From an uncultured Ruminococcus sp. (GTDB lineage Bacteria; Bacillota; Clostridia; Oscillospirales; Ruminococcaceae): DNA of 50,108 nucleotides. A model generated the notes under the pieces. It had not been told where the DNA came from. It did not search any database and saw nothing but the letters and a program-made list of their open reading frames with translations. Both the position numbers and the translations under genes were made by a program. Each line of letters starts with the position of its first letter. The stretch's first letter is position 1. The stretch lies in assembly GCA_902788785.1 (NCBI GenBank), contig CADALT010000030.1, positions 6,269 to 56,376 of the forward strand, written 5' to 3'. This document shows, piece by piece, positions 1 through 50,108 of this stretch.

Positions 1-1
1 C

Positions 2-397
2 AGCGCAGCTGCTTCTTCCAAGACAGAAAGCGCATCCAGCGCAGCTGCTTCTTCCAAGACAGAAGACGCATCCAGCGCAGCAGCTTCTTCTAAGACAGAG
101 AGCACATCCAGCGCAGCAGCTTCTTCCAAGGCAGAGAGCACATCCAGCGCAGCAGCTTCTTCTAAGGCAGAAGACGCATCCAGCGCAGCAGCTTCTTCTA
201 AGACAGAGAGCACATCAAGTGCAGCTACTTCTTCCAAGACAGAAAGCTCGTCAAGTGCAGCAACTTCTTCCAAGACAGAGGACGCATCCAGCGCAGCAGC
301 TTCTTCTAAGACAGAGGATGCATCCAGCGCAGCTGCTTCTTCCAAGGCAGAGGACGCATCCAGCGCAGCTACTTCTTCTAAGGCAGATGAAACATCA
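2..397 (+). repeat. 36-nt tandem repeat coding Ser/Ala-rich stalk
   Basis: About eleven imperfect 36-nt units, each coding 12 residues around SSAAASSK[TA]E. Units differ mainly at the E-[SD]-[AT] junction and at synonymous positions. The array continues to the left edge, so the true copy number is unknown. Confidence 0.85.
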
Positions 398-1087
398 AGT
401 GCTGTATCTTCCGATGCGGATAATACATCCAGAGCGGCTTCTTCCGAGGCTGACAGCAGCTCCAAGCACGATACAGATGTTGACAACAGCGCAACAGCTG
501 TTGAGGACAGCTCGAGAGATGTTGCAGCTACAGACAGCAAGGCTAATGATAAGGATATCGAAAACGACGAGAATTCCAAGGGCGGCGACGCTTTCGAGGC
601 AAGCAGCGATTCTGAGGCAGACAGCTCATCCAAGGCTGACTCTTCCGATGCTGACAGCAGCTCTAAGGCTGATGTAACAGCTGACAGCACAGCATCCGCA
701 AAGGATACTGAGGAGTCTTCAAAGATATCCGATACAACTGCTGAGAGCTCTTCCGCAGCACAGGATGAAAGCTCCAAGGCAAATGATAAGGACGCAGATT
801 CTTCCAAGGCTTCTTCTGCAAAGACCGATTCCGAGTCTTCCAAGGCAGACACCAAGAAGGATGCTTCCAAGTCTTCCAAGGCAGATACTAAGAAGGACGC
901 TTCCAAGACATCCTCTACTGCAACAAAGACAACGAACACCACTGCTAAGACCACTAACAAGGCAAGCGGTAACAATACTGCAAGCAACTCTAACCCCGGT
1001 ACAGGCAGTGCAGCAACAGGCGCAAGCGCATTCGCACTGGCAGCTATGGCAGCTGTATTCGTTGTTACAACAAAGAAGAGAAAGTAA
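2..1087 (+). CDS. Cell-wall-anchored Ser/Ala/Lys-rich repeat protein, 3' part
   Basis: The frame is open at the left edge, so the N-terminus and start are missing; about 361 residues are visible. The first ~130 residues are a 12-residue (36-nt) repeat of the type ASSAAASSKTED, followed by less regular Ser/Asp/Lys-rich sequence and a Thr/Lys/Asn stretch. The C-terminus reads NPGTG, then a hydrophobic segment (FALAAMAAVFVV) and a KKRK tail, which is the architecture of a sortase substrate with an NPxTG-type motif. It is probably a flexible stalk carrying an N-terminal domain outside this window. Forward ORFs at 219-677 and 765-1106 are other-frame shadows of the repeats. The stalk and anchor are seen directly; sortase processing is inferred. 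Confidence 0.85.
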   Translation, partial: SAAASSKTESASSAAASSKTEDASSAAASSKTESTSSAAASSKAESTSSAAASSKAEDASSAAASSKTESTSSAATSSKTESSSSAATSSKTEDASSAAASSKTEDASSAAASSKAEDASSAATSSKADETSSAVSSDADNTSRAASSEADSSSKHDTDVDNSATAVEDSSRDVAATDSKANDKDIENDENSKGGDAFEASSDSEADSSSKADSSDADSSSKADVTADSTASAKDTEESSKISDTTAESSSAAQDESSKANDKDADSSKASSAKTDSESSKADTKKDASKSSKADTKKDASKTSSTATKTTNTTAKTTNKASGNNTASNSNPGTGSAATGASAFALAAMAAVFVVTTKKRK

Positions 1088-1113
1088 TTTCTCCGATTTG
1101 AATTAAAGATCAA

Positions 1114-1147
1114 GCCGACAGATCAATACGGTCTGTCGGCTTTTTTT
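1114..1147 (+). terminator. Rho-independent terminator of the wall-anchored protein gene
   Basis: Perfect 9-bp stem (1114-1122 with 1132-1140, arms GCCGACAGA/TCTGTCGGC) followed by seven T residues, 27 bp after the stop codon. Confidence 0.9.
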
Positions 1148-1171
1148 GTGTGAATTTTACGATCATAAAAG

Positions 1172-1204
1172 AAAAAGCTGCATGACCCGTGGGCCACACA
1201 GCTT
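1172..1204 (-). terminator. Terminator of the acidic membrane protein gene
   Basis: On the minus strand AAGCTG (1199-1204) pairs with CAGCTT (1175-1180) around a smaller CCC/GGG hairpin, and is followed by a T-rich run. It starts 20 bp past the stop of the minus-strand gene. Confidence 0.65.
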
Positions 1205-1224
1205 ATATTCATATCAAATAATCA

Positions 1225-1581
1225 TCAGTCATTCAGGAAAGAATCTGCGGCATCCTTGAGGTCATCTATCTTATCCTCAACAGCCTCAGCAGCGTCCTCT
1301 GCCTTGTCAGCCAGGTCATCAGCTATATCAGCAGCCTTGTCTGCCAGATCCTCAGCAGTCTCGCCGACCTTCTCGGTAAGGTCAATATCCTCGACCTCAT
1401 CGTCTATCTTATCCAGATCCTCCTCGGGAGTGGTGTCGTCATCGATGCAGTCATCGAAATCGTCATCCAGATCCTCGTAATCGTAATCCTCAAGCTCCTT
1501 GCGCTTCTTGTAAGCCACAACAGCAGCAGCGCCGCCGGCAACTACGCCAAGGGCGAGCAATGTCTTAAATAAATTTCCCAT
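1225..1581 (-). CDS. Small acidic single-TM protein (YtxH-like architecture)
   Basis: This 118-residue protein has an N-terminal hydrophobic segment (about residues 5-25, rich in Val/Ala/Gly) followed by KKRK, then a very acidic tail. The second half is a heptad-like array of AEDLADKAADIADDLADKA type, predicting a long amphipathic helix. The design resembles YtxH-type general-stress membrane proteins, but I see no diagnostic motif. The start at 1581 is chosen because AGAAGGAG lies 8 nt upstream; the frame also runs upstream to 1662 without an RBS. It has its own promoter (1651-1679) and terminator, so it is probably monocistronic. Membrane anchoring is inferred; function is unknown. Confidence 0.8.
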   Translation of the reverse strand: MGNLFKTLLALGVVAGGAAAVVAYKKRKELEDYDYEDLDDDFDDCIDDDTTPEEDLDKIDDEVEDIDLTEKVGETAEDLADKAADIADDLADKAEDAAEAVEDKIDDLKDAADSFLND

Positions 1582-1650
1582 TTTGAACACTCCTTCTAAC
1601 AAAAATATCTCTCTAAAACATATAATACACTTATAGTTCAGATTATAGTT

Positions 1651-1679
1651 AGTATAACACACACTGTACTAAAAATCAA
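1651..1679 (-). promoter_or_regulatory. Sigma-A promoter of the acidic membrane protein gene
   Basis: Minus strand TTGATT (1674-1679), 17-bp spacer, TATACT (1651-1656), about 70 bp upstream of the start codon at 1581. Confidence 0.7.
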
Positions 1680-1775
1680 GCACGCCAGGTTAATTTAGTG
1701 CAATTTTCGTCAATCTGTTGAATTTTCGAGAGCATTTTCTTACAACTCGCCAATTAACCTAAAGACACTTTAAGG

Positions 1776-2513
1776 TCAACCTGAAGTTACTTTAAGGTCT
1801 TCGAGCTGAGATGCGCTGCCCTTGAATACATTCATATCTATATGCTTTTCTTCGCCTGAATATCCGTCCATTATTTCGCTATCGCTGTACTGCCAGAAAG
1901 TCCAGTCTTTGTGAAACGGTTTGAAGTAAACGTTGCGCTCCCACAGCAGGCAGCCGTCAAAGCCCTCGTGGTACAAGCTGTAGGCTGTGCCTGTGCAGTA
2001 GATTATGGGGCGTACACCGTAGTGTTCTTCAATAGCGGCGGACATTGCACGTATCTCGGGTATGACTTTTTCGGCGGACTCGGGAGAAGTGGTGTATTCT
2101 CCGTAAAGCTCCACATCTATCACAGGAGGCAGCATACCGTCGGTCATTTCTGTGCTGTCAATGGCATTTATGAAGTTTGCTGCCTGCGCCTCGCCGGAGC
2201 TTTCAAAACTGAAAAAGTGGTATGCGCCGTGTATCAGACCGCATTTAGCTGCACCGCTGAAATTATCTGCAAAGTATTCATCGGTGTACTTGCTGCCCTC
2301 GGTGGCTTTTATGAAAACAAAGTCCATATTTTCGGACAACACATCCCATTCTATGTCGCCCTGATAAGATGATACATCAGCGCCTTTTATTCCGGTGGGA
2401 TGATTGAGCTTTATTACTCTTGCCTGCATGAGTCTGGCAAATATGACTGCAATCAGTATCAGTGTCGCAGCCGAGAGAAAACGCCGCCTTCTCCTGCGTC
2501 TTTTAGCTTTCAT
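1776..2513 (-). CDS. GH25 family muramidase, membrane-anchored
   Basis: This 245-residue protein starts with a basic stretch (MKAKRRRRRRR) and one hydrophobic helix (about residues 12-28), giving a signal anchor. The rest is a GH25 lysozyme fold. GADVSSYQG carries the first acidic strand, FVFIKATEG follows, then PPVIDVELYG (the DxE catalytic region) and WQYSD near the C-terminus. GH25 enzymes cleave the MurNAc-beta-1,4-GlcNAc bond of peptidoglycan. The start is set at 2513 (AAAGGAAAG 8 nt upstream), not at the longer in-frame start at 2636, which would overlap the promoter. The likely role is cell-wall turnover outside the membrane. Nothing looks broken. Confidence 0.92.
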   Translation of the reverse strand: MKAKRRRRRRRFLSAATLILIAVIFARLMQARVIKLNHPTGIKGADVSSYQGDIEWDVLSENMDFVFIKATEGSKYTDEYFADNFSGAAKCGLIHGAYHFFSFESSGEAQAANFINAIDSTEMTDGMLPPVIDVELYGEYTTSPESAEKVIPEIRAMSAAIEEHYGVRPIIYCTGTAYSLYHEGFDGCLLWERNVYFKPFHKDWTFWQYSDSEIMDGYSGEEKHIDMNVFKGSASQLEDLKVTSG

Positions 2514-2607
2514 TCTATCTTTCCTTTCGTGCCAAATGGCAAACAGTGAATATGCCAGATATAACAAGGGATATCTATGCTTTAGTATCACTGAAACATA
2601 CCGTATT

Positions 2608-2636
2608 ATGATAGCACGGAAAAGATTTTTTGTCAA
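2608..2636 (-). promoter_or_regulatory. Promoter of the GH25 muramidase gene
   Basis: Minus strand TTGACA (2631-2636), 17-bp spacer, TATCAT (2608-2613). The -35 box overlaps the last codon of the upstream gene. It supports the internal start at 2513. Confidence 0.65.
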
Positions 2637-2959
2637 GCGGCTCTCCTTCCTCTGCTGCCCTTGCCGTTCATGCTGATGCCATGGCGTGCGTTAACAGCCT
2701 TGCGGTCGGCGGCACGGTCATTAAGTCTTTCGAGATTTCTTGCGGCTTTGCTCCTTTTTTGGTCGATGCGCCAAAGTTCACTGGCGATGAGTGCAGATAT
2801 CGCCACTATAGACAGAAAAAGCGTGTGCGCAGGGGCAAGCGTCGCTGCACAGAAAGCTGCGGCAAAACCGCAAAGCGCCTTGATAACGCCCTTGTACCAG
2901 TTATCGCCCGAAGCTATCTCGTTGAGTGTGTATACTATAACAGCTGCCATCCAGATCAT
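2633..2959 (-). CDS. Small membrane protein of unknown function
   Basis: A 108-residue protein with three short hydrophobic stretches: the N-terminal MIWMAAVIVYTL, then VIKALCGFAAAFCAATLA and TLFLSIVAISALIASEL. A basic C-terminal tail of about 40 residues follows, so it looks like a small polytopic membrane protein with a cytoplasmic tail. ATG at 2959 has a good AAAGGAAG RBS ten nt upstream and overlaps the stop of the upstream 63-residue ORF by ATGA, suggesting translational coupling. No family is recognised. It sits directly upstream of the GH25 gene on the same strand. Confidence 0.6.
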   Translation of the reverse strand: MIWMAAVIVYTLNEIASGDNWYKGVIKALCGFAAAFCAATLAPAHTLFLSIVAISALIASELWRIDQKRSKAARNLERLNDRAADRKAVNARHGISMNGKGSRGRRAA

Positions 2960-3147
2960 TTTTCATACTTCCTTTCCGCAGCACTTTCTGACTGCGATAT
3001 AATATAGTAAACGACATATTTTTTCGCCTGTATCCCGACTACAGCACCAAATATCGCAGGTAATGCGATCCATATGCCGATTATTATAATAACATATTTT
3101 TTTTGATTTGTGGGGAAATTTTCGGGACAGTTAGCTTTAAATTTCAA
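2956..3147 (-). CDS. Putative 63-aa single-TM protein
   Basis: The ORF has one strong hydrophobic segment (about residues 19-41) and a basic/acidic tail, and ends in an ATGA overlap with the next gene. The only in-frame start I see is TTG at 3147, with at best a weak GGA upstream, so the N-terminus is uncertain. Codons near 3003-3017 coincide with the TATAGTAAACGACAT palindrome end found in several intergenic elements of this window. Part of the ORF may therefore derive from a mobile palindrome. Coding status is plausible but weak. Confidence 0.4.
   Translation of the reverse strand: MKFKANCPENFPTNQKKYVIIIIGIWIALPAIFGAVVGIQAKKYVVYYIISQSESAAERKYEK
3003..3017. repeat. Single end of the TATAGTAAACGACAT palindrome family
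   Basis: Exact 15-nt match to the terminal motif of the elements at 26574, 37815 and (with small changes) 18622. No partner end is visible nearby, so it is a solo or decayed copy, lying inside a small ORF. Confidence 0.5.
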
Positions 3148-3219
3148 AAATCCGTTTTATTGGACACTTGTGGACTGTCGTCCTGTCTGTGATGGTTTGT
3201 TGAAATCCGTGAGCATATC

Positions 3220-3248
3220 TTGATTTATGTTGAAAAATATGCTATACT
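3220..3248 (+). promoter_or_regulatory. Promoter of the TerD-domain repeat protein gene
   Basis: TTGATT (3220-3225), 17-bp spacer, TATACT (3243-3248), 54 bp upstream of the ATG at 3302; the RBS is GGGAGG. Confidence 0.7.
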
Positions 3249-3301
3249 ATGAATATACTGTTATCGACTAACAGAAGATCTATAATCGGGAGGGCTTAGC
3301 T

Positions 3302-5557
3302 ATGAGCGGTCGTGAATTTGTATCATACAGGATCTCGTCTGATGTGCTGGCGGAGATATTCTCTGTTAACGGCATAGGCGACAGGGAATTTGGCTGCAGC
3401 GGCGGAGTACAGTGCGCTGTGGACGGAGATAGTCTTATATTTGCAGCGGAGAATGGTGCATATTCTCTGGCACAGCTTATGGTACTGAGCTGGAGGTCAT
3501 CAGAACTTGCAGAAGATGAAATGTCCGTGTTTGAGTCCCTTGCGGACGGCAAGCTTGGCGGAGGTATCGCAGATGTAACAAAGTACAGGCTGAAAACTCC
3601 ATACAATGGCACCGATAAGGGCAAGCTTGAACTGATAGCCGAGATATTTGCAAACACCGATGCACAGCGAAAGCTCGATGCTGAAAAAATACGTTCATAC
3701 ACCGCCGAGTTTATACCTTCTTATTGGAAAGAAGTTGGCAGCTTCGGGTTTGTAAAAGAGGTGTATTTCAGGGAACAGCTAAGCTGCGTGCTGGCAGTGC
3801 CCGAGGGCATGGATTGTACCGAGGAAAATGCTGTACTGATTATGAAGGACGGCGAGTTGAGATTTGAGGACAAGGGCGGCTTTGTCTGGAACGATGCTGC
3901 CATCGCAAAGGCTGTACAGCTTGTATGTCAGCCTAATGCTGCAAAGGGCGCAGAGGTCATAGCTAAGGTAAGCTGCCGTGAAGTGACCGAATTCTGCATT
4001 ATGTCGGGTATACTTGAGATAGCCGAGGGTGCATTCAAAGGCTGTGATGCGCTGAAAACACTGACCGTTATGCCGAGATTCGTTCAGATGGGCAGGGATA
4101 TGGCAGGCAGCGATGTTAAGATAGTATCATCGTCGGGCAGTACCGCAGAAAAATATGCCCGTGAACACGGCGCACAGTTTGAATGCATCGAACTGCCCGA
4201 GCGCACACCTATGGACGTGTGCATAGCCGCAGGTGTGGAGCTGACAGCGGACAGCGCAGCGGCTTACCGTTTCAAAGACAGCGAGCGTGCAATGCTCAAC
4301 GATCTGGAATTTGAATACGCAGACGGTACAAAGGACGAGCTGGACTGCGAGATAATAGATATGACCTCCGAGAAAGCCCGTGAGGCAGGCATAATAAGGC
4401 AGCTTGAAAGCTTTGGCAGGGTAGTGGGCACAGAGACCGTCCGCAATGACAGGAGCGCATATATAAAGGTATCGCTGTTGCAGTCGGCAAAGAAAGCCGA
4501 TGTGTATTCCTGCTTTATCGAGATCGACAGGAATGACCGCATTATCTGCATACATACCGAGAAAGAGTTCACTGCCGCACAGCTTGCGGTTTCGGGACAG
4601 AACAGCATGATGTACCGTTTCCTGACCCTTGCTTCATCGGTAAAGATAAACGGTGCGGCATCGGATCAGTTTGTCATACCCGAACAGTGGAAGGCGGCTC
4701 CCGTGGCAGAAGTAACGGCTGAACCTGTGGTCGAAACACAGCCCGAGCCTGTTGCGGAAGTTGCGGCAGAACCTGTGGTCGAAGTACAGCCCGAGCCTGT
4801 TGCGGAAGTAACGGCAGAACCCGTGGTCGAAATACAGCCCGAGCCTGTTGCGGAAGTAACGGCTGAACCTGTGGTCGGAATACAGCCCGAGCCTGTTGCG
4901 GAAGTAACGGCAGAACCTGTGGTCGAAACACAGCCCGAGCCTGTTGCGGAAGTAACGGCAGAACCTGTGGTCGAAGTACAGCCCGAGCCTGTTGCGGAAG
5001 TTGCGGCTGAACCTGTGGTCGAAGTACAGCCCGTTCAGTGCAAGGCGCTTGTCAGGGGCGAACGTTTCGATCTCGGCGCTATGGTAAATGAAGTTCTCAC
5101 TGTGGAACTTGACTATGAAGCCGAAACAGGCATAGACATTGACGGCTACCTGTTCCTGCTGGGACAGAACGGCAAGGTCAGGAGCGATGAAGACCTGGTG
5201 TTCTTCGGACAGAAAGCTTCTTCCGAGGGCGCAGTAAAGAATGATGAGCAGAAGACTTCAAGATTTACCGTGGAGCTCTCAAAGCTTGACAGTGAGATCG
5301 CAAGGCTGGCTGTGGCGTTTGCCATCTACGGCGAGGACGATACAAAGACCTTCGCCCGTGTCAGCAGGGCAGATGTGAACCTGTACTGCAAGGGCGAGAA
5401 GCTCTGTTCTTTCCGCCTTGAGGGACTTTCCACCGAACGCTCGACTGTTGCCGCCGAGATATATAACAAGGGCGGCTGGAAGCTGAAGACCGTGGGTCTC
5501 GGTTATAAGGAAGCTCTGAAAAGTCTGTGCAACAGCTTTGGTGTGCAGGTGCAGTAG
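3302..5557 (+). CDS. BspA-like / repeat-linker / TerD-domain protein
   Basis: A 751-residue protein without a signal peptide. Around residues 225-275 is a leucine-rich BspA-type unit (AFKGCDALKTLTVMP). Residues 467-578 are seven copies of a 16-residue unit like PVAEVTAEPVVETQPE. Residues ~580-751 match a TerD domain: IDIDGYLFLLGQNGKV, DEDLVFFG, then AEIYNKGGWKLKTVGLGY and a terminal LCNSFGVQV. TerD domains bind Ca2+ and occur in tellurite/stress (ter) systems and filamentous assemblies. No other ter genes are nearby, so this is an orphan. The start has GGGAGG upstream and a good promoter. The domain calls are by eye; the stress role is inferred from the family. Confidence 0.8.
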   Translation: MSGREFVSYRISSDVLAEIFSVNGIGDREFGCSGGVQCAVDGDSLIFAAENGAYSLAQLMVLSWRSSELAEDEMSVFESLADGKLGGGIADVTKYRLKTPYNGTDKGKLELIAEIFANTDAQRKLDAEKIRSYTAEFIPSYWKEVGSFGFVKEVYFREQLSCVLAVPEGMDCTEENAVLIMKDGELRFEDKGGFVWNDAAIAKAVQLVCQPNAAKGAEVIAKVSCREVTEFCIMSGILEIAEGAFKGCDALKTLTVMPRFVQMGRDMAGSDVKIVSSSGSTAEKYAREHGAQFECIELPERTPMDVCIAAGVELTADSAAAYRFKDSERAMLNDLEFEYADGTKDELDCEIIDMTSEKAREAGIIRQLESFGRVVGTETVRNDRSAYIKVSLLQSAKKADVYSCFIEIDRNDRIICIHTEKEFTAAQLAVSGQNSMMYRFLTLASSVKINGAASDQFVIPEQWKAAPVAEVTAEPVVETQPEPVAEVAAEPVVEVQPEPVAEVTAEPVVEIQPEPVAEVTAEPVVGIQPEPVAEVTAEPVVETQPEPVAEVTAEPVVEVQPEPVAEVAAEPVVEVQPVQCKALVRGERFDLGAMVNEVLTVELDYEAETGIDIDGYLFLLGQNGKVRSDEDLVFFGQKASSEGAVKNDEQKTSRFTVELSKLDSEIARLAVAFAIYGEDDTKTFARVSRADVNLYCKGEKLCSFRLEGLSTERSTVAAEIYNKGGWKLKTVGLGYKEALKSLCNSFGVQVQ
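4700..5035 (+). repeat. 48-nt x7 tandem repeat coding Pro/Glu/Val linker
   Basis: Exactly seven in-frame 48-nt units encode PVAE[VA][TA]AEPVV[EG][TVI]QPE variants. Near-identity at DNA level indicates recent expansion or homogenisation. The repeat joins the LRR-like part to the TerD domain. The minus-strand ORF at 4674-4931 is its shadow. Confidence 0.92.
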
Positions 5558-5661
5558 GAAATATATTAAACTTGTGACAGCTGTGTGAAAGCATAGGGCA
5601 AAAACTGTTCAAATCCCCAATTCTACGGGTATTGAAGCTTTAAATTGTAATAAAATGTCTA

Positions 5662-5690
5662 TTGACAGACTTTGTGTAATATGATATATT
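5662..5690 (+). promoter_or_regulatory. Strong sigma-A promoter upstream of the 552-aa membrane-anchored protein
   Basis: TTGACA (5662-5667), 17-bp spacer, TATATT (5685-5690). It leaves a leader of about 115 nt before the ATG at 5814, in which I see no clear riboswitch. Confidence 0.8.
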
Positions 5691-5813
5691 TATAACAATA
5701 TCAGGATGTAAACATTTTATGAAGTGTTCAGACTTGAATATACTGCGTGAAAGTACGGGCAAACCTGATATAAGTCCGAGTTTGCGCAGCGGTCGTATAT
5801 AGGAGGTAACATT

Positions 5814-7472
5814 ATGGTAAAGAAAAACGTGCTCACACCCGTTCTGGCAGGTGTGCTGGGTCTGTCTATCATAGGCTCGGGCGTTGGCTATTTCGTGGTC
5901 AATAAGGACGGCGGTGAAGCCAGCATTTTAGGCGGCAAGGAGGAAGTTAAGGCTTCTCCCAGATTTGCGGTAATGGCTGAAAATGTCAGCAATACTATTG
6001 AAAAGGCAGAGAAGATAGCAAAGGGCGAGACTGATTATGCCTGTGAGGCTGATGTGAATGTAAGCTTCGGTCCTGCACTCAGCGAAGAGCTGGAGGAGAC
6101 TCCCAAGGACTTCGGCATGAAAATTTCCAGCAAGCAGAAGGGCGGCAAGGAAGGCGCTGACATCGTGTTCAATTACGGCGGACAGCAGCTGCTGACAGTA
6201 AACGAATCCTACAGCAGAGATCAGGACGAAGTGCTTTTTGTTAAGATACCCGAGCTTTCCGATGCTTATATCAAGGTGAACAGGAAGGATGCAGAGCAGT
6301 ATCTGAAAGATGATTTCGGCTATGATATAAATGCTTATGCCGATGCTGCCGAGGATGTTGATTTCGATGTTCAGGCTTTTGAAGATGATCTGAAAACATA
6401 TGAGCAGACTTTCAAGGACAATATGCCTGCGGTCAAGGACGAGAGCAAGAAGTTGGGCGACATCGAGGGCGTTTCCTATGAATATACTGCAAAGAGCTAT
6501 GAGATAACAGGTGCAGATGTATTAAAGGTATCAAATGCAATGCTCGATAAGGCTAAGACCGATGAGCAGTTCAGGAAGCTGTATGATGACAGCATGGCTA
6601 AGGCTGCTGAGCAGATGGCAGATAGATATGCATTGGGTTCTCAGGAGACACCTCCTACCTATGATGAGTTCATAGATCAGATGAAGGAGAGCGTCAACAG
6701 TGAGATGGCAGGTGATTCCTCAAAGGCTGATTTTATAACCTATGAGGATAAGGACGGCGAACTCAAGGGCTTTGAGCTGAAGCCCCAGGGCGAGGAAGGC
6801 ATATTCAAGTATGTTATCGTGAGCGATGATAAGGCTGAGGCTATGGATATGAACTTCGACAGCGGTGACGGCGAAAAGTTCTCGCTGCTGGGCTCCATGA
6901 AGTCTGAAGACGATGCAGTGAACGGCAGCTATACTTTCAATGCTGATGCCGACGGCGAAAAGATGGAGTTCATTTATTCCGTAGATGATCTTGCAGCAGC
7001 AGGTGATAACTTCACAGGCAGCGTAAGAGTTGATTTCAGGGTAGATAACGGTTATGATCCTTTCTCTGCATGGACAGAGGTATCTTCCACTTCCGATGCT
7101 GATAATGTTAACGTTGTATATGATATCGGCTACAATGGTCAGAATGCAGTCAAGATGACCGTAAACAGCAAGAAGACCGAGGCTTCCGATGTTGAGATGC
7201 CCGGCACTGATGCTAAGGTATACGATGCGCTCAATGATGAAGAGATGAACAAGTACCTTGAAGGCTGTGACGTTGAAGGCTTCAACAATAAGATGAAGTC
7301 CGTTCTTGGCGAAAAGATGTACAATGACATCATGGGCGGCGGATATTCAGGCTATGACAGCTATTCCGAGCCCGAGACAGATGGCAGCAAAGACTCTCTC
7401 GATGATCTCGACTGGGACGCTTTAGAGAAGGAGCTTGAAGCTATGGAGGACACAACACGTTCTCCCGCATAA
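5814..7472 (+). CDS. Membrane-anchored extracytoplasmic protein of unknown function
   Basis: This 552-residue protein begins MVKKN followed by one hydrophobic helix (about residues 8-29) and then a large hydrophilic, acidic, Lys/Asp-rich ectodomain. Beta-rich segments such as VFNYGGQQLLTVNE and MDMNFDSGDGEKFSLLGSM recall large lipoprotein-like ectodomains found in Ruminococcaceae. The C-terminus is Asp/Glu-rich. I do not recognise a catalytic motif or named family with confidence. GGAGG lies 8-12 nt before the ATG. It has its own promoter and terminator and is probably a single-gene unit. The topology (cytoplasmic N-terminus, external bulk) is inferred from the lysines before the helix. Confidence 0.85.
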   Translation: MVKKNVLTPVLAGVLGLSIIGSGVGYFVVNKDGGEASILGGKEEVKASPRFAVMAENVSNTIEKAEKIAKGETDYACEADVNVSFGPALSEELEETPKDFGMKISSKQKGGKEGADIVFNYGGQQLLTVNESYSRDQDEVLFVKIPELSDAYIKVNRKDAEQYLKDDFGYDINAYADAAEDVDFDVQAFEDDLKTYEQTFKDNMPAVKDESKKLGDIEGVSYEYTAKSYEITGADVLKVSNAMLDKAKTDEQFRKLYDDSMAKAAEQMADRYALGSQETPPTYDEFIDQMKESVNSEMAGDSSKADFITYEDKDGELKGFELKPQGEEGIFKYVIVSDDKAEAMDMNFDSGDGEKFSLLGSMKSEDDAVNGSYTFNADADGEKMEFIYSVDDLAAAGDNFTGSVRVDFRVDNGYDPFSAWTEVSSTSDADNVNVVYDIGYNGQNAVKMTVNSKKTEASDVEMPGTDAKVYDALNDEEMNKYLEGCDVEGFNNKMKSVLGEKMYNDIMGGGYSGYDSYSEPETDGSKDSLDDLDWDALEKELEAMEDTTRSPA

Positions 7473-7493
7473 GTAAATTGAATAAACCTGTTG

Positions 7494-7531
7494 CCGCAGC
7501 ATTTCCCACGGGCGATGCTGCGGATTTTTTT
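7494..7531 (+). terminator. Terminator after the 552-aa protein gene
   Basis: Perfect 9-bp stem CCGCAGCAT/ATGCTGCGG (7494-7502 with 7515-7523), then A and seven Ts, 22 bp past the stop. Confidence 0.9.
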
Positions 7532-7589
7532 GCCATTTTGTAAGGCAGAGCTTTGTTCGGCATATGCCACGGTCATTTCGCATAACAAT

Positions 7590-7603
7590 TATAGTAAACG
7601 ACA
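7590..7603. repeat. Half-site of the TATAGTAAACGACA palindrome family
   Basis: TATAGTAAACGACA lies just upstream of the RBS of the flippase gene. It matches the outer end of the palindromic elements elsewhere in the window, but no partner end is seen. Confidence 0.4.
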
Positions 7604-7624
7604 AAGACCAAGGGAGGATGATGC

Positions 7625-9319
7625 ATGAAAAAGCAAAGCTTTTTAAAGGGTTCAGCCATATTGGTGGGCATGGTCATCGTGACTAAGGCGCTGGGGCTGG
7701 CTTATAAAGTGCCGCTGGCGAATATTCTGGGAGGAACAGGAATGGGCTGGTTTATGACGGCATTTTCACTGTTTACACCTGTGTTCGCCCTGACCGTATC
7801 GGGCATACCCTCTGCCATGGCAAGGCTCGCCGCCGAAAACGCAGCCCTGGGCAGGTATGCAAATCTAAGGCGGCAGAAACATACGGCTTTCCTCGTGTAT
7901 TCGCTTATGGGACTTGCTGCCTGCGGAGCGGTGGTGGGACTGGCGACCCTCAGTGACAGCCTGCCTTTGGGGAATACGGGTGTCAGGTATTCGCTGTACT
8001 GCCTTGCGCCCTCGGTGCTGTTCTGTGCGGTGATGAATGTGGAGAGGGGCTACTGCGAGGGCATGGGCAATATGCTGCCCACAGCTTTATCCGAGATAGC
8101 CGAGACCGTGTTTAAACTGGGGCTCGGACTGGGACTGGCGCTGTACGTCCGCCAAAAGGCGGCAGCAGGCTTCGCTGCGGACGGTATGGTCTTCGGTACA
8201 TACTGCGCTGATGCCCATGCTGCCGAAAAAGCCGCCCTGCCTTATATCGCTGCGGCAGCGGTACTGGGCTCGACATTGGCTTCGGGGTTAGCCTGTATGC
8301 TTCTGCTGATAGGCTGTAAGCTGCGTGGCGACGGCATAACAAGCTCTATGCTCAAATCTGACCCCGTAAAAGACAGCGTGCGCAGGCATACGTCCTCGCT
8401 GCTGAGATTGTCGGGGGCTATCTCGATGGCTGCGGTGGTCACTACACTGACAGGTATGATAGATATGCTCACGGTCAGCCCATGTATACGTGCCGCTATG
8501 GAACGTGTGCCGCAGCGCTTTGAGAAATTTTCCGATATACCGCCCGAACAGCTGCCGACTTTTCTGTATGGGTCATATGAGGGGCTGGCGGTGATGATAT
8601 ACGGGCTTGTGCCGACCCTGACCGCCATGCTTGGGAAAAGCGCATTGCCGCCTCTTGCAGAACACTGGACAAAGGGTGATACCTGCGCATTCAGGCTTGA
8701 TCTTCAAAGACTGCTGATGCTGGCATCATCTGCGGCTATGCCTGCGGGGCTGGGCATATGCGCCCTCTCGGGAGAATTGCTGCGCTTTCTCTTCGCAGGG
8801 CGTGAGACCGAGATAGCCGCCGCACTGCATCCGCTGGAAATACTGGGCGTATCGGTGATATTCTTCGGCATTGCCCTGCCTTGCTTTACGGTGCTGCAAA
8901 CGGTGGGCAAGCCCTCACGGGTGACTTTCATAATGCTTATGAGCGGCATGGTCAAACTGTCGCTCAATCTGCTGCTGATACCATTTCTGGGAATGGAGGG
9001 CGCTGCGCTTTCCGAACTTGTCAGCTGTATCTTCGTGCTGGCAGCGGCACTGCACAGCGTGTTAAAATTGTCAGGCGGCATACGTGCAGTGCCGATCTTT
9101 GTGAAGCCGTTCTATGCAGGAATGATGTGCGCAGTCTCCGCAAAACTGTGTTCGGGTTTTCTGAACAGAGCTTTTTCGGCATATCCCCACCGTTTTTTGA
9201 CTGTTATCGCTGTGATTTTTGGGGGCATAATGTACTTTATTTCGATGTATTTATTGTGCGAAATGCCGAAAAATGCTCTAAACTATGTTTTTTTGAAAAA
9301 AAGTGAAAAAAGCACTTGA
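7625..9319 (+). CDS. SpoVB/MATE-type polysaccharide or lipid flippase
   Basis: A 564-residue, strongly hydrophobic protein with about 12-14 predicted membrane helices. The N-terminal FLKGSAILVGMVIVTKALGL, then GTGMGWFMTAFSLFTPVFALTVSGIPSAMARL, are characteristic of the SpoVB/oligosaccharide-flippase branch of the MOP (MATE/MurJ) superfamily. Such proteins move lipid-linked sugar precursors across the membrane for spore cortex, wall or exopolysaccharide synthesis. The start at 7625 has GGGAGG 8 nt upstream; the out-of-frame ATG at 7621 is ignored. No glycosyltransferase genes are adjacent, so the substrate cannot be deduced. mazG follows 69 bp downstream, with its own promoter-like sequence. 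Confidence 0.87.
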   Translation: MKKQSFLKGSAILVGMVIVTKALGLAYKVPLANILGGTGMGWFMTAFSLFTPVFALTVSGIPSAMARLAAENAALGRYANLRRQKHTAFLVYSLMGLAACGAVVGLATLSDSLPLGNTGVRYSLYCLAPSVLFCAVMNVERGYCEGMGNMLPTALSEIAETVFKLGLGLGLALYVRQKAAAGFAADGMVFGTYCADAHAAEKAALPYIAAAAVLGSTLASGLACMLLLIGCKLRGDGITSSMLKSDPVKDSVRRHTSSLLRLSGAISMAAVVTTLTGMIDMLTVSPCIRAAMERVPQRFEKFSDIPPEQLPTFLYGSYEGLAVMIYGLVPTLTAMLGKSALPPLAEHWTKGDTCAFRLDLQRLLMLASSAAMPAGLGICALSGELLRFLFAGRETEIAAALHPLEILGVSVIFFGIALPCFTVLQTVGKPSRVTFIMLMSGMVKLSLNLLLIPFLGMEGAALSELVSCIFVLAAALHSVLKLSGGIRAVPIFVKPFYAGMMCAVSAKLCSGFLNRAFSAYPHRFLTVIAVIFGGIMYFISMYLLCEMPKNALNYVFLKKSEKST

Positions 9320-9344
9320 AATTTTTCCGAAATTGAGGTATTAT
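9316..9344 (+). promoter_or_regulatory. Putative promoter of mazG
   Basis: TTGAAA (9316-9321), 17-bp spacer, TATTAT (9339-9344). It overlaps the end of the flippase gene and is about 45 bp upstream of the mazG start. Confidence 0.55.
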
Positions 9345-9388
9345 ATTAAAGCACCCTGTTTTGAGGTAAAGGCGAAGAGGTGAAAATA

Positions 9389-10192
9389 ATGGAAAACAAG
9401 ACGGTGGATGAGCTTATTGCTTCACTGCCTAATAAAGAGTGCTACGGTATAGACGATCTGGTCGATCTGGTGACGGTACTGCGTGACAGCGAGAAAGGCT
9501 GCCCGTGGGATAAGGAGCAGACACACAGCTCCATTAAGAAGGATCTGCTGGAGGAGGCTTACGAGGTCATCGAGGGTATCGACTGTGATTCTCCCAAAAT
9601 GATGAGGGAAGAACTGGGCGATGTTCTTTTACAGGTGATATTCCACGTTGTGCTCGAGCAGGAGCAGGATCATTTCACGCTTGAAGATGTTATCACGGAG
9701 CTTTGCCAAAAGCTTATAGTAAGGCATCCTCATGTTTTTGGAGATGTTCAGGCGAATACGGTGGATAAGGTGCTCTCGAACTGGGACTCCATCAAGAAGG
9801 AGACCAAGGGACAGGAGACCTATACGGATACGCTCAAGAGCGTGCCAAAGACGTTCCCTGCGCTGATGAAAGCGCAAAAGCTCGGAAAGAGAGCGTCAAG
9901 GGCAGGCATAGACTTCGAGAAGTGTGAGGAAGACGGTACAGAGCTTGATCTGTACGCAGCCATAGGCTCGGCTCTCAACAGAGTAAAGCTTGCGGATATC
10001 AATGATACTGATGCTTCATCTGATATCGGCGATCTGCTTTTCCTGTGTGCTAATCTGGCGAGAAGGCTGGATTGTGATGCAGAGGAGTGCTTATCCGAAA
10101 GCTGTAAGAACTTCGTGGAGAGGTTTGAGCGGCTGGAAGAAAAGAGCAGCGATCTTTCGCTGGAAGCAGCAAGTGAGCTGTATTCTTATTGA
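9389..10192 (+). CDS. mazG: Nucleoside triphosphate pyrophosphohydrolase MazG
   Basis: A 267-residue protein of normal MazG length. The first repeat has CPWDKEQTHSSIKKDLLEEAYEVIEGI, with the Glu residues of the EExxE Mg2+ site (LLEEAYE) and the second acidic pair EELGDVLLQVIFH. A weaker second repeat lies near SDIGDLLFLCANL, as in E. coli MazG. It hydrolyses NTPs/dNTPs to NMP and pyrophosphate and is thought to clean the nucleotide pool. The ATG at 9389 is preferred over the GTG at 9380, because AGAGG lies 8 nt upstream of it. hup follows 59 bp downstream with no terminator between, so the two may be cotranscribed. Confidence 0.95.
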   Translation: MENKTVDELIASLPNKECYGIDDLVDLVTVLRDSEKGCPWDKEQTHSSIKKDLLEEAYEVIEGIDCDSPKMMREELGDVLLQVIFHVVLEQEQDHFTLEDVITELCQKLIVRHPHVFGDVQANTVDKVLSNWDSIKKETKGQETYTDTLKSVPKTFPALMKAQKLGKRASRAGIDFEKCEEDGTELDLYAAIGSALNRVKLADINDTDASSDIGDLLFLCANLARRLDCDAEECLSESCKNFVERFERLEEKSSDLSLEAASELYSY

Positions 10193-10251
10193 TGCCAATT
10201 AATGAATGAGCAATTATTCGTTAAGGATAAAAAATTTTGGAGGTTTTAATC

Positions 10252-10530
10252 ATGAACAAGGCAGAACTTATCAATGTTATCGCAGAGAAGGGCGGCTATT
10301 CCAAGAAGGACGCTGACAAGGCTCTGGCAACAGTTATCGATGCTATCACCGGCGCTCTGGAGAAGGGCGAGAAGGTAACACTCGTTGGTTTCGGTACATT
10401 CGAGGTAAGAGACAGAGCAGCTAAGGTTGCTATGAACCCTGTTACCAAGGCTCCTGTTGACGTTCCTGCAAGAAAGGTACCTGCATTCAAGGCAGGCAGC
10501 GCTCTGAAGGCAGCAGTTGACAAGAAGTAA
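10252..10530 (+). CDS. hup: HU-family histone-like DNA-binding protein
   Basis: A 92-residue protein with a full HU/IHF fold: N-terminal MNKAELINVIAEKGGYSKKD helices, the VGFGTFEVRDRAA beta region and the DNA-minor-groove arm. The arm carries the expected Pro (MNPVTKAPVDVPA) and is followed by the conserved VPAFKAGSALK. It bends and compacts DNA as a dimer. The ATG at 10252 is used (TTTTGGAGGTTTTAATC upstream); the frame also opens at a TTG at 10237 inside the RBS. Codon use is strongly biased (GTT, AAG, GCT), as in highly expressed genes. Confidence 0.97.
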   Translation: MNKAELINVIAEKGGYSKKDADKALATVIDAITGALEKGEKVTLVGFGTFEVRDRAAKVAMNPVTKAPVDVPARKVPAFKAGSALKAAVDKK

Positions 10531-10638
10531 TATACTGAACGGCATATATCTTCGCACATTCGATACTAACTGTCACATATAGTTCGGCAGGTGTTGGATG
10601 CAGGAAGTTTCAACGTTGTTTAAGTACTTGATAGATAA

Positions 10639-10664
10639 AGACGGACCATGTGTCCGTCTTTTTT
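10639..10664 (+). terminator. Terminator downstream of hup
   Basis: AGACGGAC/GTCCGTCT perfect 8-bp stem (10639-10646 with 10652-10659) with a six-T tract. The ~100 bp between the hup stop and this hairpin holds no recognisable feature. Confidence 0.88.
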
Positions 10665-10679
10665 ATTTTACGGCATAAT

Positions 10680-10758
10680 AATACCCGTGAAGAGAAACGC
10701 AGCAGCTGTAGTTTTTAAATACTTCTTTATTGATGCTGCACTTCTCTTCACGGGTATT
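10680..10758 (-). terminator. Long inverted repeat, probable tetR terminator with an inserted 41-nt core
   Basis: Perfect 17-bp arms (10680-10696 with 10742-10758; AATACCCGTGAAGAGAA and its complement) enclose a second hairpin, GCAGCA...TGCTGC (10699-10739). It begins 6 bp past the end of the minus-strand tetR gene and could stop transcription from either side. The enclosed 41-nt core recurs at 28841-28881 with 38/41 identity. The terminator role is inferred from position. Confidence 0.6.
10699..10739. repeat. Dispersed 41-nt core repeat, copy 1
   Basis: Core begins GCAGCAGCTGTAGTTTTTAA and ends ATTGATGCTGC. Copy 2 is at 28841-28881 and differs at three positions. Both copies have complementary GCNRCA/TGCTGC ends and sit in the loop of a larger hairpin. 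Confidence 0.75.
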
Positions 10759-10763
10759 GCGTT

Positions 10764-11378
10764 TTATTTAACGTCGGCATGGATGTGCCTGTTTATGATG
10801 TCGTTAACACTGCGGTAAACATAAGGCTTGAGCTTTTCTATGGGGGCAGGCTCCGAGTAGAGTATCGCCGAATGGCAGGTGGAGCTTACCAGCTCGACTA
10901 TCATGAAAAGCATTATCTCGGGCTCCTCTATATCGCTGGGAGCATCGCTCAATATCTCGTTGTATACCGCCATGAAATCCACATCGTTGCCCCGTGGGGG
11001 AGTGGATATGGCGTGCTTGAATACGCCCCAGCTCAGATTTTTCGCTATGAATGCCAGCAGTGCGTGGTTCTGCTCCAGCTGGTCCAGTATATCATCTATA
11101 ACAAAGATCATCTTCTCGTTGAAATCAAGTTCCTTGTCCTGCTCGTTCAGCTTGACCAGAGTATTTCTGAACAGCTTTGAGGACTGATGCGCCACCAGAC
11201 GGTTCTTCAGGTCGTACTTGTCCTTGAAATACAGGTAGAATGTACCCTTCGCCACGCCTGCACTCTCCGCAATATCCGAGACCGAAGTCTTGCTGACACC
11301 CTTTGTGGTGAACAGCCTGTACGCCGTAGCAAGGAGCGAATCTTCCTTGGCTTTCTTGTTTATATCGAGCTTTCCCAT
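10764..11378 (-). CDS. TetR-family transcriptional regulator
   Basis: A 204-residue protein with a canonical N-terminal TetR HTH: LLATAYRLFTTKGVSKTSVSDIAESAGVAKGTFYLYFKDKYDL (about residues 16-58). A helical ligand/dimer domain follows. It is divergent from the MmpL exporter gene. Four TGAC-N5-GTCA palindromes fill the 252-bp intergenic region and overlap both promoters, so it very probably represses itself and the exporter operon until an inducer binds. The start at 11378 has GGAGGT eight nt upstream. The inducer is unknown; by analogy it could be a lipid or amphipathic drug exported by the MmpL protein. Confidence 0.93.
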   Translation of the reverse strand: MGKLDINKKAKEDSLLATAYRLFTTKGVSKTSVSDIAESAGVAKGTFYLYFKDKYDLKNRLVAHQSSKLFRNTLVKLNEQDKELDFNEKMIFVIDDILDQLEQNHALLAFIAKNLSWGVFKHAISTPPRGNDVDFMAVYNEILSDAPSDIEEPEIMLFMIVELVSSTCHSAILYSEPAPIEKLKPYVYRSVNDIINRHIHADVK

Positions 11379-11414
11379 ATATCATACCTCCGTGGGTCTC
11401 ATCTGCCCTTATCA

Positions 11415-11443
11415 ATTATATTATTTTTAAAAAGGTTTGTCAA
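11415..11443 (-). promoter_or_regulatory. Promoter of the tetR-type gene
   Basis: Minus strand TTGACA (11438-11443), 17-bp spacer, TATAAT (11415-11420): near-perfect consensus. Operator 1 (11438-11450) covers the -35 box, consistent with autorepression. Confidence 0.85.
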
Positions 11444-11586
11444 TAGGTCAGATTTACCAATGTAAAATACTGACCGATGGTCAGTTTGGCTAAAATCACA
11501 AAAATCTGACTATTGGTCAGTTTTACACTTGACGAATGGTTTTATTTGTGCTATACTGATGACAATGAAAAAATGACCAGTAGTCA
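11438..11586. promoter_or_regulatory. Four TetR-type operators, TGAC-N5-GTCA
   Basis: 13-bp palindromes at 11438-11450 (TGTCAATAGGTCA), 11471-11483 (TGACCGATGGTCA), 11507-11519 (TGACTATTGGTCA) and 11574-11586 (TGACCAGTAGTCA). Centres are 33, 36 and 67 bp apart. The first covers the tetR -35; the last two flank the mmpL promoter. Confidence 0.82.
11529..11557 (+). promoter_or_regulatory. Promoter of the MmpL/heptad-protein operon
   Basis: TTGACG (11529-11534), 17-bp spacer, TATACT (11552-11557), bracketed by operators at 11507-11519 and 11574-11586; about 74 bp before the ATG at 11631. Confidence 0.85.
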
Positions 11587-11630
11587 GAAAGTTTACCGGT
11601 CCTAATTTTTTCTTGAGGGAGGTAACATAG

Positions 11631-13736
11631 ATGAAACAATTTGGTAAGGGCGTTGTGAGACTGCGTGTGTTCATACTGATATTGTCCTTGGTGCTGGCTG
11701 TTCCTGCGACGATGGGCATGATACGCACCAGGATAAATTATGACATATTATCCTATCTGCCCGAGGATATCGACACTATGCAGGGTCAGCAGATCATGCT
11801 TGACGAATTCGGCAAGGGCGGCTTTGCTTTTGTGGTGGTCGAGGGCATGGATGATAAGGATGTATCACAGCTCAAACAGAAATTCGAGCAGGTGGACGCA
11901 GTTTCCGAGGTGCTGTGGTATGACAGCATAGCAGATATTTCCATTCCAAAGGAGATATTGCCCGAGGATATCTACGATTTCTTCAATAACGGCGATGCCA
12001 CCATGATGGCAGTATTCTTTGACAAGGCGACTTCATCGGACGAATCGCTGGAAGCGGTTGTCGAGATGAGGAAGATTGCAGGCAAGCAGTGCTACATAAA
12101 CGGCATGAGCGCCATAGTCGAGGACATCAAAGATCTGACGATGAAAGAGACCACAGCGTATGTGGGCATTGCGGTGCTGCTGACCGGCATAATACTGGCA
12201 GTCACCATGGACTCCCTGCTGATACCGCTGTTCTTTATGGCGAGCGTTGGTCTGGCGATACTCTATAATCTGGGAACGAATATTTTCCTGGGCGAGATCT
12301 CTTTCATAACACAGGCGCTGACCGCTGTGCTGCAATTGGCAGTCACCATAGACTATTCCATATTCCTCTGGCACAGCTATAAGGAGCAGAAAGAGCATAC
12401 CACGGATAAATATGCGGCTATGGCTGAGGCGATAGCACAGACCATCACCTCGGTGGTTTCAAGCTCGGTAACTACGGTCGCAGGATTTCTGGCACTGTGC
12501 TTTATGAGCTACAAGCTGGGGCTTGATATGGGTATCGTTATGGCGAAGGGCGTTGTCATAGGCGTTATATGCTGCGTGACCGTGCTGCCCGCCATGATAC
12601 TGATATTTGATAAGGCTCTCGAAAAGACTGTCCACAGGGACTTGGTACCCAGCCTTGATAAGGCAGCAAAGTTCATCGTGGCACATCATACAGCTTTCGT
12701 TGTGGGTTTTATATGTCTGCTGATACCGGGCGTATACGGTCAGATCCATACTGATGTGTATTACAACCTGACAGATACGCTGCCTGCTGACCTCAACAGT
12801 GTGGTCGCAAATTCAAAGCTGAAGGAAGAGTTCGATATATCTTCTACCCATATCGTTATGTGCAGTTCGGATATGAGCCGAAAAGATGTTATCAAGATGA
12901 CCGATGAGATGGCTAAGGTCAAGGGCGTTAATATGACCATGGCTATGGATACTCTCATAGGTCCCTCTATCCCCGAGGAAGCCATACCCGAATCAGTCAC
13001 CGAAATAATGAAGAGCGGCAAGTGGCAGATGATGCTTGTAGGCTCGGATTATAAGGTAGCTTCTCCCGAGGTCAATGCGCAGGTCGATGAGCTTGATAAG
13101 ATAATCAAGAAGTATGACGGAAACGGCATGATAATCGGTGAGGCTGCTGCCACAAAGGACCTCATAAGCATAACCAAGAGAGACTTTGCAGTGGTAAACA
13201 GCGTATCCATCGCAGCCATATTCATAATAATCCTCATTGCGCTGCGCTCGTTCTCACTGCCGATAATACTGGTGGCTGTCATAGAGTTTGCCATCACCGT
13301 GAATATGGCAGTGCCCTGCTATACTCATACGACCATACCTTTCATCGCATCGGTGGTAATAGGTACTATACAGCTGGGCGCAACGGTGGACTATGCGATA
13401 CTCATGACCACCAGATACAAGCAGGAACGTATAGACGGCAAGGATAAGACCGAAGCCGTGACCATTGCCCTTTCGACTTCAATGAAATCCATAATGGTAA
13501 GCGCATTGGGATTTTTCGCATCGACTTTCGGCGTGGGAGTATATTCCAGCGTCGATATGATATCACAGCTTTGCACCCTTATGTCGAGAGGTGCGCTCAT
13601 ATCCATGGTAACAGTAATATGTGCGCTGCCTTCGATGCTGCTGCTGTTCGATAAGCTGATAATCAACAGCACCGTAGGCATGAAGGAGATAAGCAGGAAA
13701 GAGAGCGCTTTCAAAGTGCCCACATTTGAGAACTAG
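11631..13736 (+). CDS. MmpL/RND-family exporter
   Basis: A 701-residue membrane protein with two repeats of one TM helix, an ectodomain and five to six helices. The N-terminal half has the TM cluster from about residue 180 (YVGIAVLLTGIILAVTMDSLLIPLFF), including ALTAVLQLAVTIDYSIFLWHSYKEQK. The C-terminal half repeats this as IGTIQLGATVDYAILMTTRYKQER. The paired Asp-Tyr motifs in the helices (TIDYSIF, TVDYAIL) are the proton-relay signature of MmpL-type RND pumps. These proton-driven pumps move lipids or amphipathic drugs. GGGAGG precedes the ATG. The heptad-repeat protein gene follows by 18 bp, so the two form an operon under TetR control. Confidence 0.93.
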   Translation: MKQFGKGVVRLRVFILILSLVLAVPATMGMIRTRINYDILSYLPEDIDTMQGQQIMLDEFGKGGFAFVVVEGMDDKDVSQLKQKFEQVDAVSEVLWYDSIADISIPKEILPEDIYDFFNNGDATMMAVFFDKATSSDESLEAVVEMRKIAGKQCYINGMSAIVEDIKDLTMKETTAYVGIAVLLTGIILAVTMDSLLIPLFFMASVGLAILYNLGTNIFLGEISFITQALTAVLQLAVTIDYSIFLWHSYKEQKEHTTDKYAAMAEAIAQTITSVVSSSVTTVAGFLALCFMSYKLGLDMGIVMAKGVVIGVICCVTVLPAMILIFDKALEKTVHRDLVPSLDKAAKFIVAHHTAFVVGFICLLIPGVYGQIHTDVYYNLTDTLPADLNSVVANSKLKEEFDISSTHIVMCSSDMSRKDVIKMTDEMAKVKGVNMTMAMDTLIGPSIPEEAIPESVTEIMKSGKWQMMLVGSDYKVASPEVNAQVDELDKIIKKYDGNGMIIGEAAATKDLISITKRDFAVVNSVSIAAIFIIILIALRSFSLPIILVAVIEFAITVNMAVPCYTHTTIPFIASVVIGTIQLGATVDYAILMTTRYKQERIDGKDKTEAVTIALSTSMKSIMVSALGFFASTFGVGVYSSVDMISQLCTLMSRGALISMVTVICALPSMLLLFDKLIINSTVGMKEISRKESAFKVPTFEN

Positions 13737-13754
13737 CAGAAGGAGAGATCATAT

Positions 13755-16700
13755 ATGAAAAACACAAAGAAATTTATCGCAGGCGTGCTGGCAGTATTGC
13801 TGAGTGCAGGTTCGACAGGTGTTTACGCACTTGCGGGTCATCGTGAGAGCGAAAAGACAAATACCGCTGAAACTTCCGCTGAGGAGAAGACGGCTGATGA
13901 TACTAAAAAGCAGGATAAGACCTCATCGGGCGAGGCTCGCAAGGACGAGACAGTATATGTCATTACCGATGCAAACGGTGCCCCCACCAAGACCGTGGTC
14001 AGCGACCATCTTGAGAACCCCGACGGACTGGACTCCATCGAGGATATCTCAAGGTTAAAAGATATTGAGAATGTCATGAACGATGATAGCTATACCTCAA
14101 ACGGTGAGTCGCTCAAATGGGACGCTGAAGGCGATGACATCTACTATAAGGGCTATACCGATGCTGCACTGCCTGTGGATATAAAGATAAGCTATAAGCT
14201 GAACGGCAAGGCTATATCTCCAAAGGAACTGGCAGGCAAGAGCGGCAAGGTCACAGTAAGATATGACTATGTGAACAACTCTGCCAATACCGTTAAGATA
14301 AACGGCAAGAATGAAACAGTCTATACTCCTTTCATGATGGCAACAGGCATACTCCTTGACATAGACAAATTCTCGAACGTTGAAGTGACCAACGGCAAAC
14401 TCATAAATGACGGCGGCAGAATGGCTGTCATAGGCTATGCACTGCCCGGACTGAAAGAAAGCCTGGGTCTTTCCGGCGAGAAGGATATCGACATACCCGA
14501 GTATTTCGAGTTCACCGCAGATGTTACGGACTTTGAGCTAAAGACCTCGTTCACCGCAGCGACAACCAGTGTGTTTGCCGATGCAGACTTCGGTGATATA
14601 GCTGACCTCGATGAACTGGAGGGCAAGCTTGATGACCTGGCAGATGCGGTAGATAAGCTGACAGACGGCAGTACACAGCTTTATAAAGGCACTACAGATC
14701 TTAATAAGGGCGCAGGCGAACTTAAAGACGGTGCAGCCAAGCTGAACGATGGCAGTGCTGAACTTGATGAGGGCGCTAAAAAGCTCTCTGACGGTGCATC
14801 ACAGCTTAAAGACGGCACAGCGACACTTGATGCCTCCACAGGAACACTGGTGGACGGTATAGGCTCTGCCAAAAGCGGTGCTGATAAGCTTTATGATGGT
14901 ACAGTCTCCGCAAATGACGGTGCATCGAAGCTTTATGACGGCTCGGCACAGCTGGCACAGGGACTTTCCGATGCGGATACGGGCGCACAGACCCTTGACA
15001 AGGGCGCAGCCGATCTGGCAAAGGGCGCAAATGATCTGGATAACGGTATAGGCGCAGTTGTTGACGGTGCAGGCAAGCTTAAAGACGGCACAGCCACGCT
15101 TGATACCTCCATGGGCAAACTGCTGGACGGTATCAAGGCGGCTAAAACAGGTTCGGGCAAGCTGAATGAAGGCTTCATTCAGGTAAACGGCGGTGCGGCT
15201 GAACTGAAAAAGGGCTCGGCACAGCTGGCAGAAGGCTTGAAGAGCGCAGACGACGGCGCAGGCAAGCTGAGCACAGGCGCATCACAGCTGAATGAGGGCG
15301 CAGCTGCGGCTTCACAAGGCTCGCAGGAACTCAAAGCAGGCACAGCTAAGCTGAAGGACGGCGCTAAATCGCTGGACGACGGTGCAAAGGCACTGGACGA
15401 GGGCATAAAGTCAGCTAAGGCAGGTTCGGGTGCACTCAATGAGGGCGCTAAGAAGCTGGGCAGCGGTGCGGACGACCTGAAACAAGGCACATCAGCACTG
15501 AGCGAGGGACTTGCAGGGGCTGATAAGGGCGCAAAAGACCTGAGCAGCGGTGCAAAGCAGGCAGCCGCAGGCTCAAAGTCGCTGGCAGAGGGCGCAGCTG
15601 CACTGGATACAGGTGCGCAGAGCGTAGCATCGGGCTCACAGCAGCTTTCACAGGGCGCAGGTCAGCTCAATGATGCGGCAGGTCAGCTTTCAGCAGGCAT
15701 AAGCGCATCAAAGCAGGGCTCGGCAAAGGTGCTTTCCGGTGCACAGCAGCTTTCGGGCGGCATAGACAGCCTTGCACAGGGCGCAGCCGAGCTTCCCGAG
15801 AAGCTGGATAATGTTTCGGCTTCCATGAGCGGTGCATCACAGGGGCTTTATACCACCATTGAATATAACAAGCAGGTGCTGGCAGGTCTGCAAAGCATAT
15901 ACGAAGCAAACCCCAGCGATGATGTGGCTGCGATGATAGCCACCATGCAGCAGACCATAGCATCACAGGAACAGATAGCCGCAGGGCTTGGCTCGGGCGC
16001 ATCACAGATAAGCAGTGATACCTCTGCGCTTACACAGGGCATTGCTGCGGTGCAGAACGGTGCGGCTGAACTTGAGAACGGCGCACAGGCACTGGATAAC
16101 GGACTCGCTCAGCTTGATGATGGCGGAAAGAAGCTGGCACAGGCTACAGGCGACCTTTACGGCGGTTCGGTCGAACTTGCCGCAGGTGCAGGTCAGGTGG
16201 CAGACGGTGCATCGGGTCTAAAAACAGGCAGTGAAAATCTGGCAGGCGGTGTGAACTCGCTGTCAGAGGGCGCAGATACTTTGAGCACAGGGCTGACCTC
16301 TGCCGCACAGGGCGCAAAGAGCGTTGATGAGGGCGCAGGCGCACTTTCTTCGGGCATAGGCGAGCTGGGCAAGGGCGCAGCTTCACTGGACGAAGGTCTG
16401 GGCAAACTGTCCGCAGGTTCGGCAGCACTGGCAGAAGGCACAGGCACGGTCTTCGGCGGCGTGGTAACTCTCGATAACGGCGCAGGAGAACTCTCCGAGG
16501 GAATAAAGGCACTGGCAAAGGGCGCAGGTGATCTGGATAAGGGCGCAAAAGACCTGTCTGTGGGCATACATTCCGCAGCCGAGGGCTCAAGTGCGCTCGA
16601 TGCAGGCGTAGGTACTTTGCAGGGCGGTCTTGGACAGCTTTCCGAGGGTACTGTCAGCCTTGATAAGGGTCTTGAACAGCTGGCAGCAGGCGGTACTCAG

Positions 16701-17357
16701 CTGAAAGAAGGCACAGGCACTCTGGCAGGCAGCATAGTCACTATGATGACAGGTGCATCACAACTCAAAGACGGTTCGGGCAAATTAAGCACAGGTGCAG
16801 CGCAGCTTTCGGGCGGCACACATGAACTGGCAGCAGGTCTTGTTACTGCACACAAGGGCGCAAATGATCTTAACGGCGGCATGGGTGCGCTGTACAGCGG
16901 CCTTGGTGAACTTAAAGACGGTGCAGGCAGTCTTGACAGCGGACTGGGTCAGATCTGGAACGGCAGTGCACAGCTGAAACAGGGCACATACACCGTTTCG
17001 GTAGGTACAGCTGAACTCTCCGACGGTGCATTGCAGCTTGCAAACGGCACAGGCGAACTCAGCAGCGGTGCAGCACAGCTTTCAGAGGGTACTAACAAGC
17101 TGGCAGATGGCAGCAAAAAACTGGATGACGGCGCAAAAACTCTGAACACGGGCATGAGAAAATTCCGCCGTGAAGGTATAAACAAGATACTGAATGCGTA
17201 TAATGATGATATAACACCTCTGCTTGACAGGCTTGATGCACTGGGCGAACTGGGAAGAAATTACAATAACTTCTCGGGTGCGGCAAAGGGCGTTGACGGC
17301 GAAGTCAAGTTCATCTACGAAGCCGCAGCGGTCACAGCAGAGAAAAAGAGCGAATAA
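13755..17357 (+). CDS. Giant X-X-X-Leu-X-X-Gly heptad-repeat exoprotein
   Basis: A 1200-residue protein. Residues 1-27 are a Sec signal (MKNTKKFIAGVLAVLLSAGS). Residues ~50-290 form an N-terminal domain (YVITDANG, SLKWDAEGDDIYYKGYT, then a FMMATGILLD segment). From ~300 to ~1130 nearly every seventh residue is Gly within LxxGaxxLxxG units, e.g. LKDGAAKLNDGSAELDEG, interrupted once around residues 690-755. The C-terminal ~60 residues are helical, with no membrane segment. Such heptads occur in YhgE/Pip-type proteins and companions of MmpL pumps; here the YhgE membrane domains are absent. It probably forms a long external helical rod assisting the pump. The role is inferred from the operon. Confidence 0.9.
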   Translation: MKNTKKFIAGVLAVLLSAGSTGVYALAGHRESEKTNTAETSAEEKTADDTKKQDKTSSGEARKDETVYVITDANGAPTKTVVSDHLENPDGLDSIEDISRLKDIENVMNDDSYTSNGESLKWDAEGDDIYYKGYTDAALPVDIKISYKLNGKAISPKELAGKSGKVTVRYDYVNNSANTVKINGKNETVYTPFMMATGILLDIDKFSNVEVTNGKLINDGGRMAVIGYALPGLKESLGLSGEKDIDIPEYFEFTADVTDFELKTSFTAATTSVFADADFGDIADLDELEGKLDDLADAVDKLTDGSTQLYKGTTDLNKGAGELKDGAAKLNDGSAELDEGAKKLSDGASQLKDGTATLDASTGTLVDGIGSAKSGADKLYDGTVSANDGASKLYDGSAQLAQGLSDADTGAQTLDKGAADLAKGANDLDNGIGAVVDGAGKLKDGTATLDTSMGKLLDGIKAAKTGSGKLNEGFIQVNGGAAELKKGSAQLAEGLKSADDGAGKLSTGASQLNEGAAAASQGSQELKAGTAKLKDGAKSLDDGAKALDEGIKSAKAGSGALNEGAKKLGSGADDLKQGTSALSEGLAGADKGAKDLSSGAKQAAAGSKSLAEGAAALDTGAQSVASGSQQLSQGAGQLNDAAGQLSAGISASKQGSAKVLSGAQQLSGGIDSLAQGAAELPEKLDNVSASMSGASQGLYTTIEYNKQVLAGLQSIYEANPSDDVAAMIATMQQTIASQEQIAAGLGSGASQISSDTSALTQGIAAVQNGAAELENGAQALDNGLAQLDDGGKKLAQATGDLYGGSVELAAGAGQVADGASGLKTGSENLAGGVNSLSEGADTLSTGLTSAAQGAKSVDEGAGALSSGIGELGKGAASLDEGLGKLSAGSAALAEGTGTVFGGVVTLDNGAGELSEGIKALAKGAGDLDKGAKDLSVGIHSAAEGSSALDAGVGTLQGGLGQLSEGTVSLDKGLEQLAAGGTQLKEGTGTLAGSIVTMMTGASQLKDGSGKLSTGAAQLSGGTHELAAGLVTAHKGANDLNGGMGALYSGLGELKDGAGSLDSGLGQIWNGSAQLKQGTYTVSVGTAELSDGALQLANGTGELSSGAAQLSEGTNKLADGSKKLDDGAKTLNTGMRKFRREGINKILNAYNDDITPLLDRLDALGELGRNYNNFSGAAKGVDGEVKFIYEAAAVTAEKKSE
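14690..17150 (+). repeat. 21-nt periodic coding repeats of the heptad region
   Basis: Degenerate 21-nt periodicity with larger higher-order blocks: for example LKDGTATLD recurs near 14810 and 15080, and SAQLAEGL/SAQLAQGL recur. This suggests internal duplication. Six antisense or alternate-frame ORFs here are shadows. Confidence 0.8.
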
Positions 17358-17400
17358 TTCCTCCAAATCATCAGGCGTGAAGATATACGCCGATACAGTA

Positions 17401-17430
17401 AAGGCAGCATCGTGGGGTGCTGCCTTTTTT
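17401..17430 (+). terminator. Terminator of the MmpL/heptad operon
   Basis: Perfect 9-bp stem AAGGCAGCA/TGCTGCCTT (17401-17409 with 17418-17426) followed by Ts, 43 bp after the stop. Confidence 0.9.
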
Positions 17431-17467
17431 GCGCTTTGCAAGCGGCAGACTAATAGCAATATTTATC

Positions 17468-17496
17468 TTGAAAAAAGCAAATAATTATGTTATAAT
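17468..17496 (+). promoter_or_regulatory. Promoter of the CE2-type esterase gene
   Basis: TTGAAA (17468-17473), 17-bp spacer, TATAAT (17491-17496), 37 bp before the ATG. Confidence 0.8.
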
Positions 17497-17533
17497 ATCA
17501 AATTATTGAGACTGTACGCAGGGAGGGCGCAGA

Positions 17534-18598
17534 ATGAGAACATTTATCCTTGATGAAAGCAATTCTTCACGCATTGGCAGATGCCTTGCGGCACAGGACG
17601 GTACGCTGTGGTGCGTGCAAAGCGGTTCGGGAGCTGAGTTCGGTTTCTGCGGAAGCAAGCTTGTGCTGACCGTCAAGGGCGGTGCAGTGGCTTTTCCCGA
17701 AAGCGTTAACAGTGTAAGAATGGTCGTTTTCGTAAACGGTGAGCGTGCGGCGGATGTTTTGCTTGATGAGGATATGCAGAGCTTTGTGCTGATAGACTGC
17801 GATAAGGCTGTCGATGCACAGATACGCATTATTAAGGTCTCGGAGGCTGCAAAATCGGTTCTGGGGATAGTTTCGCTGTCGGCTGATGAGGGAGCGGTAT
17901 TTTCAAAGGCTGAAAAAAAGCAACTGCATATCGAGTTCATAGGCGATTCCATAACCTGCGGATACGGCGTTGATGATGAGGTCATAGAGCACAGCTTCAG
18001 CACGGCTACGGAAGACTGCACAAAGGCTTATGCATATAAAACTGCGCAGGCGCTGGGGGCTGAATACAGCTTGTTTTCCTACAGCGGCTGGGGCGTGGTC
18101 TCGGGCTGGACGGAAACAGGCGAAAGATCGGCGCATATGCTGATACCCGACTATTATGATACCGTGGGCTTTTGTGAAGCGCCTTTAAGCGGACAGAAAA
18201 TGCAGGACTTCCCGTGGGACACCGAAAGTTTCGGGGCTGACATAGTCGTGATAAATCTGGGTACTAACGATGAAAGCTACTGCGGCACAGATGAAGCACG
18301 CAGGGCAGAATTCACCGAAGGCTATGTTAAGTTTCTGGGCATGGTGAGGGCGCATAATCCCAAGGCGCATATAATTTGTGCGCTGGGAATAATGGGTGAT
18401 GCTATGTATCCCTGTGTGGAACTTGCGTGCAGGGATTATTCCGAGAAAACAGGGGATAAGAATGTTTCGGCATTCCGCTTTGTACCGCAGGACGGCGAAG
18501 CTGATGGCTTTGCTGTGGACTGGCACCCCACCGAGAAAACAAATGATAAGGCGGCAAAAGCGCTGTTTCAGTACATCGAACAGCAGATCATAGTCTGA
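17534..18598 (+). CDS. CE2-type SGNH acetyl esterase, cytoplasmic
   Basis: This 354-residue protein has the two-domain plan of family CE2 acetylxylan esterases. An N-terminal beta-sandwich (about residues 1-130) is followed by an SGNH hydrolase domain. Visible motifs are EFIGDSITCGYG (nucleophile Ser), SYSGWGVVSG (Gly), VVINLGTND (Asn) and DWHPTEKTN (His). CE2 enzymes remove acetyl groups from xylo- or gluco-oligosaccharides. There is no signal peptide, so it should act on imported sugars. GGGAGG lies before the ATG at 17534. It forms a single-gene unit; a palindromic element (18622-18724) separates it from the deacetylase gene. Confidence 0.88.
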   Translation: MRTFILDESNSSRIGRCLAAQDGTLWCVQSGSGAEFGFCGSKLVLTVKGGAVAFPESVNSVRMVVFVNGERAADVLLDEDMQSFVLIDCDKAVDAQIRIIKVSEAAKSVLGIVSLSADEGAVFSKAEKKQLHIEFIGDSITCGYGVDDEVIEHSFSTATEDCTKAYAYKTAQALGAEYSLFSYSGWGVVSGWTETGERSAHMLIPDYYDTVGFCEAPLSGQKMQDFPWDTESFGADIVVINLGTNDESYCGTDEARRAEFTEGYVKFLGMVRAHNPKAHIICALGIMGDAMYPCVELACRDYSEKTGDKNVSAFRFVPQDGEADGFAVDWHPTEKTNDKAAKALFQYIEQQIIV

Positions 18599-18621
18599 AC
18601 AAAAATGTGTGAGATACTATA

Positions 18622-18724
18622 CTATATTAAACGACATAAATTTCTGTACATAGGCACTCATCGAAACAAGTATCATAGTTCCGACAAGTGCCTATGTAGA
18701 AATTTTAATGTCGTTTACTATATA
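18622..18724. repeat. Palindromic intergenic element, copy A
   Basis: Left arm 18622-18658 (TATTAAACGACATAAATTTC, then TACATAGGCACT) is complementary over about 35 bp to right arm 18687-18724, which reads out as TAGTAAACGACAT on the minus strand. The loop is about 28 nt. It has the same outer sequence as copies B and C. It resembles a miniature palindromic element; no target duplication is obvious. Confidence 0.75.
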
Positions 18725-18747
18725 TAAAGACCGAAAGGACGAGAGTA

Positions 18748-19413
18748 ATGGAAAGTAAAAAGTACATAGCACTGACCTTTGACGATGGTCCCGACCCCGT
18801 CAATACAGCGGCAGTGCTGGATGTTCTGGAGAAGTACCATGCGAGGGCGAGCTTCTTCCTGATAGGGGAGAATATCAATGATGATACCCGCAAGCTGGCT
18901 GAACGTGCACTGAGTCTGGGCTGTGAGATCGAGAATCATTCACTGACTCATCAGTACATGAATAAGATAAGTAAAGAAGAGATGATCAGCGAGATCGAAA
19001 AGACCGATGAGCTTATAAGTTCAATCACAGGCAAGGTGCCGAGATTTTTCAGACCGCCTTTCATCGAGGTCAATGACCTGATGTTCGATACTATAGATAA
19101 GTATTTTATCTGTGGTATAGGCAGCGAGGACTGGCTGCCCGAGACCACAGCCGAACAGATAGCCGAGGGCGTGCTGACACAGGCTGTGGACGGTGCGATG
19201 ATGCTGCTGCATGACGGCTGGTTCAGCAAAGCCACGGCAGAGGCTGTAAAGACCATCGTGCCCGAACTGCAAAAGCGTGGGTATGAACTGGTGACGGTGG
19301 AAGAACTTTTCGCTGCAGCACACAGAGAACCGCTCAAAGGTATACTCTACAGCCATACCGACCCCGAAAGCCCTCTTAATGAAATAGATCAAGGAAGTGA
19401 CGATAATGGATAA
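18748..19413 (+). CDS. NodB-like polysaccharide deacetylase (CE4 family)
   Basis: A 221-residue protein that is almost entirely a NodB domain. Motif 1 is TFDDGPD (Asp12-Asp13), motif 2 NHSLTH (the metal-binding H-x3-H), motif 3 RFFRPPF and motif 5 LLHDGW. CE4 enzymes are metal-dependent N- or O-deacetylases of peptidoglycan, chitin or xylan. There is no signal peptide or TM segment, so it looks cytoplasmic, which is unusual for peptidoglycan deacetylases. The gene overlaps rimM by 8 bp and probably shares a transcript with rimM-trmD. The start has GAAAGGACGAGAG upstream. Confidence 0.9.
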   Translation: MESKKYIALTFDDGPDPVNTAAVLDVLEKYHARASFFLIGENINDDTRKLAERALSLGCEIENHSLTHQYMNKISKEEMISEIEKTDELISSITGKVPRFFRPPFIEVNDLMFDTIDKYFICGIGSEDWLPETTAEQIAEGVLTQAVDGAMMLLHDGWFSKATAEAVKTIVPELQKRGYELVTVEELFAAAHREPLKGILYSHTDPESPLNEIDQGSDDNG

Positions 19414-19924
19414 ACTGCTTGAAGCAGGCAAGATAGTTTCTGTATTCGGACTCAAAGGCGAGGTCAAGGTGCAGCCTTGGTGCGACAGCCCCGAGTTTTT
19501 GTGCGAGTTCGATACACTGTATTATAAAAGCGGCACACCCGTGCAGATAGAACACGCACGCCGCCAGAAGAACATCGTCGTAATGAAGATACAGGGCATC
19601 GACACTGTGGAGGAAGCCCAGAAAATACGCAACCGTGTGCTTTATATCGACCGTGACGATGTGGAACTGGACGAGGGCTGCTATTTCGTAAAGGACCTTA
19701 TCGGACTGAAGGTCGTTGATGCCGATAACGGCAGAGTCTATGGTACGCTGACGGAAGTCAGTGAGACAGGTGCAAATGATGTATACCATATTAAAGGGGA
19801 AGATGGCAAGATGTACTATATCCCTGCCATACCATCAGTTGTCGCCGAGACCGACATCGAGGGCGGTGTCATGAAGATAACTCCGCTGGACGGACTTTTT
19901 GAGGGCATGGAGGAGATAAGATGA
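19406..19924 (+). CDS. rimM: 16S rRNA processing protein RimM
   Basis: A 172-residue protein with the two RimM parts. The N-terminal domain is LLEAGKIVSVFGLKGEVKV...VVMKIQGIDTVEEAQKIRNRVLYI; a PRC-barrel domain follows (DLIGLKVVDADNGRVYGTLTEV...DVYHI...YYIPAIPSVV). It binds ribosomal protein S19 and helps 30S maturation. The ATG at 19406 is chosen over the GTG at 19397, with AAGGAAG about 9 nt upstream. It overlaps the deacetylase stop and joins trmD by ATGA. The usual upstream partners rpsP and the KH-domain gene are absent here. Confidence 0.95.
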   Translation: MDKLLEAGKIVSVFGLKGEVKVQPWCDSPEFLCEFDTLYYKSGTPVQIEHARRQKNIVVMKIQGIDTVEEAQKIRNRVLYIDRDDVELDEGCYFVKDLIGLKVVDADNGRVYGTLTEVSETGANDVYHIKGEDGKMYYIPAIPSVVAETDIEGGVMKITPLDGLFEGMEEIR

Positions 19925-20655
19925 ATATCGATATCGCCACACTGTTCCCCGAGATGCTGGAAAACTACCTGACCCAAAGCGTTGTGGGCAGGGCAAGGGC
20001 GAAGGATATCTTCACCGTGAAATGCCACAATATAAGGGACTACACCAAGGATAAGCACCGCAGGGTCGATGATACGCCATACAGCGAACAGAAGGGTATG
20101 CTGATGCAGTGCGACCCTATCTACAATTGCTTTGAAGCCGTGACAGCAGGCCGTGAAAAGCCCCACGTCATCTATATGTCGCCCCAGGGAAAAACTCTCA
20201 CCCAGCAGAGGTGCAGGGAACTTTCGCAGCTGGACAGCATATTTATACTGTGCGGACACTATGAGGGCGTGGACGAAAGGATAATCGAGACCCTTGTGGA
20301 TGAGGAGATATCCATCGGAGATTATGTGCTGACAGGCGGCGAACTGCCTGCGCTGGTGCTGGTCGATGCGGTGGTCAGGATGCTGGAGGGTACGCTCTCT
20401 CAGCCCGATTGCTACGAGGATGAAAGCCATTACAGGGGCTTGCTGGAATATCCTCAGTATACAAGACCCGAGATATGGCACGATATGAGAGTGCCCGAGA
20501 TACTGCTCTCCGGGCACCACGAAAACATCAGAAAATGGCGGCACGAACAGGCTCTTATCAATACAGCAAAGAAGCGTCCCGATTTGTTGGATGAGCTGGA
20601 TTTGACCCCCGATGATTTGGATATAATACACAAAGTTGTCGATTTTGACAAATGA
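19921..20655 (+). CDS. trmD: tRNA (guanine-37-N1)-methyltransferase TrmD
   Basis: A 244-residue protein that methylates G37 of tRNAs using SAM and prevents +1 frameshifting. Conserved blocks are IATLFPEM, VIYMSPQGKTL, CGHYEGVDER, the knot segment SIGDYVLTGGELPA and LLEYPQYTRP. The usual DDxPYGGGxGM loop reads DDTPYSEQKGM (residues 50-60), so the Gly triplet and following residue are replaced while Gly59 and Met60 remain. The start overlaps rimM by 4 bp (ATGA). rplS, a common downstream partner, is not here. Confidence 0.95.
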   Translation: MNIDIATLFPEMLENYLTQSVVGRARAKDIFTVKCHNIRDYTKDKHRRVDDTPYSEQKGMLMQCDPIYNCFEAVTAGREKPHVIYMSPQGKTLTQQRCRELSQLDSIFILCGHYEGVDERIIETLVDEEISIGDYVLTGGELPALVLVDAVVRMLEGTLSQPDCYEDESHYRGLLEYPQYTRPEIWHDMRVPEILLSGHHENIRKWRHEQALINTAKKRPDLLDELDLTPDDLDIIHKVVDFDK

Positions 20656-20831
20656 GGTTCCGTAATCGTTTTGTCATATCTACCAGATTTGTTAAAAGAA
20701 TTTGTATAGAGTGAAACAAAAGATTTTAAATTATTGTGTACTTTTAATAATCATTAACTGACAATGTTAACCTTTTATAGGTGAAAGCTACGAAAAACGG
20801 ACTGCTTTAGTTTGTTTGTTCAAAATTTGCG
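20656..20831. other. Intergenic region before HPr
   Basis: Of the 299 bp between trmD and the HPr gene, this AT-rich left part holds no ORF with an RBS and no clear hairpin with a T-tract. I see nothing else in it. Confidence 0.5.
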
Positions 20832-20860
20832 TTGACTAAAAAGGAGTTGTCGGGTATAAT
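20832..20860 (+). promoter_or_regulatory. Promoter of the HPr gene
   Basis: TTGACT (20832-20837), 17-bp spacer, TATAAT (20855-20860), leaving a leader of about 88 nt. Confidence 0.85.
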
Positions 20861-20954
20861 ATTATATGTGAACAGGGAGGAAAAACACCCCGCTGGTCAC
20901 TATACGATTTATGAATATAGTTGATAAACTTATAGGGATTGGAGAGATCGCATT

Positions 20955-21227
20955 ATGTTACAGAATACTGTAGTCGTTCAGAATCAGGTAGGCCTTCACG
21001 CACGTCCTGCTACATTCTTCATCCAGAAGGCGAATGAATTCAAGTCATCTATCTGGATCGAGAAGGAAGACAGAAGAGTAAATGCAAAGAGCCTGCTGGG
21101 TATCCTTTCACTGGGTATTGTTGGCGGTACAACAATAAAGATAATCGCTGACGGCGCTGATGAGGAAGAGGCTGTTAAGGGTCTGGTTGATCTGGTAGAC
21201 AGCGGCTTCGCAGAGGACGCAAGATAA
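20955..21227 (+). CDS. ptsH: HPr-family phosphocarrier
   Basis: A 90-residue HPr fold. QVGLHARPAT holds the PTS phosphorylation site His15, and NAKSLLGIL holds the regulatory Ser46, the target of HPr kinase in Firmicutes. With both residues present it can act in phosphotransfer and, as HPr-Ser46-P, as a CcpA corepressor. It is not a Crh homologue, which lacks His15. No EI or EII genes are adjacent, so its role may be mainly carbon-catabolite control. RBS GGAGAG precedes the ATG, and it has its own promoter and terminator. Confidence 0.95.
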   Translation: MLQNTVVVQNQVGLHARPATFFIQKANEFKSSIWIEKEDRRVNAKSLLGILSLGIVGGTTIKIIADGADEEEAVKGLVDLVDSGFAEDAR

Positions 21228-21242
21228 TTTTTGATATCACTG

Positions 21243-21275
21243 ACAGACTGTTCCGACGGAGCGGTCTGTTTTTTT
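21243..21275 (+). terminator. Terminator of the HPr gene
   Basis: ACAGAC/GTCTGT outer stem (21243-21248 with 21264-21269) enclosing a TCCG/CGGA hairpin, followed by seven Ts. Confidence 0.85.
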
Positions 21276-21556
21276 AGTTTTTTGGCAAAAAAAGTGTGAA
21301 CTTACGTTCTATTGCAATTTTCTCAAAAGAAGAATTTACAAAATGTTCAGGACTTACAAAATCATCGCCTGAGAGTAGAATTTTATTGTCATCTTTTGTG
21401 GAAATTAAACAATAAACCCTGTAATTTTACAATGTGTTCACACATTTAAGGTAAAAATATGTTACAATTTGTAATATGTCTGGGGATATGATACAGTATC
21501 CTTGACGGGTGGTAAAAAGTTTTTTTGCGAAATCCGCACTTTTTACTATAAAACAC
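21276..21556. other. AT-rich intergenic region upstream of the PucR-type gene
   Basis: About 280 bp, strongly AT-rich, with no ORF carrying an RBS. GAAATCCGC at 21529-21537 is the left half of an inverted repeat whose right half lies past the promoter at 21594-21602. Nothing else is recognised. Confidence 0.45.
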
Positions 21557-21602
21557 TTGCAAAATTCTTTGTTTTTTGTTATAATTATTGTAAGCGGATT
21601 TC
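21529..21602. promoter_or_regulatory. Inverted repeat bracketing the PucR-type gene promoter
   Basis: GAAATCCGC (21529-21537) and GCGGATTTC (21594-21602) form perfect 9-bp arms 56 bp apart, exactly spanning the promoter at 21557-21585. They could be paired operator half-sites for looping. The function is inferred from placement only. Confidence 0.45.
21557..21585 (+). promoter_or_regulatory. Promoter of the PucR-type regulator gene
   Basis: TTGCAA (21557-21562), 17-bp spacer, TATAAT (21580-21585), 76 bp before the ATG. Confidence 0.78.
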
Positions 21603-21661
21603 CTGTGCATCAGCACGGGATGCAGTACGATAACTAAATTGCAAGTAGAGGGGATAAACTT

Positions 21662-22747
21662 ATGTCAAACAGATTATTTCAAAGCGTTGTTCATCAGATG
21701 CGTGACACTATCGACTGTGTGATAGGTGTTATTGACGAAACTGCTACGATCATTGCCTGCTCCGAACTGGCACAGGTCGGCACGACTAATGAGTTCGTGT
21801 CGTTGGATCTGGGCGACTCGCATGATATCTTCGTGCGTGACGGCTATACCTATAAACCCTTCGGCGCTCACATGAAGCCCGACTATGCCGTTTTCGTTGA
21901 GGGTACCGACGAGGTGGCTGCAAAGTATGCAAGCATACTGGCTATAACACTGTCGAGCATCAAGCAGTATTATGATGAGAAGTATGACCGCAATAATTTC
22001 ATAAAGAACGTCGTGCTCGATAATGTCCTGCCCGGCGACGTACACGTAAAGGCAAGAGAACTGCATTTCAGCTCCGATATCTCGAGAGTTGTCCTGCTCA
22101 TCAGGATCGTTTCGTCCAATGATGTTTCTGCATACGATGTTATACAGAATCTCTTCCCTGATAAGAACAAGGACTTTGTGTTCAATATCACAGAGTCTGA
22201 CATCGTGCTGGTCAAGGAAGTTGCCAGCGGCGTTGAGACAAAGGATCTGGAAAAGCTGGCAAGATCTATATCTGATACTCTGTCCAGCGAGTTCTATACA
22301 AGAGTAAATGTCGGCATCGGTACTGTTATCGAAGGCGTAAGAGATCTTGCACGTTCCTTCAAGGAAGCTCAGGTATCTCTCGAAGTTGGTAAGGTATTCG
22401 ATACTGATAAGAATATCGTGTCTTATGACGACCTGGGTATCGCAAGGCTGATCTATCATCTGCCTACTACCCTGTGCGAGACCTTCCTGAAGGAAGTTTT
22501 CAAGAAGGGCTCTATAGACTCTCTCGATCATGAAACGCTCTTCACTATACAGAAGTTCTTTGAGAACAACCTGAACGTTTCGGAAACATCGAGAAAGCTC
22601 TTCGTACACAGAAATACTCTGGTGTACAGACTTGAAAAGATCAAAAAGCTCACCGGCCTCGATCTCAGAGAGTTTGACCATGCGATCATCTTCAAGATCG
22701 CTCTGATGGTAAAGAAGTATCTTTCCGCTAATCCTGTCAAATTCTGA
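21662..22747 (+). CDS. PucR/CdaR-type transcriptional regulator
   Basis: A 361-residue protein. The C-terminus has the PucR-type HTH: FFENNLNVSETSRKLFVHRNTLVYRLEKIKKLTGLDLREFDHAI (about residues 295-345). The middle region (VNVGIGTVIEGVRDLARSFKEAQVSLEVGK) is the GGDEF-like domain typical of CdaR/PucR proteins. The N-terminal ~130 residues may be a sensory domain. Members usually activate carbohydrate-acid, purine or amino-acid genes. It lies 56 bp upstream of ftsE with no terminator seen, so read-through into ftsEX is possible. The target is unknown. RBS GAGGGG precedes the ATG. Confidence 0.87.
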   Translation: MSNRLFQSVVHQMRDTIDCVIGVIDETATIIACSELAQVGTTNEFVSLDLGDSHDIFVRDGYTYKPFGAHMKPDYAVFVEGTDEVAAKYASILAITLSSIKQYYDEKYDRNNFIKNVVLDNVLPGDVHVKARELHFSSDISRVVLLIRIVSSNDVSAYDVIQNLFPDKNKDFVFNITESDIVLVKEVASGVETKDLEKLARSISDTLSSEFYTRVNVGIGTVIEGVRDLARSFKEAQVSLEVGKVFDTDKNIVSYDDLGIARLIYHLPTTLCETFLKEVFKKGSIDSLDHETLFTIQKFFENNLNVSETSRKLFVHRNTLVYRLEKIKKLTGLDLREFDHAIIFKIALMVKKYLSANPVKF

Positions 22748-22803
22748 TTTTGAGCCTATGAGCGGCGGACGGATGTCCGTAAACTTTAAGGCGGTGTAAA
22801 ATT

Positions 22804-23493
22804 TTGGTAGAGTTCAAGGATGTGTCAGTCACCTATAATTCCAGCGGTGTTGACGCTCTTAACAAGATCAATCTGAAGATCAACGACGGCGACTTCGCTT
22901 TCGTTGTGGGACCATCGGGCGCAGGTAAATCTACGCTCATCAAACTTGTGCTCAAAGAGATAGATGCAACAGAGGGCACGGTGATGGTCAACGGCTTCAA
23001 TTTGAAGAAGCTGAGAAGAAGCAAGGTGCCTGCGCTGAGAAGAACTATCGGCGTGGTGTTCCAGGATTTCAGACTTATACCCACCATGACGGTGTATGAG
23101 AACGTGGCATTCGTGCTGCGTGTTATAGACGCTCCTGCTAAGTATATCAGGAGCAGAGTTCCATACGTTATCAGCCTTGTGGGACTTTCCGATAAGGCAA
23201 AGTGCTATCCTACTGAGCTTTCGGGCGGTGAGCAGCAGAGAGTGGCACTGGCAAGGGCGCTGGTAAATGACCCCCAGCTCATCATTGCGGACGAGCCTAC
23301 GGGTAATATCGACCCTGCACTGTCCTATGAGATAGTTGAACTGCTCAAGGGCATCAACGAGTGCGGCACTACCATACTCATGGTAACGCATGAACATGAT
23401 CTGGTACGCTATTTCGGCGGAAGGATCATCAATATAAATAAGGGAAGCATTGACTTCGATGAGGTAATAGGAGGTGCGCAGAATGAAAGCTAG
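22804..23493 (+). CDS. ftsE: Cell-division ATP-binding protein FtsE
   Basis: A 229-residue ABC ATPase. Walker A is GPSGAGKST, the Q-loop is VVFQDFRLIPTMTVYENVAF, the signature LSGGEQQR and Walker B LIIADEPTGN, with the switch His in VTHEHD. It pairs with FtsX to activate peptidoglycan hydrolases at the division site. The start is a TTG at 22804 with AAGGCGG about 8 nt upstream; no in-frame ATG occurs near the family's N-terminus (MVEFKDVSVTY). The gene overlaps ftsX by 11 bp. Confidence 0.96.
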   Translation: MVEFKDVSVTYNSSGVDALNKINLKINDGDFAFVVGPSGAGKSTLIKLVLKEIDATEGTVMVNGFNLKKLRRSKVPALRRTIGVVFQDFRLIPTMTVYENVAFVLRVIDAPAKYIRSRVPYVISLVGLSDKAKCYPTELSGGEQQRVALARALVNDPQLIIADEPTGNIDPALSYEIVELLKGINECGTTILMVTHEHDLVRYFGGRIININKGSIDFDEVIGGAQNES

Positions 23494-24388
23494 CAGCTTC
23501 AAATACCTCGTACATCAGGGCTTCTCGGGCATCTGGAAAAACAGGATGATGACCTTTGCGTCGTTCTGTATACTGCTTGTAAGTCTGCTGATGGTAGGTC
23601 TTGCGAGCCTTACCGCTATAAATCTGACAAGAGTTATCGGCGGTATCGAAGATAAGAGCGAGGTAGTTGTCATCATAAGCGATGATGCGGATGACAAGGC
23701 TAAGGATGAACTGAAAACACATCTGGAGGAAATACCCAACGTAAATTCCATTACTATGTACAGTAAGGAAGAAGCCTGGGACGGTATGCTGGACAGCATG
23801 ACCGATGAGGAGAAGGAGTTCTTTAAGTACGCTGACGAGAACCCTCTGCCCGATACCTACAGACTTACAGTCAAGGACATCAAGAACATGGGCGAGACCA
23901 CAGCTATCATCGAGACACTCGATAATGTTGAGTCTACCCAGTCGCCTACCACATTTGCGGATATACTCATAAATATCAGAAGGATATTCAGCATAGTCGC
24001 AGTCGCTGTTGTGGCAGCACTGGTAGTGGTAAGCCTTATCATAATCTCAAATACCACAAGGGCAAGCGTTTTTGCCAGACGTAAGGAGATCAATATCATG
24101 AAATACGTCGGCGCTACCAATGCCTTTATCAGGATACCTTTCTTTGTAGAGGGTATGATCGTGGGTCTTGTGGCAGCTGTGGGCGCACTGCTGCTTACAA
24201 AGTTCGCCTACGAAGGCGTATACAATATATTCAGCGATAACTTCAATATCTGGAGTATCCTGGGTATGCAGAAGCTCTATGCGTTCAAGGATCTGCTGTT
24301 CCCCGTGAGTGTATCTTATCTGGCAGCAGGTGCGGTCATAGGCGCAGTGGGTACTTCAATAAGCACCGGCAAACACCTTAAAGTGTAG
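23483..24388 (+). CDS. ftsX: Cell-division permease FtsX
   Basis: A 301-residue protein with FtsX topology. One TM near the N-terminus (MMTFASFCILLVSLLMVGL) is followed by an ectodomain of ~110 residues (EVVVIISDDADD... to NVESTQSPTTFADI). Three further TM segments then follow, and the conserved FARRKEINIMKYVGATNAFIRIPFFVEG lies between them. It transmits the FtsE ATPase cycle to an external wall hydrolase; two coiled-coil M23 proteins encoded just downstream are obvious candidates. The ATG at 23483 has AGGAGGTG upstream and lies inside the ftsE 3' end. Confidence 0.95.
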   Translation: MKASSFKYLVHQGFSGIWKNRMMTFASFCILLVSLLMVGLASLTAINLTRVIGGIEDKSEVVVIISDDADDKAKDELKTHLEEIPNVNSITMYSKEEAWDGMLDSMTDEEKEFFKYADENPLPDTYRLTVKDIKNMGETTAIIETLDNVESTQSPTTFADILINIRRIFSIVAVAVVAALVVVSLIIISNTTRASVFARRKEINIMKYVGATNAFIRIPFFVEGMIVGLVAAVGALLLTKFAYEGVYNIFSDNFNIWSILGMQKLYAFKDLLFPVSVSYLAAGAVIGAVGTSISTGKHLKV

Positions 24389-24411
24389 ACCGGAGGCAAA
24401 AGATCATGATC

Positions 24412-24449
24412 GGCAGAAAACGGGGTATTTCTCCGGGTTTCTGCCTTTT
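24412..24449 (+). terminator. Terminator of ftsEX
   Basis: GGCAGAAA (24412-24419) pairs with TTTCTGCC (24438-24445), with further partly paired CGGGG/CTCCG inside, and is followed by TTTTAT. Confidence 0.75.
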
Positions 24450-24698
24450 ATACTAAATGACATCATAACTTTCCAACAGATCGGCATAAAGCTGCGGTAT
24501 TGCAGCTGAGGCAGGATGTGGACGAGGAGAGATGTCGCTGATTTATGACAAATTGTGTAAAGATGCTGCGGTATAATATAGATAGATACAGCCGCAGTCA
24601 TGACCGGAACGATCTTGTAAGTCCGGCTTGCTAAAATACATTATTGTGGCAGGCAGCATAGGACAGATCGTTTCATGTAATGACGGAGGATCATTGAA
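24450..24698. other. Intergenic region before the first M23 gene
   Basis: A TATAAT box at 24572-24577 could be a -10, but no good -35 is found at 16-18 bp. TACTAAATGACATCA (24451-24465) may be a degenerate end of the palindrome family. No ORF is supported. Confidence 0.4.
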
Positions 24699-26258
24699 AT
24701 GAACAGAGTGACCGGTTTTAAGAAGGTCATTGCTTGTACTGCCGCTGTAGTGATTTGCGTTGCAGCTATGACAGGTGCGGGCTGTGATGTTCTTAAAGTT
24801 CAGACAGCTGCTGCCGAAAGTAAAGAACTCCAGGAAAACAAGGAGCAGATCGACGGCAAGCAGTCGCAGATAGACGACCTTATTTCCAAACAGGCTGAAC
24901 TCGATAAAAAGATAGAAGCCACTAAGGATGATATAAATGCTGAACAGCAGAACCTCGATGCTATAAGAGAACAGATCGTAACGGTGCAGCAGACCATACT
25001 CACACTGAGCGACTCGATCTCTGAAACAAAGGCAGAGGTAAGTGTGCTGGAAGACTCCATCGCCGAAAAGGAGATACAGGTGGAGGAAAAGCATGAACAG
25101 ATAGTCGAAGGCGTGGGCGATTTCAAGGTAAGGCTCAGGTCAATGTATGTTGCAGGCAATAATTCCTACTCGGATATCATCGTGGGCGCATCGGATTTCT
25201 ACGATATGCTGATGAAGATAGAGCTGGTCAAGAGAGTGGCAGAGCATGACGATCAGATGATCGACGACCTGATAGTTCTCAAAAACCAGTATGAGGCTGA
25301 TGAAGCTGACCTCAATGCACAGAAGCAGAGCCTTGAAGCTAAGCAGGAAGACCTTGAAAACAAAAAACAGACCCACGAACAGCAGAGGGACAAGCTGCAG
25401 GAGCTTTTCAATGCCAGCGAATCTACTCTGGAAACACTAAATAACGATAAGCAGATACAGGAGAATAATCTGGCGATCATCGAGCAGGAACAGCAGCAGT
25501 TCGAGAGAGATCTGGAAAACCTGATCAAGAAGCGCCAGGAGATAAAGGACGAGGAAGAGAAAAAGCGTCAGGAGGAAGAAAGAAAGAGACAGGAAGAAGA
25601 GAGACTGCGTCAGGAGGAAGAACGCAGAAAGCAGGAGGAAGAAAGAAAGAGACAGGAAGAGGAGAAAAGAAAACAAGAGGAAGCAAAGAAAGCACAGGCG
25701 GCTGAAGGCGACGATGATGAAGACGATGAGGACGAGAGCGACAGCAGCTCTGACTCGGGTGATACATACGTTCCGCATAAGCCTGTCAACTCGGGCGACC
25801 CCAATGCAGCTTACGGCTATGAGGATAAGTCCAGATTTACCTGGCCCGTACCGGGACATTATAACGTGTCCTTCGGTTTCGGCTACCGTAATTCGGGCTC
25901 ACTGGTCGGCTACCACGGAGGTATAGACATCTATGACTCCGATATCTACGGTGCAGAGATAGTTGCTGCGGATGACGGCGAGGTCATTCTGGCAGAAAAC
26001 TACTGTACCCACGATTTCGGCAAGAACTATTCCTGCGGCTGCGGCGGCGGTTACGGCAGATACGTTATCATCGAGCACGACGGCGGCTATTATACTTTGT
26101 ATGGTCATCAGTGCGAGGTAATAGTATCTGTGGGACAGTACGTAAAGAAGGGTCAGGTCATAGGCTACGTCGGCTCGACAGGACACTCCACAGGACCTCA
26201 TTTACACTTCGAGGTAAGAATAGGTACCGAGAGACAGGATCCCAGCGGTTACGTCTGA
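24699..26258 (+). CDS. Coiled-coil M23 peptidoglycan endopeptidase (EnvC/PcsB-like), copy 1
   Basis: A 519-residue secreted protein. Residues 1-40 are a hydrophobic signal, with Cys29 in a lipobox-like TGAGC context. Residues ~40-280 form a long coiled coil (KEQIDGKQSQIDDLISKQAELDKKIE) with the KRVAEHDDQMIDDL segment shared with the next copy. Residues ~285-335 are a KRQEEER-type charged helix, followed by an acidic Ser linker. The C-terminal M23 domain has GYHGGIDIY (HxxxD) and the second His pair in TGPHLHFEVR; it carries an insertion with SCGCGGGYG. M23 enzymes cleave peptide cross-links. Adjacent ftsEX implies FtsEX-controlled activity. Confidence 0.93.
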   Translation: MNRVTGFKKVIACTAAVVICVAAMTGAGCDVLKVQTAAAESKELQENKEQIDGKQSQIDDLISKQAELDKKIEATKDDINAEQQNLDAIREQIVTVQQTILTLSDSISETKAEVSVLEDSIAEKEIQVEEKHEQIVEGVGDFKVRLRSMYVAGNNSYSDIIVGASDFYDMLMKIELVKRVAEHDDQMIDDLIVLKNQYEADEADLNAQKQSLEAKQEDLENKKQTHEQQRDKLQELFNASESTLETLNNDKQIQENNLAIIEQEQQQFERDLENLIKKRQEIKDEEEKKRQEEERKRQEEERLRQEEERRKQEEERKRQEEEKRKQEEAKKAQAAEGDDDEDDEDESDSSSDSGDTYVPHKPVNSGDPNAAYGYEDKSRFTWPVPGHYNVSFGFGYRNSGSLVGYHGGIDIYDSDIYGAEIVAADDGEVILAENYCTHDFGKNYSCGCGGGYGRYVIIEHDGGYYTLYGHQCEVIVSVGQYVKKGQVIGYVGSTGHSTGPHLHFEVRIGTERQDPSGYV

Positions 26259-26326
26259 TGCTAAACTGCGTTTTCTCATAGGTATAGGCTTGTAATGTCA
26301 TATGATGGGAAGGAGTGCAGATTTTT

Positions 26327-26569
26327 ATGGATAATAAATTGACCATCGGTGAGATCGAGATGCTTTGGAACGCTCTTTATTTTGAGAGAGTACAGATACT
26401 CGATAATATTGAAGATGTAACAGATCAGGACGAAGCTGAACAGTGCAAGGAAAAGGCGGAAGACCTGAACAGACTCATGAAGAAACTCAAAGGTATATCT
26501 GAACATATGCTGGATGATGTCATCAGCGGACGCAATGTGATCTGCTGTATGGAGATACATGAGGACTGA
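26327..26569 (+). CDS. Small acidic helical protein of unknown function
   Basis: An 80-residue protein: acidic, predicted mostly alpha-helical, with no signal or TM segment. It reads MDNKLTIGEIEMLWNALYFERV, then a Glu/Lys-rich amphipathic helix. The ATG at 26327 is preferred (AAGGAG 11 nt upstream) over the GTG at 26315. It lies between the two M23 genes, 68 bp after the first, and is probably cotranscribed. No family is recognised. Its placement suggests a regulator or adaptor of the hydrolase pair, which is only an inference. Confidence 0.65.
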   Translation: MDNKLTIGEIEMLWNALYFERVQILDNIEDVTDQDEAEQCKEKAEDLNRLMKKLKGISEHMLDDVISGRNVICCMEIHED

Positions 26570-26573
26570 CAAG

Positions 26574-26677
26574 ATATAGTAAACGGCATAAAAATTTCTG
26601 CATTCGCTGCCTGCCGAAAGGCTGTTGCTTGTTTCGGCAGGATCACGGGTGTGCAGAAATTTATGTCGTTTTATATA
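26574..26677. repeat. Palindromic intergenic element, copy B
   Basis: The left end TATAGTAAACGGCATAAA...TTTCTGC is complementary to the right end GCAGAAATTTATGTCGTTTT...TATA. An inner CTGCCGAAA/TTTCGGCAG hairpin fills the middle. It starts 5 bp past the stop of the small acidic ORF and may serve as its terminator. Confidence 0.75.
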
Positions 26678-26757
26678 TTTTATAGGAAATGGCACCGTTC
26701 TTGCGGAATATGCCGTTTGCTGTAATAGGATAAAAGGCTTTATATAAGGAGAGTACA

Positions 26758-28653
26758 ATGAGTAAGCACAAGGGCTTCGTAAAGTTTATGTCACTGACAG
26801 CCGCTTTGAGTATAACTGTGTGTGCGGTGTCGGGCAGCATGAACACTGTTCCCGCCGATGCGTATTATGACGGTTCGTATGATTATTACAATTACGGTGC
26901 GAACGGTTATGACAGCGGCTACGATAACGGTGCATACGGATATGACCAGTATTCGGGCTACGGCTACGATTACGGCACATATGGGTATGATACCTATACG
27001 GGCTATGATAACACCACGGGTTACACAGGCTACGATAATACAACAGGTTATGATACCAACAGTACCGCAGGTTATGACTATACCACAGGTACCACAGACA
27101 GCACAGCGGCGGATAATACTTCGTCGCAGGCATCGAGCGATGACAGCGAGGCAGAACAGGCTGCCATCACCGAGAATACCGAGATAACGGGCGCTGCAAG
27201 GTCGCTCAAAACACTGATAGGCAGAAAGACCGAGCTCAACGTGGAGATCTCTGACGCAAAGACCGCACTGAAGGAAGAGGAGAAAATGCTCAAAAGCCTC
27301 AGAAAGCGTGCAGATGAGATCGATAAGGAGCTTTATATCCTTAACCGTTCCATGGCGACTATGGAGATCAAGGTCAATGCCAACAAGCACGAACTCGACC
27401 GCATAAATAATGAGATCGAGGACGGTACTGACAAGCTGAAAAAAAGGATGAGGGCGCTGTATCTCTCGGGGTCTGATTCTTATACCACCATGATACTGGA
27501 GTCTGACAGCTTCTATGATGTGCTGATGAGGATGGAACTCATAAAGCGTGTGGCTGAACATGATGATAATGTCATAGATGAGCTCTATGGGCTCAAAGAT
27601 CAGTTTGAGGCTAAACAGGCTAAGCTGAGTGCCCAGCAGGAGGAGCTGGATAAGCAGTATGAACTCTTTGACGGCAAAAAGGCTAAGCTTGATGAGCTGT
27701 ATAATTCGTCCACACAGGCAAGAAAACTGCTGGAGGAAAAACAGCAGAAACTCAAGGAGCAGGCAGCACAGCTCAATGTGGAGAAGATAAAGTCTGCCCA
27801 GGCACTTTCTCAGGTGCTCAACCCATACAGCGGTATGGTGTCCTTCGAGGAAGAGATAGCCGCAAACTGCGCAGCTGCGGACGAAAGACTCAACGAGATA
27901 CACAATGAGATCAGGGACCGTGAAAAGGACGGCGATAAGCTGACTGATGATGAACCCAGATATGAATTCGCATGGCCTGTGCCTGACAGCTTCGATATAA
28001 CCTCGGGCGTCGGAGCAAGATGGGGCACTTATCATACGGGTCTTGATATTGCTTATATCCACGGTACACCTATCCATGCCACGGAAACAGGCACAGTCAT
28101 CATGACCAACGAGACCTGTACCCATGACTACGGCAAAACCGCTTCCTGCGGATGCGGCGGAGGTTACGGCAACTTCGTTATAATCGACCACGGCAATGAC
28201 TTCCTGTCGCTGTACGGTCATATGACCAAGGTGCTTGTAAAGCCCGGTGACAGAGTCACTCAGGGCGAGGTCATCGGTCTGATGGGCTCAACAGGCTATT
28301 CCACAGGCGAACACCTTCATTTTGAACTGCGTTATCAGGGCAATATACTTGACCCTGCACTTTATGTGGACGCTTCCATAAGCGGTTCAAATCCCAGAAA
28401 GAGCCAGAAGAGCGATGCTGAACAGATAGAGGTAGTTGCTCACGATAATAATGCCGAAAAGCAGAAAGAAGTCGAGAAGAAGAAAGAGGAAGCCAGAAAC
28501 AGCGCACAGTCGCAGGCTGAAAGCGAGGCACCTCAGCAAACACAGCAGCCTCAACAGACTCAGCCCCCACAGCAAAATGCTCAGCCCGAACAGAACGGTC
28601 AGCAGGATCTGATACAGATAACAGACCCAAATACCGAAACAGCAGGGCAGTAA
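26758..28653 (+). CDS. Coiled-coil M23 peptidoglycan endopeptidase, copy 2, with Tyr/Gly-rich N-terminus
   Basis: A 631-residue secreted protein. A signal peptide (to about residue 36, ADA) is followed by ~80 residues very rich in Tyr, Gly, Asp and Thr (units like YGYDxYxGYD). Then come a Ser/Asp linker and a coiled coil (about 145-360) with ELIKRVAEHDDNVIDEL, clearly paralogous to copy 1. The M23 domain shows TYHTGLDI and the HLHFELR His pair, plus the same SCGCGGGYG insertion. The C-terminal ~90 residues are Lys/Glu- then Gln/Pro-rich. It is likely a wall cross-link hydrolase; the Tyr-rich region may bind wall polymers or self-associate. RBS AAGGAGAG precedes the ATG. Confidence 0.92.
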   Translation: MSKHKGFVKFMSLTAALSITVCAVSGSMNTVPADAYYDGSYDYYNYGANGYDSGYDNGAYGYDQYSGYGYDYGTYGYDTYTGYDNTTGYTGYDNTTGYDTNSTAGYDYTTGTTDSTAADNTSSQASSDDSEAEQAAITENTEITGAARSLKTLIGRKTELNVEISDAKTALKEEEKMLKSLRKRADEIDKELYILNRSMATMEIKVNANKHELDRINNEIEDGTDKLKKRMRALYLSGSDSYTTMILESDSFYDVLMRMELIKRVAEHDDNVIDELYGLKDQFEAKQAKLSAQQEELDKQYELFDGKKAKLDELYNSSTQARKLLEEKQQKLKEQAAQLNVEKIKSAQALSQVLNPYSGMVSFEEEIAANCAAADERLNEIHNEIRDREKDGDKLTDDEPRYEFAWPVPDSFDITSGVGARWGTYHTGLDIAYIHGTPIHATETGTVIMTNETCTHDYGKTASCGCGGGYGNFVIIDHGNDFLSLYGHMTKVLVKPGDRVTQGEVIGLMGSTGYSTGEHLHFELRYQGNILDPALYVDASISGSNPRKSQKSDAEQIEVVAHDNNAEKQKEVEKKKEEARNSAQSQAESEAPQQTQQPQQTQPPQQNAQPEQNGQQDLIQITDPNTETAGQ

Positions 28654-28709
28654 ATAATGATATCAAAGCGGAGAGCGTTAAGCGCAGGCTCTATAAAGAA
28701 GTTTTATTC

Positions 28710-28742
28710 AGACACTTCTGTTGTATCACAGCAGAAGTGTCT
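28710..28742 (+). terminator. Probable terminator of M23 copy 2
   Basis: Perfect 11-bp stem AGACACTTCTG/CAGAAGTGTCT (28710-28720 with 28732-28742). The downstream T-tract is short (TTTGCG), so termination may be weak. Confidence 0.55.
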
Positions 28743-28840
28743 TTGCGTTATTTAGCGAAGAGCCTGCTAAGTGAATAAGGCGATACCTTAACTATTCACT
28801 ATTAGTTATTCATTATTCACTTTTCATTTAGCAGCAGTAC

Positions 28841-28881
28841 GCAACAGCTGTAGTTTTCAAATACTTCTTTATTGCTGCTGC
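28841..28881. repeat. Dispersed 41-nt core repeat, copy 2
   Basis: GCAACAGCTGTAGTTTTCAA through ATTGCTGCTGC; 38/41 identical to 10699-10739. It lies in a 464-bp intergenic stretch that holds no ORF. Confidence 0.75.
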
Positions 28882-29036
28882 GATTATGTTCTCCGCTTTT
28901 TATTTTAGCAGAAAAATTTTCTCCGATAAGCGATCATGACAATATATTGATGAGAGTATGAGCAATTTCAACAATATATAGTTTATTTTACTAGTGAACA
29001 TTTTTCATATAAAAGATGCGCTATCTGATATCAGGA

Positions 29037-29065
29037 TTGACAAATCTGTCAAATCGTGGTATACT
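29037..29065 (+). promoter_or_regulatory. Promoter of the PP2C phosphatase gene
   Basis: TTGACA (29037-29042), 17-bp spacer, TATACT (29060-29065), 53 bp before the chosen ATG. Confidence 0.83.
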
Positions 29066-29117
29066 TTTAGTGTGGGCGCTTAGACGCAAATGAGTGTGAA
29101 TTTTGGGGCAATGTCGT

Positions 29118-31046
29118 ATGAGATATTATATTTACGGATATACAGATACAGGCAGCTACAGAGATAATAACGAGGACGCTGTGCTGGTCAATAAAGAGAT
29201 AATCACCGAAGGCTTCTGTGAGTCGGTGGCGGATGCGCCGTTCATCACAGCGGTCTGCGACGGCGTGGGCGGAGAAAACGCAGGTGAGCTTGCATCCAAG
29301 CTGTGCTTGCAGTATCTGTCTATCGTTGATTATACCTCCGCTACGGATATGAAGCAGGTGCTTATGAATATCCACGGGAAGATCAAGCGCAAAGGTGTCA
29401 GGGTGAAAGATGCTGCGAATATGCAGACTACCCTGTGCGCACTGGCTGTGGACGAAGACGGCAAAGGTATGTGTATAAACGTGGGCGACAGCAGGATGTA
29501 CCGCTTTGTCAACGGCACCATCAGGCAGATATCCTCCGACCAGAGCTATGGTCAGTATATGTACAATAAGGGCGTTATCGACGATATTGAGGAGCTTGAC
29601 CCCAAGTACCGCAAAGCGATAATCTCATCCATGGGCAGCACACGCAGCGAACCTGATGTTACGCAGACCCCTCTGGTCAGCGAATTCGGCGCTGAACCCG
29701 ATGATATGATAATACTCACCACCGACGGCGTTTCGGACTACCTGACAGAGAACGAGTTTGAGGTCGGGCTGTCTATGGACCTGCCCATCTCCGAAAAGCT
29801 TGTGGCGCTGGCAAAGCTTGCCATAATGAACGGAAGTCAGGATAATGTCTCGATAATAGGCATCAAGCCTTTTTTGGATTTTGAAGAGCTGGCAGCGCTT
29901 ACTCGTCACGATGCGGTTGGCAAGACCGTTGACGTTAATGCTATGCTCAAAGAACAGCCTGATGAGGAAGAATTCGATGAGTTGAGCGACATACTGACCA
30001 TCGACCTTGATGAGATAATCGGCAAGCATAAGCAGACTCCAAAGCCTGCGTCTTTCGTTCCCGAGGATGAGCCCGAGGAAGAAACTATGCCCGAAGAAAC
30101 CTCGGAAGAGCCTGCATATGAGGAAGAACAGGCAAATGAAGAAGAACAGCTTGATGAGCCCGTTTATGAGGAACAGCCTGTCGGGGAGATTCCCTATGAG
30201 CCTGCAGCACAGCAGGGCAGCTACCATGAGCCTTTTGTTTTCAGGTATCAGCCCAAGGAGAACGAAGCATTCGTTCTTCCTGAAGTTCCTAAGCATGAAA
30301 TGCCTGTCGTAGAGGACGTTAAAACCGAGGATGCCGAAGTCCACGAGCCTGTCATAGAAGACGTTAAGCCCGAGGAAGCCGAAGTTCCCGAGCCTGTCAT
30401 AGAAGACGTAAAGCCCGAGGAAGCCGAAGTCCCCGAGCCTGTCATAGAAGACGTAAAGCCCGAGGAAGCCGAAGTTCTCGAGCCTGTCATAGAAGACGTA
30501 AAGCCCGAGAAAACCGAAGTTCCCGAGGCTGTCATAGAGGACGCTAAGCCCGAGGAAGCCGAAGTTTCCGAGCCTGTCATAGAAGACGTAAAGCCCGAGG
30601 AAGCCGAAGTCCCCGAGCCTGTCATAGAAGACGTCAAGCCCGAGGAAGCCGAAGTTCCCGAGCCTGTCATAGAAGACGTAAAACCCGAGGAAGCCAAAGT
30701 CCCCGAGCCTGTCATAGAAGACGCTAAGCCCGAGGAAACCGAAGTTCCCGACCCTGCCAAGAGTGTGGCGGACTTTTTCGGCAAATCGTCCGAAGACACC
30801 GAAAAGAAAGACGATGCTCCGCAGGTCGAACTTGATATAGAGCCGACCGCAAAGGCTGATGAGCCAAAGCACGACCCTGCTAAGAGTGTGGCAGATTTCT
30901 TTGAGAACAACGAGCATGGCAGATCTCCGCTGGAGTATACCGAGAGCCGTGAAAACTATGAGCTTGAAGCCCATGACCTGTTCATGCAGGCGCAGGCATC
31001 GCTCTCAAAGCTTACCACATTGTTCCCGAACAAGAAAAAACAGTAA
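29118..31046 (+). CDS. PP2C-type Ser/Thr protein phosphatase with a repeat tail
   Basis: A 642-residue protein. Residues ~1-245 are a bacterial PP2C (PPM) domain: TDTGSYRDNNEDA, CDGVGGENAGELAS, NVGDSRMYR, SSDQSYGQYM, TTDGVSDYL and SQDNVSIIGI, with the Asp residues that bind Mn2+/Mg2+. Such phosphatases reverse Hanks-type kinase phosphorylation in division and wall control. An acidic linker follows, then nine 15-residue repeats (about residues 407-541, EPVIEDVKPEEAEVP). Two copies of DPAKSVADFF bracket a spacer, then a helical C-terminus. No kinase gene is adjacent. The start is uncertain: ATG at 29118, or TTG at 29103 within TTTTGGGGC. Confidence 0.9.
   Translation: MRYYIYGYTDTGSYRDNNEDAVLVNKEIITEGFCESVADAPFITAVCDGVGGENAGELASKLCLQYLSIVDYTSATDMKQVLMNIHGKIKRKGVRVKDAANMQTTLCALAVDEDGKGMCINVGDSRMYRFVNGTIRQISSDQSYGQYMYNKGVIDDIEELDPKYRKAIISSMGSTRSEPDVTQTPLVSEFGAEPDDMIILTTDGVSDYLTENEFEVGLSMDLPISEKLVALAKLAIMNGSQDNVSIIGIKPFLDFEELAALTRHDAVGKTVDVNAMLKEQPDEEEFDELSDILTIDLDEIIGKHKQTPKPASFVPEDEPEEETMPEETSEEPAYEEEQANEEEQLDEPVYEEQPVGEIPYEPAAQQGSYHEPFVFRYQPKENEAFVLPEVPKHEMPVVEDVKTEDAEVHEPVIEDVKPEEAEVPEPVIEDVKPEEAEVPEPVIEDVKPEEAEVLEPVIEDVKPEKTEVPEAVIEDAKPEEAEVSEPVIEDVKPEEAEVPEPVIEDVKPEEAEVPEPVIEDVKPEEAKVPEPVIEDAKPEETEVPDPAKSVADFFGKSSEDTEKKDDAPQVELDIEPTAKADEPKHDPAKSVADFFENNEHGRSPLEYTESRENYELEAHDLFMQAQASLSKLTTLFPNKKKQ
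30336..30740 (+). repeat. 45-nt x9 tandem repeat in the phosphatase tail
   Basis: Nine in-frame 45-nt units encode EVPEPVIEDVKPEEA variants. It is similar in style to the 48-nt repeat of the TerD protein. The minus-strand ORFs at 29625-30974 and 30248-30910 are shadows of it. Confidence 0.93.
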
Positions 31047-31054
31047 TTTATAAA

Positions 31055-31099
31055 ACAGGCAGTACCGCAGTCAGAACGTGCGGTGCTGCCTGTTATTTT
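31055..31099 (+). terminator. Terminator of the phosphatase gene
   Basis: 15-bp stem (ACAGGCAGTACCGCA with TGCGGTGCTGCCTGT, one G-U pair) and a TTATTTTA tail, starting 8 bp after the stop. Confidence 0.88.
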
Positions 31100-31127
31100 A
31101 GTATTCGGGGCATTTGATGCGGCAGAC

Positions 31128-31156
31128 TTGACAAAGCCGCTGCAATGTTGTAAAAT
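31128..31156 (+). promoter_or_regulatory. Promoter of the dockerin-VanY gene
   Basis: TTGACA (31128-31133), 17-bp spacer, TAAAAT (31151-31156). The last 12 nt, ATGTTGTAAAAT, are identical to the promoter of the dockerin-only gene. Confidence 0.83.
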
Positions 31157-31231
31157 AAAGGGTAAGAAAAAAGCATCATGAGTGCAGGGCTGTTCGTCCT
31201 GTATCATGTGGAGAAATCGGAGGAAAGTATA

Positions 31232-32908
31232 ATGAAGAGTTCAAAGGTCATCGCAGCGCTGTGTGCTGCGGCAGTAATGACATCTGCTGTTTCGGTGCTG
31301 CCTGCTTCGGCTGCATTGAAGAACATAACTTATCCCGAGCTTAAAGTTGAAGATAAGAGACTGGGCGACTATATGGATCTGGGCAAGCTGACCGATTGCG
31401 GCGCAGCTAAAAAGGTAGTCGTAACATATACTACCGAAAGCCTTGATGATAACAAGCCCGCAGGCGCAATGGCTGTGTTTGCAGAGTCTAAGGGCTGGGG
31501 CTGGGATCCTGTGGAGCTTGGAAAGATCTCCGTCAAGAACAATGACGGCAGCTGGACAGCTACACTGCCCGTTGATCTTAAAAGCAGCGATAAGTCCGCT
31601 ATGCTCATTATAAATGAGTATTTTGCTGATGAGTATAAGTCTACCATGGTCATCAAGAAGATGCAGGTGCTGGATGCTAACGGTGGTCTGCTCTATTCCA
31701 CCGATAAGGAAGAGAACAAGAATGCCATCAAGCCTGCAAGCAGCAGCTCATCAAGTTCGTTAAGTTCGACAAGCTCCGACAGTTCGTCAAGCTCATCAAG
31801 CTCATCTGACTCGACAAGTTCTGCAAGCTCCGCATCTTCCGCAAGCTCTGACAGCAGTTCTTCGAGCGCATCATCCGAGAGCAGCTCAAGCACATCTGAG
31901 AGCAGTTCAAGTTCAGCCGACAGCAGCTCAAAGCCCGATAACGGCAAGTATGCCCTCGGTGATGTTGACGGCAACGGTTCTGTGAACGTTGCGGATATAG
32001 CTGTAACAGCTACATTTATAAAGGGCATGAAGGCGCTCAGCACAGATGCTTATACTGCGGCTGATGTTAATAAGGATACGCAGGTAAATGTTACTGATAT
32101 AGCTATGATAGCTTCCCATATCAAGGGCATCAAGGCGCTTTCGGATAACGTGGATACTTCCTCAAAGCCCGATAACAGCTCGTCGTCCTCACAGGCGGAG
32201 AGTTCTTCAAGCACAGCCGATAGTTCTTCTTCACAGGCTGAAAGTTCATCATCGGCAGCAGACAGCTCATCTGTGGCTGAAAGCAGTTCTTCTTCGACAG
32301 CGGAGAGTTCTTCATCGCAGCCCGACAGCTCGTCTTCTCAGCCTGATACACAGGCGACATATACATCTAAGGGCTATAAGATCGAGCAGATCGACGGAGT
32401 GACTTATGTTGACGGTACACTGGTCGTAAACAAGAGCTATGGCCTGCCCGAGAATTACGGCAATGGTCTTACCAAGGAGTTCAGCGATGCGCTGTATGAG
32501 ATGCAGGGCGGTGCCTGGGCAGACGGTGTGACCCTGTACGTTGTTTCGGGATTCAGGAGCTATAATGAGCAGAATGATCTGTACTGGAATTATGTGAATC
32601 GTGATGGTCAGCCCGCAGCTGATACCTACTCTGCAAGAGCAGGTCATTCCGAGCATCAGTCGGGACTTGCAGCCGATCTTAATAACGCAAGCCCATCATT
32701 CAACGGTACACAGGCTGCCCAGTGGCTGCAGGCGCACTGTGCTGAATACGGCTTTATTATCCGTTATCCCTACGGCAAGGAGAGCCAGACAGGCTTTATG
32801 TATGAGTCATGGCACGTAAGATATGTGGGCAAGGAGCTTGCTAAGAAGATCACTGATTCGGGTCTTTCACTGGAAGAATACTACGGTATCGACTCATATT
32901 ATCACTAA
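31232..32908 (+). CDS. Secreted dockerin protein with a VanY-type D,D-carboxypeptidase domain
   Basis: A 558-residue protein. Residues 1-27 are a Sec signal (MKSSKVIAALCAAAV...ASA). Residues ~28-165 form a beta-rich domain with KGWGWDPVELG and NDGSWTATLP, carbohydrate-binding-like but unassigned. A Ser linker follows to ~232. The dockerin (~242-302) has two Ca2+ loops, GDVDGNGSVNVADI and ADVNKDTQVNVTDI, each with an IKG-[MI]-KAL helix. A second Ser linker leads to an M15B VanY domain (~372-558): VVSGFRSY, the zinc motif SARAGHSEHQSGLAADL, and ESWHVRYVG. It should trim D-Ala-D-Ala stems while attached to a cohesin. The ATG at 31232 has GGAGG upstream. Confidence 0.92.
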   Translation: MKSSKVIAALCAAAVMTSAVSVLPASAALKNITYPELKVEDKRLGDYMDLGKLTDCGAAKKVVVTYTTESLDDNKPAGAMAVFAESKGWGWDPVELGKISVKNNDGSWTATLPVDLKSSDKSAMLIINEYFADEYKSTMVIKKMQVLDANGGLLYSTDKEENKNAIKPASSSSSSSLSSTSSDSSSSSSSSSDSTSSASSASSASSDSSSSSASSESSSSTSESSSSSADSSSKPDNGKYALGDVDGNGSVNVADIAVTATFIKGMKALSTDAYTAADVNKDTQVNVTDIAMIASHIKGIKALSDNVDTSSKPDNSSSSSQAESSSSTADSSSSQAESSSSAADSSSVAESSSSSTAESSSSQPDSSSSQPDTQATYTSKGYKIEQIDGVTYVDGTLVVNKSYGLPENYGNGLTKEFSDALYEMQGGAWADGVTLYVVSGFRSYNEQNDLYWNYVNRDGQPAADTYSARAGHSEHQSGLAADLNNASPSFNGTQAAQWLQAHCAEYGFIIRYPYGKESQTGFMYESWHVRYVGKELAKKITDSGLSLEEYYGIDSYYH

Positions 32909-32920
32909 TATTTGTATATC

Positions 32921-32946
32921 ACGGCGCATTTCTTATGCGCCGTTTT
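32921..32946 (+). terminator. Terminator of the dockerin-VanY gene
   Basis: ACGGCGCAT/ATGCGCCGT 9-bp stem (32921-32929 with 32935-32943) and a short T run. Confidence 0.75.
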
Positions 32947-33085
32947 GCGTATGCTCAAACGTTTAAAATGTTTCTCTTGTACCAAAAAATGGACAATTAA
33001 CCAAAACCAATTGGACAAATAGATAAAAATTTAACATTTTTGATGCGGATAATACGGTAAAACGATGAATGATACCGTAATACTA

Positions 33086-33114
33086 TTGACAAATAGATGG
33101 ATATGTTGTAAAAT
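33086..33114 (+). promoter_or_regulatory. Promoter of the dockerin-only gene
   Basis: TTGACA (33086-33091), 17-bp spacer, TAAAAT (33109-33114), 60 bp before the ATG. Confidence 0.82.
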
Positions 33115-33173
33115 TGACAATGGAATAGATTATGGAGAATCTATCAGACTAGTTAATATTGGAGGAAACAGAA

Positions 33174-33623
33174 ATGAAGAATTCTAAGCTCGTAGCTGCT
33201 ATGTGTGCAGCTGCAATGGCAGTTTCAATGGTATCTCTCGCTGCATTCGCTAATGCAGAAAAGGAAGATGTAGCTGCATCTGCTACTGCACCTATCGATG
33301 CAGTTGTAACTGATGCTGAGGCTACCGATGCAGAGACCACAGACGATGAGACCACTGATGCTGAGACTACAGACGGTGAGACCACTGATGGTGAGACTAC
33401 TGACGGCGAGACAACTGCTGATGAGTACACCACAGGTGATGCTGACGGCAACGGTAAGATCGATGTTACCGATATCGCTGTAACAGCTTCCCACATCAAG
33501 GGCATCAAGGCTCTGAACGCAGCAGGTTCCAAGGCCGCTGACGCTAACCACGATGGTAACGTTGATGTAGGTGATATCGCAGCTATGGCAGCTCACATCA
33601 AGGGCATCAAGGCTCTGGGCTAA
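33174..33623 (+). CDS. Secreted stand-alone dockerin protein
   Basis: A 149-residue protein. Residues 1-28 are a signal peptide ending ANA, and ~40 residues of Thr/Asp/Glu repeats (TTDGE units) follow. The C-terminal ~62 residues are a complete dockerin with two loops, GDADGNGKIDVTDI and ADANHDGNVDVGDI, each followed by HIKGIKAL. There is no catalytic or binding domain. It could block or space cohesins, or act as an adaptor. Strongly biased codons (GAC/GCT/ATC) hint at high expression. The TTG at 33159 is rejected; the ATG at 33174 has GGAGG upstream. Signal and dockerin are near-copies of the preceding gene's. Confidence 0.9.
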   Translation: MKNSKLVAAMCAAAMAVSMVSLAAFANAEKEDVAASATAPIDAVVTDAEATDAETTDDETTDAETTDGETTDGETTDGETTADEYTTGDADGNGKIDVTDIAVTASHIKGIKALNAAGSKAADANHDGNVDVGDIAAMAAHIKGIKALG

Positions 33624-33638
33624 TTATTAGTTTGCTTA

Positions 33639-33669
33639 ACAGACATCCTTCGGGGTGTCTGTTTTTTTT
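33639..33669 (+). terminator. Terminator of the dockerin-only gene
   Basis: ACAGACA/TGTCTGT stem with a TTCG tetraloop region and eight Ts (33639-33669). Confidence 0.9.
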
Positions 33670-33670
33670 C

Positions 33671-33699
33671 TTGCTTTTCATAGAGGAATATGATATAAT
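33671..33699 (+). promoter_or_regulatory. Promoter reading into the 95-bp array
   Basis: TTGCTT (33671-33676), 17-bp spacer, extended -10 TGATATAAT (33691-33699). The expected start (~33706) is 5 bp before the first repeat unit. It overlaps the tail of the preceding terminator. Confidence 0.72.
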
Positions 33700-33710
33700 C
33701 ATTATAGTTC

Positions 33711-34343
33711 CCCTAGCCCGGGACGCCAACTCGTTACGCCTGTTTGCTTAAAAGATAAAACAGGCGCTCGGTAGCAATGTATAGTTGGTCGCTAAAGGCA
33801 GTTTACCCTAGCCCGGGACGCCAATTCGTCACGTAGTTTTGCTTAAAAGAATAAACAGGCGCTCGGTAGCAATGTATAGTTGTTCGCTAAAGGCAGCTTG
33901 CCCTAGCCCGGGTCGCCAATTCGTCACGTCTTTTTGCTTAAAAGATAAAACAGGCGCTCGGTAGCAATGTATAGTTGGTCACTAAAGGCAGTTTACCCTA
34001 GCCCGGGTCGCCGATTCGTCACGTCTTTTTGCTTGATGGCGTAAACAGGCGCTCGGTAGCAATGTATAGCTGGTCGCTAAAGGCAGCTTGCCCTAGCCCG
34101 GGTCGCCGATTCGTTACGTAGTTTTGCTTGATGACGTAAACTGGCGCTCGGTAGCAGAATATAGTTGGTCGCTAAAGGCAGTTTACCCTAGCCCGGGACG
34201 CCAATTCGTCACGTAGTTTTGCTTAATGGCGTAAACAGGCGCTCGGTAGCAATGTATAGCTGGTCGCTAAAGGCAGTTTACCCTAGCCCGGGTCGCCAAC
34301 TCGTCACGTCATTTTGCTTAATGACGTAAACAGGCGCTCGGTA
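33711..34343 (+). repeat. Exact-period 95-bp tandem array, 6.7 units, probable structured RNA
   Basis: Units start at 33711, 33806, 33901, 33996, 34091, 34186 and 34281; every spacing is exactly 95 bp and the last unit stops after 63 bp. Each begins CCCTAGCCCGGG[AT]CGCC and contains GGCGCTCGGTAG. These two blocks can pair (CTA/TAG, CC/GG, GGG/CTC, CGCC/GGCG) with bulges, and the A/T variable base falls in a bulge. The enclosed segment varies but can often pair: CGCCTGTTT/AAACAGGCG in unit 1, TTACGT/ACGTAA in unit 5, ACGTCAT/ATGACGT in unit 7. 95 is not a multiple of 3, so it is non-coding. Similarity to any known RNA was not testable here. Confidence 0.9.
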
Positions 34344-34376
34344 TGGTTGAAATAGTGTAAAGAGAGGTTTATAAAA

Positions 34377-35036
34377 ATGAGAATAAAGGGTCTGATATTC
34401 GATATGGACGGGCTTATGGTCGATACCGAAAAGCTGCTCACCAGATTCTGGCGTGAGGCTTCGGCATATTACGGCTGGGAAATGACGCAGGAGCACGTAT
34501 TGGGCATAAGGTCGCTGGCAGGGAAGTATGCAGGACCTAAGCTTCAGGCGCAGATAAGCCCCGATTTCGACTACGCTAAGGTCAGACTGAAACGCATCGA
34601 GATGATGAACGCTTACATCGAGGAAAACGGCATCGAGAAAAAGCGGGGGCTCGATGAACTCATCGCTTATGGCAGAGAAAAGGGTCTGCGGCTGGCTGTG
34701 GCGACGGCTACGGACAATGTCAGGGCGAAGAAGTATCTGGAGTCCATCGGGGTGTATCACCTGTTTGATAAGATCATCTGCGGCAATATGGTAAGGTGCT
34801 CAAAGCCCGACCCCGATATCTACCTCACAGCTTCTGCCGAACTGGGACTGCCGCCTAAGGAGTGCATAGCGCTGGAGGATTCGCCCAATGGAATAAAGTC
34901 TGCAAAAGCCGCAGGCTGCGTGCCCGTGTTCGTGCCCGATCTTACTCAGCCCGATGATGAGACCGCACAGCTTATGTTCGCTTGCTGTGATACTCTGGCA
35001 GATGTGATAGACGTGGTGGAAAAGCTCAATGCATGA
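34377..35036 (+). CDS. HAD-superfamily hydrolase, beta-phosphoglucomutase-like
   Basis: A 219-residue HAD subfamily IA protein. Motif I is FDMDGLMVDTE (nucleophile Asp and general acid Asp), motif II AVATATDN, motif III Lys in CSKPDPDIYL, motif IV LEDSPNGIKSA. An alpha-helical cap lies between motifs I and II. Relatives are phosphoglycolate phosphatases, sugar-phosphate phosphatases and beta-phosphoglucomutases; the substrate cannot be told from sequence. It starts 33 bp after the 95-bp array with AGAGAGG before the ATG. The array may thus be its leader. Confidence 0.93.
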   Translation: MRIKGLIFDMDGLMVDTEKLLTRFWREASAYYGWEMTQEHVLGIRSLAGKYAGPKLQAQISPDFDYAKVRLKRIEMMNAYIEENGIEKKRGLDELIAYGREKGLRLAVATATDNVRAKKYLESIGVYHLFDKIICGNMVRCSKPDPDIYLTASAELGLPPKECIALEDSPNGIKSAKAAGCVPVFVPDLTQPDDETAQLMFACCDTLADVIDVVEKLNA

Positions 35037-35078
35037 GCGTTACTGACAGCATAGGTTCAAGAAAGGAACTTTTTGACC

Positions 35079-35522
35079 ATGGCAGAATTCTTTAGTTATG
35101 ATGAAATAATAGATCTTCTGGAAAAACGTGATCTTTCAAAGTTTAGCTTTCATGATGATTATGCATATATTTATGCAACCTCGGACCCTAGTGAAATAGT
35201 TATCGAGGCACCCGATAAAATAATTTCGGATGAGATCATCGAGCTTGCTATCAAAGCATTAAAACAGATCGACAAAAGTTTAGAGTCTGCATATAAATGG
35301 TCAGAACGGCTCAAAGATGCCTCTGCCGGAGAATTAGAGCCTGTCGGCATATGTTTTGAGCATTTTGGATATGGGTATGAAAACAAAACATCTTATGATC
35401 TGGGATTTGTAATATGTTTTCAGTTCAAAGACTATGAGATGAGCCGTGCATTTGCTGCAAAATATGCTGCACATTCTTTTGAATACGGCGGTGCATTTGC
35501 GATCGAGGAATATTATTATTAG
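35079..35522 (+). CDS. Acidic cytoplasmic protein of unknown function
   Basis: A 147-residue protein with no signal, TM segment or recognised motif. It is acidic and aromatic-rich, ending EYYY. Codon choice is more AT-rich (TTT, GAT, TAT, AAA) than in the neighbouring HAD gene, which may mean recent acquisition. Size and composition resemble orphan immunity or SMI1/KNR4-like proteins, but I cannot assign a family. The ATG at 35079 is preferred over the TTG at 35073; AAAGGA lies 11 nt upstream. It follows the HAD gene by 42 bp without a terminator and may share its transcript. Confidence 0.7.
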   Translation: MAEFFSYDEIIDLLEKRDLSKFSFHDDYAYIYATSDPSEIVIEAPDKIISDEIIELAIKALKQIDKSLESAYKWSERLKDASAGELEPVGICFEHFGYGYENKTSYDLGFVICFQFKDYEMSRAFAAKYAAHSFEYGGAFAIEEYYY

Positions 35523-35607
35523 ATCATACAGAACTATGCTTCTGAGCGATATTAGACGTTCGGGGGCATAACTTATATAATGCTGAATGTAAAATACCTA
35601 ACCTCTG

Positions 35608-35636
35608 TTGACGTAATAGTAAAAGTATGATATTAT
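35608..35636 (+). promoter_or_regulatory. Promoter of the 147-aa membrane protein, near-copy of the metY promoter
   Basis: TTGACG (35608-35613), 17-bp spacer, TATTAT (35631-35636), then TAGTTCATCGAA. 38 of 41 bases match 36235-36275. Confidence 0.8.
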
Positions 35637-35666
35637 TAGTTCATCGAACGGAAAGTCGGTGAGAAG

Positions 35667-36110
35667 ATGAAAAGCAGGAAAGCTGTACTGACTGCTGTGT
35701 TAGCAGCAGTGGTGATATGCTCGGCGTGGATGATCTGCGGAAATACCATAATGATGGGTGGCTTTGTATCCTATATTTTAAGTGCGGTACCGATAGCGGC
35801 AGTCATTATTGCGGCGTACAGGAGTCGTATAGAACGAGGAGCCGCTGTCGTGCTGATAATGATATATCTTGCAGCGGCAGGACTTATGCTGCTGCGTGCC
35901 GTTATGGGTGTAAGGACGCTCAAATATGATTGGTTTGATGACGGGTACTATCATGTGGTATATGAGTTCGATCCGGGTGCTATGGGCAGTATGAGTTATG
36001 AGCACCTGACCTATTACAGCATTTTAGAGTGCGACCATTTTAGCATAAGAGTGCTTGAAGATAAGCAGAGGGTGCTTTCCGATGACGGTCTGCCAAGAGC
36101 TGTAGAATAA
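35667..36110 (+). CDS. Small polytopic membrane protein of unknown function
   Basis: A 147-residue protein with three hydrophobic segments (residues ~7-25, 31-50 and 58-80). A ~65-residue soluble C-terminal region follows, containing WFDDGYYHVVYEFDPGAMG. No family is recognised. The RBS is weak (GGTGAGAAG), though the promoter is good. That promoter and the first part of the leader are nearly identical to those of metY 630 bp downstream, which suggests shared control or a local duplication. A sulfur-related role is only inference from that. Confidence 0.65.
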   Translation: MKSRKAVLTAVLAAVVICSAWMICGNTIMMGGFVSYILSAVPIAAVIIAAYRSRIERGAAVVLIMIYLAAAGLMLLRAVMGVRTLKYDWFDDGYYHVVYEFDPGAMGSMSYEHLTYYSILECDHFSIRVLEDKQRVLSDDGLPRAVE

Positions 36111-36234
36111 AGAATGATCTCCTTATGGCGTATGCTGTCAGGAGATCTTTTGTATGATATGCCTCTTGATTATCGAATGTAGATGTGCTCAGATGTGCAA
36201 AATTGCTAAAGTTGAAAAATATCCTCAAAACCTA

Positions 36235-36263
36235 TTGACATAATAGGAAAAGTATGTTATTAT
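36235..36263 (+). promoter_or_regulatory. Promoter of the leader peptide / metY
   Basis: TTGACA (36235-36240), 17-bp spacer, TATTAT (36258-36263). The leader to metY is about 165 nt and contains the Cys-rich ORF. Confidence 0.83.
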
Positions 36264-36324
36264 TAGTTCATCGAAAGAAACCTAGTAATACAATAGGAAA
36301 TATAAGATAAGGCAGGCGAATAAC

Positions 36325-36393
36325 ATGAGATACCTCAATATGCATCTTTGTGACCTGCTCCATCTGCGAATGTGCAGGGGATGCAGCCGATAA
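36325..36393 (+). CDS. 22-residue Cys-rich leader peptide upstream of metY
   Basis: ATG at 36325 to TAA at 36391-36393. The peptide has Cys at positions 9, 17 and 20 and Met at 1, 6 and 16, ending MCRGCSR. It resembles leader peptides seen upstream of cysteine/sulfur genes in other bacteria. The coding RNA can fold on itself: TGCATC (36341-36346) with GATGCA (36380-36385), and CCTGC (36354-36358) with GCAGG (36374-36378). Stalling at Cys codons could thus alter folding and metY expression. No T-tract follows, so control would be translational or Rho-dependent. AGGCG lies 6 nt before the ATG. Confidence 0.62.
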   Translation: MRYLNMHLCDLLHLRMCRGCSR

Positions 36394-36435
36394 AAGAAAA
36401 CAACTTTAAACTAATAATGAAAGAGGTAATTTATC

Positions 36436-37734
36436 ATGAGTAATATAAATGAAAGAAATCTGAAATTCGAGACAAGACAGCTTCACGTAGGTCAGGAAAA
36501 TCCCGACCCCACCACAGATGCAAGAGCAGTGCCCATCTACCTGACATCTTCTTATGTGTTCCATAATTCCGAGCACGCAGCTGATCGTTTTGGTCTGAGA
36601 GATGCAGGCAACATCTATGGCAGACTTACAAATCCCACACAGGGAACTTTTGAAGAGAGGATAGCTTCTCTTGAAGGCGGCGTTGCAGCCCTGGCAGTAT
36701 CTTCGGGCGCAGCAGCACTGACCTATGCTATACAGGGCGTTGCCCACGCAGGCGACCATATCGTTGCAGCAAAGAATATCTACGGCGGTACATACAACCT
36801 GCTCAAGCATACTCTTCCCGCATACGGCATCGAGACGACCTTCGTTGATCCCTTTGATTATGACGCTATCGAAGCTGCTATTCAGGAGAACACAAAGGCT
36901 ATCGAGATAGAAACTCTCGGCAACCCCAATTCCGAGGTGGTAGATATCGAGCGCATCGCAAAGATAGCACATTCCCATAAGATACCTCTGATAGTTGATA
37001 ATACATTTGCTACACCTTATCTGGTAAGGCCTATCGAATACGGCGCAGATATCGTGGTACACTCCGCAACTAAGTTCATCGGCGGTCACGGCACTACCAT
37101 CGGCGGTGTTATCGTTGACAGCGGCAAGTTCGATTGGGAGGGCGCAAACAAGCACCCTTGGCTGTATGAACCAAATGTAAGCTATCACGGTGTAAGTTTC
37201 ACAAAGGCAGTGGGCGCAGCAGCTTATGTTACCTACATCAGGGCTATCCTGCTGAGAGATACAGGCTCGACCCTTTCTCCCGTACACGCATTCATCTTCC
37301 TGCAGGGTCTTGAGACTCTGTCCCTGAGAGTTGAGCGCCATGTGGAGAACGCACTGAAGGTCGTACAGTTCCTGAAAGATCAGCCTCAGGTCGAGAAGGT
37401 AAACCATCCTTCCATCTCCGAGGATAAGGCACAGCAGGAACTCTACAAGAAGTATTTCCCGAACGGCGGCGGTTCCATATTCACATTCGAGATCAAGGGC
37501 GGTGCAGCCGAGGCACAGAAGTTCATTGATAATCTCCAGCTGTTCAGCCTGCTGGCAAATGTGGCAGACGTTAAGTCCCTTGCTATCCACCCTGCTTCCA
37601 CCACTCATTCCGAGTGCAATGAGGAAGAACTCCTCGATCAGGGTATCCGTCCCAACACCATTCGTCTTTCCATCGGTACCGAGCATATCGATGACATCAT
37701 CGAAGACCTGGCAGAGGCTTTCAAGGCACTGTAA
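36436..37734 (+). CDS. metY: O-acetylhomoserine sulfhydrylase (PLP-dependent)
   Basis: A 432-residue Cys/Met-metabolism PLP enzyme. QLHVGQENPDPTTDARAVPIYLTSSYVF at the N-terminus and the internal GHGTTIGG are typical of the MetY branch. The PLP Lys is K213 in SATKFIGGHG; YGRLTNPT and the C-terminal STTHSECNEEEL and RLSIGTEHIDDI are also conserved. It makes homocysteine from O-acetylhomoserine and sulfide. GAAAGAGG lies before the ATG. It has its own promoter, a Cys-rich leader and a terminator, consistent with sulfur-responsive control. The 448-residue antisense ORF over it is a shadow. Confidence 0.95.
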   Translation: MSNINERNLKFETRQLHVGQENPDPTTDARAVPIYLTSSYVFHNSEHAADRFGLRDAGNIYGRLTNPTQGTFEERIASLEGGVAALAVSSGAAALTYAIQGVAHAGDHIVAAKNIYGGTYNLLKHTLPAYGIETTFVDPFDYDAIEAAIQENTKAIEIETLGNPNSEVVDIERIAKIAHSHKIPLIVDNTFATPYLVRPIEYGADIVVHSATKFIGGHGTTIGGVIVDSGKFDWEGANKHPWLYEPNVSYHGVSFTKAVGAAAYVTYIRAILLRDTGSTLSPVHAFIFLQGLETLSLRVERHVENALKVVQFLKDQPQVEKVNHPSISEDKAQQELYKKYFPNGGGSIFTFEIKGGAAEAQKFIDNLQLFSLLANVADVKSLAIHPASTTHSECNEEELLDQGIRPNTIRLSIGTEHIDDIIEDLAEAFKAL

Positions 37735-37814
37735 AAGCTTGATGCAGAGCATTTACAGACCATAACGATATACTGATAAAATATACTGATAATAAGTCAT
37801 ATACCTTCTTATAC

Positions 37815-37861
37815 TATAGTAAACGACACTGAATGTCCCGAGACTAATGTCGTTTAATATA
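37815..37861. repeat. Palindromic intergenic element, short copy C
   Basis: TATAGTAAACGACACTGA (left) and CTAATGTCGTTTAATATA (right) form a near-perfect palindrome with a ~12-nt loop. It is the shortest of three full copies. Confidence 0.72.
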
Positions 37862-37864
37862 AAT

Positions 37865-37900
37865 ACCGATGCATTCAGCCATGGGATGCATCGGTGTTTT
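37865..37900 (+). terminator. Terminator of metY
   Basis: ACCGATGCAT/ATGCATCGGT 10-bp stem (37865-37874 with 37886-37895), then GTTTTATT. Confidence 0.8.
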
Positions 37901-37907
37901 ATTGCTT

Positions 37908-37946
37908 ATAAAAATCACCGCCTTGTCCGTTATGGAACAGGGCGGT
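37908..37946 (-). terminator. Terminator of the acetylesterase/GH67 operon
   Basis: Minus strand ACCGCC...GGCGGT (37941-37946 with 37917-37922, plus TGTTCC/GGACA inside) followed by GATTTTTATA. It lies 11 bp past the stop at 37957. Confidence 0.8.
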
Positions 37947-37956
37947 AATTGTTTTA

Positions 37957-39795
37957 TCAGATGTTTTTTACGAAAGGTGATACCAGTCTGCCGCTTTCGC
38001 CCCTGAGTTCGGGCTTGTCAGCAGCAGCCAGCCATGCATAGCGCACCGCAGTGCCGTTCTTATTAAGCTTTATTGCGCCGTTATCAGCCTTAGCGTCGGC
38101 AGTTTCCCAGCCGTTTTCTGTTTTGACCTCGAAATAGCAGCTGTTTTTAACTATCAGCTCTACCTTCTCGCTGAATGTGAGCTTTATGCCGTCGTCCTCT
38201 GCCTTGCATTCGGTGCAGGTAACAGGTGCAGGGTCGCCCTTGCCGTAAAGCAGTCTTAGCGTGCAGTCAGCCAGCGCATCGCCGATGGCTTTCTTGTTCT
38301 TGGGGTGCAGATCGTTGTTCTCGCCCATGCCCAGTGTGACTGCCATGGTGGAGTTGGGTATATCGCAGCATTCCAGCTGATGCTGTCTTACCAGCGCCCA
38401 GCTGTCGCCTGTATCCCAGTTGGGCAGCTGTGTGGTGATAACGGGTATCTCATAGCCGCAGCGTTCACGGTAGTAGCTTACAAATCTTCTGAAAAGCTTG
38501 CCGTAAAGCGAGGGGTACTCGGGCACGGGAGTATCAGCGTTGCTCTCGCCCTGATAAATGACCATCGCTTTGAATTTCAGCTTGAATGCGGGCGAGGTCA
38601 GGTAAGCGTAGCTTGCCAGAGGAAGTCCCGGCATAAATACCAGCGTGGATACGGGTTCACGGTCCACAGCGACCTCATATTCCCACTGTCCTGCCAGATC
38701 TATTATGGTGCTGCCTGCCATTACACAGAAACGCTTGCCCTCGGTCCAGCCGCCGTTAGTGTTTTTAACGTCCAGCTTTACTGCCACACGGTTCGTGCCC
38801 ATTTTCAGCACGCCCTTGGGTATCTTATAATATCTGGGCGGATAGAGATATTCCGTTTTGCCCACGGAAACACCGTTGATGTAGGATTCGTCCGCATCTA
38901 CCAGAGTGCCCAGTATCAGCATGGCGTTATCAAGGTCAGCGTCCTCGCCCACCTCGAATTCTCTCATGAACCAGATGCGTCCGCTGAATGTTTTTCCTGT
39001 CAGGTCATTGACCCACAGAGGTATCTTGCAGGTCTTGCCGCTGTGATAAGTGCCTGCGATCACCTGCTCACCTATCTTGTCACGTTTTTTCAGATCATCT
39101 GCCCATTCGCACTCGTGCTTTTCGTTTGCAGCTTCCACGTTCTCACGGTAGCCCGGTGCAGTTACTCGGTCGATCAGCGGATCAAGCTCGGGGAATTCCC
39201 TGAGTACCTTTACAGGCAGTCTTCCGTCGATGGGTGAACCGCCTGTTGAGGTGTTCACCAGTCCTATGGGGTAGCCCAGTTCAGCCTGCATCTTCTTGGC
39301 GAAATAATATCCTGCGGCGCTCATTTCGAGATTTACGTCATCGCAGGCACGCTTCCAGCAGCCGTCCTCAAAATGGTCAAGTTCCTTATCGGTATCAAAG
39401 CAGACCTCTTTGGGCGCTCTGAATTCACGTATCTTGTCTTCTTTCGGGATAGGCACGGGGCCGTCAAAAGGATAGTATGTGCGGTTCATGGGCAGCTCCA
39501 TATTGGACTGACCCGTTATGTGGAAAACATCACCGAACAGCACGTCCTTGATGACCACGGTGTTTTCGCCGCAGGTCAGCGTGATGGTGTAAGCCTCATT
39601 GCCTGCGCTGTGTGAGGGCACAGCTACGCAAAAGCGTCCGTTTTCAGACTGTGCCGAAGTACACTCTGTTTTGCCGTTTTTGTCCGTCAGCACCAGCTTT
39701 ATCTCGCCGCTGCCGTCACCCTCTATGAAATTCTCGGTATTCTGCTGAAATATTATACCATCTGAAAAAATAGCATCTGTCTTGAAAATATTCAT
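37957..39795 (-). CDS. Sialate O-acetylesterase-type (SASA) carbohydrate esterase
   Basis: A 612-residue SGNH-type esterase with the split fold of the sialate O-acetylesterase family. Block I is ITGQSNMELPMN (Ser), an inserted jelly-roll lies at about 240-370 (SGRIWFMREFEVGED...AVKLDVKN), and YQGESN and NDLHPKNKK (Asp-His) follow. In xylan loci such enzymes (now partly CE20) remove acetyl groups from acetyl-glucuronoxylo-oligosaccharides, which fits the upstream GH67. There is no signal peptide, so it is cytoplasmic. The start at 39795 (AAGGTGAG 7 nt upstream) sits 10 bp after the GH67 stop. The longer start at 39834 would overlap GH67. Confidence 0.88.
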   Translation of the reverse strand: MNIFKTDAIFSDGIIFQQNTENFIEGDGSGEIKLVLTDKNGKTECTSAQSENGRFCVAVPSHSAGNEAYTITLTCGENTVVIKDVLFGDVFHITGQSNMELPMNRTYYPFDGPVPIPKEDKIREFRAPKEVCFDTDKELDHFEDGCWKRACDDVNLEMSAAGYYFAKKMQAELGYPIGLVNTSTGGSPIDGRLPVKVLREFPELDPLIDRVTAPGYRENVEAANEKHECEWADDLKKRDKIGEQVIAGTYHSGKTCKIPLWVNDLTGKTFSGRIWFMREFEVGEDADLDNAMLILGTLVDADESYINGVSVGKTEYLYPPRYYKIPKGVLKMGTNRVAVKLDVKNTNGGWTEGKRFCVMAGSTIIDLAGQWEYEVAVDREPVSTLVFMPGLPLASYAYLTSPAFKLKFKAMVIYQGESNADTPVPEYPSLYGKLFRRFVSYYRERCGYEIPVITTQLPNWDTGDSWALVRQHQLECCDIPNSTMAVTLGMGENNDLHPKNKKAIGDALADCTLRLLYGKGDPAPVTCTECKAEDDGIKLTFSEKVELIVKNSCYFEVKTENGWETADAKADNGAIKLNKNGTAVRYAWLAAADKPELRGESGRLVSPFVKNI

Positions 39796-39805
39796 ATTGC
39801 TCACC

Positions 39806-41758
39806 TTAGTAAATTTTGCGTCCTTTTTCATCATCTATTCCCGAAAGCCTGTGGAAGAAGCAGTTTATTATGTCACGCCATTCCTTTGCGCACCTTACCT
39901 GCTCATTGAAACGTTCCTTAACGTTGGCGAAGGTCTTCTCGTCCACTTTGCTTTCCAGGCTGTCCCAGAGCGCCGCAAAGTGCTCTGCCTTTTCAAAGCC
40001 CTCGAAATGGGTGTCGTAAATATGCTGTATCACGGTCTTGCCGCTGTGCAGCTTGTGGGTGTAGGGAACTCTGTGGAAGAACAGCAGCAGCTCATCAGGG
40101 CAGTTTTCAACACTGCCGTAGAGGTCAGCCAGTTCCTTGCTGTACTGTGTGCTGTAGCCTGTGCCCTCGGGACCTCTCTCCACGCCCACCGCATCTCTGT
40201 CAGCACGGTTGTATGTGCCCCAGCGGTCGAACTCATATCCCCACGGGTCGGGACCGTAGTGGTTATTGGGTTTGCACATCCAGCCAAGTCCCAGCGGTAC
40301 GGTGTAATCCTCATAAGCCTTGTGGGACTCCATAAGTATCTCCAGCACTTTATCGTGTACTTCCTTATCATCGCCAAAGGTCAATGCTATCCATTCCTCG
40401 GCTATCTGCTCGGCGCTAAGGCTCTCATCGAAAAGCAGTCTGCCATAGCCGTAGAGGTTAGCCGCAGCCAGCTCGGTGCCTGTCCAGCAATGATCGTCAC
40501 CTGTATTAGCCACCGCAGCCACACCGCACACTATCTTGCCGACCTCATCGTTTTCACCCTTGCAGTGAGTTTTGTGTGCCAGTATCTCCTTTATCATCGG
40601 CACGAGATAAACTACGTGCTTCTGCTGACCCGTATACTCCTGTGCCAGCTGGAATTCAGCCATGAGATTTGTCTTATCCATCGCACCGAAAAGCGGCGAA
40701 ACAGGCTCACGCACCTGGAAATCCATAGGTCCGTTCTTGACCTGAAGAATAACATTATCATCGAACTTGCCGTCCAGCGGCTTGAAGCAGTCGTAAGCCG
40801 ACCTTGCTCTGTCGGTCTTTTCATCACGCCAGTCCTGTGTGCAGTTGTAGACGAAACATCTCCAGATGATCGTTCCGCCATAGGGCTTAACAGCCTTTGC
40901 CAGCATATTAGCACCGTCTGCATGATCTCTGCCGTAGGCGAAAGGTCCGGGCTGTCCCTCGGAGTCAGCCTTTACCAGGAAACCTGCCAGATTGGGCAGG
41001 CTGCTGAAAAGTCTGCTGCAACACTGTGTCCACCAGTTGATAACGTTTACATCCAAGGGGTCAGCGCTTTCAAGTCCGCCGACGGTTATGGGGGCTGCAA
41101 AATCGGGGCAGATGAACAGCTTTATTCCGTATCTTCTCAGCAGTTCGCTGAGCTCTGTGAGCGTATCCGCATAGCTCTCGCTGAGCAGATGCTTAGCCAG
41201 CCCACGCACATTTACATTATTTATCACAGTGGCATTTATGCCTGCCGAAGCCATCAGCCTTGCGTACATCACCGTGCGCTGATCGACCACCAGCTCGCCG
41301 TCCCTGAAGAAGAAAGAGTTTCCCGAATATCCACGCTCGATACTTCCGTCGGAATTATCCCAGTGGTTCAGCATTCTCAGTGGCTGCGAGGGTATGTGAT
41401 GTTCTGTAAAGCTTACAAATCGTCCCTCCAGCGCAGTCCTTCTCAGGAAAGCGTATACACCGTAAAGCACACCGATGTCGCTGCCGCCGCAGATCTCCGT
41501 GATATTGTCCGAGGCTGCGATATCGTATTCCTCACGGGAAAGTTCGGGCTTTACTGTCAGCACTATAAGGTAAGATGCATCGTCGAAAAGCTCCGATCTC
41601 CACAGAACTATCGCCTCGGGCATCATATCCGCAGCGGCATTTTTCAGCTCGTCCACCGCCGCACTGTCTTTAAGATCGTGTTCACAGCTGATTATAAGGC
41701 GCTTTTTCGAGCAGTCCTCCAGCTGTTTGTATCCAAGCCAAAGCTTTGAAAAATCCAT
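39806..41758 (-). CDS. aguA: GH67 alpha-glucuronidase
   Basis: A 650-residue enzyme of normal GH67 length that removes 4-O-methyl-glucuronic acid from the non-reducing end of xylo-oligosaccharides. Family blocks are LNHWDNSDGSIERGYSG, LVKADSEGQPGP (general acid Glu267), NGPMDFQVREPVSPLFGAM (Asp346) and FQLAQEYTG (Glu374), matching the acid and the Asp/Glu pair of Cellvibrio GlcA67A in spacing. There is no signal peptide. The start at 41758 (MDFSKLWLGYK, with AAGGATGG 9-14 nt upstream) is preferred over 41770, where AAGG abuts the ATG. It is the first gene of an operon with the SASA esterase. Confidence 0.95.
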   Translation of the reverse strand: MDFSKLWLGYKQLEDCSKKRLIISCEHDLKDSAAVDELKNAAADMMPEAIVLWRSELFDDASYLIVLTVKPELSREEYDIAASDNITEICGGSDIGVLYGVYAFLRRTALEGRFVSFTEHHIPSQPLRMLNHWDNSDGSIERGYSGNSFFFRDGELVVDQRTVMYARLMASAGINATVINNVNVRGLAKHLLSESYADTLTELSELLRRYGIKLFICPDFAAPITVGGLESADPLDVNVINWWTQCCSRLFSSLPNLAGFLVKADSEGQPGPFAYGRDHADGANMLAKAVKPYGGTIIWRCFVYNCTQDWRDEKTDRARSAYDCFKPLDGKFDDNVILQVKNGPMDFQVREPVSPLFGAMDKTNLMAEFQLAQEYTGQQKHVVYLVPMIKEILAHKTHCKGENDEVGKIVCGVAAVANTGDDHCWTGTELAAANLYGYGRLLFDESLSAEQIAEEWIALTFGDDKEVHDKVLEILMESHKAYEDYTVPLGLGWMCKPNNHYGPDPWGYEFDRWGTYNRADRDAVGVERGPEGTGYSTQYSKELADLYGSVENCPDELLLFFHRVPYTHKLHSGKTVIQHIYDTHFEGFEKAEHFAALWDSLESKVDEKTFANVKERFNEQVRCAKEWRDIINCFFHRLSGIDDEKGRKIY

Positions 41759-41846
41759 AACGTTTACCATCCTTACTATACTTATATCAATATATTATCT
41801 GTTGTTGTCGTCTCCGTATAGCAGTTGTATGAGCATTATTTATGTT

Positions 41847-41875
41847 ATATTATATAATTATTTTGCACTAAGCAA
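41847..41875 (-). promoter_or_regulatory. Putative promoter of the GH67 operon
   Basis: Minus strand TTGCTT (41870-41875), 17-bp spacer, TAATAT (41847-41852), about 90 bp before the start codon. The -10 is weak, consistent with regulated use. Confidence 0.5.
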
Positions 41876-41877
41876 AA
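41861..41877. promoter_or_regulatory. Operator-like palindrome over the GH67 -35 region
   Basis: TTTTGC-ACTAA-GCAAAA: perfect 6-bp arms with a 5-bp centre. It overlaps the likely -35 box and could be a repressor or AraC-type site. Confidence 0.5.
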
Positions 41878-41994
41878 ATACAAAAGTCATACATAATATT
41901 ATTATATTCTAATTTATAGTGTGCAGACTAACCAATTATTGCTAAGTTTTTTCAAAGGTAAAGTTATGGTGAAATGCAATATTTCTCTGTAAAA

Positions 41995-42030
41995 AGGAAA
42001 GCCGAAACGATCATACGCATCGTTTCGGCT
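41995..42030 (-). terminator. Terminator of solute-binding protein gene 1
   Basis: 12-bp perfect stem AGCCGAAACGAT/ATCGTTTCGGCT (42000-42011 with 42019-42030); on the minus strand TTTCCTTTTT follows. Confidence 0.85.
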
Positions 42031-42043
42031 ATTTAAATCGCAA

Positions 42044-43504
42044 TTATTGAGAAGCTGTGCCGTTTAAAGCTGCATTTCGCTTGCTGTGTATGCTTTCATT
42101 GGCTTCATTTATCATGGTGTCAATATTATCTTTTTGCTCTCTGAGGACTTTGTCCCAGGGGGCATAATTGCCGTAGGTGGACATTGTGATGCCCCTGACG
42201 TTCTTTTCCATAACGTCTTTCATCTCATCATTGATACCGTCCTGGAAATCATATATAGGGTGGTCGTTTACCAGTCTTACGACCTCGTCCCTCATCCTTA
42301 TCATATCATCGTTCCACTTATACTTCTCACGCAGTTGTTTAAGACTTATCTCCTTGGCATCGGTGAGCGTTGCCATGCGGCAGTTCATGTAAGCGGCAAA
42401 ACCCTGGGGATTAGGCGCTTTTTTGCACAGCAGATAGCCGTCAACTCGTGCGGTGACATAGTATTTGTCCGAATCATCAAGTCTTGGCATGGGCACAAAC
42501 ATTATCTCACCCTTTTCCACATCACCAAAGGGTGCAACATTTTCGGGCGAATCCTCAATAGCCCACAGACCCACGGGATAGAACAGCGTTTCACCTGTAG
42601 CTACGCCCGTACCGATGATCTCGCCGCCTCTGATAGTATCGCCGTTTTCTGCACGGCTGTAGCATACGCCGTCCTTTTGCAGGGCATACATAAGTTCCTG
42701 CACTGTCTTTACCTGCGGCGCAGACATATTATTCACAAGCTTGCCGTGCTCAAGACTTATCAGCGGAGTACCGCAGGTATCGTTCAGCGCCTGAGGATAC
42801 CACCAGCCGTCCAGCGCATATTTGCCTTGTTTAGCATCAGTAAAGTCTTTGCACATCTGCGAGAATTTGCTCCAGGTCCATTCATTCTTCCAATAAAGTT
42901 CGGCAGGGTCCTCAAAGCCGTTCTCTTCGATGGTCTTTTTGTTGTATACGCAAACGTACTGCGGATAAGACTGTATACCTGCCACATAATGGCCGCCATC
43001 GAACATAAAAGCATCGCACAGGGGCTTTGCCGAATACCACAGATCCGATCTCAGGTCGATATAGGGGTCTATAGGTTCAAACATATTCTTGATAGCGCCT
43101 TTCGGGAAAGCGTCCATATCCATAGCGGAGAAAAAGTCGGGCGGATCGCCTGTCAGCACCAGTTTGGTAAGATCCACGTACCTGTTGTCCCAAGTGGTAG
43201 GGATATATTTTATACTTCCGTTATACTTGTCTTTGAACATTTGCAGGTCGGGTGTCATTATCTGACCGTCACCGGGGTTAAGGTCCCAGTTCGAGAGGAA
43301 AGTGATATAGGTATCATCAAGCTGATCGGTGGTGAGCTTCTCGTTAGCTATATCATTCAGTGCGCTGATGTCAGCCTCTTCCAGCTCGATGGCGGAGGGT
43401 GTGTTTTCGAGGCCGCTCTCATCGTCACTCAAAGGGGTGCAGGATACCACCCCACAGCACAGAGCGGTGGTGCATAAGCCTGCAATAAAACGTTTTCCCC
43501 TCAT
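42044..43504 (-). CDS. ABC-transporter solute-binding lipoprotein 1
   Basis: A 486-residue family 1 extracellular solute-binding protein. The lipobox is VVSC (Cys22), followed by an acidic tether. Characteristic sugar-SBP parts are DKYNGSIKYIPTTWDNRY, DFFSAMDMDAFPKGAI, YVCVYNKKTIEENGFEDPAELYWKNEWTWSKF and YYVTARVDGYLL. It shares long identical stretches with the next lipoprotein, so they arose by duplication. It probably delivers xylo-oligosaccharides to a permease encoded elsewhere; none is in this window. It has its own promoter and terminator. GGAGG precedes the ATG. Confidence 0.92.
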   Translation of the reverse strand: MRGKRFIAGLCTTALCCGVVSCTPLSDDESGLENTPSAIELEEADISALNDIANEKLTTDQLDDTYITFLSNWDLNPGDGQIMTPDLQMFKDKYNGSIKYIPTTWDNRYVDLTKLVLTGDPPDFFSAMDMDAFPKGAIKNMFEPIDPYIDLRSDLWYSAKPLCDAFMFDGGHYVAGIQSYPQYVCVYNKKTIEENGFEDPAELYWKNEWTWSKFSQMCKDFTDAKQGKYALDGWWYPQALNDTCGTPLISLEHGKLVNNMSAPQVKTVQELMYALQKDGVCYSRAENGDTIRGGEIIGTGVATGETLFYPVGLWAIEDSPENVAPFGDVEKGEIMFVPMPRLDDSDKYYVTARVDGYLLCKKAPNPQGFAAYMNCRMATLTDAKEISLKQLREKYKWNDDMIRMRDEVVRLVNDHPIYDFQDGINDEMKDVMEKNVRGITMSTYGNYAPWDKVLREQKDNIDTMINEANESIHSKRNAALNGTASQ

Positions 43505-43590
43505 AAAAAATCCTCCTTGACAGTTTTAGGAAAATACAAGTTATCTCACTGAAACAACCTGCACGATGTCGGTACAGATTTGCCTTTTAT

Positions 43591-43619
43591 ATTTTAACCG
43601 AAAACTGACCAAGTGTCAA
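43591..43619 (-). promoter_or_regulatory. Promoter of solute-binding protein gene 1
   Basis: Minus strand TTGACA (43614-43619), 17-bp spacer, TAAAAT (43591-43596), 87 bp before the start. Confidence 0.83.
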
Positions 43620-43744
43620 TGGTATTTTATCACATTTATTAACTAATTTTTCTGACCATATGAACAAAACTGTCAATTCCCATCAGTGTTCATTAAAATC
43701 GCAGTTTTTTTAGCACAGCTATCCTTTGCTTTGTTCATTTTTTA

Positions 43745-43778
43745 TTAAAAAAGTCCTCCCGAACACAGTCGGGAGGAC
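43745..43778 (-). terminator. Terminator of solute-binding protein gene 2
   Basis: GTCCTCCCGA/TCGGGAGGAC 10-bp stem (43753-43762 with 43769-43778); on the minus strand TTTTTT follows. Confidence 0.9.
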
Positions 43779-43796
43779 CATAGGTCATATTAAATA

Positions 43797-45236
43797 TTAC
43801 TTTGCATCAGTGTCGATGTTGTTGTTGGCATCCTCAACAATGGCATCTACAGTAGCCTTCTGCTCTGCGATAACAGTATCCCAGTCAGCATACATTGCCT
43901 TGTTGGTAGAGAGTGTTACATCTCTTACGGAATCCTTCATGGTGTTGGAGAGCTGCTCGTTTACAGCGTCCTGGAAGTCGTACAGAGGGTGCTCGTTAAC
44001 GAGTCTGATGACCTCGCTTCTCATCTTGATCATATCATCGTTCCACTTGTACTGCTCTCTCATCTGGTTCTCGCTGATAGCCTGAGCATCAGTCAGGGAA
44101 GCCATACGGCAGTTCATGTAAGCTGCGAAGCCCTCGGGGTTGGGAGCGTCCTTGCACAGCAGATAGCCGTCAACACGGGCAGTAACATAGTATGTACCTG
44201 CATCGTCAAGTCTGGGCATTGGTACGAACATGATGTCGCCTGCTTCAACATCGCCGAAGCCTGCAACGTTCTCGGGAGAATCCTCGATGCCCCACAGACC
44301 GATGGGATAGAACAGTGTCTCGTGAGTAGCCATGCCGTAACCTCTGGGGTCAGCCTCGGTACCTCTGCGGTGAGAATCGTTGTTGTACTTATCATAGCAA
44401 ACCTCGTTCTCCTCCAGCTCGTACATCAGCTTCTGTACCTGCTTTACTCTTGCATTGTCCATATTATTAACGATCTTGCCGTTTTCAAGGCTGATAAGGG
44501 GAGTACCGCAGCTGTCGTTGAGAGCCTGGGTGTACCAGTCGCCGTCGATACCTGCCTTGCCCGAAGCACGGTCAGAAAATGCTACACACATCTCGGTGAA
44601 CTTGCTCCATGTCCACTGATCCTTCCAGTACAGCTCAGCAGGATCCTCAAAGCCGTTTTCTTCGATGGTCTTCTTGTTGTATACGCATACATACTGAGGA
44701 TAAGACTGTACGCCTGCAACATAGTGATCGCCGTTGAAAACAAAAGAGTCAACGGTGCTCTTAGCAGGTGCCCACAGATCTGAGTCAAGATCTATATAGG
44801 GATCGATAGGCTGGAAAAGACCCTTGATAGCGCCCTTAGGGAATGCGTCCATATCCATTGCGGAGAAGAAGTCGGGGGAATCGCCGCCGAGAACCAGCTT
44901 CTGCAGGTCGATGTAACGGTCTTCCCACTTAGTGGGGATGTACTCGAAAGTACCATTGTACTTATCCCTGAACATCTGTATATCAGGTGGAACTATCTGA
45001 CCTGCGCCGGGGTTTATATCCCAGTGTGACAGGAACTTGAGGTTAGTGTTAGCCAGGTCGCCGTCACCCAGCTTTTCATTGGCGATGTCGTTAAGAGCGC
45101 CCTTATCCTCTTCCTTCATGTCCAGTGTCTTAGCAGAATTGTCGCCGTCCTTATCTGCATCGGAACCGCAGGCAGATATACCTGCACACATTGTCAGCGC
45201 CAGCAGTGCAGCCAGTACTCTTTTTGTGATCTTCAT
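43797..45236 (-). CDS. ABC-transporter solute-binding lipoprotein 2
   Basis: A 479-residue paralogue of lipoprotein 1. The signal MKITKRVLAALLALTMC ends in lipobox ISAC (Cys23), and a Ser/Asp-rich tether follows. Most of the body aligns without gaps (PDFFSAMDMDAFPKGAIKGLF, TWSKFTEMC, IMFVPMPRLDD, AAYMNCRMASLTDA). Differences cluster near ENEVCYDKYNNDSHRRGTEADPRGYG, a candidate for altered ligand preference. The start at 45236 has AAGGAGGG upstream; the frame also opens at 45266 without an RBS. Codons are more biased than in copy 1 (e.g. GTT, ATC, AAG), suggesting higher expression. Confidence 0.93.
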   Translation of the reverse strand: MKITKRVLAALLALTMCAGISACGSDADKDGDNSAKTLDMKEEDKGALNDIANEKLGDGDLANTNLKFLSHWDINPGAGQIVPPDIQMFRDKYNGTFEYIPTKWEDRYIDLQKLVLGGDSPDFFSAMDMDAFPKGAIKGLFQPIDPYIDLDSDLWAPAKSTVDSFVFNGDHYVAGVQSYPQYVCVYNKKTIEENGFEDPAELYWKDQWTWSKFTEMCVAFSDRASGKAGIDGDWYTQALNDSCGTPLISLENGKIVNNMDNARVKQVQKLMYELEENEVCYDKYNNDSHRRGTEADPRGYGMATHETLFYPIGLWGIEDSPENVAGFGDVEAGDIMFVPMPRLDDAGTYYVTARVDGYLLCKDAPNPEGFAAYMNCRMASLTDAQAISENQMREQYKWNDDMIKMRSEVIRLVNEHPLYDFQDAVNEQLSNTMKDSVRDVTLSTNKAMYADWDTVIAEQKATVDAIVEDANNNIDTDAK

Positions 45237-45365
45237 AGTTTTAACCCTCCTTGAAAATACGGACATATTTTATGTCCTGACTTGTCCATTCCCTTTACCT
45301 TGATCTTCTTTTTAGGCAATATGCACGATAATATACATTCGCCTTTGTATGATGTTGCTTATAAC

Positions 45366-45394
45366 ATTTTATCAGTTTCACCGCAACTTTTCAA
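45366..45394 (-). promoter_or_regulatory. Promoter of solute-binding protein gene 2
   Basis: Minus strand TTGAAA (45389-45394), 17-bp spacer, TAAAAT (45366-45371). A second possible set, TTGCGG/TATAAG, lies 9 bp downstream. The rest of the 321-bp gap holds no ORF. Confidence 0.65.
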
Positions 45395-45500
45395 TTTTAT
45401 ATTGATATATTTTCTTGAACCATTTATTAAAGTAAGCCCCGAATTGTGAAAACTATAACATTTTGTTAATAATAGCAGAAATTAACAGTAAAATTGACTG

Positions 45501-45537
45501 AAAAAAGCGTCTCTCCGAGCACCTCGAAAGGACGCTT
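45501..45537 (-). terminator. Terminator of the AraC-family gene
   Basis: Minus strand AAGCGTC (45531-45537) pairs with GACGCTT (45505-45511), with an inner CGAG/CTCG stem and a six-T tail. Confidence 0.85.
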
Positions 45538-45557
45538 GTATACTTGTGATATAGGTA

Positions 45558-46415
45558 TTATGCACCCTCACTCACATTTGTGATCTTATACAGTTTCCTG
45601 AATTCTGTGGGAGTGCAGCCCTTTATCTCCCTGAATACACGGTTGAACGTGGTAAGGCTCGAGAAGCCCACCTGCATCGCAGCCTCGGTCACGGAAATAT
45701 TCTCGTCCAGCAGCAGCATCTCCGCAGCCTTTATGCGGCGGTGATTAAGGAAGCTTATGAACGTGGTACGGCTGTATTTCTTGAAAATACGTGAGAAATG
45801 GTATTTGCTGTAGCCTGCCATCTTAGCCAGGTCATCAAGGGTGATGTTGTACATATAGTTCTGCTCGATGTACTTTATGATGGTACCGAATTTCTCCAGA
45901 TACTTCTCATCATCGTACTTAACGGCATTTATCTGGTTTTCCTTGATACGTGCCAGCAGTGTCAGCAGTTTGATGTAGATATATACCTCGGTAACAACAC
46001 TGAAATTGCTGTACAGCGTATATATCTCCTTTATGAGGTTGCCAAGGGACGACCTGAGTTCCTCATCGAACTCGTCATTTATCAGCAGTGGAGATTTCAG
46101 CACCGAGTACAGGTCATACAGCGCAGGATTTGTGCTTATGCTCCTGTTATCGAACAGCATTATGAGCCTTCTGCCGGGCTGAGCTTTGAGCGTGTGCAGT
46201 GTACCTGCCGGGATTATGAGTATGTCACGCTCTTTCAGGTCGAACACCTTGCCGTCGCAAACGGCGGTAAATGGGTTCGTCAGCGGCATGATTATCTCAA
46301 TAGCATTGTGCCAGTGAACGGGATATTCCTCGTTCTCAACGTTATCGTAGATGAGTACGCTCCGGTTTTCGGTATAATCGACAGTCTCGAAATCACCGTC
46401 AAGATGAACGATCAT
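45558..46415 (-). CDS. AraC-family transcriptional regulator with cupin sensor
   Basis: A 285-residue protein. The N-terminal ~100 residues are a cupin-like AraC sensor (EEYPVHWHNAIEIIMPL, ERDILIIPAGTLHTL). The C-terminal ~100 residues hold the paired HTH: NITLDDLAKMAGYSKYHFSRIFKKYS and ISVTEAAMQVGFSSLTTFNRVFREIKGCTPTEFRK. Such regulators activate sugar-utilisation genes when an oligosaccharide binds the cupin. It sits centrally between the lipoprotein genes and the divergent DUF4380-like/GH3 genes and is the likely local activator. GGAGG precedes the ATG at 46415. Confidence 0.94.
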   Translation of the reverse strand: MIVHLDGDFETVDYTENRSVLIYDNVENEEYPVHWHNAIEIIMPLTNPFTAVCDGKVFDLKERDILIIPAGTLHTLKAQPGRRLIMLFDNRSISTNPALYDLYSVLKSPLLINDEFDEELRSSLGNLIKEIYTLYSNFSVVTEVYIYIKLLTLLARIKENQINAVKYDDEKYLEKFGTIIKYIEQNYMYNITLDDLAKMAGYSKYHFSRIFKKYSRTTFISFLNHRRIKAAEMLLLDENISVTEAAMQVGFSSLTTFNRVFREIKGCTPTEFRKLYKITNVSEGA

Positions 46416-46528
46416 ATTACATCCTCCAATTTACTATCAAACAGAAATTGTTCCTAGAAAATTCTAAATTATTTCAAAAAGTCGCAATAAATGAATTGTA
46501 AAACAAAAATTGCTCTCTCATATACCTT

Positions 46529-46557
46529 ATTATAACACAAACCCACACAAATTTCAA
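46529..46557 (-). promoter_or_regulatory. Promoter of the AraC-family gene
   Basis: Minus strand TTGAAA (46552-46557), 17-bp spacer, TATAAT (46529-46534), 114 bp before the start. Confidence 0.72.
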
Positions 46558-46650
46558 TATATCTGAGAAAAATTTTCCCTTTAGTCAAAATTAGCCAAAA
46601 GCCAATTTTTTCAAGTCGCAAAAATTGTCTTTGATAACGCAAGAAATGAT

Positions 46651-46679
46651 TTGCAAACTATCATTTTATATTGTATAAT
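46651..46679 (+). promoter_or_regulatory. Promoter of the DUF4380-like/GH3 operon
   Basis: TTGCAA (46651-46656), 17-bp spacer, TATAAT (46674-46679), 85 bp before the ATG at 46764. Confidence 0.75.
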
Positions 46680-46763
46680 CAAATCAACACATTGTGTAAA
46701 TTCGACGGTTTTTTGTAAATTTTGACGATAGACCGCCATATATATTTCAACGGAGGTATTGTT

Positions 46764-47663
46764 ATGAGTGTAAAGATCACAGAAAAGGAATATAAAAGTT
46801 TCGGCAAGTGCGTATTTATGGAGAATGATGTCTGCACAGTGGCTGTTACTGTAGAATTCGGACCCAGAGTTATCTATTTTTCCATGAAGGATAAGCAGAA
46901 TGTTATGCTGGAGGACGAGCAGGGACTGTTCACACTGGATGTTGACGGTTACGGCACATGGCGCAACCGTGGCGGACACAGACTCTGGGTAGCGCCCGAG
47001 CTGGTGCCTGAGACCTATAATCCCGATAACGACCCCGTTGAGTATAAGGTGAACGGCAGCGAGGTAAGCTTCAAGCCACCTGTTACTCCTTTCAAGAAGC
47101 AGCTGGAGACTATCGTAAAGCTTGATGATAACAAGGCAGCTGTTCAGGTTACACAGAGGATAACAAACCTTGATGATAAGGAAGCTGATTTTGCACTGTG
47201 GTCCATCACAGGTCTTACAGCAGGCGGCACGGCAGTTATACCTATGTGTACCAGAAAAGCGGGCTATCTGCCTAACAGAGTAATGAGCCTTTGGGATTAT
47301 TCCGATGTTTACGACCCAAGATTCAAGCTCACAAATGAGTATGCAAGGATCAGACAGGATAAGTTCATCCCGAAAGCATTCAAGGCAGGTTTCAATGTTG
47401 AGGACGGCTTTGCAGCATATGCAGTAAACGAGCAGATTTTTGTTAAGTGCTTTGGTGAGTATCAGTTCGTTGAGTATCCCGATTACTCCTGCAACTTCGA
47501 GATGTATACCAATCAGCAGTTCCTGGAGTGCGAGATACTGGGCGAGAAGAGAAAGTATCAGCCCGGCGAGACCACAGAGATGACCGAGACCTGGTATCTG
47601 CTGGATAATACAGGCGATATCGAGCCCGATCTTGATAAGATAAGGACTGCTGTTGGCAAGTGA
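46764..47663 (+). CDS. DUF4380-like protein, mutarotase-type beta-sandwich
   Basis: A 299-residue protein with no signal peptide. TVEFGPRVIYFSM near the N-terminus, TWRNRGGHRLWVAPE, and later FGEYQFVEYPDYSCNFEMYTNQQFLECEILGE match the pattern of DUF4380 proteins. These share a galactose-mutarotase-like fold and sit in sugar-use loci. It may bind or epimerise released sugars or uronic acids; no function is proven. CGGAGGT precedes the ATG at 46764; the frame opens earlier at 46722 without an RBS. GH3 follows by 49 bp with no terminator, so they are probably cotranscribed. Confidence 0.8.
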   Translation: MSVKITEKEYKSFGKCVFMENDVCTVAVTVEFGPRVIYFSMKDKQNVMLEDEQGLFTLDVDGYGTWRNRGGHRLWVAPELVPETYNPDNDPVEYKVNGSEVSFKPPVTPFKKQLETIVKLDDNKAAVQVTQRITNLDDKEADFALWSITGLTAGGTAVIPMCTRKAGYLPNRVMSLWDYSDVYDPRFKLTNEYARIRQDKFIPKAFKAGFNVEDGFAAYAVNEQIFVKCFGEYQFVEYPDYSCNFEMYTNQQFLECEILGEKRKYQPGETTEMTETWYLLDNTGDIEPDLDKIRTAVGK

Positions 47664-47712
47664 TAGGATAGAACATACTATACATAATATAATTATGGAA
47701 GAGGGTAAAAAC

Positions 47713-49788
47713 ATGAAAAAGTATCTGGACGAAACTTTGTCAGTTCAGGAGAGGGCGGAAGCACTCACTGATGAGATGACAGTCGAAGAACAGGCAAGCC
47801 AGCTTAGATATGATGCTCCCGCTGTGGAGAGGCTGGGCATACCTGCATATAACTGGTGGAACGAGGGTATACACGGTCTTGCAAGAAGCGGTGTAGCTAC
47901 CATGTTCCCTCAGGCGATCGGACTTGCGGCAATGTTCGATGACGAGCTTACACAGAAAACTGCTGAGGTCACTGCTGAAGAGGCAAGGGCCAAGTATAAT
48001 GCATATACCGCCAACGGTGACAGAGATATTTATAAGGGACTTACACTGTGGGCTCCCAATATCAATATCTTCCGTGACCCACGCTGGGGCAGAGGTCACG
48101 AGACTTTCGGTGAGGATCCTTTCCTGACAGCACAGAACGGCAAGGCTGTTGTAAGAGGACTCCAGGGCGACGGCAAGGTGCTGAAAACTGCTGCCTGCGC
48201 TAAGCATTTCGCTGTACACAGCGGTCCCGAGGCTATCCGCCACGAGTTCGATGCACAGGCTAATGCAAAGGATATGGAGGAGACCTATCTGCCTGCATTT
48301 GAAGCACTGGTAAAAGAGGCTAAGGTAGAGAGCGTGATGGGCGCTTATAACCGTGTTAACGGTGAACCTGCCTGTGCCAGCAATTTCCTGATGGATAAGC
48401 TCAAAGAGTGGGAGTTCGACGGCTATTTCGTTTCCGACTGCTGGGCTATACGTGATTTCCACGAGAACCATATGGTAACGGCAAATGCGCTGGAAAGCAC
48501 AGCTATGGCGCTGAAAGCAGGCTGTGATGTGAACTGCGGCTGTACCTATCAGAATGTGCTTGCGGCACTGGATAAGGGCATGATAACCAAGGAAGATATC
48601 CGCAAGGCTTGCGTACATCTTATGCGTACCAGGATAAGACTGGGTATGTTCGATAAGAAGACCGAGTTCGATGACATTGCTTATGATAGAGTAGCTTGTG
48701 CCGAACATAAGGCGCTTTCCGAGGAATGTGCGGAGAAATCTCTGGTAATGCTGAAAAACAACGGCATACTGCCTATAGATGAGAAGAAGTATAAGACCAT
48801 AGCTGTCATCGGACCAAATTCTGACAGCAGAACTGCCCTTGAGGGTAACTATAACGGTCTTTCCGACAGATACACAACATTCCTTAACGGTATACAGGAC
48901 AGATTTGGCGGCAGAGTTATATTTGCCGAGGGCTGCCACCTTTACAAGGACAGAGTATCTAACCTTGCACAGGAGGGCGACAGATATGCCGAGGCTGTGG
49001 CTGCGGCTAAGTTTGCTGATATGGTCGTACTTTGCCTGGGACTCGACGCAACTATCGAGGGTGAAGAGGGCGATACAGGCAATGAGTTCTCTTCGGGCGA
49101 CAAGAACGGTCTGCTGCTGCCTCCTTCCCAGAGGACACTGGTGGAGAAGATAATGGCTGTAGGCAAGCCCACCGTAACAGTGGTATGCGCAGGTTCCGCT
49201 ATCAATACCGAGAGCGATCCCGATGCGCTGATACACGCTTTCTATCCCGGTGCAGAGGGCGGCAAGGCGCTGGCAAAGGTGCTTTTCGGTGATGTATCTC
49301 CTTCGGGCAAGCTGCCTGTGACATTCTATGAGGATACCGAAAAGCTGCCCGAGTTCACGGATTATTCCATGAAGGGCAGAACATACCGTTACACCACCGA
49401 GAACATACTGTTCCCCTTCGGCTATGGTCTGACCTACGGCGATGTAAATGTCACAGCGGTCGAGTATAAGGACGGCAAGGCTTCCGTTACAGTCGAGAAC
49501 GGCGGCAAGGCTTGCGAGGACATCATACAGCTTTACATCAAGGACAACAGCGAACACGCTGTACCGAATGTTAGCCTCTGCGGTTTCAAGAGAGTTGCAC
49601 TTTCAGCCAATGAGAAGAAGACTGTTGAGATAGCTGTTCCCGAGAAGGCATTCACAGCAGTTGACGATAACGGCGTAAGAAAAGTTTACGGCACTAAGTT
49701 CACACTGTTCGCAGGCACTCATCAGCCTGATGCACTCAGCGAAAAGCTCACAGGTACAAAGTGCGTAAGCACCGAGATAACCAAGTAG
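47713..49788 (+). CDS. GH3 family beta-xylosidase/glucosidase
   Basis: A 691-residue protein with the usual three GH3 parts: (alpha/beta)8 barrel (to ~300), alpha/beta sandwich (~340-580) and a C-terminal fibronectin-III-like domain. Key motifs are YNWWNEGIHGL, NIFRDPRWGRGHETFGEDP, KHFAVHSGPE, and the nucleophile Asp242 in YFVSDCWAI. SDC-type nucleophile motifs and the GPE/NRVNGEPACASN surroundings are common in beta-xylosidase-like GH3s, which fits the GH67/esterase neighbours. There is no signal peptide, so it acts on imported oligosaccharides. The ATG at 47713 has GAGGG 7 nt upstream; earlier in-frame starts (47653, 47695) are less likely. Confidence 0.94.
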   Translation: MKKYLDETLSVQERAEALTDEMTVEEQASQLRYDAPAVERLGIPAYNWWNEGIHGLARSGVATMFPQAIGLAAMFDDELTQKTAEVTAEEARAKYNAYTANGDRDIYKGLTLWAPNINIFRDPRWGRGHETFGEDPFLTAQNGKAVVRGLQGDGKVLKTAACAKHFAVHSGPEAIRHEFDAQANAKDMEETYLPAFEALVKEAKVESVMGAYNRVNGEPACASNFLMDKLKEWEFDGYFVSDCWAIRDFHENHMVTANALESTAMALKAGCDVNCGCTYQNVLAALDKGMITKEDIRKACVHLMRTRIRLGMFDKKTEFDDIAYDRVACAEHKALSEECAEKSLVMLKNNGILPIDEKKYKTIAVIGPNSDSRTALEGNYNGLSDRYTTFLNGIQDRFGGRVIFAEGCHLYKDRVSNLAQEGDRYAEAVAAAKFADMVVLCLGLDATIEGEEGDTGNEFSSGDKNGLLLPPSQRTLVEKIMAVGKPTVTVVCAGSAINTESDPDALIHAFYPGAEGGKALAKVLFGDVSPSGKLPVTFYEDTEKLPEFTDYSMKGRTYRYTTENILFPFGYGLTYGDVNVTAVEYKDGKASVTVENGGKACEDIIQLYIKDNSEHAVPNVSLCGFKRVALSANEKKTVEIAVPEKAFTAVDDNGVRKVYGTKFTLFAGTHQPDALSEKLTGTKCVSTEITK

Positions 49789-49808
49789 TATTATAAATAG
49801 TATCATAG

Positions 49809-49840
49809 GAACGGAGAGCGTAAAGTTCTCCGTTCTTTTT
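49809..49840 (+). terminator. Terminator of the GH3 operon
   Basis: GAACGGAGA/TCTCCGTTC 9-bp stem (49809-49817 with 49827-49835) followed by five Ts. Confidence 0.9.
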
Positions 49841-49860
49841 ATGCAAAAATTTTTTTGGAA

Positions 49861-50108
49861 AACTTATAACCAAAATGAATTTCAAGCGACTAAGTGTCAG
49901 AAAGAAGAAAGGAGACAAAAACGGGAGAAAAATATTTGAAAAAAAGAAAAAAAGTTTATAACCAAATGAGATTTGGTGCGACTAAGTAACAGAACAAAGG
50001 AAAAGAGAAAAACTTGAAAAAAACTTATAACCAAAGGTCGGCTGAGAACGCCTAAGTTGTGAAGATCAAAAGACAGGAGACAAAAACGTGAGAAAAAATA
50101 TTTGAAAA
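49861..50108 (+). repeat. Imperfect tandem hairpin/purine-rich repeat at the right edge
   Basis: Three copies begin near 49861, 49952 and 50022 (spacing 91 and 70). Each has TTATAACCAAA, a variable centre, then [AC]CTAAGT, so that ACTTA pairs with TAAGT. Copy 2 has a perfect inner ACCAAA-TGAGA-TTTGGT hairpin. Purine-rich linkers such as GGAGACAAAAACG and GAGAAAAA...TATTTGAAAA follow copies 1 and 3. The array is cut by the window end. No ORF is supported in it. Confidence 0.75.

Follow-up and report, generated by a model that had tools for sequence, protein, structure and literature searches.

A seven-unit, 95-bp tandem array in an uncultured Ruminococcus probably derives from a dispersed, REP/BIME-like hairpin repeat

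The window analysed here, a stretch of 50,108 nucleotides from an uncultured Ruminococcus, contains a seven-unit tandem array that probably arose by local amplification of a noncoding, interspersed repeat of the Ruminococcaceae resembling REP/BIME elements. The best reading of these repeats as a whole is that they form a new dispersed superfamily, REP/BIME-like in character and often lying flush with stop codons. We consider the repeat an undescribed dispersed family, not a one-off RNA, because 28 copies were found in the genome of origin and because its relatives keep the hairpin and change its letters. An earlier note on this DNA, which had described the array, overlooked both the genome-wide interspersed family and the 5' hairpin of the units.

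Organization of the window array

As the earlier note had reported, seven unit starts are spaced by exactly 95 bp (33711, 33806, 33901, 33996, 34091, 34186 and 34281); they were recovered by profile search, and TRF agrees (period 95, 6.7 copies, 87% matches, score 919). The array occupies positions 33711–34354 of the plus strand, the final unit being reduced to its core (TRF, nhmmer). Unit 1 (33711–33805) is made of a core (33711–33775) and a linker that is array-specific in part (33776–33805). More specifically, the core contains (i) a 5' hairpin, HP1, of sequence CCC-TAGCCC-GGG (33711–33722), backed by covariation in 65 units of the genome of origin; (ii) a constant box 1, TCGTTAC (33731–33737), little changed across all three clades; (iii) a middle segment of 29 nt (33738–33766), whose length is kept across clades and whose sequence is not; and (iv) a constant box 2, CTCGGTAGC (33767–33775). 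Units 2 to 6 follow on the same strand at 33806–33900, 33901–33995, 33996–34090, 34091–34185 and 34186–34280, and the truncated unit 7 at 34281–34354, all delimited with nhmmer.

The array lies between a gene for a small dockerin protein, upstream, and a HAD hydrolase gene, downstream, whose ATG is at 34377; about 33 bp separate the end of the last core from this codon, in line with the distance given earlier. The claim that no unit is coding also holds, since no ORF of at least 80 aa lies inside the array; a minus-strand ORF (34278–34760), antisense to the HAD gene, overlaps the array end. The extended −10 noted previously, TGaTATAAT, is present at 33691–33699 (plus strand), ending 12 bp before unit 1. 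We did not retain the idea that the array is promoter-driven: the −35 candidate, TTGCTT, is weak, with three of six consensus positions, and visual inspection revealed no similar promoter ahead of the other arrays. Nor did a simple promoter scan list a plus-strand promoter at the extended −10 site.

A terminator-like stem-loop is found 3' of the dockerin gene, outside the array (33638–33663, plus strand). Two proteins encoded upstream of the array (31178–32908 and 33174–33623 of the window) carry a dockerin type I domain, and one of them also has a VanY carboxypeptidase domain; such a pair would fit a cellulosome-forming Ruminococcus. TRF listed other tandem repeats in the window, with periods of 45 bp (30302–30756), 48 bp (4709–5033) and 36 bp (1–387); the 45-bp set codes for a PVIEDVKPEEAEV-like repeat located C-terminally in a PP2C phosphatase.

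A family dispersed over the genome of origin

The genome of origin (G000) spans 2.95 Mb in 67 contigs and is 90.6% complete. A first search of it with the repeat gave 29 matches, and profile searches of the retrieved loci yielded 96 units, three of which belong to another assembly (G001), where they sit on a 3182-bp contig 99.6% identical to a locus of the genome of origin. The latter thus contains 93 units, grouped into 28 arrays with one to seven units each, counts that are lower bounds because several arrays lie at contig ends. Consistently, a 14-mer ending in box 2, with one mismatch tolerated, has 74 matches in this genome versus none for the reversed control. With gene positions taken from a simple gene caller, 27 of the 28 arrays do not overlap a predicted gene, the exception, L050, overlapping a gene's 3' end. 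Thirteen arrays share their strand with the upstream gene, 14 have it on the opposite strand, and one has no upstream gene.

The exact period of the window array had been taken as a sign that length or phase is selected. This is not borne out by the family, in which the spacing of 65 neighbouring pairs ranges from 93 to 138 bp: 93 (two pairs), 94 (six), 95 (42), 96 (10), 105 (three), 110 (one) and 138 (one). Identity is 76% for linkers of the same array and 61% for linkers of different arrays; for cores, the figures are 88% and 83%. Since spacings vary elsewhere and both linkers and cores are more alike within arrays, the exact 95 bp of the window array probably reflects duplication. All the units of an array share one orientation (arrays being defined by strand), and neighbouring arrays on opposite strands were found in this genome at L030 and L039 only. 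At both loci (L030, 1572–3379; L039, 4729–5679), convergent arrays surround 0.6–1.2 kb containing a common second repeat, which at L030 has units of about 94 bp with a stretch resembling the linker of the window array. Note that several units of L034, L038, L047 and L052 bear an extra module (AAGCRTCAGCAAACGTCAGC...) after GGCGCTCG, in place of the usual box 2 end.

As far as tested, the repeat is undescribed, as the earlier note had suspected: it gave no match at gathering score in Rfam 15, and a literature search found no description of it; among the papers listed as containing motif strings, none looked relevant by title. In Rfam 15, the window array had no match, 13 loci returned one tRNA only, and 16 relative loci, searched with E values up to 5, returned eight matches, of which only a tRNA scored above the gathering threshold; matches far below this threshold touch or overlap repeat copies at L287 and L294.

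Unit structure and covariation

The elements of the unit follow a conserved order: a short 5' hairpin, TCGTYAC, 28–29 nt, and a CTCGGTRRC-like sequence. Of 62 matched units of the genome of origin, 60 have their two boxes 29 nt apart; in the second genus described below (g93), the distance is 28 nt in 46 of 75 matched copies and 29 nt in 22. HP1, formed in the genome of origin by the first 12 bases of the unit (YCC-N6-GGR) and followed by WCGCC, is the helix with the clearest covariation. In 65 units, 99.0% of the 195 cells of its three pairs are paired, with five cells altered on both sides, a level of covariation reached by none of 500 shuffles. A mixed alignment (46 sequences) gives weaker support: with a fourth pair added, 80.4% of cells are paired, and the covariation score is attained by 10 of 500 shuffles. 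Variants of the form GTCC-TCGGSC-GGAC occur at three loci of the genome of origin and in R. albus. At L043, L047 and L053, the alternative 5' hairpin GTCC-TCGGCC-GGAC has a loop complementary, by eye, to its tail; the commonest hairpin of this genome, with the TAGCCC loop, shows by eye no pairing with its own tail.

Covariation among units is thus clearest in HP1 and not in the two stems that the earlier note had proposed, which are invariant or unspecific. The bulged outer stem does pair, in 97.5% of 715 cells over the same 65 units; it is nearly invariant, with both sides changed in one cell and an observed covariation equalled by 31 of 500 shuffles, and it is not kept in R. albus 7, where a GTTT-like sequence replaces its GGCG part. 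The inner stem, said to change between units and stay self-complementary, has nine cells altered on both sides, a number above that of nearly all shuffles (three of 500 reach nine). Its support is nonetheless weak and unspecific, because slid versions pair almost as well or covary more: 71.3% of its cells are paired, versus 70.3% for a +1 slide and 69.2% for a +2 slide, and sliding by −3 gives 12 both-side cells and a higher covariation score. Folding of single units as plus-strand RNA does no better than shuffles (z from −1.05 to +0.62 for six units), whereas the minus-strand RNA of unit 1, the only one folded in this sense, has a z of −2.36.

A further helix, CGTYAC/GTRACG, looked plausible on 24 rows (77.8% paired) and was rejected on 91 copies: 80.1% of its cells are paired there, which is more than in slid versions (25–50%) but is reached by 500 of 500 shuffles, and one of its pairs is broken in 46 of the 91 copies. 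Folds beyond HP1 are therefore unproven, and mutual information in the g93 copies revealed no consistent inner helix.

Relatives in R. albus 7 and in a second genus

Scanning 29 genomes of the genus with a covariance model of the unit gave matches in three, i.e. the genome of origin, G001 and R. albus 7 (G022), the tested stretch of which matches plasmid pRUMAL02 (NC_014825.1) at 290 of 290 positions. The fetched stretches of R. albus 7 contain 29 units in 10 arrays, one of which is directly preceded, on its 5' side, by a pyruvate kinase gene. At the family level, a mixed model matched five of 297 genomes (the genome of origin, G041, G115, G120 and G275), pointing to a second genus, g93; the G115 match (L207, E 0.005) was judged by eye to be due to chance. 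A core model then matched five of six g93 genomes, with at least 43 copies in G120, 28 in G683, 20 in G275, three in G325, one in G684 and none in G209, 150 candidates being scored per genome.

An order-wide pattern search retained 15 of 394 genomes, including that of origin; most of these matches are attributed to chance because the reversed control gave eight. Beyond the genome of origin, a single one was judged real, a lone copy 3' of a tRNA in G389, from another family of the same order (L226), because it displays a hairpin and a matching tail, neither of which was part of the search pattern. The pattern CCTAGCCCGGGWCGCC found 89 stretches in a collection of genome contigs that may omit records near the window's genome; each had a single match, none was titled Ruminococcus, and we took them as chance. 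Viral contigs gave five single pattern matches and none with the g93 pattern, and a phage search for the repeat gave no match.

We analysed 90 distinct copies, nearly all from g93 (mostly from three sister species, orthologues included) and one from G389. A hairpin ending 4–11 nt 5' of box 1 is present in 81 of 88 distinct upstream segments and absent in seven. The best hairpin scores at least 5 in 94% of the 90 copies; this falls to 41% for random segments and 32% for shuffled ones. In 76 copies the inner stem has five perfect base pairs, and these copies include 17 distinct stems and 14 loops; a tally of 37 stems was discarded for the safer figure of 17, as it included longer and shorter versions of one stem. 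Hairpin replacement can even be followed at a matched site in sister species (L264 versus L269), where the hairpins differ entirely and are still hairpins, between flanks that are 98% and 93% identical.

Moreover, the loop tends to be complementary to the tail that follows the hairpin. For the 49 unique loop–tail pairs drawn from the 76 copies, the mean helix length is 2.76, versus 1.96 with shuffled tails, a mean reached by none of 2000 tail shuffles; the sister species and orthologues among the copies make such shuffle tests overstate independence in g93. Examples are AGC-C/GGC, AAC-C/GGT, AGT-C/GAC, TGTCC/GGACA and TGGGC/GCCCA; a single mismatch is found in each of the common types TGACC/GGACA and TGGTC/GAACA, and copies with an AAA loop (AAAG with ACCC) show no such pairing. 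An H-type pseudoknot between the HP1 loop and the tail was considered and set aside, on the reasoning that a link of 0–1 nt seems too short to cross a stem of 5–7 bp; for this reason, we prefer two mutually exclusive hairpins. Note that several g93 loci, such as L273, L298 and L307, share a recurrent module with a AATGAGCATATAAA-like sequence 3' of box 2.

The number of units also changes at matched sites of sister species, with flanks 85–100% identical: L210 has two units (172 bp) and L301 one (99 bp), with an extra hairpin beside it, and L282 has two units (189 bp) and L299 one (79 bp). These differences support local tandem expansion.

Position relative to genes

The gene upstream of the 90 copies is on the same strand in 60 cases, on the opposite strand in 24 and absent in six. 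As far as the approximate element starts allow, 25 of the 60 same-strand copies and none of the 24 opposite-strand copies lie within 9 nt of the end of that gene. In the genome of origin, seven of the 28 arrays have a same-strand stop codon no more than 8 nt away, and in three arrays near stop codons the TAG is supplied by CCCTAG at the left end.

This adjacency in both groups would be expected of a 3'-end RNA element, in which HP1, placed at the stop codon, would sense translation termination or protect mRNA 3' ends and box 2 could provide a terminator with its 5' arm. Also consistent with such a role, 39 of the 90 g93 copies lie between a same-strand upstream gene and an opposite-strand downstream gene, and 21 run into a terminator-like hairpin with box 2 as its 5' arm, of the CTCGGTAAC...GTTACCGAG type, with a T-run and in some cases paired changes. 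However, the other 69 copies have no terminator, in the genome of origin 14 arrays face away from their upstream gene, out of 27 that have one, and arrays of up to seven units serve no obvious need. We therefore regard this explanation as possible, if rather unlikely.

Alternative explanations

The loop–tail complementarity raises a more specific, and somewhat more doubtful, possibility, namely that the repeat is a bistable element of gene ends, in which the choice between HP1 and a loop–tail hairpin would be set by the terminating ribosome or a protein and would control termination or mobility, the pairing being kept by paired changes in more than one genus.

Another candidate is a protein-binding DNA array, HP1 and the boxes being putative sites for a nucleoid, replication or topology protein. 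Tandem repetition is in keeping with this idea, as are the boxes, which keep their sequence and spacing and do not act as a helix. The distribution is patchy, however, with three of 29 genomes of the genus, G001 counting only through a contig 99.6% identical to a locus of the genome of origin, and HP1 can be wholly replaced at one site and still be a hairpin (L264 and L269). Altogether, this makes a binding array improbable in our view.

We consider it more improbable still that the repeats belong to a MITE-like or foldback-like element with arrays as its ends. Near opposite-strand neighbours are convergent at six noticed places (L030 and L039, L195 and L197 in R. albus, L275 and L305 in g93), and L030 and L039 have internal sequence in common; yet most arrays are solitary, the interiors otherwise differ, no transposase was found, and a weak g93 match (L289, 381–436, E 0.005) belongs to a divergent pair about 1.1 kb apart.

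Finally, the promoter-driven tandem small RNA or multi-domain HAD leader envisaged by the earlier note, which could invoke the extended −10 just 5' of unit 1, the HAD start some 33 bp past the array and the double changes of the inner stem, above those of most shuffles, is scarcely tenable, because the arrays adjoin many different genes in both orientations, the others having no promoter, and because the proposed stems are invariant or unspecific.

Proposed origin and significance

We thus favour a dispersed, REP/BIME-like repeat. Its dispersal is the step that we infer: copies would spread through a trans-acting factor recognising the hairpin, as single-stranded DNA or RNA, together with the boxes, and would be tolerated at gene ends. 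Unequal recombination would subsequently lengthen or shorten the arrays, whose units would become homogenised locally. Consequences for nearby genes, such as a new stop codon, a terminator or perhaps a long HAD leader, may be side effects or later co-option.

As to the mobilising factor, the Y1 transposase (PF01797) has no match in the genome of origin (90.6% complete) or in G120, which is 98% complete and contains 43 repeat copies. It is present in four of the nine genomes examined, G120 being among the nine, and seven of the 10 Y1 loci were scanned (in G022, G041, G389 and G683), with no repeat copy in the fetched stretch. Because no Y1 was found in either genome, and no repeat copies at the scanned Y1 loci, we propose a REP-like repeat that would be mobilised by some other factor.

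If this reading is right, it would add a REP-like superfamily in Clostridia, a group absent from the main text of a REP survey (PMC3733652), and a hairpin with covarying loop and tail. It would also make it testable how repeats disperse in genomes that lack a RAYT, and whether mRNA ends are affected by hairpins at stop codons.

Comparison with known systems

CRISPR arrays combine near-identical repeats with unrelated, unique spacers, whereas the linkers of the present arrays are 76% identical within and 61% identical between arrays. The repeat RNA of a type III toxin–antitoxin system would be expected beside a toxin gene; the genes next to the window array encode a dockerin protein and a HAD hydrolase. 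In IS200/IS605 elements, subterminal secondary structures of the ends are recognised in single-stranded DNA. These ends, as treated in the part of PMC6006769 used here, resemble the repeat as a model for HP1; they differ in that no Y1 gene was found in the genome of origin or in G120. BrickBuilt, a MITE minisatellite dispersed 19 times in one strain of Porphyromonas gingivalis according to the sections of PMC4596501 drawn on here, similarly forms intergenic tandem arrays in restricted hosts. In those sections, BrickBuilt units are described as 23 nt long and without spacers, with a leader and a tail ending in inverted repeats; the present repeat, in contrast, has 95-bp units with a hairpin in each.

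The likeness to REPs, as the main text of PMC3733652 describes them, lies in palindromes that are placed between genes, close to gene 3' ends, and vary in their stems, and the repeat is indeed a many-copy intergenic palindrome (HP1), with 93 units and 28 arrays. REPs of the GTAG family are reported to supply TAG stop codons and to lie near the 3' ends of convergent genes (section 15 of PMC3733652); their RAYT (Y1 transposase) partner was not found in the genome of origin or in G120. No GTAG or CGTC tag was seen by eye at the end of the palindrome, the tails being GGC, GGAC, GAAC, GCCC and others in g93 and WCGCC in the genome of origin. Note that the main text of this survey contains 'ruminococc', 'clostridi' and 'firmicutes' 0 times. 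In BIMEs, REPs alternate in orientation, whereas the units of one array here all point the same way. Finally, the repeat differs from REPs in its architecture, the roughly 50 nt after HP1 containing two conserved boxes and the units running head to tail at about 95 bp.
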